From Lindgomyces ingoldianus (taxonomy: Eukaryota; Ascomycota; Dothideomycetes; Pleosporales; Lindgomycetaceae): DNA of 64,000 nucleotides. Made by a program: the position numbers and the translations under genes. The notes beneath the pieces are model-generated. The model was not told the DNA's origin. It saw only the letters and a program-made list of their open reading frames with translations, and did not search any database. How positions within the stretch are numbered: position 1 is the first letter of the stretch; each line of letters starts with the position of its first letter. The DNA is taken from positions 1,314,796-1,378,795 of the forward strand of contig NW_022985170.1 in the NCBI RefSeq assembly GCF_010093535.1, in the 5' to 3' direction. This document shows, in pieces, positions 1-64,000 of this stretch.

Positions 1-2179
1 TTTTTTTTTTACTCTAGTTTACTTTTAAACTTTTAAATGTATATATTTACCTTCTTATATATTAGTGTTTTGTTATAAAATTCTTTATATAAAAAGATAT
101 ATTAGTGTTTTATATAAAATTAATTTATATAAAAATAATTTATTAACTAATATTTTTTTTATAATAAATAAAGCATTACTTTAATTATATAAAGAACTAT
201 AGTTTAAATAATTTTTTATATCCTTTTAAGCTTTTTTTATGTTATTAATAGCTATATATATGTAGTAAGCTATATTGCTTATTAGTGTAGTACACATCTT
301 AGAATTTATTTATAAATGCATTATTCTATTAATTAATTATAACTTAAAGTGCTAAATAGAGGTTACTGTACAGTGTCTTATATGTAGGCTTAATTAAAAA
401 CATTACTTATTTAAGTTTAAGTTGCCCTTAGTATGCTTATATAATAGCAGTGTAAAGCAGTATTTTGCTTTAAAATTATAGACTAAAAGCTTTTTATATA
501 AGAGTAAGTTTATTAATTATAGCTTTAAAAGCTTTATATAAAGTTTTTATAAAGTTTTTTTACTTACTTTATATAAAGCTTATTATTATTTAATCTATCT
601 AATACTAGTTATAGTTTATATTAGTATTAAAGTAATTACTAAGCTGCTTATATAGTAACTTCTATAATTATTCTAGACTAATATTATAAAGGTAAAACAT
701 ATGTGCGCGCTTTTTAAAAATATTAGAAAAGATGCTTACATATAATGCCTTAAAAATAGTAAGGTATTAGTAAAGCTTAATAAATACTATAGCTTTATTA
801 GCTAAAATATTATATAGTTACTTTATATAGTTATTTTTCTTTCTTTATGCTTTTTAGAATTATATAACTTTCTTAAGTATAAAGTTCTCTACTATAATAT
901 CTTATGTAAGTAAAAGTTAGTATAAATTATATAGTAATTAAATTATATATAGTAAGTACAAGCTTTAGAGAATCTTATGTAGAGCTGTAGCTATAGAAAT
1001 ATGTAGCTGCTTAGTTATGCTCTTGTATAGTAAGCTATTGCAAAGTAGTTGTACTAATTACAAAAAAAGTATTAAGTTTATAAGTAATTTATATAAAAAT
1101 ATCCTCTATTACATTATAACTAGCAATAGTAGTAATAGTTTTATATAATACTCTAGTAAAATAGTAAACATGTGTTCTTTTTTTATAAGTTAATATAGTA
1201 TAGTAGCTTTTATTATGTTCTTTTTAAAGCTAATGCCTTTATTTTATAGAGTAGTAATTAGTTTTTATAAAAATAGTTAGCTAAAATTTTTAAAGTGTAT
1301 AAGCTTTTACTTTATAAAGTTATTTTAAAAGTTTTTAAGTGTATATATGTTTATTACACTTAACATGTAGAGTTTTATAATTAAGTTAGCTATATATAAA
1401 TTAAGCTTTTTTTTAAGTATGTTATTTAATAGTTTAATTTTATTTACTTAATTTTTAATATTTATTTACTTTGCTAGAGTCTTTACTAAAATGTCTATAA
1501 AAAGTATATATTAGTTATATATTAATATGTTATGTTAGCTAGTTATAGATAGAGCTAGCATTACTTATTACTCTATAGTAGTTAATTATGTGTTGTTGCG
1601 CGCTGTTTTACTTCTTGTTATACACTACCTCTAAATAGCCTTATGCAAAAAGATAAAACAGACCTCTTAGTGTTAAATAAGCACTACTATTTATATAATA
1701 CTTCTAAATAGTATTATATAGACAGGTTTTTTGCTCTTACTTAGGTAACTAAATAAAGATTTATAGCTACTTACATGTAAATTAGACTTTATTTTTACTC
1801 TTACTAATTTATAGTTAAAGTAGTAAAAAAAAAAATTCTTTTTATACATAAACTTTTAAATAAAAAAGTATAAAAAAAGCTTTTTTTTTTATAGTATTTA
1901 AACTACTAATTAGTGTTAAATAGACTCTCTGCTAGCTAGCACTTAGTGTTAGCAAATGCGTACAAGATAGAGAGGTTTGCACAGTGTAAATATTGCACAA
2001 GGGTGTTAGGTAACTAGTGTTAATTACTTCTTATTTTTCCTTTATACAGAGGAAAAGGGGGATATCTAGATGTTCGCGCACAGAGGTTCGCGCACGAGCA
2101 TCATGTGACATAGATACGTGATCCTGCTCGTGCGTGATCGCTCGTATCCAGGCCGCGACGCTGCTGCTGCGTACGGACA
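1..2179 (-). mobile_element. Copia-type LTR retrotransposon, 5' part only (B family), RIP-degraded
   Basis: This is the 5' end of a minus-strand element that runs off the left edge of the window. Its LTR lies at 1914-2179. The sequence to the left (1-1913) is the reverse complement of the leader and gag region of element B (4420-5850, continuing at 12121-12600). Unlike B it has no element A at the matching point (about 470-480), so it preserves the empty site for A. No open frame survives. The base changes relative to element B are mostly C/T and G/A, as expected from RIP. The flanking 5 bp on the LTR side is TATGT; the matching TSD would lie outside the window. Confidence 0.8.
1914..2179 (-). 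repeat. 5' LTR, mosaic of the A and B LTR types
   Basis: This 266-bp LTR reads from TGTCCGTACGCAGCAGCAGC (base 2179 downward) to TATTTAACA (base 1914). Its first half, presumably U3, matches the LTRs of element A (5851-6130). From roughly base 2045 downward it matches the R/U5 half of the element B LTR (4169-4419). The switch lies in the shared pyrimidine-rich stretch CCTTTTCCTCTGTA. It therefore looks like a recombinant LTR. Confidence 0.8.
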
Positions 2180-2760
2180 TATGTGTTGTTATTTTAGATG
2201 CTATACTTAGCTTTAATATTCTTTATAAAGTTAAACTAGCTTTAAATTACTATAAAAATTTTATAAAAAGCTTTTTTATAGTTATACTTAAACTTAAACT
2301 TTACTTTAAGCTTTAAGTAGCGCTTAATAAATATATTAAGCTAGTTTATACTAATATAGCCTATATTATGCTTAGCGTGTAAAGAATTAGCTATATTAGC
2401 TATAGCTGCTAGCTAGAGGGGAAATCCTTGCGCATTTAGCTTAAGTATGTGCTAAATAATTACTTACTTTTTATTATTATCTAGCTTTTATAAGTTAGCT
2501 ATAAAATTAGCTTAAAAAAGTTATCTAGCGTGTTAGTTACTTATTATCTTTTAAAAAACTCTATAAATAGCTGTAGTGTGTTACTTAAAAAGTGTTACAT
2601 TTTATTTAAAAGCTTAAAGTGTAAGCTATATTTAATTTTTTTTAACACATCTAAGTAGTGTTGTTAGAAATGTATTAGTGTAAAAAGAGTAGTATAGTGT
2701 AGTCTTAGTAAAAGTAAGTAACTTAGGCGTGTAAGCAACTTGCCTGTAAAGTACGTTATA
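2180..2760. repeat. Left arm of a large inverted repeat (unclassified element E)
   Basis: This stretch is the reverse complement of two separated pieces to its right: 3420-3668 and 25160 to about 25400. Together they form a second arm that was later split by element D2. About 105 bp near 2415-2520 has no partner in the right arm. The arm is AT-rich and full of stops. It may come from a DNA transposon with long inverted repeats, or from two copies inserted head-to-head; I cannot tell which. The 60-codon open frame at 2134-2316 runs across the LTR boundary and has no recognisable similarity. Confidence 0.6.
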
Positions 2761-3419
2761 AAAAAGTTATTAAGCTACGTTAAGTAAATTATTACTAAAA
2801 GTAAAAAATAATAATAAAGGCAGCAGTATATTACTATAAAAGAAACTCTTATAGGCTAAAAAGGTTAGAGGCTAGCTGCAGAAGCTAATAGGGTGGTAGA
2901 GGTAGAGCTGCAGGCTAAGGCATCTTAAGCGCGCTAACAAGCACACTAACCTGCTTAAAGTGCCACGTGCAAGGCTACAACAAGACTTAGTGTAGAAGTA
3001 ATTAGGAATTTTTTGTATATATATTTATATAAGTTTAATTTAGTTGTTGTTTAGCTATCTATTTAAGAGGCGCGTTAATTTTAGTAGGGCTGCCGAATGA
3101 GTAGTGTGGCTAGGTGAGTGGTGGATTACGTTAGCGCCTTTATAATAGCTTACCTACTTTAGCTTACACTTACTTTTTTACTTTTTTTTTACTACGCGCT
3201 TTAAACTTCTTTAAAGTTATTAAACATAGGTTTTTTTAAACTATTAAGGGTTTTTTTACTTTAATTTACGTTCTTTTATATAATATAGCAGCTTTATTAG
3301 CTACTTAAAGCTTAGTAATTTTCTATTACACTAATACTAGCTTATGTATAATTATTACTACTTTGTTTAAAACTTTATTTAAACACTTTAACTATAAAAG
3401 TTTATAAGCTATTTATATA
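2761..3419. other. Interior between the inverted-repeat arms, no gene
   Basis: This 660-bp spacer lies between the arms of element E. The stretch around 2820-3010 keeps more C and G than its surroundings. In one forward frame it reads as an Arg/Ala/Glu-rich segment with a few stops, of the kind seen at the C-terminus of pogo-type transposases, but this is too weak to name the family. Nothing else is recognised. Confidence 0.35.
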
Positions 3420-3668
3420 ACAAACACTATAAGCAAGTTGATTACACACCTAAGTTGCTTACTTTTATAAAGACTATACTAAACTACTTTTTTTTATACT
3501 AATACATTCTTAGTAACACTACTTAGATATGTTAAAAAAACACTAGATATAGCTTATACTTTAAGCCTTTAAATAAAATGTAACACTTTTTAAGTAATAT
3601 ACTACAGCTATATATAAAGGTTTTTTAAAAAATAATAAATAACTAACATACTAGATAACTTTTATAAG
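3420..3668. repeat. Right arm of inverted repeat E, inner part
   Basis: This is the reverse complement of about 2520-2760, for example around the paired strings CTAAGTTGCTTACTTTT (here) and AAAAGTAAGTAACTTAG (left arm). It stops abruptly where the LTR of element D2 begins at 3669 and resumes after D2 at 25160. Confidence 0.65.
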
Positions 3669-3979
3669 TGTAACAATTCTGTAAATTGTTCTATCTTAGG
3701 TTGCTTAAAACCTCTAAAAGGTCCTTGTATCAGCTCCGACCCTAACCTAGCCCCGACTCTGCCCTGCCCTCTACTGTTACCTCTATTGTTACCTCTATTC
3801 CCCTAAGTATTTAGTCGCACCTCTTCTCTTAGCTAGCTTAGTAGTTTTCTAATATCCTTTTGTATAAGGCCTATAGGTGTTAATAATATTCCTAGGTTAT
3901 TAAGTCTCTACACACTTCTATATGCTTCTAAGTAGATTTATATTACATTTAGATCTATTGTCTTGCCTGTGCTGTTACA
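3669..3979 (+). repeat. 5' LTR of element D2
   Basis: This 311-bp LTR begins TGTAACAATTC and ends GCTGTTACA. Related copies are at 24877-25159, 26595-26857, 27651-27930 and 55197-55478. It is longer than the others partly because of an internal duplication of TTACCTCTATTG around 3777-3800. Confidence 0.85.
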
Positions 3980-4009
3980 CTATATTAGAAAAATTGCTTT
4001 TGCTAGTAA

Positions 4010-4140
4010 CTGTAAGGACAGAGCTCTGTACCACTACGCTAATACAACTAAAAAGGTGCGAATAATTAACCAACAGTTAATTATTGCGTACAGAATAGTA
4101 TATATACCCGTCGCACGTAAGCACCATCTCGGCCTTACGG
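4010..4140. mobile_element. 131-bp MITE with TAA target-site duplication
   Basis: The element starts CTGTAAGG and ends CCTTACGG, imperfect terminal inverted repeats. It is flanked on both sides by TAA (4007-4009 and 4141-4143). The sister element D1 carries the uninterrupted site: its strand reads GCTAATAACAG where D2 would read GCTAGTAACAG without the insert. A 3-bp TWA-type duplication is characteristic of the PIF/Harbinger superfamily, so this is probably a Harbinger-type MITE. It contains a strong internal hairpin at 4056-4091 with the core arms AATAATTAAC and GTTAATTATT around a CAACA loop. It retains CpG sites. No coding capacity. Confidence 0.7.
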
Positions 4141-4168
4141 TAACAGTTTTATTTATAATATTATATTA

Positions 4169-4419
4169 TGTCCGAATAGTGATATTCGGGCGCCTGGTTG
4201 ATAGTCACGTGGCTCGGATGCGCCCAGATCCCTGTGCACAGAGATCTGTGCGCAGAGTTTAGGACTATATTAACCCCTTTTCTTTGTATAATAGAAACAA
4301 TAAGAAGAATTAACACTAGTTACCTAACACCCCTGTGCGATGTTTACACTGTGCAAACCTCTCTGTCTTGTACGCATTTGCTAACACTAAGTGCTAGCTA
4401 GCAGAGAGTCTATTTAACA
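4169..4419 (+). repeat. 5' LTR of Copia B
   Basis: The LTR begins TGTCCGAATAG and ends TATTTAACA, 251 bp, the same length as the 3' LTR at 23780-24030. The bases that follow (CTAATTAGTAGTT) are shared with element A and are the likely primer-binding region. Its R/U5 half is shared with the mosaic LTR at 1914-2179. Confidence 0.9.
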
Positions 4420-5850
4420 CTAATTAGTAGTTTAAATACTATAAAAAAAGAAGCTTTTCTTATACTTTTTTATTTAAAAGTTTATATATAAAAAGAATCC
4501 TTTTTTTTACTACTTTAACTATAAATTAGTAAGAGTAAAGATAAAGTTTAATTTATATATAAGTAGCTATAAATCTTTATTTAGTTACTTAAGTAAGAGT
4601 AAGAAACCTGTCTATATAATACTATTTAAAGGTATTATATAAATAGTAGTGCTTATTTAACGCTAGAAGGTCTGTTTTATCTTTTTACACAAGGCTGTTT
4701 AAAGGTAGCGTATAATAAGAAGTAAGACAGCGCGCAACAACACATAATTAACTACTATAGAGCAATAAGCAACGCTAGCTCTATCTATAACTAGCTAACA
4801 TAACATATTAATGTATAACTAATACATACCTTTTATAGGCATCTTAGTAAAGACTCTAGTAAAGTAGATAAACATTAAAGATTAAGTAGATAAAATTAAA
4901 CTATTAAATAACACACTTAAAAAAAAGCTTAATTTATACATAGCTAACTTAATTATAGAACTCTACATATTAAGTGTAATAGATGTATGTACGCTTAAAA
5001 ACTTTTAGAATAACTTTATAAAGTAAAAGCTTATATACTTTAAAGATCTTAGCTAACTATTTTTATAAAAACTAATTACTACTTTACAGAATAAAGGCAT
5101 TAGCTTTAAGAAGGACATAATAAAGGCTACTATACTATATAGACTTATAAAAAAAGAACACACATTTACTATCTTACTAGAGCATTATATAAAACTATTA
5201 CTACTATTACTAGTTTTAATGTAATAAAAGATGTCTTTATATAAATTACCTATAGACTTAATACTTTCTTTATAATTAGTATAACTACCTTGTAATAGCT
5301 TACTGTACAAGAGCACAACTAGGCAGCTACATATTCCTGTAGCTACACCTCTATATAAGATTCCCTAAAGCTTGTACCTACTATATATAATTTAATTACT
5401 ATACAATTTATACTAACTTCTACCTATATAAGATATTACAGCAGAGAACCTTACACCTAAAAAGGTTATATAATTCTAAAAAGCATAGGGAAAGAAGAAT
5501 AACTATATAAGGCAACTATATAATATTTTAGCTAATAAAGCTATAGTATTTATTAAGCTCTGCTAACACCTTACTATCTTTAAGGCATTATATGTAAGCA
5601 TCTTTTCTAATATTTTTAAAAGGCGCGCACACATGTTCTACCTTTATAATATTAGTCTAGGATAATTATAAAAGTTACTATATAAGTAGCTTAGTAATTA
5701 CTTTAATACTAATATAAACTATAACTAGTATTAGACAGATTAGATAATAATAAGCTTTACATAAAGTAAGTAAAAAAACTTTATAAAAACTTTATATAAA
5801 GCTTTTAAAGCTATAATTAATAAACTTACTTTTACATAAAAAGCTCTTAG

Positions 5851-6130
5851 TGTCCGTACGCAGCAGCAGCGTCGCGGCCTGGATACAAGCGATCGCGCAC
5901 GAGCAGGATCACGTATCTATGTCACATAATGCTCGTGCGCGAACCTCCGTGCGCAAACATCTAGATATCCCCCTTTTCCTCTGTACAGAGGAAAGACAAG
6001 AGCAATAGAACTAGAAATATGTTGCCCTTACCTTACCTACTTTGTACGCTGTGCACACTATACACTACTCTTACTCTTACTACTTAAGTGCTTATACTAT
6101 AAGCAGCTAGCTGTTAGAGCCTATTTAACA
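5851..6130 (+). repeat. 5' LTR of Copia A
   Basis: This 280-bp LTR begins TGTCCGTACGCAGCAGCAGC and ends TATTTAACA. It is less mutated than the 3' copy: for example GCAGCAGCAGCGTCGCGG here against GCAGTAGCAGCGTTGCGG at 11851. Confidence 0.9.
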
Positions 6131-9100
6131 CTAATTAGTAGTTAATTTAATTAACTATAAATTAGCAAAAGTAATAATAAAGTACTTACACTTTATAAGG
6201 TACTTTGTTTTGTTACCTATCCCTTAGAAAGAGTAACAGCAGAGTACCTACGCCCTATAAGGTACTTTGTTTAGTTACCTATCCTTTAGGATAGCAGATT
6301 AATCCTTTGCATTGTACAGCAAGCTCTGCTACTGTACAAAGCAAAGAGAAGATAGTGTAAGACGCACACTAAAGCTATTAAAGCTGCACAACCTAGCAGC
6401 TAGATAACAGCAGTACCTGCGCAATCTACTAGAAAAGTAATTAACTATACTATTATAATAAAATTCTACTAGCAACTAACAACTCTATGTAATAATAGGA
6501 AGAATAAGGAATAATTTCTATTATATAAATAACTTACAAAGGACATAGAGATATTAGAGGTAACACTATAGAACAAGACTAGCCTAGAGTACTAGAATAA
6601 TAAAATTAACATATTAAAAGCTCTAATAAGCCTATAGACTTAATTATATATAAGTTATATAATTACTAATTTACACATAATAACTTAGAAAGGCGCTACT
6701 TTTTTAAGTGCATACATAAAAGATTTTAAAAAATAGACACTATAAGACTTTTTAGCACTTAGCTACATATTTAAAAAAAAGCTTATATAAGTGCTAAAAA
6801 ATAAAAAAATTATACTATAGCTAGGCACTAAAAGTACCTAAGCCTAGAAGCTGTATAATATAGCATAAGAAAAAGTAATTATATTAGAAAGGCTTTATAT
6901 GCAACCTTTATTACTATATAAGGCTCTGCATAGAAGCAGACTAAACATAATGCTGCTATTAATACTAAATGTACTAGCATTACTTGCTTTTACACCTTAG
7001 CTAGCACTACACTAATTACTATATAAACAATACATGCTACTCTACCTAACGCCTGCTCCACACCCTTAATTGTACACACCACCGCCTGCAGTAGTGTATG
7101 CACTACTAATACCACCTGCACAATCTATACTACATTACAGCCTGTATAAACTTCTACTCTAGAAAGAAACTGCTAAAGAAAAACTTTTAGTAAATAAAAT
7201 TATATAATTTTAAAAAGCATAAAAAAAAATAATAACTATATAAGTTAACTATATAATATTTTTATAAATAAAATAAGAATTTTTATTAATTTATGTTAAT
7301 AGCTAGATATTTAGAAAACTTAGTATATAGACATCTTTCTAGATATCTTAAAAGGTTAGGCAAATATGTACTATATATATAACATAAGCCCTAGACATAA
7401 CTAGAAGCATTTGTACAACACTTTAAGTAGTTACTTTAACACTAATATAAACTATAGCTAGTACTAGATAAACTAGATAATAATAACTTTTATATAATGC
7501 TAATAAAAGAACTTTAATAAAAGTTTATATAAAGCTTTTAAAATAATAATTAATAAGCTTATGCTTATATAAAGGGCACTAAAAATAAAATTTTAAAAAG
7601 ATGTTTTACTACATACTACTATTATATAAGCCTGTTAAGGATAACTAGAACTAGAATATGCTATGTTTACTATTAAGCCTTTATGTAAAGCCTTATTTAG
7701 TAACCTACAGGCATTACTTTAAGTTACTATAGACTAAAGGGTAAACTAATACCTCTAGAAACTGCCTAATGTATACTACATAGACTACTAATATAACTTT
7801 GCATAATAAGAGTTTACATAACAAAAAGAAAGCTTTTTTTTATATAAAAAAGAATAATATAGAAAATCTTTATCTAAGTTTAGGCTATAATCTAGAGATA
7901 ACTACATATAGATAAAGAAGTGCTTTATTTACTATAAAAAAAATATTAGTTATTAAACTACTCTTATAATAACTATACATAAGTAAAGAACTAGTATGTT
8001 GCCTTATATAAAGATTTTTATAATAAGACCTTATTATATAAAGCTATTACTTTATATATCTAAGACTTTAAAGGTTACTCTAAGAAAAAAAATAATTTAT
8101 ATAATATAAAAAAAATAAAATAAAAGAGTAAGAATGCTAAAAAAGCTATTAACTACTTTACCTCTACTACCTATTTACACTATGTAATAAGAGAGGACAT
8201 TTACAGCATTAAACCTAAAAAATATGCTAAGTAGTTTATTCTTAATAACTAATACTATATAGTATACTAAGGCAAACTATAAAACATAGGCGTAGTAAAG
8301 ATCTCTACTATTAGTAAGTTTTAACTTAAGGCGTACATATAAAAAAACTTATATATAAAAATTAATTAAACACTTAGCTAAATAGATATTAGCTTTAAAA
8401 GCTAGACACTAAAAAAATTAATTAGTACTATATAAATCTAGAACCTAATTAGTCTAGTTACATACTACATTTTAGAGACTCTAATACTATTTTTACTATT
8501 ACTAGTAGATGCTAACTAACTTAGAGCATACTTTAACAACATTTTAAATATTATTATATATAAAGATAAAACTACTATTTTTATTATATAAAAATAAAAA
8601 CACTTTTTTTTTAATATTAGTAAAAAGAAATTTATGTTTTTTTTTACTAAATTAGAACTTTACTGCCTCTACTGCTAATTTAGACACCCTTGCATAAAGA
8701 AACTCTAGAAGATGCTAACTAGCGCTAGCTATAACATTAATGCTGTAGTGCTAGAAAAGATTAAGAAGTTTTGCTACTTTTACTAATTATATAACTAGGC
8801 CTTATAAAAATTTAAGTTTATAATTAAAAATAACACTTACTTTAACTATAAAGTTGTTATTAATGTTATATAAATTAATAATAAAGATGTTTTATATATT
8901 ATTAATATAAACACATTATTTTAGGCTACTATATTTCTAAAATCTATGTCTGCATAAGATACCTAGAATGCACTGTGCAAATGCTAGATTAACACTTATT
9001 AAAAACCTTTAAACTATATAGTGTATAACTTTAGTATAAACTTTGCTTTAAAGAATTTTTAAGCTTATGTAAAAATTATAGAAGCTACATATAGGCAGAT

Positions 9101-11840
9101 GCCTATAGAAGCATATTAGGCAGTTAGAAAGGTTAAGCGCGCGCACACACCTTTTTAATAAGTGTTTAACATCCTAAAGACTAAGCTAGGTAACTGTATA
9201 GATAATAAGGCTATTCTATAGATAGCAGTTAAGGCTCTAAACAACACAGCTAGCCTATATAGTCTAGTACCTATGCTGCTAGTTTTTAGAGTATACTTAA
9301 GAATTAACTTAGACTTTTTACTATTACTAAACATTATTACATAAGTAAGCGCTATATAAAAGGTAATAAAGATACTTTAAAAGAACTATATAAAAGTAAA
9401 CATTAATTATATAATTAACACTTATAATAGCTTTATAATGCATAAAGTTTTTAACCTCCCCCTTAGCTTAAAAATTATAGCATAGAGAGAGAAAAAAGGC
9501 TAAACTAGCCTATACAAGATTAAAAGTATTAAAGAGAAAGATGTTATTATTAAAAGAAAAAATAGCCTACTAAAGCTCTAATATACATAAGTTAAACTGT
9601 ACTATAAAGAAAAAAAAAATAACCTACCTATAATAAATAACCTAGATAAACTAATCCCTATATAAAAAGATTTTTTAAAGAAAAGAAAAAAAAAACAGCT
9701 TTATAAAAATATTATAAAGGTAGAACTAGAGCCTACTATAGACTAAGCCTTTTAAAATAGCAATGCTGCACTAGTGCAAAGAGAAGATATAGATACTAAA
9801 AGAAGTAAAAGGTAAAGGAAACTTATATAAAGTCTAGACTAGGTATTTCTAACTTAAAAAAAAAAGAATAATTAAGCCTTATTTATTAAGCTTTATATAG
9901 ATAGTGTAATTACTACACCTAAAAAACTATTTAAGAAATTAAACTACATAAAAATAAACACTTTAATTACTAATAGCACTTTTAAAGTTATAGCGTACAA
10001 CTTAATAAAGCATAAAAGTTAAATTTTTAACTTCTACCTTATATAAAAAGTAAAAGGTAAAACAACTTAACTATATAAGAAATCCTGCCTAGTGTTTGCT
10101 AGCTACTTAGATAAAAAAAAAAAGAAATTCTTACTTAGTTACTAACTATTTAGAAGATAAGCTAGAAACTACTTTTAGCTATAAAAGTAAGCCTAAAAGC
10201 TATGTATAAAATGCATTTTAAACTATGTAATATTACATAAGTATACATCTAATTAACAAATAAGCTTATGCGCACACTATACATAAAGCTACTAAAGAAG
10301 ATGCGCTAGAGTTTTCTACTAAATATAATACTCTAGGTTGTACAACCTTTATATAAAGCTGCTAAATTAGAACTGTATTAGTTTAAAACATACTATAACT
10401 ACTATAAAAAAAAGCTATGTATACACATCTTTTTATACAACCCTTACTTCTTAATTACTAATAAAGAAAAGCACACTTTTAGTATTACTAGCTTATAAAT
10501 AAACAACACTTTAAGCATTATAATAAAAAATTTTATATAAAAAGAAAAAAAAAACTATAAAAGGCAAAGTTTTATATAAAAAGTAAGACTATTTTAGTAA
10601 AAAAGCAGCTTATTAAGTTTAATAATAAAAAAATTAAACTTACACATAACATAGTAGTTTTTACTTAAAAAAGATAAGTAAGCTACATTTATATAATTAA
10701 CTTAAAAAATAAAAATGCTGCATAATAATATATTAAGTAACATATAAAAAAGGTATACATTACATTTATATATTAACTAAAGGCAGCATTTAACTTTTTT
10801 ATTACTACATAAACTATAGACTCTTTATATAATAATATTAACACACTTAACATATAAATCTAATAGTAGATAGATAATAGTAAGCATAGTTTTACTTTTT
10901 TACTATTATAGCTTAATTATATAAAGCTGTTTATTTTTATAAATAAATTATTTACTAATAATAAAAACTTTAGCTTATAGCTAAGATTTTTAATTATATT
11001 AAGTAATAAAAACTATATAAAGTAAAGTAACTACTTTAAAATACTAGGTAACATTATATACTAGAATTCTACTAAGTGTAAAAAAGTAACTAGAAGTGTT
11101 CTTACTAGTAAACTATATAAAATAGTTAAAAAGTTTAATAATGTAATTACTTTTAGTATAACTTTATAGTAAATTATATAAATACTTAAACTACTACTAA
11201 TTCTAGTAGTAATCTACATAGATTTAAGGTTTTTATATAATTACTTTATTAAGCTAGGCACTACTAGTAAAAAGTAACTTATAATTAACATTATGTTACT
11301 TTATAAATTATATAAAAAAAAAGAAATTTCTAAAATTAAGTAAATTAATAGTAAAAACAACTTAGTAAATATATATATAAAAAAAACACTAAACTAAGCT
11401 TTTTAATTACTAGTTCTAACTAACTACCTCTTTGTCTAGATAGAAGCATCTATAGACTAGCTAGATTTTATGCGTAAAAATGCCTTAAACTAACTAGACT
11501 AATAACACTTTTATATAAGGCTTATTTTTTTTTATTTTTTTTATTTTTTTTTATATTATATATAATTATCTTTTTTTATTATAAGGATCTATTACTGCTA
11601 GCACTATATAAAAAAAAAAGAGCTAGAGAATTATACAGTAAAGCTTAGAAAGTAAAAAATAAAGAAAAAAAAAGCTATTTATATAGTATAACTAGCCTAT
11701 TCTAACACATAGCATTACTAAGGCAAGTCCTAATAAATAAAGTAAAGTAAAAGTAAAATATAATTAGATAAACCTATACAGACAGAAGAAAGGTAACGCG
11801 TATAAAAGGTAACTCTTTAGATAAAAAGAAAAGTTGCTAG
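6131..11840 (+). pseudogene. Copia A gag-pol remnant
   Basis: Reading through the stops gives a recognisable Copia polyprotein. A degenerate gag lies at about 6400-8500. The integrase is at about 8700-9500 and includes the stretch reading FLKSMSA. The reverse transcriptase runs from about 9830 to 10850, and the RNase H domain from about 10850 to 11450, with the conserved pattern read as KLGTT then LxxxYxxKEISKIK. Stops fall mainly where CAA, CAG or TGG codons are expected, which is the RIP pattern. No open frame of useful length survives, so the element cannot move on its own. Confidence 0.75.
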
Positions 11841-12120
11841 TGTCTGTACGCAGTAGCAGCGTTGCGGCCTAGATACAAGTAATTGCGCATAAGCAGGATC
11901 ACGTATCTATGTTACATAATGCTTGTGCGCGAACCTCTGTGCGTAAACATCTAGATATCCCCCTTTTCCTCTGTACAGAGGAAAGACAAGAGTAATAGAA
12001 CTAGAAACATGTTACTCTTACTTTACCTACCTTGTACGCTGTGCACACTGTACACCACTCTTACTCTTGCTACTTAAGTGCTTATACTATAAGCAGCTAG
12101 CTGTTAGAGCCTATTCAACA
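11841..12120 (+). repeat. 3' LTR of Copia A
   Basis: This 280-bp copy begins TGTCTGTACGCAG and ends CCTATTCAACA. It is followed by the TSD CTTAG, after which element B gag resumes. Confidence 0.9.
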
Positions 12121-12125
12121 CTTAG

Positions 12126-14941
12126 TTTATAATTCTAAAGTAAGATACTACTTTACACTGCTATTATATAAGCATGCTAAGGGCAACTTAAACTTAAACA
12201 AGTAATGTTCTTAATTAAGCTTATATATAAGGCACTATACAGTAACCTCTGTTTAGCACTTTAGGTTATAATTAATTAATAGAATAATACATTTATAAAT
12301 AAATTCTAAAATATGTACTATACTAATAGGCAATATAGCTTACTACATACACATAGCTATTAATAATATAGAAGAAGCTTAAGGGGATATAAAAGATTAT
12401 TTAAGCTATAGTTCTTTACATAATTAAAGTAATACTTTATTTATTATAAGAAAAAATGTTAGTTAATAAATTATTTTTACATAGATTAATTTTATGCAAA
12501 ACGCTAATATATTTCTTTATATAAAAGATTATATAACAAAACACTAACATGTAAAGAGGTAAATATGTATATTTAAAAGTTTAAAGGTAAACTAAAGTAA
12601 AAGAAAAAAAAGTTACATAATAATAACAACTTAAATAAAAAGAAAAGTAAGAAAATTATTAACTACTTTACTAATACTACATTTCTTTACTATGTAACTG
12701 TAGAGGACATCTACAGCCTAGAACCTAAAGGATACGCAGAATAGTTTATCCTTAAAGATTAATACTATATAGTATACTAAGGTAAACTATAGGATACTAG
12801 CGCAGTAAGAATCTCTACTGTAAAGAAGTTATAACTTAAAGCATACTTATAAAAATTCCCTTATACAAAAGTAGACTAGACACTAAAGAAAAAAAGTATT
12901 AGCTTTAAAAAATAAAAATTAATAGAATTAATTAGTACTATATAAATTACTAACCTAGTTAGTAACATAATGTATTATATTTTAGACACTCTAACACTGT
13001 TCCTACTGTCTCTAGCAGACGTAGACTAAATAGGTGCGTACTTTAACAACATGCAGAATGTAATTATATAAAGTAATAAAAATACTATCTTAGTTATACA
13101 AAAATAAAGTTATTTATTCTTTAACATATAAAAGAAAAAATTAATGTTTTTTTACTAAACATAAACTTTAATAACTACATAAAAAATTTAGCTATCTTTG
13201 TATAAAACAACTTTACAGAATGCTTAAGAATACTAAATATAACATTAATCTCTTTATACTTAAAGAGATTAAGAAATTCTGCTACATATATTAGCTATAT
13301 AACCTAGCACTATAAAGATTTAAGTTTATAATTAAGAATAACTTACACTTTAACTATAAAATAGTAATTAATGTTGTATAAATTAGTAACTAAGACATAC
13401 TACATATAATTAACATAAATATATTATTCTAAGCAGCAACTTTCTTAAAATTAATATCTGCATAAGATACCTAGAACGCGCTTTATAAGTGTTAGATTAA
13501 CATGTACTAAAGCTTACTTAATTATATTATATATAACCCTAGTACAAACTTTGCATCTAAAGACTTCTAAAATTACGCAAAGATTATAGAAGCAATGTAT
13601 TAACAGATGCTAGTAGAGGCCTATTAGGCTTTAGGGAAGATTAAGCGCGCGCACACACTACTGCAACGTGCGTACAATATTCTCTATGCAGAATTAGATA
13701 ATTGTACAAATAATAAGTTAGTGTTATAGATAGCTATTAAAGCTCTAAATAATATAGTAGGACTAAATAGTCTTATACCTATATTACTTATGTTTAGAAT
13801 ATACCTAAGAATTAATATAGATTCTGCACTATCCCTTAATATTATTATATAAGCTAATGCTGTATAAAAGGTAATAAAAATGCTTTAAAGTAAAAAGGTA
13901 AAAGTTAATATTAATTATATAATTAATACTTAAAATAGCTTAACTTTATATAAAGTACTAAATCTCCTACTTAGTTCTAAAGTAAAGACATAGTAAGAGA
14001 AAAAGAGATAGACAGAACTACATGTAGTAAAAAGAATTAAGGCCCTAGACGTTATTATTAAGATAAAGAATAGTCTAGTAAAACTCTACTACACATAAGT
14101 TATGCTATATTATTATATAAAGGACAAGAATAAACCTGCATAAGAATTACTAGATCTAGACAAACTAGCCCTAGTACAAAGGGATCCTCTACAGGCATAA
14201 AAGAGAAGTTGCCTACGCAAGCAACTAACCCTAGTTAATAGACTACATAAAATAGCTTCTTAAGTAGCATTAAATTTATTATATAAACTAAAACTAAAAC
14301 TATAGCTAGCTAAGAAAGGCTAAAGGAAACTATATAAAAATCTACAGGCTATAACATTTCTAACCTAAAAGAAAAAGAAAGACTACGCGCTAGTAATTAA
14401 GCTTTATATAGACAGTGTAATTACAACACCTAGAAGACTATTTAAAGAATTAGACTATACAGAAATAAAAAGTCTAATTATAAGTAGCATATTTAAAGTA
14501 CTCTTATATAATTTATTAANNNNNNNNNNTTATATAATTTATTAATTTATAAGAGACAGATCTTTAACTTTTAACTTATATATAAAGTTAAAAGGAAATT
14601 AATAAAACTATATAAAAAGTTATAACTTATATTTATAAAATATTTAAATAAAAAGAAGAAAAAAATTCTTACATAGTCTTTTATAATTTAAAAAATAAGT
14701 TAGAGGTTAATCCTAGCTATTAGCCTATTACTAATAGCTTTGTATAACATGCACTATAAACTACATAATATTACTTAGGCATATATATAATTAATAGATA
14801 AGCTTATTTACACTTTTTTTACATAACTACTAAAAAAACTTTGTAAAAGCTTCTCTCTACACACAATATTTAAAGTTGTATAACTACTATACAGCGCAGC
14901 AGAGTTAGGCTTGTATTAGTTTAAGACATACTATAACTATT
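12126..14941 (+). pseudogene. Copia B gag/integrase/RT remnant, middle segment
   Basis: This is element B sequence between nested elements A and C. The integrase region (about 12900-14000) is clearly related to that of element A: both read FLKxMSA followed by a tract ending NALCKC and then FASK. The start of the RT region follows from about 14280. The frame is broken throughout. The segment is cut at 14941 by element C and continues at 22614. A 10-base assembly gap lies at 14520-14529. Confidence 0.75.
14520..14529. other. Assembly gap (10 N) with duplicated flanks
   Basis: Ten Ns. The sequence TTATATAATTTATTAA occurs immediately before and immediately after the gap, so the two contig ends probably overlap and the gap is likely artificial. 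Confidence 0.9.
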
Positions 14942-15534
14942 TGTTACGGTCTATGGTTGGACCAGCGTAACTCCACCCGCGGTGCTCCACAATCTAGTTG
15001 GATTAGGACAGGGCTCGCTTATGAACCAGTCGGAGGACGCGGAGGCAGCACAGCTGCCTAAGATCATAGAAGAATGCATTGTCTAATAGTAGGATAGAGT
15101 GCAGACCCTACAAGTCTAAAAGAGCTTAGTAAGCTCTGCTTAGTAGGCTTAGGTAAGCTTGTTTAGCTTGCCTTAGCAACCCTTAGCACATGTATATAGT
15201 CCCTATGTTAAATAACCTTTAGAAGGTGTGTTTAATGTTTAGTTTATTTTTTATATAGACTAAGTAGCATTTAGCTTTCTAAAAAGCTGTAATACTATTT
15301 ATATATCTTACACTATATATACCTCTAACTTTGTCTGCAAGGACTATTTAACCTAGCCACCCTACTGCCGCATTAAGGGCAAACCATAATCTAGTCTCCC
15401 TATAACACCCTCTATTAGCCTAATAGCCTGTACGTAGGACTGTACACCCTACTAGATTAGCCTCTACCTTCTGTCTTACTTTCTTTTAGGAATATTAACA
15501 GACCTAAGTGCTTTTTAAAGTAAAAATTATAACA
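14942..15534 (+). repeat. 5' LTR of Gypsy C
   Basis: 593 bp, the same length as the 3' copy. Near its end it reads CTTTTTAAAGTAAAAATTAT where the 3' LTR reads CTTTCCGAAGCAAGGATTGT. Every difference in that stretch is C/T or G/A. Confidence 0.92.
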
Positions 15535-15539
15535 TTAAA

Positions 15540-18500
15540 CACTACTCTTTTTAAAAAGTATAGTAACTTTATAACATAACTTAGATTCTAACATAGCCTA
15601 TGCTGTGCTATTAAGATCTATAGAAGTTCCTACCTAAAGTAAAGCTATTTTAGTAGAATAAATTAACTTTATCTAAGATAATATTAAGAAACTCTAGTAG
15701 ATTAGTAATAAAGTTAGCAACTTATTAAAACTTAAGTAAAAGATAGCTAACTTCTGCTAAAAAACTATAAGCTTATAAAACCCCTTACTTTTTATTAACC
15801 TTTATAAAGCAACTACTTAAGCCTATTAGATACATAAACTATAAGTAGAACTAGCTAAAGTTTAGAATATTTTAATAAATAAAGTAAGTGTTATAGCTAA
15901 AAAGGCTTTAAGACTAGCCTCTTTAAAGCTTTTTAGAAGTTTGTTAAAGAACCTCTAACCTTTTTTTATAAAATGCTACTTTTATATGTAATATAATAAA
16001 AAAGCATTTTAGACTAACATAGAAATAATCTTCTAAATAAGATTACACTTAGAAGGCCTCTTTATAATCTAGTTCTAACTCTACGCTAATAACTAGATAG
16101 ACTTTAGAGCTAACAGCGCACTACTTAACTCTAAAACTAAAGAAGTATTTAGTAGTGTTAAAAGCTTTAAATTAGCTCTATTAGCTATCTATAAAACCTT
16201 AGATAAAAAAAAAATTGCAGCTAACTAACTAGATAACATAAAACAAGGCAGCAGACTAGTCTAGAACTATGCAGTGCGCTTTAGGGAGCAAATAGCTATC
16301 TGCAGATAGAGTAACTAAAAAGCTCTCTGCTATATGTTTTATAACAGACTAAACAATAAAGTAAAAGATAAGTTTATGCATATAAACTAACTAACTACCT
16401 TTAAAAATTACATTAAGAAAGTAACAACTTATAATAATTACTATAAAGAACATAAAAGAGAAAAGAAATTAAAAAGAACCTTTTAAAAGCTAAAATTTAT
16501 CTCTAAAAAGAAAGAGCTTTTATAATATAATAAAAAGCTAATAGACCTTAGTTATGTAAAGCATATATAAAGCCTCCTCTTTAAGAAAAGCTAAGTTTTA
16601 GGACATAATAGGCCGCCTTTTACAAAGGAATAATAAAAGTAGCTAAAGAACAAGGCCTGCCTAAACTATAAGAAAGTAAGACATTTCTACTAAAATTACC
16701 TAAACTTCTAAAAGAGAGAGAATAAAAATACTACTATAATAATAAAAGCTATTACTGCTAAATATAGCCTTATAAATAAGAAAATATAAGGAAAATTAAA
16801 TAATAAACTTTACTAGTAATATAAAGAAAACTACTCTTTAAACAACTGCCCTAAAGCATATTAAAAGGTAGTTATTTAAAATTTTAGTAGCTTTAATATA
16901 GTGTTACAGAACTTTATAATTCTTAAGGAATATAAAGAAAAAACTTAGATCTAAGGATACATTATAAATGTTTAGAAAAAAAAAAATAATTCCCCTTTTA
17001 AAACTAAACTCTTAGTACTTTAGCAAGAGAGCTTTCCTAACAGTTTTAGAAATACAAGTGCTAGAAGTGTAGGCTATAGCATAACTACTTAAGTAATTAT
17101 ATAGTTTTGCTTTACTAAATAAACATTAGCAACAACTACTTAATGTTTAACATTATAAAAAGGATAGCTAAAGTTAAATATAACATTATAAATAAAAAAC
17201 AGTAATAGTAGTTTTTTACTAAAATTAAAGATTAAAAGCTAGAATAGCTAGGCAAACTTGCTAGGTTTAAGGTACTGCAACTAGCACCTAAAAAACCTAA
17301 GACACTGCTCCTAAGCCTAGTAATCTCTAGAAAAGCTCTTGCAACACAACAGAACTACAGACAATGTGTTCTTTGCAGAAGCAGCAACTATAGCACTAAC
17401 AGCTGCTAGTAGAAGGAGCACCTAGTATAGTTAGTACAAACAAAAGAATACCCTTAGTAGACCTAAAAAAGTCCCCTTAACATGTTATATAAACCTAACA
17501 ACTGTCTATACCTCTAGTATTAGTGCACATAATAATACTGTGTTAAACACTAGGATAATAAACACTAAGCAAGATAGTAGCTTACATAGGAAAGGAACCA
17601 CAACAGTTGCCTATAGCAAGGGACAGCCTCTGCCTGCAAAACTATAAATTGTTACACTTGTTAAACAGCCCCCCCTTACAAACAGAAGGCATAGATAAAG
17701 TGTAATAAATAAAAAAATTATAAATTTTACTACTTTTAGTAAAAAGTAGTAAAAAAAGAAGATTATCTAATGTTACATTACTTAGTTAAAGATTATAAAT
17801 GTAAAGTAGCTAACTGCTATAATTAAGAACATTAAATTTATAAAAAAAAAAAAATAAGTTTAATAATAACTTATAAAATATTAATCTTTATCCTCTTTTT
17901 AATAAAGAAGTTAAACATAATATATTAGCAGTAATTATAGTAGGATAAGGGGTAGAACACAGCCTAATAACCACCTTTAAGTACAGAGGACAGCCTAGGC
18001 TAGCCCTTATAGATAGTAGATGTACCTTTACTGCTATAAATAAAAATTAGGTAAACAAATAAAGTATACTATTCTGTATAAAAAAAAACTTATTTAAGGT
18101 AACCTTTACTAATGCTTTATTAATTAAGTATAGTAAAAGATAGATTAACTTAAAAACTTATAAAAAAAACTTTAAGACCCTTAATATAAGTAATTAAAGA
18201 TTTATAAACATACTTAAGCTAGAAGATAAATATAATGTAATTCTAAGCTATAACTAGCTTAGAACACATAACTTTATAATTAATTAGAGGACTATAACTA
18301 TAGAAACCCCTAACAACCACGCACACACAACCTAGTTAGCATGCCACAACAACAGATGCCTAGTCTATAAATAAGCAAAATAAGGTAGCAGTTACTACCC
18401 TAAGAAGAGAAAACTCTAAAAGTTCTTTTACTAAAAGCTAAAAGCTTAAGTAATAAGAATAATAAAAAAAAAGCTTAAAAAAGTCTTCTATAAAAAAATT

Positions 18501-21500
18501 AAGGCAGACAAAGATGTAAAATAGATTAGTGTTATATAAATATAAAAAAAAAGTTGCATTTTACCTAAGTATAAAGACTATAAAAATATGTTTAAGACAC
18601 TAGAGAACCCTAGAAAACTACTACTATATTAACTTTAGAATTATGCTATTAACCTAAAAAAAGATTATAACTTAAAGACGCATAGGCTCTGCCCTTTAAC
18701 TAGAGAGTAGAAGAAGGCCTTGCAAAAATATATTAATAAGATGTTAGTATAAGGCTATATCTAAAAAAGCTATAGCCCTGTAGCTTTAGCTATAGTCTTT
18801 ATAAAAAAGAAAAAAAAAATCTAAGTTTACTAAGATTATAAAACCCTAAATAACAACATAATTTAAGACTAGTTTCTTCTACTAATTATATAAAACATTA
18901 TAAATTAATTAAAAGGAACCTGCTACTTTACAAAATTTAACATACAAAACAGATTTAATAAAATAAGAATATAGAAAAGAGATAAGTAGCTTACAGTGTT
19001 TAAAACCCTATAAAGACTTTACAAACTACTAGTAATGCTGTTTAGCCTAATAAATGCCCTAGTAACATTTTAGTAGATTATTAATATAGCTCTTAACTTA
19101 TACTTTAACATCTTTACTTTAGTATACCTAGATAATGTCTTTATCTATTTAAGAGATACCTTAGAAGACTATGTATAAAAGGTACAAAAAGTTTTAGAAC
19201 AGCTTAGAAAGTACAGACTCTACCTGCAGCTCTCTAAATATAAATTCTATGTTATAGAAACAAAATACTTAAGATTTATAATTAATAAAAAAAAAATAAA
19301 AATTAACTTAGCTAAAGTATAAAAGGTGCTTAAGTAGCTAGAACTAATAATAGTTAAGAAAGTAAAAAGATTCTTAGAGCTATTAGGCTACATAAAATAA
19401 ATAATTAAAGACTACTTAAAAATTACTATACTATTAATAAATGCTATAACTAAGAAACAAGCTATAGCAAAATTTGTTTAGACCCTAGAAATAAATAAAG
19501 CATTTATAACACTAAAAAAAGCTATAATAATTAAACTAGTACTATAGATATATAACCTATAATTAGATATAAAAATCTACACAGACGCATCCTTTAGAGC
19601 TAGTAGGGCTGCGTTTTACTAAAAACAGGAGGACAGAAAATGGCACCTAGTTGCGTACTATTCTGCTAAGTTTTTAGGACCTAAAGCAGGTTACAGCATA
19701 CTAGACAAAGAACTAAAAGCTATCCTAAATGCTATAAGGGTATAGGCTATAAAACTACATAAGATAGTAAAGCTATTCTATATTATAACAGATTATGCAA
19801 ATTTAGTTACATTCTTAATAGTAAAGAAATTGTTACTAATGCATGTAAGATAGGTAATAGAGCTTGCACAGTTTAACTACATTATTAAACACGTCCTAGA
19901 AAGCTAGAACTAGTAGGCTAACGCCCTTAGCCGCAGGCTAGACTACTTTAATAAAGAAAAAGAGGGAACTAAGAAGTTTACACTTTTTAAAGAAACTAAT
20001 AAAAAATAGGTATATAATAGGCTTTAACTTATAAAAGAATTCTACATGCTTATAACTAGTAAGCAAGGGTAGAAAAACCTAATTTAAGAATACTATAAAT
20101 CTCTAATGTTTAGACACCTAGGAATAGGCACCTTTTAGAAGAAGCTAAAGGCTGCTATTTTATAATAAATACTAAAAGTAAAGCAACTATGCATAGAGGT
20201 GCTTAGAGAATGTAATACTTATAATAAAAATAACTTAAGAAGACATAAAGCTTATAGATACTTCTAGCTAATTAAGGCACTAAAGCTACTATAGACAATA
20301 ATTATAATAGACTTTATTACTAGATTACCCTTATCTAAAGAACCTAGAATAGACAGGATGTGTAACATAATTATAGTAGCTTTAGATAAAACTACTAAGT
20401 ATCTACATACTTAGCCTTTAGAAAAAATAATAACAGTAAAAAAATTTATTTATAAATTAAAGTAAAACATAATATTAGTATATAAATGCTTTAAAATTAT
20501 TATTTTTAATTAAGATAAGCTGTTTACTAGCAGCTTCTAGAAAGTAGCAATGTAACACCTTAGCATAGCACACAAGCTATTAACAGCCTACTACCTGCAG
20601 ACAGACAGACAGACTAAAAGAGCAAATGCAGAAATAAAGAAATATTTAAGAAAGTACATTTCCTACACTTAAAATAACTAGGTAACATAGCTTTTAATAG
20701 CATAACTAGCTATTAATAATGTAAAATTAGCTATAACAAAGAAAACGCTATATAAGGCTAATTTTAGATACAACTTGTATTTTACATTATATAGAAGCTA
20801 ACCTATAGACCTCTAAGAATTAATAGACTAGCTAACAGACCTACATTAGGTACATAAAAAGTTAGCTGTAGAAGCTGGATCTAGCAGAGAAACAATAGAG
20901 AGATATATAAACAAATTATAATAACTAGGACTAGAAATCTACCTAGGAGACTATATATACCTTAATACTAAGAACCTTAGGATACCTAGGCCTTTAAGAA
21001 AGTTAGCAGAAAAAAAGATAAAACTATATAAAGTTTTTTAAACTTAGTAAAATAACTATAAGCTTAAGCTTTCTCTGCATATAAAGATACACCTATAGTT
21101 TTATATTTCTAGGCTAGAAAAAGCACCTAAGGAAATTCCTCTATCTATGTAAAAATAAAAGGATAAAGAAACAGAATACAAAGTTAAACACATAGTAAGT
21201 AATTAAAAGAATTAAAAAAAATTTTTAGTAAAATAAAAAAAATAGCTTACTAGTAAAAACATATAAAAACTAGCTAAGAACTTAAGAAACGCATAGCTAT
21301 TAGTATAAAAGTATCTCTAGGCTTGTCTAAAAGAAACTAGCTAGGTAATAAAACACCTATATTAAAAGAAATAGCTATGTTATTACTAGATAGTAGCAGC
21401 CTTTAGAGATAAGTACCTGCTAATAATAGTTAAGAAAGAGAATAACTTTTTACTTTAGCCTTAAAAGCTTTTATCTTATCTAAAAAGGAAAAGTCCTTTT
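15540..21500 (+). pseudogene. Gypsy C gag-pol-chromodomain remnant
   Basis: Read through its stops, this shows in order: a gag region; a CCHC zinc knuckle at about 16650-16715; an aspartic protease with an ALIDS start at about 18000; reverse transcriptase at about 18650-19400 with the polymerase motif read as VYLDN (normally YLDD); RNase H at about 19560-19900 with an IYTDAS motif; integrase at about 20100-20900 with the zinc-binding residues H, H, C, C; and a chromodomain at about 21170-21330. Stops concentrate at former Gln and Trp codons. Chromodomains direct chromoviruses to heterochromatin, which fits the location. Confidence 0.8.
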
Positions 21501-22020
21501 TTAAGTATTTTACATAACAAGCTTCTAGTAAATCTAATAACTTTTAAATATAGTCTTATTTTAAATGCTCTTTAGCTTTTGCTTCTAAAGTTTTCTAAAC
21601 TTAATGTAACATTTTATTATTAAGATCCTGCTTTTAAGCTCTTATAGTAACTACTTTTTAAAAAAGTGCTTTTTTTTTCTTCTCTAAATAATCTTACGCA
21701 GCATTAAAAATAAAAGTGTTACATTTACTTATTTTTTTTTTACACACTTAATGCACCTGTCTAAGGATAAAGTTAACACATAAAATAATTCTAAGAATTA
21801 GTAAGCGCTATAGGGCCTTATTTTTGTTTAACAAAGAAGATTAAAACAAAGAGTAACACAGGAACAGTAGGATAAACAAGACTAATAAGCTATTTAGTAT
21901 AAAAAAAATAAATGCTAGGGATGCCTTTTAGTAAATAAATGTGCACTTTATAAATAAACCCTTTTTAATGCTGTTATGTGAGCAGAGCGGTAAGGACGCT
22001 GCTAGGGAGAAGGGGTAGCG

Positions 22021-22613
22021 TGTTACAGTCTATAGTTAGACTAGTGTAACTCCACCCGCAGTGCTCCACAATCTAGTTAGATTAGGACAGGGCTTGCTTA
22101 TAAACTAGTTAGAGGACATAGAGGCAGCACAGCTGCCTAAGATTATAGAAGAATGCATTATCTAATAGTAAAATAGAGTGTAGACTTTATAAGTCTAAGA
22201 GAGCTTAGTAAGCTCTGCTTAGTAAGCTTAGGTAAGCTTATTTAGCTCACCTTAGCAACCTCTAGCATATGTATATAGTCCTTATGTTAAACAACCTTTA
22301 GAAGGTGTGTTTAATGTTTAGTTTATTTTTTACATAGACTAAGTAGCATTTAGCTTTTTAAAAAGCTGTAATACTATTTATATATCTTACACTATATATA
22401 CTTCTAACCTTGTCTGCAAGGACTGTTTAACCTAGCCACCCTACTGCTGCATTAAGGGCAAACCACAATCTAGTCTCCCTATAACACCCTCTATTAGCCT
22501 AATAGCCTGTACGTAGGACTGTACACCCTACCAGATTAGCCCCTACCTTCTGTCCTACTTCCCCCTAGGAATATCAACAGACCCGAGTGCTTTCCGAAGC
22601 AAGGATTGTAACA
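22021..22613 (+). repeat. 3' LTR of Gypsy C
   Basis: 593 bp beginning TGTTACAGTC and ending GGATTGTAACA. The last 70 bp keep high GC and intact CpG, unlike the matching part of the 5' LTR. TSD CTATT follows. Confidence 0.92.
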
Positions 22614-23779
22614 CTATTATAAAGATAGACTTTTTATAAAAACTTTATTATATAATCTATGCTTATTAATTACACATAAAGGCCTAATAGTGTTTAGTAT
22701 TATAGGACTATAAATAGATAATACTTTTAGTATTGTCACAGCTAATTTTACATAAAGAAAGGAAAAAAAATTACTTAAGGCTAACTTTTAAGCAAAGCCT
22801 AAGACTATACTATTATATAATTAAGCTATTAAATTTAATAAAGAAAAAATTTACTTTATATAAAATAATATTATTCTTATATAAAAAGGTTAAGCTAGGA
22901 ATCTACACATAATAGAGTCTAAGGTAGAGGATGCTGCGCAGAAGTACGTTAAACAGCGCGCGCGAGGTGCCTATATCGCATTAGTATGTTAACCTAAGGC
23001 AGCATTTAACCTGTCTACTGCCGCTTAAGTTGTGTTACTGTTGTACAATAATATTAAGGCATTAAATATATAAATCTAATAGTAAATTAACACCTAGAAT
23101 AAAGAATTATTATATATACTACTTAATCTCTTTTATATAAAGTTATTTATCTTTACTAATAAATTATTTATAAATAATAAGAACTTAAGTTTACAGCTTA
23201 GCTTTTTTATTATTTTTAAAACTAAGTAGTAAACTAGAAACTTATACAACTTTAAAATTATAAGTAATATTATACACTAAAACTTCTTTAAGTGTAAATA
23301 TGTTACCTGCTCTGTCCTAGCTAGTAAGCTGTACAGAATAGTAAGAGGATTTAACTGTGTAATTACACTAAGTACAACTATTAACTAGATTACACGTATA
23401 CTTAGAATACCTTCTGTACCTATTATACTATGCATAGATTTAAGATCTCTATATAAATGTCTTATAAAGCTTAAAATAATAAATAAAAAGAAACTTATAA
23501 TTAATATTATATTAATTTAAGAATTATACAAGAAAAAAAAGATTATAGAGATTAAGTAAATTAATAAAAAAGATAACCCTATAAATGCTTATATAAAGAA
23601 GGCGCTAAACTTTGCTTTTAAGGAACTAATTTTGTACAACTAACTAACTATTAAAGTTAAAGTGTTAGTTAATAGACTTAAGCTTATATAAAATAGGTAA
23701 AAAGAGCCCTACAGCAACCTGTCTACTATATGTGTAAATAAGGCAAGTCCTGTATAAAAGAAAAATAAAAAGTTGCTAA
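22614..23779 (+). pseudogene. Copia B RT/RNase H remnant, 3' segment
   Basis: Element B continues here after Gypsy C. The RNase H domain is readable at about 23400-23680 (SLYKCLIKL, then IIEIK and NPINAY). It aligns with the RNase H of element A at 11190-11440, and the phrase order identifies both as Ty1/Copia. Confidence 0.75.
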
Positions 23780-24030
23780 TGTCTAAATAGTAATATTTAG
23801 GCGCCTAGTTAATAGTCACGTGGCTTAGATGCGCCTAGATCCCTGTGCATAGAGATCCGTGCGCAGAGTTTAGGACTATATTAACCCCTTTCCTTTGTAC
23901 AATAGAAACAACAAGAAGAATTAACACTAGTTACCCAACACCCCTGTGCGATGTTTACACCGTGCAAACCTCTCCGTCTCGTACGCATTTGCTGACACTA
24001 AGTGCTAGCTAGTAGAGAGTCTATTCAACA
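23780..24030 (+). repeat. 3' LTR of Copia B
   Basis: 251 bp, TGTCTAAATAG to CTATTCAACA, followed by TSD TATTA at 24031-24035. After that the interior of D2 resumes. Confidence 0.92.
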
Positions 24031-24876
24031 TATTAATTATTTATTTAACTATATTTAAGTCTAAGACTTGTCTACTTTAGTTTAGGTTATAATACTTACA
24101 CATTATTACATTAAACTATTTAGTTATATAGATAAGATACTAGAGACTTTTTATTAACTAAAGCTTTTAGGTTTAGAACTTCCTATCCTCTATAATTAGA
24201 ATTGCCTTTAGAAAAGTTATGTAGAGTGCACTAAGGTAGAAACTTAGAGACTACTAATAACTTATTAAAATTAAAGACAACTACTAATGCCTAGCTCTTA
24301 ACTACTAACCTCTAACTACTAACTACTTACTTTAATAACAGCTAAACCTGCTTCTGTAGCACTTAAAACTATAAACCTACCTAATTTAAAGTTAACCTCT
24401 AGTAGTATATCTATTAATAATTAGATTACTTAATTATAAGCACAGCTTAAGCAGCTAATCTAGCTATAAAAAAAAAACTGCTAGTTAACCTCTGCTAACT
24501 ACTAAATTACCTCTAATAACGCTCTAAATTCCTCTTGCTACCTCTAGTGCAAGAGACCTTTTAAGCACCTTTTAGCCTTGCTAAATTCACCTTACTAAAC
24601 GCACGCCTAAGATTAATAACTGCATAGATAGCAAATAACTAATAGTAATCCTTAATTATTAATAGGCTAGACATTAATGCAGATTACTATTAGAGTAGGC
24701 GCGCACGCATAGTGTTTAGTTTAGAGGACACTGCTAGCAGTGTAAAGGAATACTTAAAGTAAGAACACCTAGCTAAATTAGACTAGTTTTAATTTAAGAA
24801 GGCAGAGAACATAACAGTAATACTTTCTACTCTAATTACTACTAATAGAGACTATTAGTCTATAAAGAGGGGGTAG

Positions 24877-25159
24877 TGTAATAATTCTTATAAATTATTC
24901 TATCTTAGGTTGCTTAGAACCTCTAAAAGGTTCTTGTATTAGCTCTAACCTTGCCCTGCCCCCTGCTGTTACCTCTATTCCCCTAAGTATTTAGTCGCAC
25001 CTCTTCTCTTAGCTAGCCTAGTAGTTTTCTAATATTCTTTTGTACAAGGCCTATAGGTGTTAATAACATTCCCAGGTTGCTGAGTCCCCACGCACTTCTA
25101 TATGCCTCTGAGTGGATTCATACCGCATTCAGACCCATTGTCTTGCCTGTGCTATTACA
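24877..25159 (+). repeat. 3' LTR of element D2
   Basis: 283 bp, TGTAATAATTC to GCTATTACA, preceded by a polypurine tract GAGGGGGTAG. The last 100 bp retain CpG and GC, as in the D1 copy. Confidence 0.85.
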
Positions 25160-25400
25160 GCTAGCAGCTATAGCTAATATAGCTAATTCTTTACATACTA
25201 AGCATAATCTAGGCTATGTTAGTATAAACTAGCCTAGTATGTGTATTAAGTGTTATCTAAAGCTTAAAGTAAAGTTTAAGTATAACTATAACTATAAAAA
25301 AGCCTTTTATAAAAAAATTTAGGTATCTAAAACTAATTTAGCCTTATACAGAACATTAATGCTAAGTATAGCATTTAAAATAATAACATGTATAACTTTA
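25160..25400. repeat. Right arm of inverted repeat E, outer part
   Basis: This is the reverse complement of about 2180-2418: GCTAGCAGCTATAGCTAATA here against the same string reversed at 2395-2418. Similarity to the left arm ends where the left arm is cut by the LTR at 2179. Beyond 25400 the sequence stays AT-rich without a recognisable partner up to about 25560. Confidence 0.65.
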
Positions 25401-25564
25401 GTAAGTTATGCTTTATAATAAGCTAGATATTTACTAACTAGTTATACTTATACTTAAAACTTTACTATGCTAGAGGTAAGGTTTGCAAAGGAAGTAGCTA
25501 TAGTGGTGATAATAGTAAGAAGCGACTTAAACAAAGGTTATATACGTCTTTGCTCTTCTAAAGC

Positions 25565-25975
25565 GTCGCACTAACAATTAACGCTAAACACTAGGAATAC
25601 TCTCTTTAGGCCCTTTGTTGTCAATTAATCTGTCTTCACTAATCATGCATAAATGTTGCGGCACGAGGATACTTCCCGCAGCTAGCATTAATTGTTAGGA
25701 ATACCCTCCTTTAACCCTTTGTTGCCAATTAATCTACCTTCACTAATCATGCATGAATGCTGCGGCGCGAGGATGGTTCCTGCAGCTAGTATTAAATGCT
25801 AGGAATACCTCTTTTTAATCCTTTGTCGCTAATTAGTCTACCTTCACTAATTATACATAAGTGCTGCGGCACGAGAATGGTACCCGCAGCCATCATTAAG
25901 TGTTAGGAATGCTCTCTTTTAACCCTTTATTGCCAAATAAACCACCTTCTCTAATCACGTATAAATGCTGCAGAA
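25565..25975. repeat. Tandem repeat, 104-bp unit, about four copies
   Basis: The string AGGAAT recurs at 25593, 25697, 25801 and 25905, exactly 104 bp apart. Each unit also carries a CTTCACTAAT-like string, a GCATAAATGCTGCGGC-like string and a CCGCAGC-like string. Units differ mainly by C/T and G/A changes. No open frame runs through the array. It is a short satellite at the inner edge of the transposon block; function unknown. Confidence 0.85.
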
Positions 25976-26594
25976 AGAAAGGGGGCGCTATGAGTACACG
26001 CTAGAGGTGGCAATTTTCGAGGTGTAACGAGGTCGGCACGGTCAACCACGTGGCCTTCTCTCGCTCATAGAGGTTTAGGCTAGGCTAGAGACAACCGCTA
26101 GTGCTAGTGCTTACCCTAGCATTACCTATATATATATTATACTATGCGAGAATACTTAGCTTAAGTATTCTCGTGCGTACCATTTGGTACAGTGGGGAAA
26201 GTCGTATAGTATCGGCTTGGCAGGCGGGGCGCCTACCTCATTACACGAGGCAGCGCTGCCTCTATAGAACGCTGCATAAAAGCGTTGTAACAACAGCGTT
26301 TCTTTAGTGGTTAGAACTAATCAGATAGAGCAACTAGAAGTAGGCATGTTTATGTACAAAGGCTTCTAGGCGCATAAGTCTACCTTAGGTTTTAATAGGA
26401 GGGCGCATACAAGTTACAACGTGGTAACAGACCTTAATCATTACACGCTAACTTTTATATAGGCTGTAATGTAATTTAGTAGTTAATTAATAAGAAAGGT
26501 ATAAAGTAGTGTTATATTTTAACATTTCTTAATTAAGCCTTTTAAATACCTTAGGCAGAGTGGCATTTGCGCGTAGTACGGTGGTGCGCATTAT
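25976..26594. other. Gene-free spacer with two perfect palindromes
   Basis: This stretch has more balanced composition than the rest of the block. It contains a 27-nt hairpin at 26147-26173 (arms CGAGAATACTTA and TAAGTATTCTCG, loop GCT) and a 16-bp palindrome GAGGCAGCGCTGCCTC at 26247-26262. The 68-codon open frame at 26101-26307 has no recognisable similarity. The last five bases (ATTAT) are the target duplication of element D1. Confidence 0.5.
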
Positions 26595-26857
26595 TGTAAC
26601 GGCACAGGCAAGACAATGGGTCCGAATGCGGTAGGAATCCACTCAGAGGCATATGGGAGTGCGTGGGGACTTAATGACCTAGGAATCTCATTAACACCTA
26701 TAGGCCTTGTACAAAGGATATTAGAAAACTACTAAGCTAGCTACAGGAGAGAGGTGCGACTAAATACATAAGGGAATAGGGGTAACAGCAAGGGTTAGGG
26801 CTAATACAGGGGCCTTCTAGGTTATCTAAAATAGAACAATTTATAAGGATTGTTACA
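26595..26857 (-). repeat. 3' LTR of D1
   Basis: 263 bp on the minus strand; plus-strand reading TGTAACGGCACAGG to GGATTGTTACA. It lacks the GGTCGGGG-rich insert present in the other LTR. Confidence 0.88.
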
Positions 26858-27650
26858 CTACCCCCCCTCTGTAGACTCATAGTCTTTATTAGTAGGTAGA
26901 AGTATTACTGTTATGTCCTCTGCCTTCTTAAAAACTAAAAACTAGTCTAATTTAGCTAGGTGTCCTTACTAAGTATTCCTTCACACTACTAGCAGTGTCC
27001 TCTAAACTAAACGCTATGCGTGCGCGCCCGCTCTAATATTAATCTATGTAGATGTCTAGCTAATTGTTTTTTACTATCTGTGCAGTTATTAATCTTAGGC
27101 GTAGGTTTTAGTAAGGTGACATTTAGGTATTATTAGGGGTGCCTAAAAGGTCTCTTGCTATTAGGGTAGCAAGGGTGATTTAAGGCATTATTAGAGGTAA
27201 TTTAGTAGTTAGCAGGGGTTAACTAGCAGTCTTAGCTAGATTAGCTGCTAGGGATTAACTCTAAATTAGGTAGGTCTAGCTTTAGGTTCTATAGAAGCAG
27301 GTTTAGCTGTTAACAGAGTAGTAGTTAGTAGTTAAAAGTTAGGCATTAGCAGTTGTCTCTAATCTTAATAAGTTATTAGTAGTCTCTAAGTTTCTACCTT
27401 AGCACACTCTACACAACTTTTCTAAAGGCAATTCTAATTATAGGGGATAAGAAGTTTTAAACTTAAAGGCTTTAGTTAATAAAAGGTCTCTAGTATTCTA
27501 TCTATAAACTAAATAGTTTAACAGAACAGTGTGTAAGTATTATAACCTAAACTAAATTAAACATGTCTTAAGCTTAGATATAGTTAAACAAATAATTAGT
27601 GTAATATTATAATAAGGCTGTTATTAGCAAAAGTAAGTTTTTTAATATAA

Positions 27651-27930
27651 TGTAACAGTATAGGCAAGACAATAAGTCTAAATGCAGTAGAAATCTACTT
27701 AGAGGCATATAGAAGTGCGTGGGGACTTAATAACCTAGGAATCTTATTAACACCTATAGGCCTTGTACAAAGGATATTAGAAAACTACTAAGCTAGCTAC
27801 AGGGGAGAGGTGCGACTAAATACATGAGGGAATAGAGGTAACAGCAGGGGTCGGGGCCAGGTCGGGGTCGGGGCCGATACGGGGGCCTTCCGGGCCATCT
27901 GAGATGGAACGATTCATGAGGATTGTTACA
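27651..27930 (-). repeat. 5' LTR of D1, half RIPed and half intact
   Basis: 280 bp. The left part (27651 to about 27840) is depleted of C and G like the rest of the block. The right part contains GGTCGGGG-type repeats and many CpG sites, so the mutated zone stops inside this LTR. Confidence 0.88.
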
Positions 27931-27935
27931 ATTAT

Positions 27936-29348
27936 ACTCACTTTAACAGGAGGTCGTCGCAACATCATAGGGCTGAGGCATGCACATAACACTGCACACG
28001 TTCTAATTAGGCGGCTGATAAGCAGTTGTTAGATGCTAGCTCTTAGATTTAGCCTAAAGAATTACTAAGAAGTTAAGCTTTAATACGTTGCAAGGTGAAG
28101 CACGCAACAGCTGTTTATAATGTATTAAGCATACAAAATATTGCAGGGCAAACTACAAGAAATAATTATTGCTTGTTAGTAAAACAGAAGATGAAAATAA
28201 GTATTAGTCTATAACTATGCAATCTTCCTAGTAATAGTAGAAGATGAAAATTGTCTGACTTGCCTTGTCCTCTAACAAGGGTATTTTTCTTAGCACAGTT
28301 GGTGGCTTTACAGGAGCGCTGTACTTGGCTAGCATGCATAAAAGATTATATAGGTTACGTATTATCTAGAGAAGAAAGGGCTAAAGCATTACTCTTGATA
28401 CAAAAGACGCGTGATTCACGAAAAGAGATTACAGACTGCTCTTAGCGTCAGGATCACCAATAGGTGCAAGGGAAGTCAGGGGGGCGGACGATACGCAGAG
28501 TTTGCGTTATAGCGAGAGTAAATTACAAACGAAACAAAATAGCAAAACCTCTTCCTTGACCACATAGCCACAGCCAGGTGCATTAATGAAAAGAGTGTAG
28601 GATCGCAACAGCCAGCGGTAGTGCTGGGGCCAGCGTCACTGTGTCTGCAACTATGAGCAAGCCTAGTGAGAGGAGGACCGTGTTTAAAAATAGGAATAAT
28701 CTTAAAAAATAGTTTTGTAAAACTGTTTTAGAGATTAAACTGCAGCAAAAAAGTTAGCGCAATAGAAAATAAAAAAACAGAAGTTAAAAAAACATTACCT
28801 GAAAAGAACAGACTAGAAAAGTATTATCCCGATGCCGTCAAGGTGCCAAGATTGTCTAAACTAGGAAATCAAAACTTGCTTGATCGAAGCGGGTGCATGG
28901 CGACACCGCTTTTGTGGCTCAGACAGTACGGAAAATGCATGATCAAGCAGGCGCTCCTAGCACTGCCGTCTCGCAAACGATATGCCAAAAGCTCCGAGAC
29001 ATGTAATTTCGCTTACAGAAAAACAGACATGTCCTGAAATCATGGTGAGCCAATTAGAAGTTAGTTACTAGATTCCTAGCGCCGGCATCCCCGTTGCTAG
29101 CCCGTGCAATACCGACGCTTACTCAGATGTTTTGTTGCCCTTCTTCAGGGAGCGTGGGTAGAATGTCAAAAGAACGGGCGCTAAAACCTACTAAACGTCG
29201 CTTTGCCCCACATTTTCGCAGGTAAAACTCGAGCCAAAGGTAGGTTAAGAGACCGAGAGGGGTTGCCATTCTGTGCATGGTTTTTTGCAAAATATTTTGT
29301 AGTATATAATCAAACAACTGGGAAAAATGAACATCAATCAAGACATAC
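27936..29348. other. Gene-free transition from the AT-rich block
   Basis: Composition shifts from AT-rich to balanced across this 1.4 kb. Only short open frames without recognisable similarity are present (for example 28251-28445 and 28843-29037). I see no gene, tRNA or repeat boundary here. Confidence 0.5.
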
Positions 29349-29505
29349 GGTGGTATGGTCTAGTGGTATGACGTCGCGTTGTGGCCGCGCCAGCCTGGGG
29401 TGAGTTAATCTCCATTCCAACCTGGCCCACTCAAACGAGTGGATTAAGAGCTACAAAACAAGAGTACTGACTGACAATTGTCCAGTTCGATTCCCAGTAC
29501 CGCCA
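29349..29505 (+). tRNA. tRNA-His (GTG) split in the T arm by an 86-nt intron-like insertion
   Basis: Exon 1 is 29349-29399 and exon 2 is 29486-29505. Joined, they give a 71-nt tRNA with 7-bp acceptor stem (GGTGGTA/TACCGCC), D arm with A box TGGTCTAGTGG, anticodon loop TTGTGGC (anticodon GTG, His), a 4-nt variable loop, a perfect T stem CTGGG/CCCAG with loop TTCGATT, and discriminator A. There is one U-C mismatch at 27-43. The insertion (29400-29485) falls between G53 and T54, not at the usual 37/38. It starts GTGAGT, has CTGAC at 29471-29475 and ends CAG, i.e. spliceosomal donor, branch and acceptor. The AG of its end keeps the B box nearly intact (AGTTCGATTCC). It also holds a hairpin at 29427-29442. 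Without removal the T stem cannot form. If it is not removed, this is a tRNA pseudogene. Confidence 0.85.
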
Positions 29506-29510
29506 AATTC

Positions 29511-29517
29511 TTTTTTT
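29511..29517 (+). terminator. RNA polymerase III terminator
   Basis: A run of seven T residues starts six bases after the tRNA-His 3' end. Confidence 0.85.
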
Positions 29518-29966
29518 GGGGAAATTTTTTTGGCGAGGCGAAGTGAAACGGCTTGGCATGCATCATGGGTGTGCGAACAAACACGTTACGGTATGACAAG
29601 AAGAAATTGGATTGTGAAATGTTTTTGGCTTAGATTGAAAGTGCTGCCGCTGAGTTAGTCGAAAGAGGCATTACTTCCAAGTCTTTTGTGCTTATATGGA
29701 GGAAATGAGGAAATGATGAAGGGGAACTGCACCTCCTTATAGAGGATGTTCTTAGTGAGGATAGGGATTGTATCCCTTATCATCTATGAACCCAAAACCC
29801 CAAATCCTAGGCATGTAGCTATTGTGTCATTCCTCTTTGTAGGTAGTCCTCTTCACGAGTGCAGAACCTCTATCCCTAAAATCCACAACTAAAGGCCAAA
29901 GCGGCCACCATAGGTGATGTATCATAATACCAGACCCAGCAGCACCATTCCTTCCCCATTCCAACC
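29518..29966. other. Intergenic, nothing recognised
   Basis: This stretch lies between the tRNA gene and the 3' end of the RING-CH gene. No open frame or repeat is recognised. Confidence 0.5.
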
Positions 29967-31583
29967 CTATGGCCTCACAATTTTCTTCTTACTTCGATCA
30001 TAATCCTCTACTCTCCGCTTCCGATGATTCTGCGCCATCTTCCACCGCACATATAGCATCACTACATCCTTAACCCCCACAAATAGACAGCCCCCCAAGA
30101 TGCTCCGTCCCCACCTCGCCTGCAGAAATCCCGTCACTTTACCGTCTGCGGGCTTTGTAACCCATGACTTTGGCAGTGCGTGTTTCAACACCTCACCGAC
30201 TGCAGCCGCAATAGAGGGGAAGATGAGAGCCCCGAGGATGGTGTCTGCCAGGGAGGTCGTGCTAAATTGCATGTTGCGTTCGCGGCGGATGCGGTTTCTT
30301 CTGCCGGGGACATTTGGTGCGGGGGCAGCATCCTGTACGTCTACGTCTTGGGGAGGGGCGTGGAGGGGTGGTGCAGGGCCGCGGGCGATGGGTACTGGGG
30401 GGTTTTCCTCGGCAGCATTGTTGTCGGCCGCACCGCCGTTGTTCCAGTCACCGAAGAGGTCGAAGTCAACTTCGAGTTCTACAGCTTCGATGACGGCGTC
30501 GTCGTCGCCGTCCTCGAGCACTTCTTCGATTTGGTCTCCCGCGTTGTCGTTGTCAGCGCCGTTGTTTCCATCTGTGTCACCAGCACGTGGTTGAATTTCC
30601 TTGAGCCATCGTTGTTCTTTTGGTAGCCAGACACGTTCGTAGTATGCATTGTAGACACCTCGGATGTAAGGCAGTGCGGCAATGGTGAAGGCAGCGCTCG
30701 GCGGCCATTGGAACGGCATCATCTCGTCCTGGGGTCTGCCCGAGCTCGCGAAGAATATCAGCGGCAAGAATGGGAGAAAGCTATCAGCCAGTGTGGTCCG
30801 CGAGGCTATCAAAACAGTTGGAATCAGTGGAAGCCCCAGGTCCAGTCTCCAATTCAACCGTAGGTGGTCCATCGCCCGTGCCACGATCGACTGATGCATC
30901 GTTGGGGATTCGTAAATAGGCATTAGAATCTGCGCTCCATCTTCTATGCCAAAGACTTCATAGACAGCATGTGTGCCCAACAGGGTAGCCGTGCTGTAGA
31001 CCGCTGACCCCACTACGATAAAGAACCCGGGCAATAGCATCATCCCCGTGAACCTCTCCACCGTCCGCACAAGATCCACGACTATGCTCCGTGGCCGCAC
31101 AACCTTGATCTCAGCCTTGCACTGCGGACACAGTATCTTGCCTCTCCCACCACCAGCCCGCCGCCGGGAGCTCGGGGCCTCCATATCGGCGATCCAGTCG
31201 AGCAGGCACTTTTCGTGCGCAACGAGGACACAGGGACAGGGGCTGCGCCATTCTGAGGAGGTGGGTTCGTCTTCGGTTTCGTCATTGAAACATATCCAGC
31301 ATTTGCGAGGCTCGTCGTCCGGCTGCGGAGCCGCCGTTAATTCTTTCTGCGACTGTGAATGCGGCTGTGAATGCGACTGTGACTGTGACTGTTCAACGGG
31401 TCTCTGCGCTTGTGGCGGGTGCGGGCTATTCAGGAGCAGTGTCTGCGAGTCTTCAGACGTCGCGGAATAGGCTTCGCTGTCGGTGCGACCCAGCTGCGAT
31501 TGCTCATGCTGGGACGCCGGCTCGGCAGCTTCGCGGGGAGGAGACCTGCGCTGCGAGGCGGGCAGGGGAGGGACGGAGGTCAT
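29967..31583 (-). CDS. RING-CH (MARCH-type) membrane E3 ubiquitin ligase
   Basis: This single-exon gene encodes 538 residues and starts at an ATG. A Ser/Gln-rich low-complexity N-terminus (about 1-90) precedes a C4HC3 RING-CH domain with Cys95, Cys98, Cys116, Cys118, His123, Cys126, Cys152 and Cys155, the spacing of RING-variant domains that bind an E2 enzyme. Hydrophobic segments follow at about 180-203, 250-280, 440-465 and 495-515, separated by an acidic Asn/Asp-rich loop, so the protein should be anchored in an internal membrane with the RING in the cytosol. The family transfers ubiquitin to membrane proteins; yeast Doa10/Ssm4 is the best-known RING-CH member, but this protein is far shorter and not its ortholog. 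Substrate unknown. It is transcribed towards the tRNA gene. Function from the domain is firm; membrane topology is inferred. Confidence 0.9.
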   Translation of the reverse strand: MTSVPPLPASQRRSPPREAAEPASQHEQSQLGRTDSEAYSATSEDSQTLLLNSPHPPQAQRPVEQSQSQSHSQPHSQSQKELTAAPQPDDEPRKCWICFNDETEDEPTSSEWRSPCPCVLVAHEKCLLDWIADMEAPSSRRRAGGGRGKILCPQCKAEIKVVRPRSIVVDLVRTVERFTGMMLLPGFFIVVGSAVYSTATLLGTHAVYEVFGIEDGAQILMPIYESPTMHQSIVARAMDHLRLNWRLDLGLPLIPTVLIASRTTLADSFLPFLPLIFFASSGRPQDEMMPFQWPPSAAFTIAALPYIRGVYNAYYERVWLPKEQRWLKEIQPRAGDTDGNNGADNDNAGDQIEEVLEDGDDDAVIEAVELEVDFDLFGDWNNGGAADNNAAEENPPVPIARGPAPPLHAPPQDVDVQDAAPAPNVPGRRNRIRRERNMQFSTTSLADTILGALIFPSIAAAVGEVLKHALPKSWVTKPADGKVTGFLQARWGRSILGGCLFVGVKDVVMLYVRWKMAQNHRKRRVEDYDRSKKKIVRP

Positions 31584-32199
31584 GGGGGGAGGGAGGGAGA
31601 GATTACAATTTCGGAATCAGGACTCGAGTATGTCGACAGAGGAAGTTCTAGACTTAGATAGACAGACGAAATTTCATGATGGAGGTTGTAGGACGTTGGA
31701 GGCAAGCGGAGGTGTTGGTACGGGGACTAAGCATTCAGTGAACGGAGGTTTGTTAATGGAAACGCCGAGGCAGCGAACAAGCGTAGAAGACGTCACTTCG
31801 TTTCTCCGTCGCCAAGAATTTGACGCCGATTTGATGCGGAGGAGCTTTGCAGTATTTGGGAATATATTGCGTCGTATCATGCGTAACTTTAATCACGGGA
31901 ATGGATTTCAAGGACTCTCTTTAAATCATTGACCACAGACGCCAGCATACAGTCGACAATTGTGGTTATAAAAGACTCCTCGAGAGACTATGTCCTATGA
32001 ATTCCGAGTCCCATGAATTCCGTGTCCCATATCGATTACTATACAAAATCACCATGAATACAACGCCCCCAAATCCATTAAATCAAGCCAGTCCTGCAGC
32101 AGGTCCCGCGACAATAAGCATATTGCAGCAGCTACCGAAAATACTCATCTCATCAAAGCCACTATTGGCCCATCCACCGCTCTTATACTCTCCAGTCTT
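31584..32199. other. Intergenic, nothing recognised
   Basis: This is the upstream region of the RING-CH gene and downstream region of the next minus-strand gene. Overlapping short frames exist but are not convincing genes. Confidence 0.5.
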
Positions 32200-34117
32200 C
32201 TAATTCTTCTTCTCATCATCCACTCTAGCATATCGCTTAGCCCTGGTATTCACTTTGAACGGAACATCAGCGAGGCTGAATCTCATAGCCGGACCAGGAG
32301 GACCTCCCGAGCCAACAGCCACATACCCACCCTCATGCTCCTGCATCATGTTCGGAAGGACCTTAGAGCGGAATACGCTCGAAGCACTATTCCTCTTGAT
32401 CTGATTCTGGCGGGTTGGGGTCTGCGGACGGGTGCGCGGGAACGGGGTGACCTCTGGCGGTGGAGGGGGGCGGATTGGGCCGTAGTTGCTGGGTGGGGCG
32501 AAGTAACCGTAGCCGTTGGCCTGGTGCGATGGCTGAGTGATGTTATTGTTAGGCTGTAGGACCGTATTTTTGTAGGTAATTGCTTGGACGGAACGAGGTG
32601 GGAAGGTGTACTCCGGTGCTTGATACGCAGCTTTGCAATCCTGCATTGGGGATGAATCTTGGAATGACTGCGAAGCCGGGAAACGTCCCTGGAAGTATGA
32701 GCAAATGGCCGTTCGTGTGGGTTGAGCACTAACATTGTGGCCCGCTGGCATTGGTATGCGAGAAGGGAACTGGTGTTGTGTGCCCGTGGAGGAAATCTGG
32801 AGATTTCAGTCAGTGTGGAGCTGTGTAGGTATTTCCTACATTGTAATATCCATCTACCATTTGCCTGCTGTACTGCGCCCCTGGCTGACCTACCCTACCA
32901 TTCATCTGGAAGCAAGTGTCAGCGCAGTTGATATGTAGGGACCTTGAAATACTAACAGTCCGGAAACCGGGATGCATCTCCGTATTGTGATAGTGACTGT
33001 TCATCGGACCGCCCCCTAAAAACCAAGACTTTTAGCTTGAGCCTAAAATGGGGACTGGGTAATACAAATTGGTTTCAACGATCTGTTTACAATTATCAAA
33101 TGTCACATGCTGGGCCTGATGCAGAGCGTTGGGCTGTGCATGTGCAGAGACATCCAGAGAGGAAGCTTGTGTATAGAAGATGCCACCAGCCCATGGGCTA
33201 CTCCTAGCTGCTTGCAGCCCCATTGAGCTAAGTGGTCGAGATTCCATAGCATTACTCGGTTTGAACCACGGAGCTCGGTGCTCTTGGCATGTATTAGCAC
33301 GGGCTGGTTGACATTGTGCAGTGTTCGGAAGGTGCTTGAGTTGCTCTCCAATAACTTGACGATGTGCTTCCACATCAGGAGTGACGCAGGGAAACACTGG
33401 CCGGAATGCGCTCGCCTTTGGAGTCTCGGAACTACCTCCGTCGGAATCGATCTTAGATTTCCAGCCTGTCCCATAGGCATCCTTGCTGGTGCCGCTGCTC
33501 TCGCTCCGTGCCTCGGCCAGTCCTACACTCTCGCTGGTCTTGCCCTGAGACGAAGCAGGCTGTCTTCGGGCACTGGTACTAGTAGTGTCGAGGCTGCAAT
33601 TCTGCGACAAGATTGACATACTCCTGTGAGTGCGCTGGCCGTTACTCTCCGAGAGCGGTGTCTCCCCAGCTGCGTCCAATGGGCAGTAGAAGAATGAATG
33701 CAAGGCCGACAACGACAACGGACTGCGCTCAGGCGATGAGCTACGACCTGTCTGCTTCGGTTTAGGTTTCTTTGGCTTGCATGTCATTTTAGCAAGCATG
33801 TCGGGTTTCGGTGTCAGATCCTCGCCTTTCCAGCCCTCTGGTGTCTCGACAAGATAGAAATATTGCGGCTTGCCGGTGGTGGGGAAAGGCTTGATGACAA
33901 GGTCAACTGGAGCATACCAGTGGACACCGTTAGGGTTGGCCTCGTTCCCTAGAACCTTTTCACAAGCCGGGCATGGGAAGCCAGAGTCCTCGGCATGGTA
34001 ATACTCCAGTCTGTGCTCGGGGAAGGAATGGTCCATGCTGCAGAAATCAAATCCTAAGAGCTCGGCGTGGCTTGGAATAGAACAGCCGCGAAAGACTCGA
34101 ACCACTCTCATACACAT
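32200..34117 (-). CDS. Unrecognised four-exon gene, about 582 residues
   Basis: The proposed exons are 34117-33091, 33015-32957, 32905-32840 and 32796-32200. The introns (75, 51 and 43 nt) have GTAAAC, GTTAGT and GTAGGA donors and end TAG, CAG and CAG; the last two contain CTGAC branch sites. The joins keep one frame and convert two separate open frames into one protein. The start ATG at 34117 has a favourable CACC context. The N-terminus has a CPAC pair within FPCPACEKVLG and a Tyr/Trp-containing stretch ending in a Lys/Pro-rich segment. The middle is Ser-rich, and the C-terminus is Pro/Gln-rich and probably disordered. No family is recognised. The least certain point is the first intron: the gene could instead be two genes, 33032-34117 and a downstream one starting at 33004. 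Confidence 0.55.
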
Positions 34118-34736
34118 GGTGAGCTCCTAAAGATGGCGCATTAGGAATGAGGGCTGTTGTTAGATGAGCCCCCGGTGTGGGTGATAGGGAGATTCGTGCT
34201 TGTGTTGTTGTTGGCCCTCCCAGCAGGGCGGAGGTGAAGTAGGGAAGCGAATTAAAATTCATATAAAGTCGTTCTGTTTTGTCAACAGAGGGGTCGTCGT
34301 GGTTGTGGTGTGCGGCATCACCGTTTGATACGGCACGTGCACGGCGCCTTGGCAACGAGAGGTACTGTGAATGTCTTGAATCGGACTATCCTTTCGCCGA
34401 TGGTTTCCAAACGCTTTATCTCCTGATAGCCTGCGTTCGGGCTGGCTAAACAGCCTGGCGTGCAGCCGCTATGAGTCGAGAAAAGAAGAAAGGAAAAAGA
34501 CAACAGTAGGTTAACATGGAACATGACAAGTATTGAGTTAGTCTGTTTAATCTCTATCTAGAATAAGGGTTAATAGGAATCAAATTTCTGACCTGTATGT
34601 AGGAGGGGTTTCGTTTTCGCCGAATTGAACTCTAAGGAAAAGCTGGTAGTGCGGAGATCTTCAACACAAAAAACATGCTGAATCGCCGTCTTCATCCCCT
34701 GGTTGAAACCGATATGCCTTCTTCGATGCTTTCCTG
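34118..34736. other. Intergenic, nothing recognised
   Basis: This is the upstream region of the four-exon gene and the region past the TANGO2-like stop. Short frames here lack features of genes. Confidence 0.5.
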
Positions 34737-35756
34737 CTACCACCCTTCGATTTGGAATTCAAACGATTTGTCTCCTTTCCCTTTCTCAATTGGATGCGCA
34801 TCTCCATCGAAAAGTGATCGTTCAATATAGAGCATCTTCCCACCGTTATCGACGAGGATGATTATATTCTTCTGCGTTCCATAGCATCCGGACGTGGCAT
34901 TGGCGGCTCTGTGCTTGACCACATCACCTACAGGATGTGCCGGCATATTCATTTCTTCCAGATCATCCTTTCCAACGGCAGGAACGAAAATACTGTGGCG
35001 TAGTTGGTTCAGATACATGTCCCACTCTTCATTTTCCTTCTGCCTGGGCATTGTGTCATGGCAAAGAACGGCAAACAACCTCTCAAGTAATTTCTCCTTG
35101 CTTTCCCTTTTCTCCACGCTCGCATCGATAGCGGCTTTGACCTCCTTTTCTCCGTTTACGACCTTCGGCCAGGATCGGTCACCATAGGCGGCATTGCTGA
35201 GAGCGTAGGTCTCGTGGGATTTCCCGGCCACCCATATCAAGCCAGCAGCATCCGGAGTGCGGTTAGAGATGATTGCAAGGCCTTTCCTTCCCCCTTTGAC
35301 AACATCCTGGATCTTTCCATACAGCAGGCTGAAGCCCCCAACTCCTCTTACCCCATCTTCCTCTACAAGCCTCTTCGCAAACTGCTCCGACGACTCGTCC
35401 ACTTTCGGGTCAGATTTCAGCCAGGCATTCGGAATAAGACCCCGACTTCGGGCCCCTTCAACAATTGCTTCGCCCTCTTCGCGGTAATTGGTGAGGACTG
35501 CGACTCGACCCTGACGAGTCACGCCAAGCCAAGTACCGTGGACGGGACGATGCAGATCGTAGCCTCCGAGGACTTGGGAGTCGGGTTCTGGCCACCATGT
35601 TGCATCTGCTGTTGGACGATGCAAGTATTCCTGGCGCCCTGAGTCAGTGGTTTGCCGAAGTGAGGTGAGAGAAGATGCAAGGAAATTTACATCTCTGTTG
35701 TTCAGGAGGATGAACGGGTACTGAGGATGCTCAGTGGTAACAATGGCGATACACAT
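34737..35756 (-). CDS. TANGO2/NRDE family protein
   Basis: The exons are 35756-35691 and 35630-34737, giving 319 residues. The 60-nt intron (35631-35690, GTAAAT donor, CACTGAC branch, CAG end) has no stop and keeps frame, so the region also reads as one uninterrupted frame. Splicing it out joins NNRD to EYLHRP and creates the diagnostic NNRDE motif near residue 23, which strongly supports the intron. Other hallmarks are the N-terminal MCIA with Cys2, a TWWPEP motif, a GTWLG motif and TNYRE, all typical of the family. TANGO2 homologs are conserved cytosolic/mitochondrial proteins first linked to Golgi organisation and recently to heme or lipid handling; the biochemical role is unsettled. Length is close to that of other fungal members. 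It is divergent from the gene starting at 36477. Confidence 0.92.
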   Translation of the reverse strand: MCIAIVTTEHPQYPFILLNNRDVNFLASSLTSLRQTTDSGRQEYLHRPTADATWWPEPDSQVLGGYDLHRPVHGTWLGVTRQGRVAVLTNYREEGEAIVEGARSRGLIPNAWLKSDPKVDESSEQFAKRLVEEDGVRGVGGFSLLYGKIQDVVKGGRKGLAIISNRTPDAAGLIWVAGKSHETYALSNAAYGDRSWPKVVNGEKEVKAAIDASVEKRESKEKLLERLFAVLCHDTMPRQKENEEWDMYLNQLRHSIFVPAVGKDDLEEMNMPAHPVGDVVKHRAANATSGCYGTQKNIIILVDNGGKMLYIERSLFDGDAHPIEKGKGDKSFEFQIEGW

Positions 35757-36476
35757 TCTGGAAACCTACAGGAACGCCTGTACTCTACTGGCTGCAGTCG
35801 TTCACAAGCAAGGAGAAATGTAAAACTGGTTTAGAAGAAGACGAGAGAAGGAAGCTGGAAGGAAATGTTTTGGTCGAGTGAAATCGATTCCAAAGTTCGG
35901 GAAAGTACGGGCGTCTAGTTTTAAAAGTGGCGGAGAAGTGCAGAGCGGTGTGATGAGCCCAAAGCGCCTACTTATATACGTGGATCCAGCAAGCAGGCCC
36001 AGACATCTGACCTGTACGGTGTCACGGCTCCATGGGGTGAGTGAAGGATGCTAGATGGCGAAGTGTGCATGCGTGATGGATGTCTGACGGGAAATGCTGG
36101 TCCGAGATTTTGGACTAGCAATTTTGCTCACACGACTGCAAAATGTTTGTTTGGAACATATTTCTTAAAGCAAAGTATCGAGGGGAGTTGCTTCACATTT
36201 ATGTACAACATCGACCCCTTATCCGACGCTGTTGCACTGCATGAGTGTTCGTGCAGTAGGATTGCTTTTCTTTGTGTCTATCCAGTCACGTGCGATTTGT
36301 GCTGACCTAGGAGCCGAGCCGCATTCCTCCTGGACTGGGCCTAACGCGTCACCCTCACTCCCAGCCAATCCATGCCACATCCTCAGCCCTACATGTTGCA
36401 TCAACCCGTCTAACGGTCTCGTTATCCCCAAACCTCCACGTTTCTTCCCGAACCGCATCTCCGGCCCACCCTAGAA
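35757..36476. promoter_or_regulatory. Divergent intergenic region, probable shared promoter
   Basis: These 720 bp separate the starts of the TANGO2-like gene (minus) and the DUF4870-like gene (plus), so both promoters lie here. I see no specific factor site that I would name. Short open frames in it are not convincing. Confidence 0.45.
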
Positions 36477-37180
36477 ATGGCAGACTTCGCGCCCTACCAA
36501 GACGTCCCCGAAACCCAACGCGCACTCTCTCCACCTCTACCCAGCAACTCTCCGCGACCCTCACCACGCGCTTCCCTCGACCGCACCCGAAATATAGGTA
36601 CCGCGGCAGTGACCTCGCCCCATAGCCAGACCTTCCCCCAGCGTGAATATTTTGGGAATCAGCAGGAGCCAGAGCGGGTAGCTTGGAATGCAGTGCCTGG
36701 CGGGTTTGGCGGAGGAAGAGAAGATGTGGATATGTTTGAGACCAGGTTGGGATTGAGGATGGACTACGAGGCTTGTCTGGCATACCTATTGTTGCCTCCT
36801 GCGGGAGGAGTCTTGTTGCTGGTGTTAGAGCATCGGAGTGACTATGTGCGGTTCCATGCATGGCAATCCAGCCTGTTGTTCGCCTTCGTCTTCGTAAGTT
36901 AGGAGCTGATATATGGGCAAGGATATGTATGTGCTAATGAGCTTAGGTTGTCCATATCATCTTCTCCTGGTCAAGCATAATATCTTGGCTTCTGTTCATC
37001 GGCGACCTTGGCCTGATTGGGTTTCTGACTTGGCATGCGTATAAAGATGGTAGGCGTCCTGATCGGGAAATTATTTTGAGGAACGAACTCAAGCTAACCC
37101 ACAGTGTAGCCGAAACCCTTGACAGGTACGAAGTCCCCTTCTTCGGTCCTCTAGCTAGCTCTATTCTAGACGACGAGTAG
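36477..37180 (+). CDS. Small multi-pass membrane protein of the DUF4870 (UPF0132-like) type
   Basis: The exons are 36477-36893, 36947-37049 and 37110-37180, giving 196 residues. The introns (53 and 60 nt) have GTAAGT and GTAGGC donors and TAG acceptors; the second contains GCTAAC. Using the TGTAG acceptor at 37109 is what keeps the last exon open and produces the ending ETLDRYEVPFFG. After a Pro/Ser-rich N-terminus of about 95 residues come a first hydrophobic segment (LAYLLLPPAGGVLLLVLEH), the motif YVRFHAWQS and two more hydrophobic segments (about 130-155 and 155-172). The RFHAxQ motif after the first helix is typical of the DUF4870/Tic20-like small membrane proteins. Function is not established. 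It shares its 5' intergenic region with the TANGO2-like gene. Confidence 0.82.
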
Positions 37181-37689
37181 GGGACTTCAATATTCTCACC
37201 TGCGCCCAGGGGTGACACACTCTCTTTCGCGATACGCGTAAATCCACAACTCGCAGCGGGTGCTTGATACCCCAGGAGAGCTGATCAGAACGAGGCAGCG
37301 AGGATCCTGACTTTTGAGGACCCTGATTTCAAGGTTCCTCTTCATGAAGCCGTTTGTCTGCGGTTCATGGCGTTCAGGGTGGGTTGCATGTTAAGGCGTC
37401 AAATGAGATTTCAGCATGTATTTCATAGTCCGTCTTAAGGGGAGGATGGCATTGGCTTTTCTCCTCTGCGAGCGCTATCTAGGTTGTGACTATTTGTAAT
37501 AAACTCCTTGCTATGAGGCTAGTGTGTGTCGGTGATGGTCATTGAACATGAACAAGGATTCGATCTGTCAGGCCAGCCGCCGGAATTCGGGAGAGCGTCA
37601 AGAGGCTGGCACATATCTCTCCAATATCAGAGCCCTTCCTATCTCATAGTACGTGCTAACTTGCAAACGTACAGCACAATCACTCCCAT
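37181..37689. other. Convergent 3' intergenic region
   Basis: This stretch lies between the ends of the DUF4870-like gene and the HEL117-like gene. Nothing is recognised; it should hold the terminators of both. Confidence 0.5.
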
Positions 37690-38786
37690 TCACCCAAACC
37701 GATCCCGAGCAATCTGCCTTAAATACTCCATCGTCTTCTCTTCCTTCGCCCTCCGTCCAGCCAACCTCTCTTCCCTCTCCGCATCCCTTGCCCTCATAAT
37801 CTCCTCCCTCCGGATCTCCCTCTCAGTCTTCTTCCGCTCCATCTCTTTCTTGCGCTTCTTATACGCATCGATCCCGTCATCGCCCATGAGATCGGCATCT
37901 CCAACCTCGACATCCCCGGCTTCCTTCGCATCGCGGAAGCCCTTCAATGTGTTGGTTGTCTCACGCTTCTTCTCAAGCTGGCGCTCACGAGAGCCAGGGT
38001 CGGCGCGTGGGATAAGCTCTTCAAGGCGGTCTTTTTGCGCTTTCCGGTCGGCTTTGCGAGCGTAATGGATATCGTCCATGTAGTTTTCGCGGTCTCGATC
38101 ACGGTCTTCTTCACCAAGCTCGTCTCGATATCGCAGGTCATCAAGCCTAGGGATTGTCGGGCCAGTCCGCCGAAGCGCTACATCGCGGGGCAGCGCCGGA
38201 CCAAACTCTTCGTCGTCGCTCTCTTGATCATCATGTCCTCCATCCGGCGAGTCGCGGGGATATCGCTCTAGAGACTGTGGTTGAGGCGCAGACGATGCGG
38301 TTCGTTTGGCTTTCTGGAGCGTTGCAGCATCGTACCATCCCTCTGCGAGATCTCCACGATTCCTCGCCAATGTTAGCTTACGGATGCTTACAAATTCGTG
38401 TATGGAGCAGGATGGAGAGGCAGAGGGGAGTTAGCATACCATCGTCCTACAAAGCTCTTCCACCTTCCCTTTAGCTCCTTCTCGTCTAAATCCTCGAGAT
38501 AAAGCTGCTTTTGAATTTCAAGATATGATGCAAATAACGGCTTGTACTCATTGTAGTCGTGTTTTGACAGCATCTGCGCTTTGAAAGGAAGGGCTATGGG
38601 GCGGGGTGGAGGAGAACGCGAGCGTCGTCTCTTATGGCGGTCATGTCGTTCACGATGGGGCGAGCGGGATCGGGGATGGCGGGAATGGTGATGGTGCTTC
38701 TCGGTGCGGGGTGCACGATATGGAGAGCGGGATTGTGATCGTGGCTTTCGGTGTCTGGTGTTGTTGGCGGATTCACGTTCAGGCAT
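37690..38786 (-). CDS. RS-rich HEL117-like protein, probable pre-mRNA splicing-associated factor
   Basis: The exons are 38786-38440 and 38362-37690, giving 339 residues. The 77-nt intron (GTATGC donor, GCTAAC near the 3' end, acceptor GCGAG) joins ...GRW to NRGDLAEGW. I chose the ATG at 38786 (MPERES) because the charged, RS-rich sequence begins there; an in-frame ATG 81 bases upstream would add 27 Pro-rich residues. Residues about 10-70 are rich in Arg-Ser and Arg-His pairs. A conserved central part (LFxSYLEIQKQ, GRWKSFVGRW) and a highly charged Lys/Glu/Arg coiled-coil C-terminus follow, including REIRREEIMRA. Fungal relatives are often labelled RNA helicase HEL117, although no helicase motif is present. 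RS-rich proteins of this kind are usually nuclear and spliceosome-associated; that role is inferred. Confidence 0.8.
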
Positions 38787-39358
38787 GGTGGGGTAAGGGG
38801 GAGTTGGTGATGGAGGTGGTAGGAAGACTTCAAGACGATTGGCCGACACGGTTCGCTTGGCATTCACCCATTTTTCTTTAGCCGTCCTCGCGTCTTAAAA
38901 ACCCTACCTCTCCTCTCAGCTCAACAAATTTTTGTGAAAACAAGACAATGTGCTACTTCCTTCAATCCTTGATTAACCAATTCTAAACGAATCATTCAGC
39001 ACCCCTCAGCAAGGTCTTTGCCAAGCAGGCTTTCCGAGACAGCCTGCCTCGATCCCGGAACCCTTATTATAGTTGGCACATATCTCCAATTTAGCTCCGA
39101 TCAAAAACCGGGAAACAATAGACAACGCCGGAAACAACCTCAAGAACTTTCGGCATGAGATGCTCATGTGAGAAGCTCATGAAGTGTTCCTGATCGTGGA
39201 CTGCGGGGTAGATGCGTCATGACGGGCCAGCGGTGCCTGGCTTCTGGAATTTCATAATTCCTGATGGATATTTTGGGTGCTCATGACTTCACAAGATGCC
39301 AGGTTGTTCGTTTTACTAATATCCTCTCTTGTATTTTCTGTGATTGTACCAGCTTAAC
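38787..39358. other. Intergenic, nothing recognised
   Basis: This contains the upstream region of the HEL117-like gene (minus) and of the decayed hydrolase (plus). No repeat or gene is visible. Confidence 0.45.
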
Positions 39359-40963
39359 ATGCATTTGACTTTGGTCCTACTATACTCCATCCTGTTTGCA
39401 TCAGCTGCAAGCTCAACCTTTCAGACCGCCCCAAAATGTCGATTCTCTCCCCAACACTCTCAACAAGACATTCTCACCAACGGTGATACTTTCATATGGG
39501 ATCTTTTGTACTGAGAAGGTCACTTCCACCAAGACAACGTTGGATATAATACAGCCAATGAAATGACATATGATGGCACCCTCCTGGACCCTCGAACGGG
39601 TCTCAACAACATTGGCGGGCTACATCCCTTCAACGCAGCTAGAAAAGAGTCTCTCCATGTCATGGTACTAACGCATGCTATCGCGGGCAACCGCCACGCG
39701 GCCCGCTTCCTGTCACCCGAACAGCCAGACCACGCAGCTACTGTTGCGGTCGATATCTTGGAGAAGAAGCTCGATACATGTCTTAAGTTTAATAGGACAT
39801 ACCCGGGGTTCGGTCGCTTTCTGCCTTGGTTCTTAAGCAATGAGATAGATTTACGCCCAACAGCCGACTAGGTGAATCGAGTCCCAGCTCACGATAATGG
39901 GTTAGTCGACTTTACTTGCATGCTCTTTGAATTTCTAACTTAGACCAAGAGAGCTGCTCTGAGCTGTATACGGTGCAGTCGAAGCCTTCGAACAATGGAA
40001 AAATTTAAGGTTACAGAGCCTCGCAAAGAGATGGCAAAAGTGGCTAGACTACACGAAAGTGACGGCTGAAGAGGTAAGTCTACCTAGAATATAGGTTTAT
40101 TTCGATCTAAAACGAAGATAATAGGTTTTCTACAATGGTATAGGTCGTGTCTGTGCTGTAGAAAGCATCAGGAATCAATCAGTGCCTATTGGTGGCTTTA
40201 ACCAATCCTACATTTGCGAAGGGACCCAGGCCCTAAACGACCCGTACGAAGGCGAACCGTTCACTTTGTGGCTGTATCTGTTCTCCCCATGCCTTACAGC
40301 CACCGACAAGGCGGATATATGGGCCGTGAAGCGCCCACAACTCGTATTGGTTGAGTGGGATTCCAATACTTCTCTCGGCAACGTCACCGTGTAAAGGGGG
40401 TATTGGTATTCCAGCCACGAATAGTGGAAGATTCTTGAGATGCCATATCTAGATGTGCCACTCATTAAGCGGATTTTCCACAACTGAACGAGCTCGGACT
40501 TGTAACTCGTATCTAAACAATCTCCCTGGGATGTATGCGTCAGTGAACAACATCACAGATTCCAGTTGCCAGATTCGAGGTTACATATTGAGTGTCGGTA
40601 TTCCAAGCACCTCCAACCAAACAGTGCAAGAGTTGGACGTCGTCACTCCGTATGCAGTCTTTCCGACTATTCTTTTCAATCGTAGTATTGGCCTTGCCTG
40701 GTGGAAGAACATGGTGGATGGGAAGGGAATGCAAAACCCATACGGCTCAACCAAATCCGAAAGGGTAGATGGAGGGGATATCAGCAGCTTTGTGAGCTGG
40801 AACAGCAAGATCACAACTGTTACAGCAATCCTCGGCGGCGTTACAGGATTCATGAAGACAAAATGAAGAGAGAAAAGTTATACGACTAATTTATTAGCGT
40901 CGCACGACGAGAGTACGAAAATTCATTCGGACAAAGATTGAGGGGAGAAAACGTAGAACTCTG
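39359..40963 (+). pseudogene. Decayed secreted glycoside hydrolase, probably endo-beta-1,2-glucanase (GH162-like)
   Basis: It starts with a clear signal peptide (MHLTLVLLYSILFASA). The gene structure is still visible: introns at 39901-39943 (GTTAGT, CTAAC, TAG) and 40074-40124 (GTAAGT to TAG). Conserved segments include GLHPFNAARKESLHVM, THAIAG, YPGFGRFLPW, QKWLDYTK, NDPYEGEPFTLWLY, KILEMPYLDVP, ARTCNSYLNNLPGMYASV and VTPYAVFPT. I recall these from fungal endo-beta-1,2-glucanase-like proteins, but the family name is from memory. In-frame stops lie at 39512, 39869, 39960, 40392 and 40422. There is one frameshift near 40486 (two bases short) and another near 40850; the homologous C-terminus continues in the shifted frame to about 40960, with one more stop. 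The first five stops sit at expected Trp or Gln codons. It is not functional. Confidence 0.8.
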
Positions 40964-42201
40964 TCTTCCCAAAGCCCAGGTGGCGATTACTGTGGCAGTG
41001 AGGGATTATGAGTCTTGCCGGTAAGCCCTGGCTCCACCCCCAGTACGCTGTACTGGTGTGAGCTTCTAGAAACAGGCATCGGTCTATATTTATATGGGAG
41101 ATTCCATATAGCAGCGGCAACAACAACTGTACTGACAGGTACAGAGCATGGTGCGAATCTAACCTCATCTCACCTTTCCTCATGCAAATAAACTCTGTGC
41201 CACCGTCGGTCGACGAATAACACCGCAATACCGACAATCACGTCAACATGTGTACTCGGGATCTGGTTGGAAACGCTGCATCCAGATCTATATGGCATGT
41301 CGATGATGCTGATGAACTTTAGAGAAGGTCGAGACACAGCCTATTTATCGCGTAGCTTTAACATGGTTTAGCAACGCCATCGCGAAACATAGTTTACGTT
41401 TTCGCTCTTCTCAGGTGTCTCCTCCAAGCCACCACATTCAAGGCAAGCTTCTGGAGTGACTCTAGCATTCACCAGAATAGTCTTCCTAATGAGGATAATT
41501 AAACGAGGATCGGCGTCGCGCTTGACCGATGTTAAACGTCATTCGTCGGAGATTTCACTCCCGTCCTCCGACTTCAGGATCTGACCACTCAGCACCTTCG
41601 CTCACTACCCCCATCCAACCGTGAGCAGTCGATCTTCCGGCCTTGAGAGGAGACCCGAAGTCCATTTCGCAGCACACCACTACCCGTCATCATCAGCAAA
41701 GTTTCGCAATCATTACAAAAAAAGCTCGAGAAACAAAATTCTTCGACGCTCTAGGCTACAAATATGCATGGAAAGGGTTCTTGCGAGAGAAAAAGTGTAT
41801 TTATGTACTAGCGCCACGCAAATGTCCAGATGTAGGTATGCAACTACGGTCCAGCAGAAGCAAAATGACGGCCCGCATGGTCTCTTACAATACCAATGTT
41901 TGTCGGGAAATCCCAAGGCGCCGTGCCATCAAACCTCAGAACACTTAATAATGGTTCTTACCTTTCTTATTGGCACCAACACCCCGTTTCATGTGCGTCG
42001 TGCAGCGCCTTCGTCACTCACCCTGTCTTCCACCAAGCTATTTGTAGGTTACTAAGGCAGCCATGTCCCGTTCGGCCCCACTTTCTCTGACATGCGGCCA
42101 GTCTGATATATGTACTGGCCGGTGTTGCTCGTTGACGCGGCCTTTGCTCTGCTATTTGCTTTCGCTGAGATAGGCGTTCTGTTGCGCGCAGACAGTTCAT
42201 C
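40964..42201. other. Intergenic, upstream of the DUF3112 gene
   Basis: This 1.2 kb has several overlapping short frames (for example 41621-42055) but no recognisable protein, and it lies directly upstream of the DUF3112 start. It probably contains that gene's promoter and 5' UTR. Confidence 0.45.
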
Positions 42202-44183
42202 ATGTCTTCTCCTCAGGGTGGTCAAGGAGGTCAAGGAGGTCAAGGAGGTCCCCCTTTAGTATGTATCTTGAGAATTGTTTGCTAGAGGGAAAGTTAACCG
42301 TATGTAGGGGCAACATGGCCCACCAGTACAATCAGGTCCTCCATATGCACCACAAAACGACAGTCTGGGTGGTGTACCTAGCATAATGCCCGATATTCCT
42401 ATAACGGCCGCCTTTCTTTTCCTCTATGTTGTCTTCGCAATTATCCATATTGTAATATTCAAGAAGAACAATGCCCGAGGGCACAAATTTTTGTTTTCGG
42501 GGGCCATGTTTGGTAAGTCAAACTCGAATCTGCGAATATAAAACTTACCTGGAGCTAGGTTTCTGCACAATTCGAATAATAACAATGTCCTTGCGAATAG
42601 CGTGGGCATGTCATGCTCGAAATATCAGTCTGGCGATTGCGGCTCAAATCTTCGTCTATGTTGGAACCGTCATTTTGTTCATTATGAACTGGTTTTTCGC
42701 GCAAAGAATCATCCGCGCTCAGCATCCAAGATGGGGGTGGTCAAAGCCTTACCGTGTTCTCCACCGAGCCGGCCTTTTCTTCCTGATCACCTGCTTATTG
42801 ATGCTCATTGTAGCATCGATTCAGCAATTCTTCACTTTGGATGAATATATACACAAGATCGATCGCAATCTCCAACTCACGGGCCAGACTTACTTCGCAG
42901 TATTCTGTCTTGCTCCAGCAATCCTGATCTTAATTTCGGTCATTCTCCCAAGAAGGGGCACCGAAAAGTTTGGCGCTGGCCGACTTCGTAACAACATCTC
43001 AATCCTTCTTTTGGCCGTTTTCATGCTTTCGGCTGGGGCCATTTTCCGTTGCGTTACAACATGGCTTCCACCTTCTCCTCTTCGAAACCCTCAAACCGGA
43101 TGGCCAAACCCTTCGCCGTGGTATTTTTCTCGAACTTGCTTCTACATCTTTAACTTTACTACTGAAATTATCGTTGTCATCTTATACGCACTTGTTCGCT
43201 TCGACCTCCGTTTCCACGTCCCAGACGGTTCGAAACGCGCTGGAGATTACCATGACGGACGCTATCACGTGGGTATTATTGGCAACGAAAAGAATCTCAA
43301 GCGCGCCTCGAGCGGGCCAATGTATACAGCGCATCCCAATGTCTCAGCCGACACGCTACACGAGTATGAGTCGTCCCTCTTCGACGATACTCGCACACTT
43401 GCTGATTCGTTACGATACCCATCCTCCGTCCTTGAAGTCGACTCCAAGACCGGACATTGGAAGATCAAGCGCATATCTGGCGCATCTTCCATTCGCACAC
43501 ACCACTCGCACATGTCCAATCCCAGCCTATGGAGTCCAGATCGCGATACCTACGTCAGCGGCGATGTCCCTCCCATTCCATCACTCCCCGACAAAGGGGA
43601 TTGGCCGCTTCGCGAATCCCAGCTCCCACGCGGCTCAATCCCAGTAATGGAGCACCGGAATCGGAGAAGTACATCTGGAGGAACGTCGAACAAGAGTAAC
43701 GAGATAGAGGGCCACGATATGAATGGTTTCGATATGAGCAGCGCTATTGCGGACGCGTTAGCGAGACTTGAAGGCACTAGTGGGAAACATGCACTGCCAC
43801 CGGGATACGATACCATAACCCCAATCGATGCGAGGAGACCAGAATCCTCAGATATCCCAAAGAAAGTAGGAGAGTATTCGACAACGAGACATACTGCGAG
43901 TTCTGATCTGCCGGGAAAGACGTATCCAACAGCGCTAGCTCCGGCTCCAGCGCAAATCCGACCTCAATCACACAACGCTAGATCGGATCTCCCCGCCAAA
44001 ATCATGCCCCCAGAACCAAGTCCGCCACAACCCTCCGAAGGCACGGGGAGGAATGAACCCAGTTTCGAAACCGCAGAAGAGGAACCCAGGCGATTTAGCT
44101 TCGAAGCTCTGCCATGGAGAGGCGAGGAGGGATATGAGCGCAGTTTGAGCTCAAGTGAAAGGGATTTGGAGAGGAGAAGTTAG
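42202..44183 (+). CDS. DUF3112 seven-helix membrane protein
   Basis: The exons are 42202-42258, 42308-42512 and 42559-44183, giving 628 residues. The introns (49 and 46 nt) have GTATGT and GTAAGT donors and TAG acceptors; the first contains GTTAAC. The N-terminus has GGQ repeats (residues 5-16). About seven hydrophobic helices follow between residues 50 and 330, with the loops containing FAQRI, FGAGRLRNN, WLPPSPLR, WYFSRTCFYIFNF and the ending RFDLRFHVPDGSK. That order is characteristic of the fungal DUF3112 family, whose overall shape resembles RTA1-like membrane proteins. The second half is a long hydrophilic, Ser/Pro-rich cytosolic tail. No molecular function is established for the family. 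Confidence 0.85.
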
Positions 44184-46359
44184 AAGTAATTGTTACGAAT
44201 ATTGCGTAAGGTCATGAGCGTCGGCGTTTACGTGTATGTGTGTGCTTTGTTAGGAGGCTTTTTGTATATTTATCATGAATAGGTCGCAAGTACCTATGCT
44301 ACACAATATTATGAATTCAGATTGAGAATTGGGTTCGATGGCCGTGTTGCGGGGCATCTGGGGCGTAGGTGGGCTTATGCCACATGGAATTTGGTCATCG
44401 TCTACTTTCACAATCTTCACCTGGGTTAGGATAAGATTGGACACATTCAGTGTTCATCCACTCAACAAAAGACAAGCCTATTGAACATGTTTATATGTAC
44501 AACTCCGAATTCTAAAGAGGTACTTGAATATTGGGTATGGCACCTGGAGCACTTGTCGAAGCACTAACACAGAAAGAAAAGACACATACGTGGAGTGGAA
44601 TCAAAAATGCCATACTTTCCTTGGACGTGTGATACTAGAAGAATGGTTGCTTTCACGAAGAAAAAAATGGCAAGATCCATGTCGACAGTGGCCTGGGTCT
44701 CGTGCTACAAACGATTGAGTGCCAAGTGTATAGAGTTCTATGGGAGAAGAATTCCGACTGATTCCTGGAGATGGCCTGGATCTGAGCGATTGGCGCCTTG
44801 GATGTTCAGCCGGCTATCTGAAGAGATAAAATCGATGCTCTCAATGGCACTGAAGCAATTCTCTCGAAATTTTGTACCCCAGTGTTATGTGCGCCTGAGA
44901 ACTAGAAGTATCGCCTTAAGCGCAGTATAGACTCTGGGCCGGAGAACACTCGTTTCTCGGTTTCTAGCATTGAACTTGGATTCGCAATTATTGAGTGATC
45001 CAGAAGGGAAACTTTAAAAAAATCTAGAATTTCATGGATTTTCTAGCCCGAACAAATCTTCCACCCGGATGACATTAACGAGGCTTAAAACCATATAGTC
45101 TATGCTGCTATGGCAGGAACACAGGGGGGTTTGAAGGGCCACGACCCCCCAAGAAATACATTCCGAAAATATGCAACATACCAACTCCCTCAGGTCTAGT
45201 TCCGTGGCCCAACCTTATAAAGTGCTCTGAAGGCATTCCTGGAACCTCTGTTCACAGCAAAAGAATACGACGTGTATGCTCCGACTCTCTGAGTCCACGC
45301 CTCCTTGGAAATCCGCGGCCAGACATACAATAAAACAAGAAAGCGAAAGATTATGTTCTCAGATCCTGGAAATTTGACGGCATTTAACTCTTAAAATTGG
45401 ACTGAAGACTGAGGTTATGCGAAAACAGACCTTTTCTAAACTATTATGGTCGATTTCGATGTGTGAATGAGAACTAGAAAGTCTCATGGCGGGTTACCCA
45501 GAGAGCCCAGGCGAGATCAAAAACCGATGCTCGTTTTCACGTTGGCCGTGGGAAATATCCTGAAACGGCTACGGGATTTGTCGAAAGAAGTTGGGTTCAT
45601 GCAAAACTGCTGCTCGGAAGATCTTATACCCAATATTAAGGAATCAGCTTACGCGTCAGTATGTGGAGTTTGTCGCCCTAGAAGACTTCAAAATCGAGTT
45701 GTCCGGTCCCAAATTCCCCACCCCAACCCCAACCCTTAGTCCAAATCGATGACGCCTACGTCTCATGGCCTTCCAACCCTCCAAGAGCTCCCTAAAACGC
45801 CTTTCCGAATTCGCTACAATATCGTTGTTGCACAGGAGATGATGGAGCCGGCTGACATCTGCCAAGTCGGAGAATCAGATCTATTTAGATCCTACGCTGA
45901 TGGCAGTTGGTTCACTAGCGCTGACGCCATGGTAGTGAGGCTGTGGTGCAGTTATGATTAGCTCAACCGTTTGCGAATGGCGGGGTAATTTTGAGAATGG
46001 GATGTAAGCGTGGGTTGCTATGACTTCCATCCAACGTGTTGCTCATTCGTTGGGTGTGAGTCGGAATAAGTTTAAGATTGCGGCATTAGCGTAGAAGGAG
46101 TATATTTTCCCAAAGTTTCTCACAGCTGCCATTTGTTAAGTCCGGATACGTTTGTGGATGTTCACCATGCCTCATGGCTTTTGAAGATAGAAAATTTATA
46201 TTCGTCTGACGTCTTCGGTTTGGTCCGATCCTAGAGCACATGGAAGTAATCGATATTTTTTTCGACCCTGCAAGGATATTCAACTAAGGTGGCTACGATT
46301 CCACCCTTTAAGTTCTCGCATAAGTGCGCGAGGATATGGTTTCGAGATTCCCTTATGAG
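44184..46359. other. Gene-poor 2.2-kb region, nothing recognised
   Basis: Short frames occur on both strands (for example 44595-44930 and 45467-45739), but none has a recognisable domain, a convincing intron context or a signal peptide. Some may be debris of genes related to the oxidoreductase fragment that follows. Confidence 0.4.
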
Positions 46360-46520
46360 CATCCAGCTCAGGATGCCGAGGCTGGACAGGGATACAGAGT
46401 CCAGCCCATGAGGCTGATGGCCGCACTCGGGTGTTTCTTGACTAAGTAGTATGCGGTTGATACACCAAAGAACCCGGCACCAACGATGACGTAAGAGGAG
46501 GAGAACTTGTGGTATGAAAG
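46360..46520 (-). pseudogene. Fragment of an FAD-dependent (DAO-type) oxidoreductase
   Basis: On the minus strand this reads SSYVIVGAGFFGVSTAYYLV followed by KKHPSAAISLM and then YPCPASAS and a stop. GAGFFG is the GxGxxG nucleotide-binding loop at the start of amine/sarcosine-oxidase-type FAD proteins, and the following beta strand and YPxPxAAS segment are in the expected order. The rest of the roughly 400-residue enzyme is not recognisable downstream. It is a short relic, not a gene. Confidence 0.55.
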
Positions 46521-47239
46521 AAGAACTGCCCGGAGATTGCGAGATTTCAGGACTGGAAAGAGATCTACCTATTTATTTGGCCTGGGCGTCTCCCTTTTGC
46601 TGACTAGTCTACCTGGTATGTCCACGGGCTGTTGTCAGAGATTACAGGCTACTATCATTGCTGCACAATCGGACAGAAGTCACCCGCCCCACTTGTAATC
46701 CGCCTCTTTACCTCTCTTGAAGCTTTCCTCGAAGCCACCTTGATCTCTTCCATTTATCTAGCGCTAATCCAGAGCGATGGTGCAGGTTCAAGCACTGCGG
46801 TCAGACTTCAATGACTACTGACGGACTCTTACAAGCTTAGCCAAGGGGAAGAAATGCTCAGGTAATCTTTAGCTTTGGAAGACTGGATCCAACTCCGTCT
46901 TTATTGATATGTATGACCTTCATTATGCTTTTAAATGTCTTGAGTCCAAGGACTATATGCCAAATTCTGATCCTCAAGTGACCTAGTGACCGGATAGGTG
47001 TCCCTCATGCCATATCTTTCCTCCACACCGCGCGCCTGGATATTCACTCTACCAGCGCCACGCAGGGGAAAAGCGGTACTCTCCGCCATAGCATCCAACG
47101 CATTTTTTTGCTGTATCTCTAGGGCATCAAAAGGACATTGTTGGACTGGATCAGCAGGAAGCTCCTGCATTTCACCCACCATCGTTACCGGAAGTCCATC
47201 CAGTTCGGGCTTGTGCCAGAAATCTTCCCCACTTTCGGT

Positions 47240-48273
47240 CAGAGTTGGCAACAATCAAGTCAATCAAGTCGGGGTGAATTGCTTGATTGATTGACGGATC
47301 TGGCACGTTTTGATTGACTTGATTGACTTGATGGCACAAATGAGGCTTGACTTGATTGACTTGATTGACTTGATTGATAGATTACGTAGTGAATCAACCG
47401 CCGTATATCTCGTAGATGGTCTCCAGGTCTTCGGGAGAGATGGCGTCACTACGTGGACTTTTTGCTAACTTTGTAGGCTTCAAGCCAAGGCGCTTCCAAC
47501 TACGTAGGCTTTGTAGGGCGGAGAGGAGGTCTGCCTTCATGCGGAGACGCCTCGTCTCCAGCAAATCACCCAGCTCGGAGAAGGTCCTCTCACAATCAGT
47601 GGCCGCCGCAGGGATGCTGAGGATCGTAAGGGCGAAGCGCGATAAGACGGGGTACTCGTCAGCCTTCCCCATCCAGTACAGAATCGGGTTGCGCGCAAAC
47701 AGGGACTCCTCTGGTACAGGTGACTCGATTATCCAGCGCTCGAACTCATCGCGGCGATAGGTTGGGCGGGCGTCGTCACCTTGTAGGGCAGCTCTCATAA
47801 AATCTGACCGGCTCCCAGCTAGCCCTGTACGTGCCTTCTTCGGCGGAGGCTCTGGAGTACTGACGGGAGAGGCGGCGTCTTTAAACTCTGCCCACAAGCG
47901 TTGAAAGCCAAGGTGGCAGTCGTCTAGCCAGCCTTTGTATACGTGGTAGAGGCAGGTAAGTTGGTGGGCGGTAGAAGTTGAGGAATTTCAGATATATGGC
48001 GCTAAGCCTAGTTAGGCAACTATCACGACTCTAAAGTCCCTTAAAGCCGAGCTGCCTCATACTATATTCACTACTCCCGCACACTAAAGGATCCTGTATC
48101 CCCCAGTAAACCTAAGATCCTAGGGATTCAAGTCTGTCAATCAAGTCAATCAAGCAGGCACGATTTGCTTGATTGACTTGGTAAATTTCGCCTGGCTGAT
48201 TGACTTGATTGACGGCTATCAATCAAGTCAATCAAGTCAAGTTATCAAGTCGACTTGATTGTTGCCAACTCTA
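47240..48273 (-). mobile_element. Non-autonomous hAT DNA transposon with 8-bp target duplication
   Basis: The element is 1,034 bp. Terminal inverted repeats of 21 bp (47241-47261 and 48252-48272) match perfectly, starting AGAGTTGGCAAC. The duplicated target CTTTCGGT lies at 47232-47239 and 48274-48281. The 8-bp duplication and the CAGAG-type end are hallmarks of the hAT superfamily. Subterminal zones (47250-47395 and 48135-48265) are packed with CAATCAAGT/ACTTGATTG repeats in both directions, probably transposase-binding sites. It carries only the C-terminal part of a transposase. It lacks the RIP signature and is probably a fairly recent insertion. Confidence 0.9.
47394..47950 (-). pseudogene. 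hAT transposase C-terminal fragment (dimerisation domain)
   Basis: The open stretch ends at 47394 and encodes about 180 residues without an ATG start near its beginning. It contains NPILYWMGK, FALTILSIPAAATDCERTFS and RRLRMKADLLSALQSLRSW, the conserved hAT dimerisation region (usually near the C-terminus of a protein of 600 residues or more). The catalytic DDE core and the zinc finger are absent, so the fragment cannot act as a transposase. Confidence 0.85.
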
Positions 48274-48610
48274 CTTTCGGTATTCTCTTTCAGTGTTTTT
48301 CGTTGAACTCCGCGACTAAGAGTGAAAGCGAAGATTGCGATGAGCAGCACTCCGAGTATTGTGCCTATTTCGATGCCGCTATTGCTCCTGATGATAGAAC
48401 GGGCTTGCTAGATAGAGCATAGCTCAGCGTGCTTATAAGTGATGCTATTGTTGCTATCCGCGTCGGAGGGTTATCGAAAATTGTAATCACGGCAGTGACG
48501 ACAATTACTGAAGGGGTTTCACCAAGGGCCAAGGCGCTCCGTGAAATGAAGGATGATATAATATAAGTTGAGGGAGGTCTTGAGATGGGCCACAGGGCTG
48601 AGGTTGACAA

Positions 48611-49418
48611 TAGCTTTACTAGTTAGCGATATCCTACATAGTTCATCCTTCAGCAGTCTTACAGGAAGGGAAGTCAGTAGGGGCCGCCGTTATGAGTAGG
48701 TTGCCTTTGTGAGCAAATAGCTATGCTAACGGCCGCAAGTAGCGAGATGAAGAAAATCGTGGTAGTGGTGATAGCAGAGAATGCTAGTCATCGGTGCGGT
48801 GCATGCACCTTTTTTTTCGAAGTGCAAAGGTCCGTGTTACAGGGTGGCATGACCTATGTCGGGGATTTGTGTAAATGGGAAGAGGAATTGAACTTAAACT
48901 AAGTACACTTACGCAATGTTTAACGTTTAGAGGATGTTAAGAGACGAAAAGAAGATCAAGCTGTGGAGTTGAATCAAGCGCCTTCGTATCATCAGCCTGT
49001 GCATCAAACATGCAGTCTCGGCATTGCAGATGCGCGATTGTAGCCCTGTCGCCTAATTGCAGCGGGCATAAAAATATATTCGAATTTCATTGGGGGAGTT
49101 GTGGTAGTTGGGCTGCGTGCGAGTGAACCTGTGCCACGAAAGACATGAACACGTCAGAAATTTAAAGCCGAAGGAGTTATCATGATGCGCTAACATTGAG
49201 TCTGGATAGGAGACGTACGAGGAGCGCAAATATTGATGAGTTCCCATTCTTATATTATCTACACGATTGGTCCTTGATATTGATGACCAACTTGTCCAGA
49301 AATGCGCAAGCAGAAGCGCAGATCTATAATTATTCTCAATTAGGGTATTTCAAGTATCACCTGTCTCTTTAGCCTAGTTGTTCGGCCTACCATGCGGGTC
49401 CTCGAAGGAACTTCGCAT
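48611..49418. other. Intergenic, nothing recognised
   Basis: This stretch lies between two members of the surface-protein array. No complete gene or repeat is visible; it should contain the missing upstream part of the hAT-disrupted copy. Confidence 0.4.
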
Positions 49419-50152
49419 TCAATTTATTCCAAGAGTACTCTTTCTCTCAATATTCTTCCTGACATCCTCGTTCTCAAAGGCATAATACCGAGAAGACCTT
49501 GGCCTCTCCCCTCCCACCTTGACCATTGACACCCGGGGACTCTCAACCTCCCACTCTCGAATAGGAAGTCCTTGTGGAGCCATATCCCGAGACATCTCAT
49601 ACTTCGAGTTTGTCACGTGTACCGCTTTTGCCTGTGCAACGGTTGCCGAGTATAGCGCCTCGTATCCACCATGCTCCGATTTGCGTTCATGTGGTTGGGG
49701 GTACCGGTTCTGACGTCGATACCGAAGGCTGAAACAAACAGCTACGGCGGCGACGAGTAATACCCCGACAATCGTTCCGATCACGATACCAGCTATTATT
49801 CCCGGAGAAAGATTGGAATGTGCCACTGGCCTTTGGGACTCGAGTATTGAACCCGGTGGTGAATTTGCGGATGTTGAAGGCGTTGGAGTGGATGTCGCGG
49901 TCAAAAATTCTATGGGCGTTGTTGAGATGTCGCTGCTGGATATGAGAGAGACATCCGCGGACTTCAATGATGAAGTTGTTTGTGTTGGCGAGGATTGGAT
50001 ACTCGGGAAAAATGTCTCGATTTGTTGAGTGGGCGTGGTTGTGCTGGAGAACGAGGATGGTGCTAGTGTACTTTCAATGTTCCTGCGTGTGGAAACTCGT
50101 GACGAAGCGCTACCGCGTCCTTGAGTGGTGGTAGCAGTTGTAGCGGGTAAGT
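49419..50152 (-). CDS. Single-pass surface protein, array member 1 (N-terminal exon not found)
   Basis: This 3' exon encodes about 243 residues: a Ser/Thr/Pro-rich stalk, a membrane helix (GIIAGIVIGTIVGVLLVAAV) followed by Arg-rich RYRRQNRY, and a cytosolic tail. It is preceded at 50153-50154 by a CTAG acceptor, so an upstream exon is expected. I could not find a convincing start or signal peptide in 50155-50460, and no ATG lies in the open frame before the helix. It is therefore either a gene with a distant first exon or a truncated copy. It belongs to the same-strand array at 46.9-54.7 kb; its tail lacks the PELDG motif seen in the others. Confidence 0.5.
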
Positions 50153-50579
50153 CTAGGAAGATCAGTAACTTCGACCTAGGAAAGGGTAGGGACCGAACCA
50201 GCTCTTTTTGAAGACATCGTCTCTATACCTTAACCAAATGGTAAAAGGGCGATGTGTGTGAAGAGGACATGCTAAAGACACAGTAAAACAATATGAAGGC
50301 CAGAATGCATCTATGATGGGGGCCAGTCTCCGTTTCCAAGAATTGGAGGCTGTGCCGTACCTATGTCCGGAATGGATCCTTCGCTGAACATCTACGGATG
50401 ATGAAATTCGCTGATTGGCCAATTGTCCGGAACCCCTTCGTTTCATAGTCGCAACCATGTTTGCTCACATGGTCAAAAATGCACACAAGCTCGAATGCGC
50501 CACACACGTGACCATGTTCCCAACTAATTTCGCAGGATTCAGGATTCGAAACACTGCGACCATAAAGTCCGGTAGACCC

Positions 50580-51290
50580 CTAGTCCATCTCCGCTGGCAC
50601 AAAATCTCCCGGAAGTTCATGGGCGTCCTCCAACGCAATCTCCGATTTCGAATCCAACTCGCTTGGCCACATCTGGAAGATTGGTTTCCCGTCAAGCTCT
50701 GCTTTTGAGATGCGCAAACCCAACTCAGAATTATTACCTAATATTTGCGTTCGAAAACGAATGCCGAGAAAGAAAGCAGAAAGAGATAAAGCCGCAGCTC
50801 CCAGGATTGCTCCAATCGCGATACCTGCTTTGGCCCCTGCGCTAAGACTCGATTTGGAGGATTTTTTTGAAAACGGTAATGGGATTGACGTCTCTGAGGT
50901 TTGTGATAATGGTGAAGATGACGACACAAAAGAGGACATGGAGTGACTGAGTGTGAACAGGGTTGGTCCAGTCAGCGTGGGTGTGGCTGACTCTGTCGAC
51001 ATTACCATAGAGGGAGAGGATGCCTGCGCTGAGGATTGTAATAGGGGCGAGGGAATGTATCGTGGAAGTGATTCAAATGCTGGCGTTGAAATTTGACCTG
51101 ATGTTGACGTTGCCAAAACTGATGTCAATGTCGATGTTCGCTCTAAGCTACGATATTCGACATCCGGCTCTATGACAATCCTTGTGGAGAACGGCCTGTT
51201 GTCGGTCAAAGTAATAGCAATGACCTCTGCGCCCTGCGCAGCTGCTATGAACCCCAGAACGAAGAGTTGGAAATTGTAATTAAGAAGCAT
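50580..51290 (-). CDS. Single-pass surface protein, array member 2
   Basis: This single exon encodes 236 residues. I start at the ATG at 51290, because the 20 residues that could precede it begin with GTG and the predicted signal peptide starts at this Met (MLLNYNFQLFVLGFIAAA). A Ser/Thr-rich stalk (about 45-150) leads to a membrane helix (AGIAIGAILGAAALSLSAFF, about 155-175) and a tail with ISKAELDGKP and ending AEMD, matching the tails of members 3 and 4. Unlike those, the folded Kre9/Knh1-like N-terminal domain is reduced to a short segment, so this is a shortened paralog. Function inferred only as a cell-surface or cell-wall protein. Confidence 0.7.
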   Translation of the reverse strand: MLLNYNFQLFVLGFIAAAQGAEVIAITLTDNRPFSTRIVIEPDVEYRSLERTSTLTSVLATSTSGQISTPAFESLPRYIPSPLLQSSAQASSPSMVMSTESATPTLTGPTLFTLSHSMSSFVSSSSPLSQTSETSIPLPFSKKSSKSSLSAGAKAGIAIGAILGAAALSLSAFFLGIRFRTQILGNNSELGLRISKAELDGKPIFQMWPSELDSKSEIALEDAHELPGDFVPAEMD

Positions 51291-51792
51291 AATAAGTATA
51301 AGCTCAAGTGCAATGAGAGATCGCGAGAAGAGGATTGAAGAAAACTCCACAGGCCTAGGAAAATGCCATTAAGTTTTAGAAGCAGCTAAGTCGTCCTATA
51401 TTTCGATTAAATGTCGCAAGTGACGCTATGGCAAAAATAGATAGAATTGTGGCTTAAGAACTTGTTGTGTATGATGGCGCTTGATGATTGGGTGTGCCGC
51501 CCTCTTGTTGTAGGCATAACAGCGCGTCGAGATGCATTTTTCGAAACACCAGGGCCTAAAACCGATGGGGCTAAAATACAGCGGACCGCAACAGCAAATC
51601 GTCCAATCCTTTGAGGTGAGAATTTCGGCATGCACTCTTTCCGGAGGATTGACAAGAGTTACAACACGTTTGATAAGCTTGTTGTAGAGGTCAAGGCTGT
51701 TGCGAGCGGCTGGAGCATTTCTCGATTTACTCCGCGACGTACCATCGTTTGATTCCTCCTCGTAGCACTTTAATAAATTGGGTATTGATATT
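51291..51792. other. Intergenic spacer within the surface-protein array
   Basis: This contains the promoter of array member 2 and the 3' region of member 3. Nothing further is recognised. Confidence 0.45.
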
Positions 51793-52881
51793 CTAGAGAG
51801 GCGAAATGGGGCTGAGAGGAGCCAAAGCCGTTTGCGAATATGAGGCTTTGTGACCTGTGTCTCGTGCGGAAGGGCTTTCTAAATCCAAGGCTCTGTTTCC
51901 AAAGATTGAGTCAATTAGACCTAGAGCCTCGATGATGGTGCTGTTCGTGTATGCGCTTTGACGGCCTATCTCCGCTGGTGATTCCACAACTGGAAGTTCT
52001 TGAGGTTCGTTTGATGAACCGGGTCCATCTGCTGGGAGTTCAACTGGTTCATTGATGGGCTTCCCATCTAGTTCAGGCTTGGGTTCATACAGCCGTGAGA
52101 TCTTTTTCATTGTAGTAGACACCTGTTTGAATTTCATTCCGAAGAAGAAAGCAATGGTTGCCAAAATTAGCGCCCCGGAGACTGCGCCAATAGCAACGCC
52201 TACTTTAACTTTCGTGCTTAGGGCCGAGTTGACGCTTAGAGAATTGCTCTGAGATGTCGTTGGGGAAGAAGGGCTGTTTAGCCACGATTGTGAAGGCTGA
52301 GCGCTAGTGAGCACCATTGCCGGTGTTTCTCTTGTGAACAAGGTAGTTGGCATCAATGAAGGACTATTCAAATTGGCGTTGACCGCCGTGGATGTCGTGA
52401 GGGAACCAGAGGACCCGCCTGCTGTTTGGGGCGATATCGTTTGTGTGAACATCGCGGAATCATCGATTGACCCGGTTGGCACTATTGTGACGCCGAATAG
52501 GACACCTGCCGAAATTTCTTCCCCTTGACGAAGGCCGATATGATAACCATCTCCAGGAGTTAGCAGTTCATTCACATGCCATGCAAACTGTCCCCCAGTA
52601 GCATTGGAAGTCAATATTGTCCGGCCGCCCGATTCTGGGTCAATTAATGCAATTGAGGTCTTCTGTCATATGAATACAAGTTAGGAAAGAGAATAAAGAC
52701 GGGAAAATATATGGTCAGACCGCGGAGCACGTACCTGATCGTCTGCTGGGGCATAAGTTAAAGTGTAGGTCTTTCCCAGCTCAAATATCCGCAGTGTATT
52801 TGTTAGGATCAATCCTCGCGTAGGCTCAATAATAATAGTACACGCTGAAATTGGGAGCCATAATATTTTGAGCACAAGCAT
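51793..52881 (-). CDS. Kre9/Knh1-like ectodomain single-pass protein, array member 3
   Basis: The exons are 52881-52735 and 52662-51793, giving 338 residues. The 72-nt intron has a GTACGT donor, CCTAAC and a GACAG end. The short signal peptide MLVLKILWLPISAC is followed by a small beta domain: FELGKTYTLTYAPAD, then SIALID, then SNATGGQFAW and GDGYHIGLRQG, the order of strands seen in the Kre9/Knh1 domain of fungal cell-wall proteins. A Ser/Thr-rich stalk (about 125-200), a membrane helix (VKVGVAIGAVSGALILATIAFF) and a tail with KPELDGKPINEP follow. Kre9/Knh1 proteins are linked to beta-1,6-glucan assembly, but here the domain is a membrane-anchored module of unknown ligand. It shares architecture with its neighbours, so local duplication is likely. 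Confidence 0.75.
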
Positions 52882-53374
52882 ATTGAGAGGGCCGGTCGAG
52901 AGAACAAGAGAAAGACATCAAGATAGAGTTTGGAGGGGTTGAGACTGGAGGAGGGGTGTAGAATTAACCCGATAGCCTGAATCCTAGATGCGATATAGAG
53001 CGTCACTTTATGAGGAATGCACAATTGTCCGATGCTTTATATAGCAATGATGCAGAATTGTCGGACTTGGCGTCTTCTGTTGTCGTCGCAGTTAATGATT
53101 GGTTTCTAGCCTCGCCAAACCTAGCTATAATGATAGCTGCAAGGCAACGCCGCAACGCCGCATGTTTGCGAAACGCTTACTCGCAATTAAAGGACCAGGT
53201 ACTTCAAGGAATGCGGGGGGGTGGCACAACAAAGTACTCGGCTTTGTAGCTCTGAAAGGATAAACCGCGAGTTGGGAGGCTTTCTAGTGGAGCACTTCCA
53301 TCCCACAATGTTTTTTTCCACAAGAAAAAGTTATCTTTATCGAATGAGTTGGAGAAATTTCAGGAGGGTATTTA
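52882..53374. other. Intergenic spacer within the surface-protein array
   Basis: This contains the promoter of array member 3 and the 3' region of member 4. No gene is recognised. Confidence 0.45.
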
Positions 53375-54681
53375 CTATGCCCACGGGTTCTGCGTCAATC
53401 GTGGATCTTCGAACGGTTTTGTTTCCTTAACTTCCGGTTGCTCGTTCTCAAGAGAAAGTACCGTGGCCTCGCTTGTATCGACAGAAACAAGAAGCTCCTG
53501 TGGCGAAGACGTACTGGGTTGAACATCCATCTCGGCTCGCACCGCCTCGCCGTCCATTTCTGCAGGGGTTGAAGAGAGACGCTGAGGTAGTGTATCAACC
53601 AACTCCGGTCGAACTAGGGCTCGATCTGGTGCCCCGTTCATTTCCGCCCTCCCAAGGAGTATTGGCGCTTGTGTCTCGCTTCCATCAATCTCAGGTCGAT
53701 CGTCCCCAATCTTCATCTCCTTTCCGTCAATTTCTGGCATGCCTACAATATCCCCTGATTCTTGGTTCCTGGGCCCTGATGCCTTTCGCCGGAATGATGC
53801 TCTGAGGAAAAATGCGGCGAGCGCAAGAATCAGTCCTCCAATGGCTGCACCAATACCTATCCCAATCTTTGTGCCTATTGGTAAACTCTGAGTGGTGGAT
53901 CCCGTCGCAGAAAATCGCGTCGACGTTGTAGTAGTCGCAACCGTTTCTAAGGCAAAGGTAGATGACTCGCCCTTTTTTGTTGAAGTACTACCAGCATATT
54001 TCTCAGACGTGATGGCTGAGGTTGCCGAAGTGGCCGTGGCTTGTGCGCTTTTGGTCCCTGCGGAGGCAGGGCTCAAGGAGGAGGGGATTGGAGCACTTGT
54101 TGATGTTGGAGTCTCTGGAGACGTGGAAGCGCTGTTCTGAGGACTACTCGGACGGGTACTCGGAGGGTTACTAGAAGGAGGTAGAGAGCTTATAGCGGCT
54201 GACGAAGATGGGCTGTCATTCGAGCCTGTGACTTTAATAAGGCCAGAAAAATTAAGGTCGCTGTTGCCTTGCCGAATTTCTAATGCGTAATCTTCGCCAT
54301 TAGGAAGCGAACTGTCCACCGTCCACCGAAATATACCACCAGTGGCGCTAGCTTTGTGAAAGTTAGGGACATTCTTCAGACAGCTGGGGTTTTATGGCGT
54401 ACTAGTGAGAGTTCCGACGGTCCCAAGTGAGTTCGGGTCACCCTGTCTTAGGATAAATGTAGTAGGCTTACAGGACTTATTAGCTTAAACACGAAGGAAA
54501 GGTCGGGCTGGTGCATAGTTACAGAATTGCCTCCAGGGCTGTAACGGACTTCATAAGTCTTGCCAACCTCAACTGTACTTGGGTAGCTATCGAACATCAA
54601 ACCATTGACTATGTTGGAGAATCCCGCGCAGATGAGAAGTAGACATTTTGGGATTTGGGAAAACAGATATACAGGTCGCAT
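53375..54681 (-). CDS. Kre9/Knh1-like ectodomain single-pass protein, array member 4
   Basis: The proposed exons are 54681-54472, 54442-54403 and 54351-53375, giving 408 residues. The signal peptide spans about residues 1-27. The Kre9/Knh1-like domain reads VEVGKTYEVRYSPGG, FVFKLISP, GDPNSLGTVGTL, SATGGIFRWTVDSSLP and EDYALEIRQG, which is the clearest example of the domain in the array. A long Ser/Thr stalk, a membrane helix (IGIGIGAAIGGLILALAAFF) and a tail with three related motifs (PEIDG, PEIDG, AEMNG) follow. Intron 2 (51 nt, GTACGC, CCTAAC, AAAG) is ordinary. Intron 1 would be only 29 nt (GTAAGC to ACAG), exceptionally short, but removing it is required to keep the frame and restores the domain. 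If that is not spliced, the gene is broken. Confidence 0.68.
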
Positions 54682-55196
54682 GGCTGCAACAAAGTATCTA
54701 AGGAGCGACAGTGGGAGGTAATATTATGATAGAAGATGCGACCAAGGAAGTTTGAGCAGGCTAAAGGAAGAAACATATATCAGATAATGACCCTGCGGAG
54801 GCGCAATGCAACAGCAGATTGAACGGTCCTCTTTGGGCGAGCTTTGAATTCAGATTGCATCCTATTGGACACAAGGCTATCTCTTCAACCTCAGGTTCGC
54901 CAAATTGGAGAGTAGGTGTGTGGTGGAGCGTACGCCTCAATAAGCCTAATATAGGTCTGTGCGCAAATGGCGTTCCACAATGGGTTCTGAAATCCCATTC
55001 TTCGATGCAGAAGTCTATTCGGCAGGGTCGCAACCTACTCGCCCCACGCGCCAAGGTGAGGGTCCCCTTGGCCCTCCCGGGTTTAACTAGAAAACTAGGT
55101 TTAACACAAAAAATTGCGTAATTTTCTTAACACCACCTTTCTAACCTCTACTTTTTAACCTCTATGCTATATGCTTATATAAAATAGCCTATTTTA
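54682..55196. other. Intergenic, nothing recognised
   Basis: This runs upstream of array member 4 to the solo LTR. The last 100 bp before 55196 is AT-rich and may be older transposon debris. Confidence 0.4.
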
Positions 55197-55478
55197 TGTA
55201 ACGATTTGCATGAATGGTTCCATTTCAAAGTTACCTCACAAACCTATATCCGAAGGTTCCGCGTATCTGCCCCGACCCTGCCACCTGCGCTACCCCTATC
55301 TCCAAGTATCTAGTCGCACCTCTCCCCTTAGCTAGCTTAGTAGTTTTCTGATATCCTTTTGTACGAGGCCCATAGGTGTCAATCGAATTCCCAGGTTTCT
55401 GAGTCCCCACGCACTCCCATATGCCTCTGAGTGGATTCACACCGCATTCGGACCTATTGTCTTGCCTGCGCCGTTACA
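55197..55478 (+). repeat. Solo LTR of the D family
   Basis: 282 bp from TGTAACGATTTG to GCGCCGTTACA with a perfect 5-bp TSD TTTTA (55192-55196 and 55479-55483). It matches the D LTRs at 3669, 24877, 26595 and 27651 but keeps high GC and CpG, so it has largely escaped RIP. It most likely formed by recombination between the two LTRs of a former D element. Confidence 0.88.
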
Positions 55479-55505
55479 TTTTAGCTCTTATAAGAACACT
55501 GAGAC

Positions 55506-55552
55506 TGTCCATACGCAGCAGCAGCGTTACGGTCTGGATACTAGTTATCGCG
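55506..55552 (+). repeat. Fragment of a Copia A-type LTR start
   Basis: The 47 bp starting TGTCCATACGCAGCAGCAGC match the first 47 bp of the element A LTR at 5851, then similarity stops. It lies 27 bp after the solo LTR. Confidence 0.6.
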
Positions 55553-56498
55553 CGGTAGCGGATGGTAAGGGACTTAAGCCTCTAGTCGTTTGTCGTTGTT
55601 GTCAAGGATGTCGAAGGGTCTAAAGCTTGGCGTCGGCATTGGAGCACTAAAAGAAATGGAAGCGTCAACTGGGAAAGGGAAAGCGACAAGAGATGACGAT
55701 TCTGATGGTAAGGATGAATCAAGTACCTTCCCAGTAGATTAAATGATTGTCCATAAAAAGTAGACAATCTGAACTGGCATTTGACTGGGTGATTAGCTGA
55801 TATTCTCCATCTAGTATGTCTGATCCAAAAGCTCTAGAGGCAAGAGGTATCTTCAGCACTAGCGATATCAGCCTAAGAATATATCGACAGCAGCAAGGAC
55901 ATCCTAGTAATGTTTTAGACTTGCTATGCGGGGTCCTTATCGAGCGACTCCATGGTAGGATCCCTTAGACCAATGTGAACTGAATAATGACAGAATGTCA
56001 GCTGGAACCTAACGCCTAAACTCCCAGAACATGGGCTCACTCGCCGCCCCACTCTCTGGGAAGATGGTTGTAGTAGGGAGGGAAAGTTTGACCAGCTAGT
56101 ACATTGCTTGTATATATGAAAAGGCCAACTCGGCCTGCTGAGGTTGTGTACACCAAGATTACAGTGATTATAGTTAGATATTGGATAATGCCATGAAAGG
56201 ATCGGGTGGTGGTCATAACAGACAAGAGCAGGAGTAGACCCCTTTCATAGTATGGCAAAGTGTTTCAGTGAAAAATGAAGAAGAAAGAAGGTCGTTTCTA
56301 AAGCGCACAAAGCTAAGTAGCTTTTCTGGAAGTTTCGTCAAGGTTGGAGATGGGCGATTCGTCAAGGCATTTCTAGGTTCGATTGTTGTGTTGTATCCTT
56401 GACCAGGGTTGTGAGACACGTAAATGTATCAACATTGCAGACCGCATCACCGCTCTAGTAGGCAGCGCGTTATCGGGCATTTTAGTGACCCTTCGGTT
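55553..56498. other. Intergenic, nothing recognised
   Basis: This runs from the LTR debris to the oligoribonuclease stop. Short open frames here start from non-ATG codons or lack similarity. Confidence 0.45.
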
Positions 56499-57106
56499 TC
56501 ATGAGTCTAACACGAAGAACGCCTTACGATAGAATCTGGCCTCCCGAATACTTTCCAAAATATCTTCTCGCGCCTCGTGTAACATCTTCTTCCTTGGCGC
56601 TTTATTTAGAATCTCGGTGGGGGCCCATCTTCTCGCAGCTTCCTTAATGCTACTAACGTCCAAAATCCGATAATGAAGATAATCAATGACAGGTTTGTAC
56701 GGCTGTTTGACCAGAAAAGACTTATCAGCATGGACTGAGTTTCCAGCTAATAGAGCGGTTCGGGCCTTTGGAACGTGTTTCTGGATGTATTGGAGTAATC
56801 CTGAGGCTGCCTCAGCCGGGGTGGTTGTGGAGGTGGTGCAAGCTATCGTCAATCCAGAGTTGGCGTGATGCTTCGTGCACCACTCCCCCATCCGACCAAG
56901 CTGCTCTTCGCTATGATGGATGACAACCTCAAAGCCAATGTCGTCGAGGATATTGAGATCGCTGTCAGTTATAAAGCATGCAATAGACATGATGGAGTCA
57001 TTTTCAGGGTCAAGCCCAGTCATCTGGATGAATTAGCAAGGACGACCAGCTGTATTGGGAACCCTACTTCGCAGTCTATCCAAGCAAGAGGGTCTTTTGA
57101 TGCCAT
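56499..57106 (-). CDS. Oligoribonuclease (DEDDh 3'-5' exoribonuclease)
   Basis: The exons are 57106-57068 and 57023-56499, giving 187 residues, the usual length. The 44-nt intron (GTAGGG donor, GCTAAT, CAG end) joins PLAWIDCE to MTGLDPE, recreating the WIDCEMTGLD motif that carries the first two catalytic acidic residues. The other acidic residues are in NSVHADKSFL and RILDVSS, and the catalytic His/Asp pair is in the HEAREDILESI segment. The enzyme degrades very short RNAs (2-5 nt) to mononucleotides; fungal and animal members act in the cytosol and mitochondria (yeast Rex2, human REXO2). No strong mitochondrial targeting peptide is seen. It is divergent from POL1 over a 277-bp promoter. Confidence 0.93.
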
Positions 57107-57383
57107 TTCAATGATGGAAGCTTGAGATGAAAGAAAACGAGGGGTTGGGTGGATGGGCGAAATGCAAGGTGGGGGGGAACGTGTGTATGGTCTGTGCACA
57201 CTCTAGCCACCTTAGCGCGCCAAAAACCACTTTCGGAAGACGCGACGCGGTACGTGGTCTTCAGCTCATCCATCGTCTCTCCACCCAACCTCTACTCTCT
57301 CTCATGAAAACATCCAAATCCTGAGCTTCGAGCTTCCACTCTACCAATTCTTTGCTGGTGTTCTTTGTTCCATTTATTGCATC
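57107..57383. promoter_or_regulatory. Divergent promoter with MBF/E2F-type sites (oligoribonuclease and POL1)
   Basis: This 277-bp region lies between the two start codons. It contains GCGCGCCAAAAA at 57215-57226 (reverse complement TTTTTGGCGCGC, an E2F-type site) and two adjoining ACGCG cores at 57240-57249. ACGCG is the core of the MBF (Mbp1-Swi6) site that gives G1/S expression to DNA-replication genes such as POL1 in yeast. Their position about 135-165 bp before the POL1 ATG fits a cell-cycle promoter. The regulatory role is inferred from sequence. Confidence 0.6.
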
Positions 57384-60300
57384 ATGTCACGAGCAGCCAA
57401 ATTAGCAGAGCTTCGAGCTTTGCGTGCTGCAGGCAAGACGCGCCTTTCCACTTACCAAGTCGTCGAAGAAGAGCAATTGTACGATGAAGTCGACGAAGAG
57501 GGCTACAAAAAGGTCGTCCGAGGCCGTCTAGACCAAGATGACTTCATTGTAGACGACAATGGCGAGGGCTATGCCGACGATGGCAGAGAGGAGTGGGACG
57601 GTGACCACCCCGGCTATCGCTACGCAGCGACAGACAGTGAGGAGGAAGAAAACCGCCCCGCCAAAGGCAATGCTGGTATGCGAACTCACCAAGGTGATGC
57701 ATCATTTGAGAGGATTGTCCTGACGCGTAATAGGCAAAAGGAAACGTGAGGAAGACAAAGAGAGGCAAGAGAAGATCAACAACGGCATCAGCAAGTACTT
57801 CAGCGCGAAGGCTGCCACAAAGGCTGTGAAGCCTAAGGTGTGTCCGTATTTCCAGTGCACTCGAGACCCATGTCAAATAACACCATGCGTAGCCTGTTGC
57901 AACCGCTGCGGATGATGCCTTTATGGCCGACTTGCTCTGCAAAGTGGACTCGAACATTCCCCGCCGTTCTGCACCTCTCATGCGACCTATGAAGACTGAA
58001 TCTCGAAGAAAGACACGCGTCTTGTCCCCCACTGTGTCTGAGAACAGGGCCTATGCCGTCACGAAGAAGACTGGTGACTCGGACGGCTACATGCCAGACA
58101 CCCCTCCAGCAGAAAATAACGATGACGGCTATCTTCCCACTATTGATGACGATATGCCAATGAGCGATCTCCCCCTTCAATCATCACCGGTTGCCAAAGC
58201 CGTAGAACGGAAATCTCAACCTCCTATCAAGGCCGAAGAGGAAGAGGAAGACCTCATGGAGGTCGCTGAGGTGGTTGGTCATGCTGGTGTGGCTACACCC
58301 AGCATTAACATGGCTGGACGCCGGCCTGTGCCCAAGATCAAGAAGTCAGACTACCCGACACCCGCCAGTTCTTCACCAGCTGGGCCTTCAACCGCGCCTG
58401 CTGTTGATGCATCCTCCTGGAATGATGTTACCGACAGACTCAACGTCATGAGTAGCCCCGCGCCGACTACTACAAGCGTCGGAAAACTGAGCCCACAGTC
58501 AGTGCTTGAAGACGATGGTAGCGTGCGGATGTTCTGGATTGACTATACCGAGATCAATGGTAGCTTGTGTCTGTTTGGAAAAGTGATGGACAAGACCACT
58601 GGTAACTACGCCAGCTGCTTCCTCAAAGTGGATAACATTCTTCGAAAGCTTTACTTCCTCCCTCGCGAATACCGCCAGAGGCGAGGTCGAGACACAGAGG
58701 AGGAGGTCGAGATGAGTGATATCTCCGAGGAAGTCGATACTATCATGACCAAGCACCGAGTGGCTATGTACAAGATCAAACCTTGCACGAGGAAATATGC
58801 ATTTGAGCTTCCAGGCATTCCCAAGGAGGCCGATTACCTGAAACTTCTTTACGGGTACGAGAAAACGCCTCTCTCCACCGATCTGACTGGTGAGACATTC
58901 TCTCACGTATTCGGCGCAAACACCTCATTGTTCGAGCAATTTGTACTCTGGAAGAACATCATGGGTCCATGCTGGCTCAAGATCGATGATGCAAATTTCA
59001 ACGCCGTGAACAACGCGTCATGGTGCAAGCTCGAGCTTCAAGTCAGCAAGCCTGGGCTCATCTCAACGCTCGGAAACTCGGACAACTTGGAAGCTCCACC
59101 GCTCACTCTCATGAGCATCTCACTTCGCACCACATTCAACGCCAAAGACAATAAGCAAGAGATTCTCGTGGCGAGCGCTATGGTCTATGATAACTTCTCG
59201 CTCACCGATACTACTCCCGCAGACAAGCTTCCCTGTAAGAGTTTTACTATCATGCGTCCAAATGGAGATGCCTTTCCAACTGGATTCAAAACCGATTCCG
59301 AAAAACAGAAAGGCAGCGTCATGCTCCGCAAAACCGAAAAAGAGCTCCTCAGTCTCTTCATGGCTATGTTCCAGCGTCACGACCCTGATGTACTGGTCGG
59401 CCATCGCCTCGACGACGTAGACTATAGTGTCTTACTGAACCGCATGCGTGAGCGCAAGACGCCAGGCTGGCACCGTATTGGGCGACTCAGGAGAAGTGAG
59501 TGGCCCAAGAACATGGGCAAGGGTGGAGGCAGCTTCATTGTTGAGAGGCAATTAGCTGCAGGACGCTTATTGTGTGATTTGGCCAACGATCTCGGAAAGT
59601 CACTCATGACAAAATGTCAATCATGGAGCCTGGAGGAAATGTGCCAACTTGTCCTGAACAAGCCCCGACAGGAATTGGATAACGAAGCAGCGTTAAAGAC
59701 ATGGGCTTCTACAAAAGACGGTCTGATGAACTACGTCAAGCACTGCCAAGCCGACGCATACTTCATCGCCGCCATCTCCATCAAGGTCCAGATGCTCCCT
59801 CTGACCAAGGTTCTCACCAATCTCGCTGGAAACTCATGGGCGCGTACACTCAGCGGAACGCGAGCAGAACGCAATGAGTACATTCTTCTGCACGAATTCC
59901 ACAAGAACAAATACATCTGTCCCGACAAGTCGTGGGGTAAAGGCAAGCCGAAAGCTGAGGAAGAAACCCCTGAGGGCGAAGAAGGCGTTGACGCCAAGAA
60001 AAAGGATAAGTTCAAGGGAGGACTTGTTTTCGAGCCCGAGAAAGGCTTGTATGACAAGTTCATCCTAGTTATGGACTTCAATAGTTTGTATCCTAGCATC
60101 ATCCAGGAGTTCAATATCTGCTTTACGACAGTAGAGAGATCTGATCTCGTAAGTTCTCCTATGCAATTCCAAGCTCCTATATCAGCAGACCTAATAAATA
60201 TACAGTCTGAAGACGACGAGAGAGTCCCCGAAGTCCCCTTGAACCAAGACCAAGGCATTCTCCCACGCCTAATTGCAACACTCGTCTCCCGCCGTCGAGA

Positions 60301-61936
60301 AGTAAAAAAACTCATGAAGTCCCCCACCGCCACATCGGACCAACTCGCCACATGGGACATCAAACAGCTCGCTCTCAAACTCACCGCAAACTCCATGTAC
60401 GGCTGTCTTGGCTACACGCGCTCACGTTTCTACGCCCGTCCGCTCGCCATGTTAACAACATACAAAGGCCGCGAGATCCTACGCCGTACAAAAGACATGG
60501 CAGAGGCGAAAATGCTGCGCGTTATCTACGGCGACACTGATTCCGTCATGATCAACACCAACGTCGACAACATTCAAGATGCGCTCAAACTTGGTAACGA
60601 GTTTAAGCGCGAGGTCAACGATAGCTACAAGCTCCTCGAAATCGATATCGACAACGTCTTCCGCCGGATCCTACTGCACGCGAAGAAGAAATACGCTGCC
60701 ATCAATATGGTCCCTATGGACGGCAAGTACGTGGAGAAACTCGAAGTCAAGGGTCTGGACATGCGACGTCGAGAATACTGCGCACTTTCTAAAGAAACAT
60801 CCACCGAACTCTTGAACTTCCTCCTCAGCGGCGAAGACCCCGAAACCGTAGTCGAAAAAATTCACGACCATTTACGCACCTTGACGCAGAAGATGCGCTC
60901 ATATGAAGTCCCCGTTCGCAAATACACAATCTTCACACAACTCGGCAAAAACCCCAACGAATACCCCAATGCGAACTCCATGCCCAGCGTGCAAGTCGCA
61001 CTGCGTCTCTTGGCCAAGGGCAAGCACGTCAAAGCCAAAGACGTCATGTCGTTCATCATCACAGGTGCTTCATCCGGATCCGCGGAGACTGCTGCAAAAA
61101 ATGCGTTCCCCGTCGACGAAGTGCTAAACCCCTCTTCCGACCTCAAACCAGACATCGACTACTACTTGCACAAGCAAATTCTGCCCCCGGTCGAACGTCT
61201 CTGCGCGCCGATCTCGGGCACCAACATCACGATGCTGGCGGCGTGTCTAGGGCTCGATACAACAAAGTACCGTATCTCGTCGGCCGCGCACACAGGCAAT
61301 GCACAGGATACGGAGATCCAGCCCCTAGAATCTCAAATCCCAGATGAAGTCAGGTTTAAGGATTGCATGCCGCTGTTTCTTCGGTGTCGGAATTGTTGTA
61401 CCACCTTTCCGTTCACCGGCCTCTCGACCCCAACTTCATCTCTGTCCACTATCACTCACTCCGGCATCCAATGCCCGTCCACTGGCTGCGCCACCATCCT
61501 CCCAACCCTCTCAGTCGTCGCACAACTTGAATCGACAATCCGCCAACACCTCGCTCGCTACTACGCCGGGTGGCTCATATGCGACGACCCGCAATGCGGG
61601 ACCCGCACGCGCCAGATCTCCGTCTACGGCCATCGGTGTCTCGGGCCCAAGGGCCTTGCGAAAGACTGTCTGGGGAAGATGGGCTGGGAAGTTAAGGAGA
61701 AGGATATTTGGAATCAGTTGTTGTATCTTAAGTCGCTTTTTGATGTTGATAGGGTAGGGAAGGCAGGAGGTAGCAGGGTAGAAGAAGAAGCAAGGGAGAA
61801 GGCGAAAGTCCTTGCGGAGGTAAACCGCGAGAGGTTTGGGACCGTCAGGGGGGTTGTTGAGAGGTGGCTTGAGAGGAATGGGAGGCAGTGGGTGCAGATG
61901 GATACTTTGTTTGCGTTTGCGATGAAGCAGCAATAG
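57384..61936 (+). CDS. POL1: DNA polymerase alpha catalytic subunit
   Basis: The exons are 57384-57675, 57734-57837, 57893-60148 and 60206-61936, giving 1,460 residues, the normal length. Introns of 58, 55 and 57 nt have GTATGC, GTGTGT and GTAAGT donors and end in AG; the third has no stop and keeps frame, but it inserts residues not expected after TTVERSDL. The N-terminus ([20 protein letters not shown]) is the conserved Pol alpha amino end. The family B polymerase motifs are [10 protein letters not shown] (Asp860), NSMYG (Asn946) and YGDTDS (Asp994, Asp996). Two Cys clusters near the C-terminus (FLRCRNCC with CPSTGC, and CDDPQCG with HRCLG) are the zinc/B-subunit-binding modules. It extends RNA primers made by primase at origins and on the lagging strand. 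Promoter sites suggest G1/S control. Confidence 0.97.
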
Positions 61937-62329
61937 TGCGTCGCTGTTGTTTTGGATGTCTTCGTGTAGTAGCCCGAGGGAAGGACAAGGATAGGAGAGT
62001 TGGTACTGGCCTATGGTGGGGCATACTTGGAGTACCGGCGTGTTTGTTTTCATGCTATTCACGGCTGGTTTGGCTATTTGGAAGCTGTGGCGTGGCTAGC
62101 TACGGATATAGTGGCTCTTGAATTCAACATCCCCTAATTATATCCTCTAATATAATGTGATGTAATGCGATATGACATGATATGAGAGGAACTCCTTGCC
62201 GCCTGGGTATATTGCGTCCGTTGTACTAACCCCAAAGACATGGATAGTAACACTGGCAAATATATACGCGAAATATTTCAGTAGAGAAATCTCACCCCAA
62301 TGTGATTAACAAGCAGTGATTCCGCTATA
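61937..62329. other. Convergent 3' intergenic region
   Basis: This stretch lies between the POL1 stop and the kynureninase stop. Nothing is recognised beyond a short AT-rich stretch around 62135-62190. Confidence 0.5.
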
Positions 62330-63886
62330 TCAAATCGAGACATCATTCTTAGTCTCCTTAGTGAGCACTTTCTTACACGCATCATGGAAAACGGCAATGA
62401 ATCGGTGAACATCCATATAGGAATTATATAACGGGGCGGGAGCCACACGGATCACATCTGGTCTTCGTTCATCCGCAACAACGCCCTCCTCTTCCAAGAG
62501 CTCCATCACTGGGTCAAGTAATCCTGGATTAAGTAGCACGCTGAGCTGTGCACCGCGCTCAGTGGGGTTGGAGGGTGTGATGATGGTATACGGCGGCTTG
62601 ACTCCCCCGTACCGAAGCAGCCGAGCCTCGAGGTAAGCAGTGAGCCGAAAGCTTTTCTCCCGCAGAGCGTCCATGGTTGTAAGGGAGAAGACGTCCAAGC
62701 TCGCCATGACGGCCGTCATGTCCAAAGCGCTCGGATTGCTAAGTTGGAAGCCACTTGCGCCGGGAATAGGGACGAAGACGTTGTCCATGCGGAATCTGCT
62801 GCTTTTGTCGCTGCCCCACCATCCGCTTAGGCGTGGGCGGTAATGCAACTGCTTCTCGCTTTCTCCGTCAGCGGAATTTGCAGCGGGAGATTCTTCCTCG
62901 ATTTTCCCGTGCGTTTCGTGCACGAAGAGTCCGCCGATAACGCCCGGTCCCCCGTTCATGTACTTATAGTTACACCATGCTGCGAAATCGACATTCCAGT
63001 CATGGAGTTTCAGTGGCACGTTGCCAACCGCGTGTGCCAGGTCCCAGCCTACGGTTATTCCGAGAGAGTGGCAGTGGTGTGTTATTAGGTTTATGTCGAA
63101 GAATTGGCCTGAGTAGTATTGGATTCCTGGAAGGAGGACGAGGGCAGTTGTTGCGGCATGTTGAGAGATAATGGAGAGAATGTGCTCGTTGGACAGATAT
63201 GGCAACGAAGACGAAGGAGGGTTGATAGTGACCAAAGCTGAGGGGGGAAAATTGTGGTGTGCCAGTTGTGAGAGGGCGGCATACTGAGGTTGCGTTAGTC
63301 TCGATGACTATGCCAAGCGAGACATGAGGGGGGTAGACGAGGGGCTTACATGGTCGCTGGGGAAGGCCTTGCCCTCGATGATGATTTTGTAGCGGTCTTT
63401 TGTTGGTTTGTAGAAGCTTGACATCAGGAGATGTAAGTTTGCTGTCAGGGTCTCCATTACCACAACTTCACTAGGTAATGCTCCCACAATTTTGGCCATC
63501 TGCTCCTTGATAGCATCGTCGATGTGTAACCATGGCGCGTGGCCATCTTCGAGAGGCTTGAAGTGCCCGTATACGGCTTTTGATGCCCACGTATCAAGGT
63601 ATTTGTCGATGTATTGCCGAGTGCGGCGTGGCTGAAGGCCCAGCGAGTTCCCACAGAGATATACAGACTCTTCCGCGTCATTGGAAATGACATTGGTGTT
63701 GTCTCCTCCTGTATGACTTATAGGAACAGGACCATATCTCTTGTTCTTCAAATCCGCCTTTGTTGGGATGATGAACTCCTCCCGCAACTTACTCAGTGCA
63801 TCTTTCCTATCCTCGTTGCGAGCATATTCCTCAGAGCACAACTCAGCATCGGCAACACCCGCAAAAGGGTTCTGTGGCTTCAGCAT
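62330..63886 (-). CDS. BNA5: Kynureninase
   Basis: The exons are 63886-63350 and 63283-62330, giving 496 residues, within the family range. The 66-nt intron (GTAAGC donor, GACTAAC branch, CTCAG end) joins AFPSDH to YAALSQ, a conserved kynureninase segment. Other hallmarks are LCGNSLGLQP, the PLP-anchoring Asp in WDLAHAVGN and the PLP-binding Lys in CNYKYMNGGPG, followed by LSGWWG and FRMD. The enzyme cleaves 3-hydroxykynurenine (or kynurenine) to 3-hydroxyanthranilate (or anthranilate) plus alanine, a step of de novo NAD synthesis from tryptophan (yeast BNA5). The ATG at 63886 is used; the frame stays open upstream but no earlier ATG was found nearby. I see no neighbouring NAD-pathway gene. 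Confidence 0.95.
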
Positions 63887-64000
63887 TCCCGGGAGAAGCC
63901 CAAACCAGTGTGAATCACAGTCAAGTGAAGGTGGATGTGGGGGGAATGGGGAAAGGGGAAAGTGCGGGAGAAAGGAAAGTTAGTTAAACTTTTTAGACAC

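Follow-up and report, generated by a model that had tools for sequence, protein, structure and literature searches.

The stretch of DNA analysed here (the window; 64,000 nucleotides) spans bases 1314796-1378795 of a 1664003-base contig, within a 68.4-Mb assembly of 99 contigs from the freshwater fungus Lindgomyces ingoldianus (Dothideomycetes, Pleosporales, Lindgomycetaceae). The protein encoded by its POL1 gene (57923-61936) matches a L. ingoldianus protein at 98%, with the remaining 2% being mostly a single coding intron (60149-60205) read through by plain translation. The window DNA being that of L. ingoldianus, a member of the Pleosporales, the tRNA-His(GTG) gene that it carries is therefore nuclear. 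This gene lies on the plus strand in two exons. The 5' exon (29349-29399; tRNA positions 1-53) provides the 5' strand of the acceptor stem, the D arm, the anticodon arm, the variable loop, and the 5' strand of the T stem, while the 3' exon (29486-29505) provides the T loop, the 3' strands of the T and acceptor stems, and A73. Between them, at 53|54, lies an 86-nt insert of spliceosomal type (29400-29485) that opens with GTGAGT (29400-29405) and closes with CAG (29483-29485); ahead of the latter, a branch-point-like TACTGACTGAC (29465-29475), read directly, contains two overlapping CTGAC motifs, with A29470 or A29474 as the candidate branch nucleotide. The coordinates and letters given in the initial annotation are correct, and a terminator-like run of seven T follows the gene (29511-29517, plus strand). 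The annotation had also remarked that the acceptor AG preserves the B box almost intact; the B box core GTTCGATTC (29485-29493) takes its first G from the last nucleotide of the insert. An A box (TGGTCTAGTGG; 29356-29366) and a TATA-like element 46 bp upstream of the gene (29303-29310), both on the same strand, complete the set of Pol III signals.

Excision of exactly 29400-29485 had been claimed to yield a near-perfect tRNA-His cloverleaf, and the count of base pairs bears this out: the product, in which the exons rejoin as CTGGG|TTCGATT, has perfect acceptor (7/7) and T (5/5) stems, four of five anticodon-stem pairs, and a 3-bp D stem, with the flaw being a U-C at pair 27-43. Minimum-energy folding does not bring the spliced tRNA-His RNAs into a clean cloverleaf; stem counts and covariation were therefore relied upon instead. 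A point against splicing of the window gene is that its 5' splice site is nearly all paired in the predicted fold of the precursor.

The insert hides the gene from ARAGORN, which listed no tRNA anywhere in the window and called tRNA-His(gtg) once the insert was left out. An Rfam scan of the whole window likewise returned no tRNA at cut-off; with the Rfam tRNA model, the gene scored 26.5 bits in a scan of 28000-31000 (cut-off 29) and 33.3 bits in the whole-genome search, the latter match spanning 29349-29505. As a control, excisions shifted by 1-20 nt were submitted to ARAGORN for this gene and the three further interrupted genes introduced below, and a tRNA was still called in 27, 16, 14, and 30 of 40 cases, respectively (27 being the window gene). 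Such tolerance was too great for the control to be useful, and it was therefore replaced by a strict count of stems and B box. Among 43 excisions of the right length in the window gene, two give a 7/7 acceptor stem, a 5/5 T stem, and an intact B box; both yield the identical RNA, and one of the two is GT..AG. The restoration of T stem and B box in this count places the split at 53/54 and not at 37/38, as had been proposed.

A census of tRNA genes in the assembly, in which 63 of 3779 first-look candidates were scored, gave 34 Rfam matches above cut-off, and a looser repeat of the family search added three below it. The census is partial, with several isotypes (e.g., Cys, Phe, Tyr, Ile, Pro) absent among the 34. 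A script parsed 31 of these loci; the rest were read by eye, as was one parsed locus (L023) for a second time. Four of the 34 carry an insert that we read as lying outside 37/38, i.e., the window gene and three others. L033 (C12:177581-177699, minus strand) is the sole other tRNA-His(GTG) found in the 68.4-Mb assembly by this partial census; its 48-nt insert at 53|54 runs from GTAGGT to GGCTAACGTTCCTAAG, with CTAAC before the AG. L035 (C34:427985-428118, minus strand), by our reading a tRNA-Thr(TGT), has both a 13-nt intron at 37/38 and a 49-nt insert at 53|54 (GTAAGT to GACTAACTTCCTTTGAG), likewise with CTAAC before the AG. L023 (C33:390075-390203) is a tRNA-Ser(GCT) whose similar insert measures 48 nt (GTAAGA to TACTAATTAGTGTAG). 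ARAGORN missed three of these four genes in their unspliced form. The tRNAscan-SE 2.0 paper describes the detection of non-canonical introns for that program's archaeal search; together, these points suggest that tRNA finders can miss interrupted genes of this kind in fungi.

Placement at 53|54 in L033 and L035 was judged by the T stem that excision restores; the Rfam alignment of unspliced L033 sets the insert before the T stem and not inside it, with a posterior of approximately 0.7. For each of the three T-arm genes, only one product fits the cloverleaf. It is reached by two (window gene), three (L033), or two (L035) equivalent placements, of which a single one per gene is GT..AG with a branch motif. 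ARAGORN named spliced L035 a Lys(ttt), a call that we rejected since the stem TCGCA/TGCGA, taken with the 37/38 intron, reads Thr(TGT); anticodon calls by the program and by us also disagree for L014, L021, and L024. For L023, structure does not fix the insert, as 35 excisions give 27 products. Its most likely position is the variable arm, by analogy with another tRNA-Ser gene (L019). With unspliced L023, ARAGORN proposed a 36-nt intron in the anticodon loop, in agreement with our first script parser; this candidate leaves three of five anticodon-stem pairs versus five of five with the variable-arm reading and was set aside. An uninterrupted sibling, the tRNA-Ser(GCT) gene L015, makes a built-in control pair with L023.

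Whether the window gene is alive bears on the first alternative to be weighed, namely that a spliceosomal intron, or an intron-like piece, sits in a dead tRNA-His copy while another tRNA-His serves the cell. According to a review of tRNA introns (PMC4090602), D- and T-arm insertions in eukaryotic tRNA genes mostly affect a single member of a large synonymous set and are supposed to mark pseudogenes. The locus moreover lies near an AT-rich block resembling the product of repeat-induced point mutation (RIP) and near a broken U2 copy, and the partial nature of the census leaves room for a further gene. Against this, the window gene keeps its acceptor and T stems fully paired, together with both internal boxes (A and B), the TATA-like element, and the T run. 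Furthermore, both tRNA-His genes that were found carry an insert, and with the inserts removed, the two are identical at 47 of 71 positions, and in eight base pairs both partners have changed while still pairing, versus none in which a single partner has changed. Four of these compensating pairs are in the acceptor stem, two in the T stem, one in the anticodon stem, and one in the D stem. The two T-stem changes flank the intron, with one strand on either side.

The search for an uninterrupted tRNA-His speaks to the same alternative. A 27-letter pattern, run across the assembly at up to three mismatches and without length change, found only the window gene, and a 29-letter pattern common to both tRNA-His genes found only those two under the same settings (reversed control, 0). 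With gaps allowed, a pattern modelled on an ordinary tRNA-His whose D loop reads TAGTGG gave three matches, none of them a tRNA by eye, versus six for its reversed control. DNA searches with the two spliced tRNA-His sequences returned only their own exons; since these searches fail to link even the two known genes, a third divergent gene could escape them. The Rfam family search had no uninterrupted tRNA-His among its 34 matches and the three below cut-off (63 of 3779 candidates scored). Thus, an uninterrupted tRNA-His was not detected, which is not to say that none exists, as a divergent copy could be missed by a partial census. The initial annotation had named several intact tRNA-His genes elsewhere as the finding that would speak for a pseudogene; such genes were looked for, and none was detected within this partial census. 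It had also offered two readings: either the transcript is processed at a non-canonical position, perhaps by the spliceosome, or an introner-like element has inserted into a gene that is now dead. The sequence evidence favours the former, given the same junction in a second, divergent tRNA-His and in a tRNA-Thr, the compensating pairs, and the lack of a detected uninterrupted tRNA-His; the latter gained no support, as a DNA search of the assembly with the window gene and its 86-nt insert matched only itself (very common words being skipped). The corresponding search with the interrupted L035 gene also matched only itself (with the same words skipped). Taken together, we consider a dead copy unlikely.

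The inserts themselves carry the marks of spliceosomal introns. All four begin exactly with GTRRG, end exactly with AG, and have CTRAY 3-25 nt before the AG. Single-letter shuffles combined GTRRG, CTRAY, and AG in 0, 0, 1, and 0 of 20,000 trials for the inserts of the window gene, L033, L035, and L023, respectively; the splice signals of the window insert, which had been read from its GTGAGT, CTGAC, and CAG, are beyond chance. At 86, 48, 49, and 48 nt, the inserts fit the lengths of other introns in L. ingoldianus, albeit in a small sample comprising three coding introns of the neighbouring POL1 gene (58, 55, and 57 nt) and three U2 introns (66, 66, and 60 nt). By eye, the POL1 introns come no nearer to consensus than do the inserts.

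A second alternative holds that the inserts are non-canonical tRNA introns whose removal, as in archaea and red algae, falls to the tRNA splicing endonuclease, with tRNA ligase joining the ends. Introns outside 37/38, including in the T arm, do occur in archaea, in the red alga Cyanidioschyzon merolae, and in nucleomorphs; 53/54 is among the archaeal positions listed in PMC4090602, and 55/56 is used in C. merolae, for which a review of permuted tRNAs (PMC3978253) describes T-loop introns with bulge-helix-bulge motifs. There, the introns have motifs of this type and are handled by the tRNA endonuclease, whereas the L. ingoldianus inserts have GT, a branch motif, and AG in four of four cases. 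Canonical introns at 37/38 in the same genome (n = 18, i.e., 17 from script-parsed loci plus that of L035) differ from the inserts in all of these respects, with 0/18 being GT..AG, 0/18 starting with GT, and lengths of 6-27 nt as opposed to 48-86 nt. Nor do the inserts occupy the usual eukaryotic position of 37/38, as three are at 53|54 and that of L023 is, by our reading, in the variable arm. A strict test for the bulge-helix-bulge motif, requiring a 4/4 central helix, found it in 0 of 28 placements across the four inserts; this is a weak test, as only 4 of 17 canonical introns pass it at any of seven offsets (1 of 17 at the called junction). Since 13 of the 17 canonical introns fail as well, failure is not decisive, and the test is therefore no evidence either way; the case rests on signals, lengths, and positions. 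An earlier version of the test, which scored pairings other than the central helix of the motif and was discarded, had returned 4/4 pairs at the called junction in L033 and L035, and at a single offset in L023. Given the splice signals and lengths, removal by the tRNA endonuclease appears highly improbable.

Spliceosomal splicing is usually coupled to Pol II, and protein-coding genes occur in the same window, which would suit a longer Pol II RNA spliced like an mRNA with the tRNA as a by-product or a domain of a non-coding RNA; this is the least probable of the readings considered, as the A box, B box, TATA-like element, and T run match in kind those of uninterrupted tRNA genes. Each of the four interrupted genes combines A and B boxes with a TATAW 41-56 bp upstream and a downstream T run. 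Among the 34 tRNA loci as a whole, and with no shuffled control for any of these counts, 33 have the B box pattern, 31 the A box pattern, 32 a TATAW within 80 bp upstream, and all 34 a run of at least four T within 50 nt. In the three T-arm genes, the B box begins with the G that ends the intron, and the promoter is therefore unbroken by the insertion. Across these lines of evidence, the inserts are very probably short spliceosomal introns of U2 type (GT-AG) in working tRNA genes; in the window, the host is a nuclear tRNA-His gene that would be transcribed by Pol III and cleared of its intron by the spliceosome.

Introns of this sort also appear in small nuclear RNA genes of the same assembly. 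The Rfam U2 family matched six places, four of them above cut-off. The best match (L037) is intronless; the other three (L038, L039, and L040) are located on C12 and C7. L038 has a 66-nt intron after GTGTAGTA (GTGAGT, GGCTAACG, CAG, in this order), and in L039 that site also holds an intron of 66 nt, with a second one of 60 nt elsewhere in the gene. One intron in each of these two genes directly follows GTAGTA, the part of U2 that recognises the branch site. L040, at 47.4 bits (cut-off 46), shows by eye three or more intron-like inserts, including one that is GC..AG, and may be decayed. In all three genes, the intron-like inserts have CTAAC or CTAAT ahead of the AG. From these sequences, at least two and probably three U2 snRNA genes carry such introns. 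The three best U6 copies have none. Places resembling U6 (G000 and L048-L057) number 14 at E up to 1, of which eight are above cut-off; ten copies were read, and by look, three (the best) are intact and intronless while seven are degraded.

The surroundings of the window gene have features of their own. A broken U2 copy at 28597-28787 (minus strand), extending to approximately 28890, scores 34.9 bits (cut-off 46), lacks part of its 5' end, and keeps two intron-like inserts at the sites of those in L039. Relative to L039, its substitutions lean towards C>T and G>A (63 of 168, over an aligned stretch that includes poorly aligned flanks). Positions 1-26000 form an AT-rich block (GC 0.27; TA/AT 1.76; (CA+TG)/(AC+GT) 0.57) with no open reading frames of 100 aa or more; its composition looks as expected of repeat-induced point mutation, and GC reaches approximately 0.5 by 30 kb. 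Beside the block lies a direct repeat of 210 nt at 90% identity (26592-26801 and 27648-27857), with the copies 1056 nt apart.

Spliceosomal introns in structural RNA genes have precedents among fungi. Nuclear rRNA genes of ascomycetes contain them, and a 1993 paper, by its title, reportedly described an mRNA intron in fungal 18S rDNA. These resemble the tRNA inserts in being spliceosomal-type introns in fungal structural RNA genes and differ in that their hosts are many-copy Pol I transcripts, compared to the few-copy tRNA genes considered here. The U2 snRNA gene of Rhodotorula hasegawae has an mRNA-type intron, which parallels the introns in the U2 genes of L. ingoldianus. U2 is, however, a Pol II transcript that acts in the spliceosome, and a tRNA is neither; the R. 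hasegawae host is thus of a different class from that in the window. The U6 snRNA genes of fungi other than fission yeast also have mRNA-type introns. In fission yeast itself, as stated in the literature, the U6 snRNA gene has an mRNA-type intron, i.e., like the window gene, it places a spliceosomal intron in a small fungal Pol III RNA; its host is a component of the spliceosome as opposed to a tRNA, and the three best L. ingoldianus U6 copies are intronless. The 2014 review PMC4090602 supposes non-canonical tRNA introns to be rare in eukaryotes, with nucleomorphs and C. merolae as its named cases; the word "spliceosome" occurs 0 times in its main text. Within the openly licensed literature, we found no paper describing a tRNA gene with a spliceosomal intron, which is weak evidence of absence, as subscription papers fall mostly outside it. 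A spliceosomal intron in a non-coding RNA gene is thus a known kind of arrangement, and the tRNA class of host appears to be new.

Proposed mechanism: Pol III, directed by the TATA-like element upstream and by the A and B boxes within the gene, would transcribe exons and intron together, giving a precursor with the intron inside its T arm. The spliceosome would then recognise the 5' splice site, branch point, and 3' splice site and remove the intron, and only thereafter would the T arm and the tertiary fold of the tRNA-His form. Since proper pairing between the T and D loops would have to await removal of the intron, splicing should precede or accompany end trimming. Spliced RNAs of these genes would be expected to contain the junctions GCCTGGG^TTCGATTCCC and ATCCGAG^TTCGATTCTC. 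As for the site, 53|54 would be tolerated because the acceptor AG gives the B box its starting G, with an intron ending in G placed after G53. One route to such an intron would be reverse splicing into a tRNA that was then copied into DNA. The occurrence of 53|54 in three genes suggests either recurrent gain at a tolerated position or an ancient tRNA-His intron with a single further gain. We infer Pol III transcription, spliceosomal removal, aminoacylation, and an origin by reverse splicing or a similar gain.

Taken more broadly, the gene structures suggest that the spliceosome is probably a required tRNA-processing machine in this fungus, with both tRNA-His, as well as the tRNA-Thr, maturing only after U2-type splicing of Pol III precursors, and with the recurrence of 53|54 reflecting a sieve that lets an intron persist only if its acceptor AG restores the B box. 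The splicing of tRNA and that of mRNA are taught as separate worlds with separate enzymes. With both detected tRNA-His genes interrupted, L. ingoldianus cells may need the mRNA splicing machine for an essential tRNA. If so, translation would depend on the spliceosome at a new step, Pol III tRNA precursors would be able to enter the spliceosomal pathway, and these genes would provide sites at which to study intron gain apart from coding constraint.
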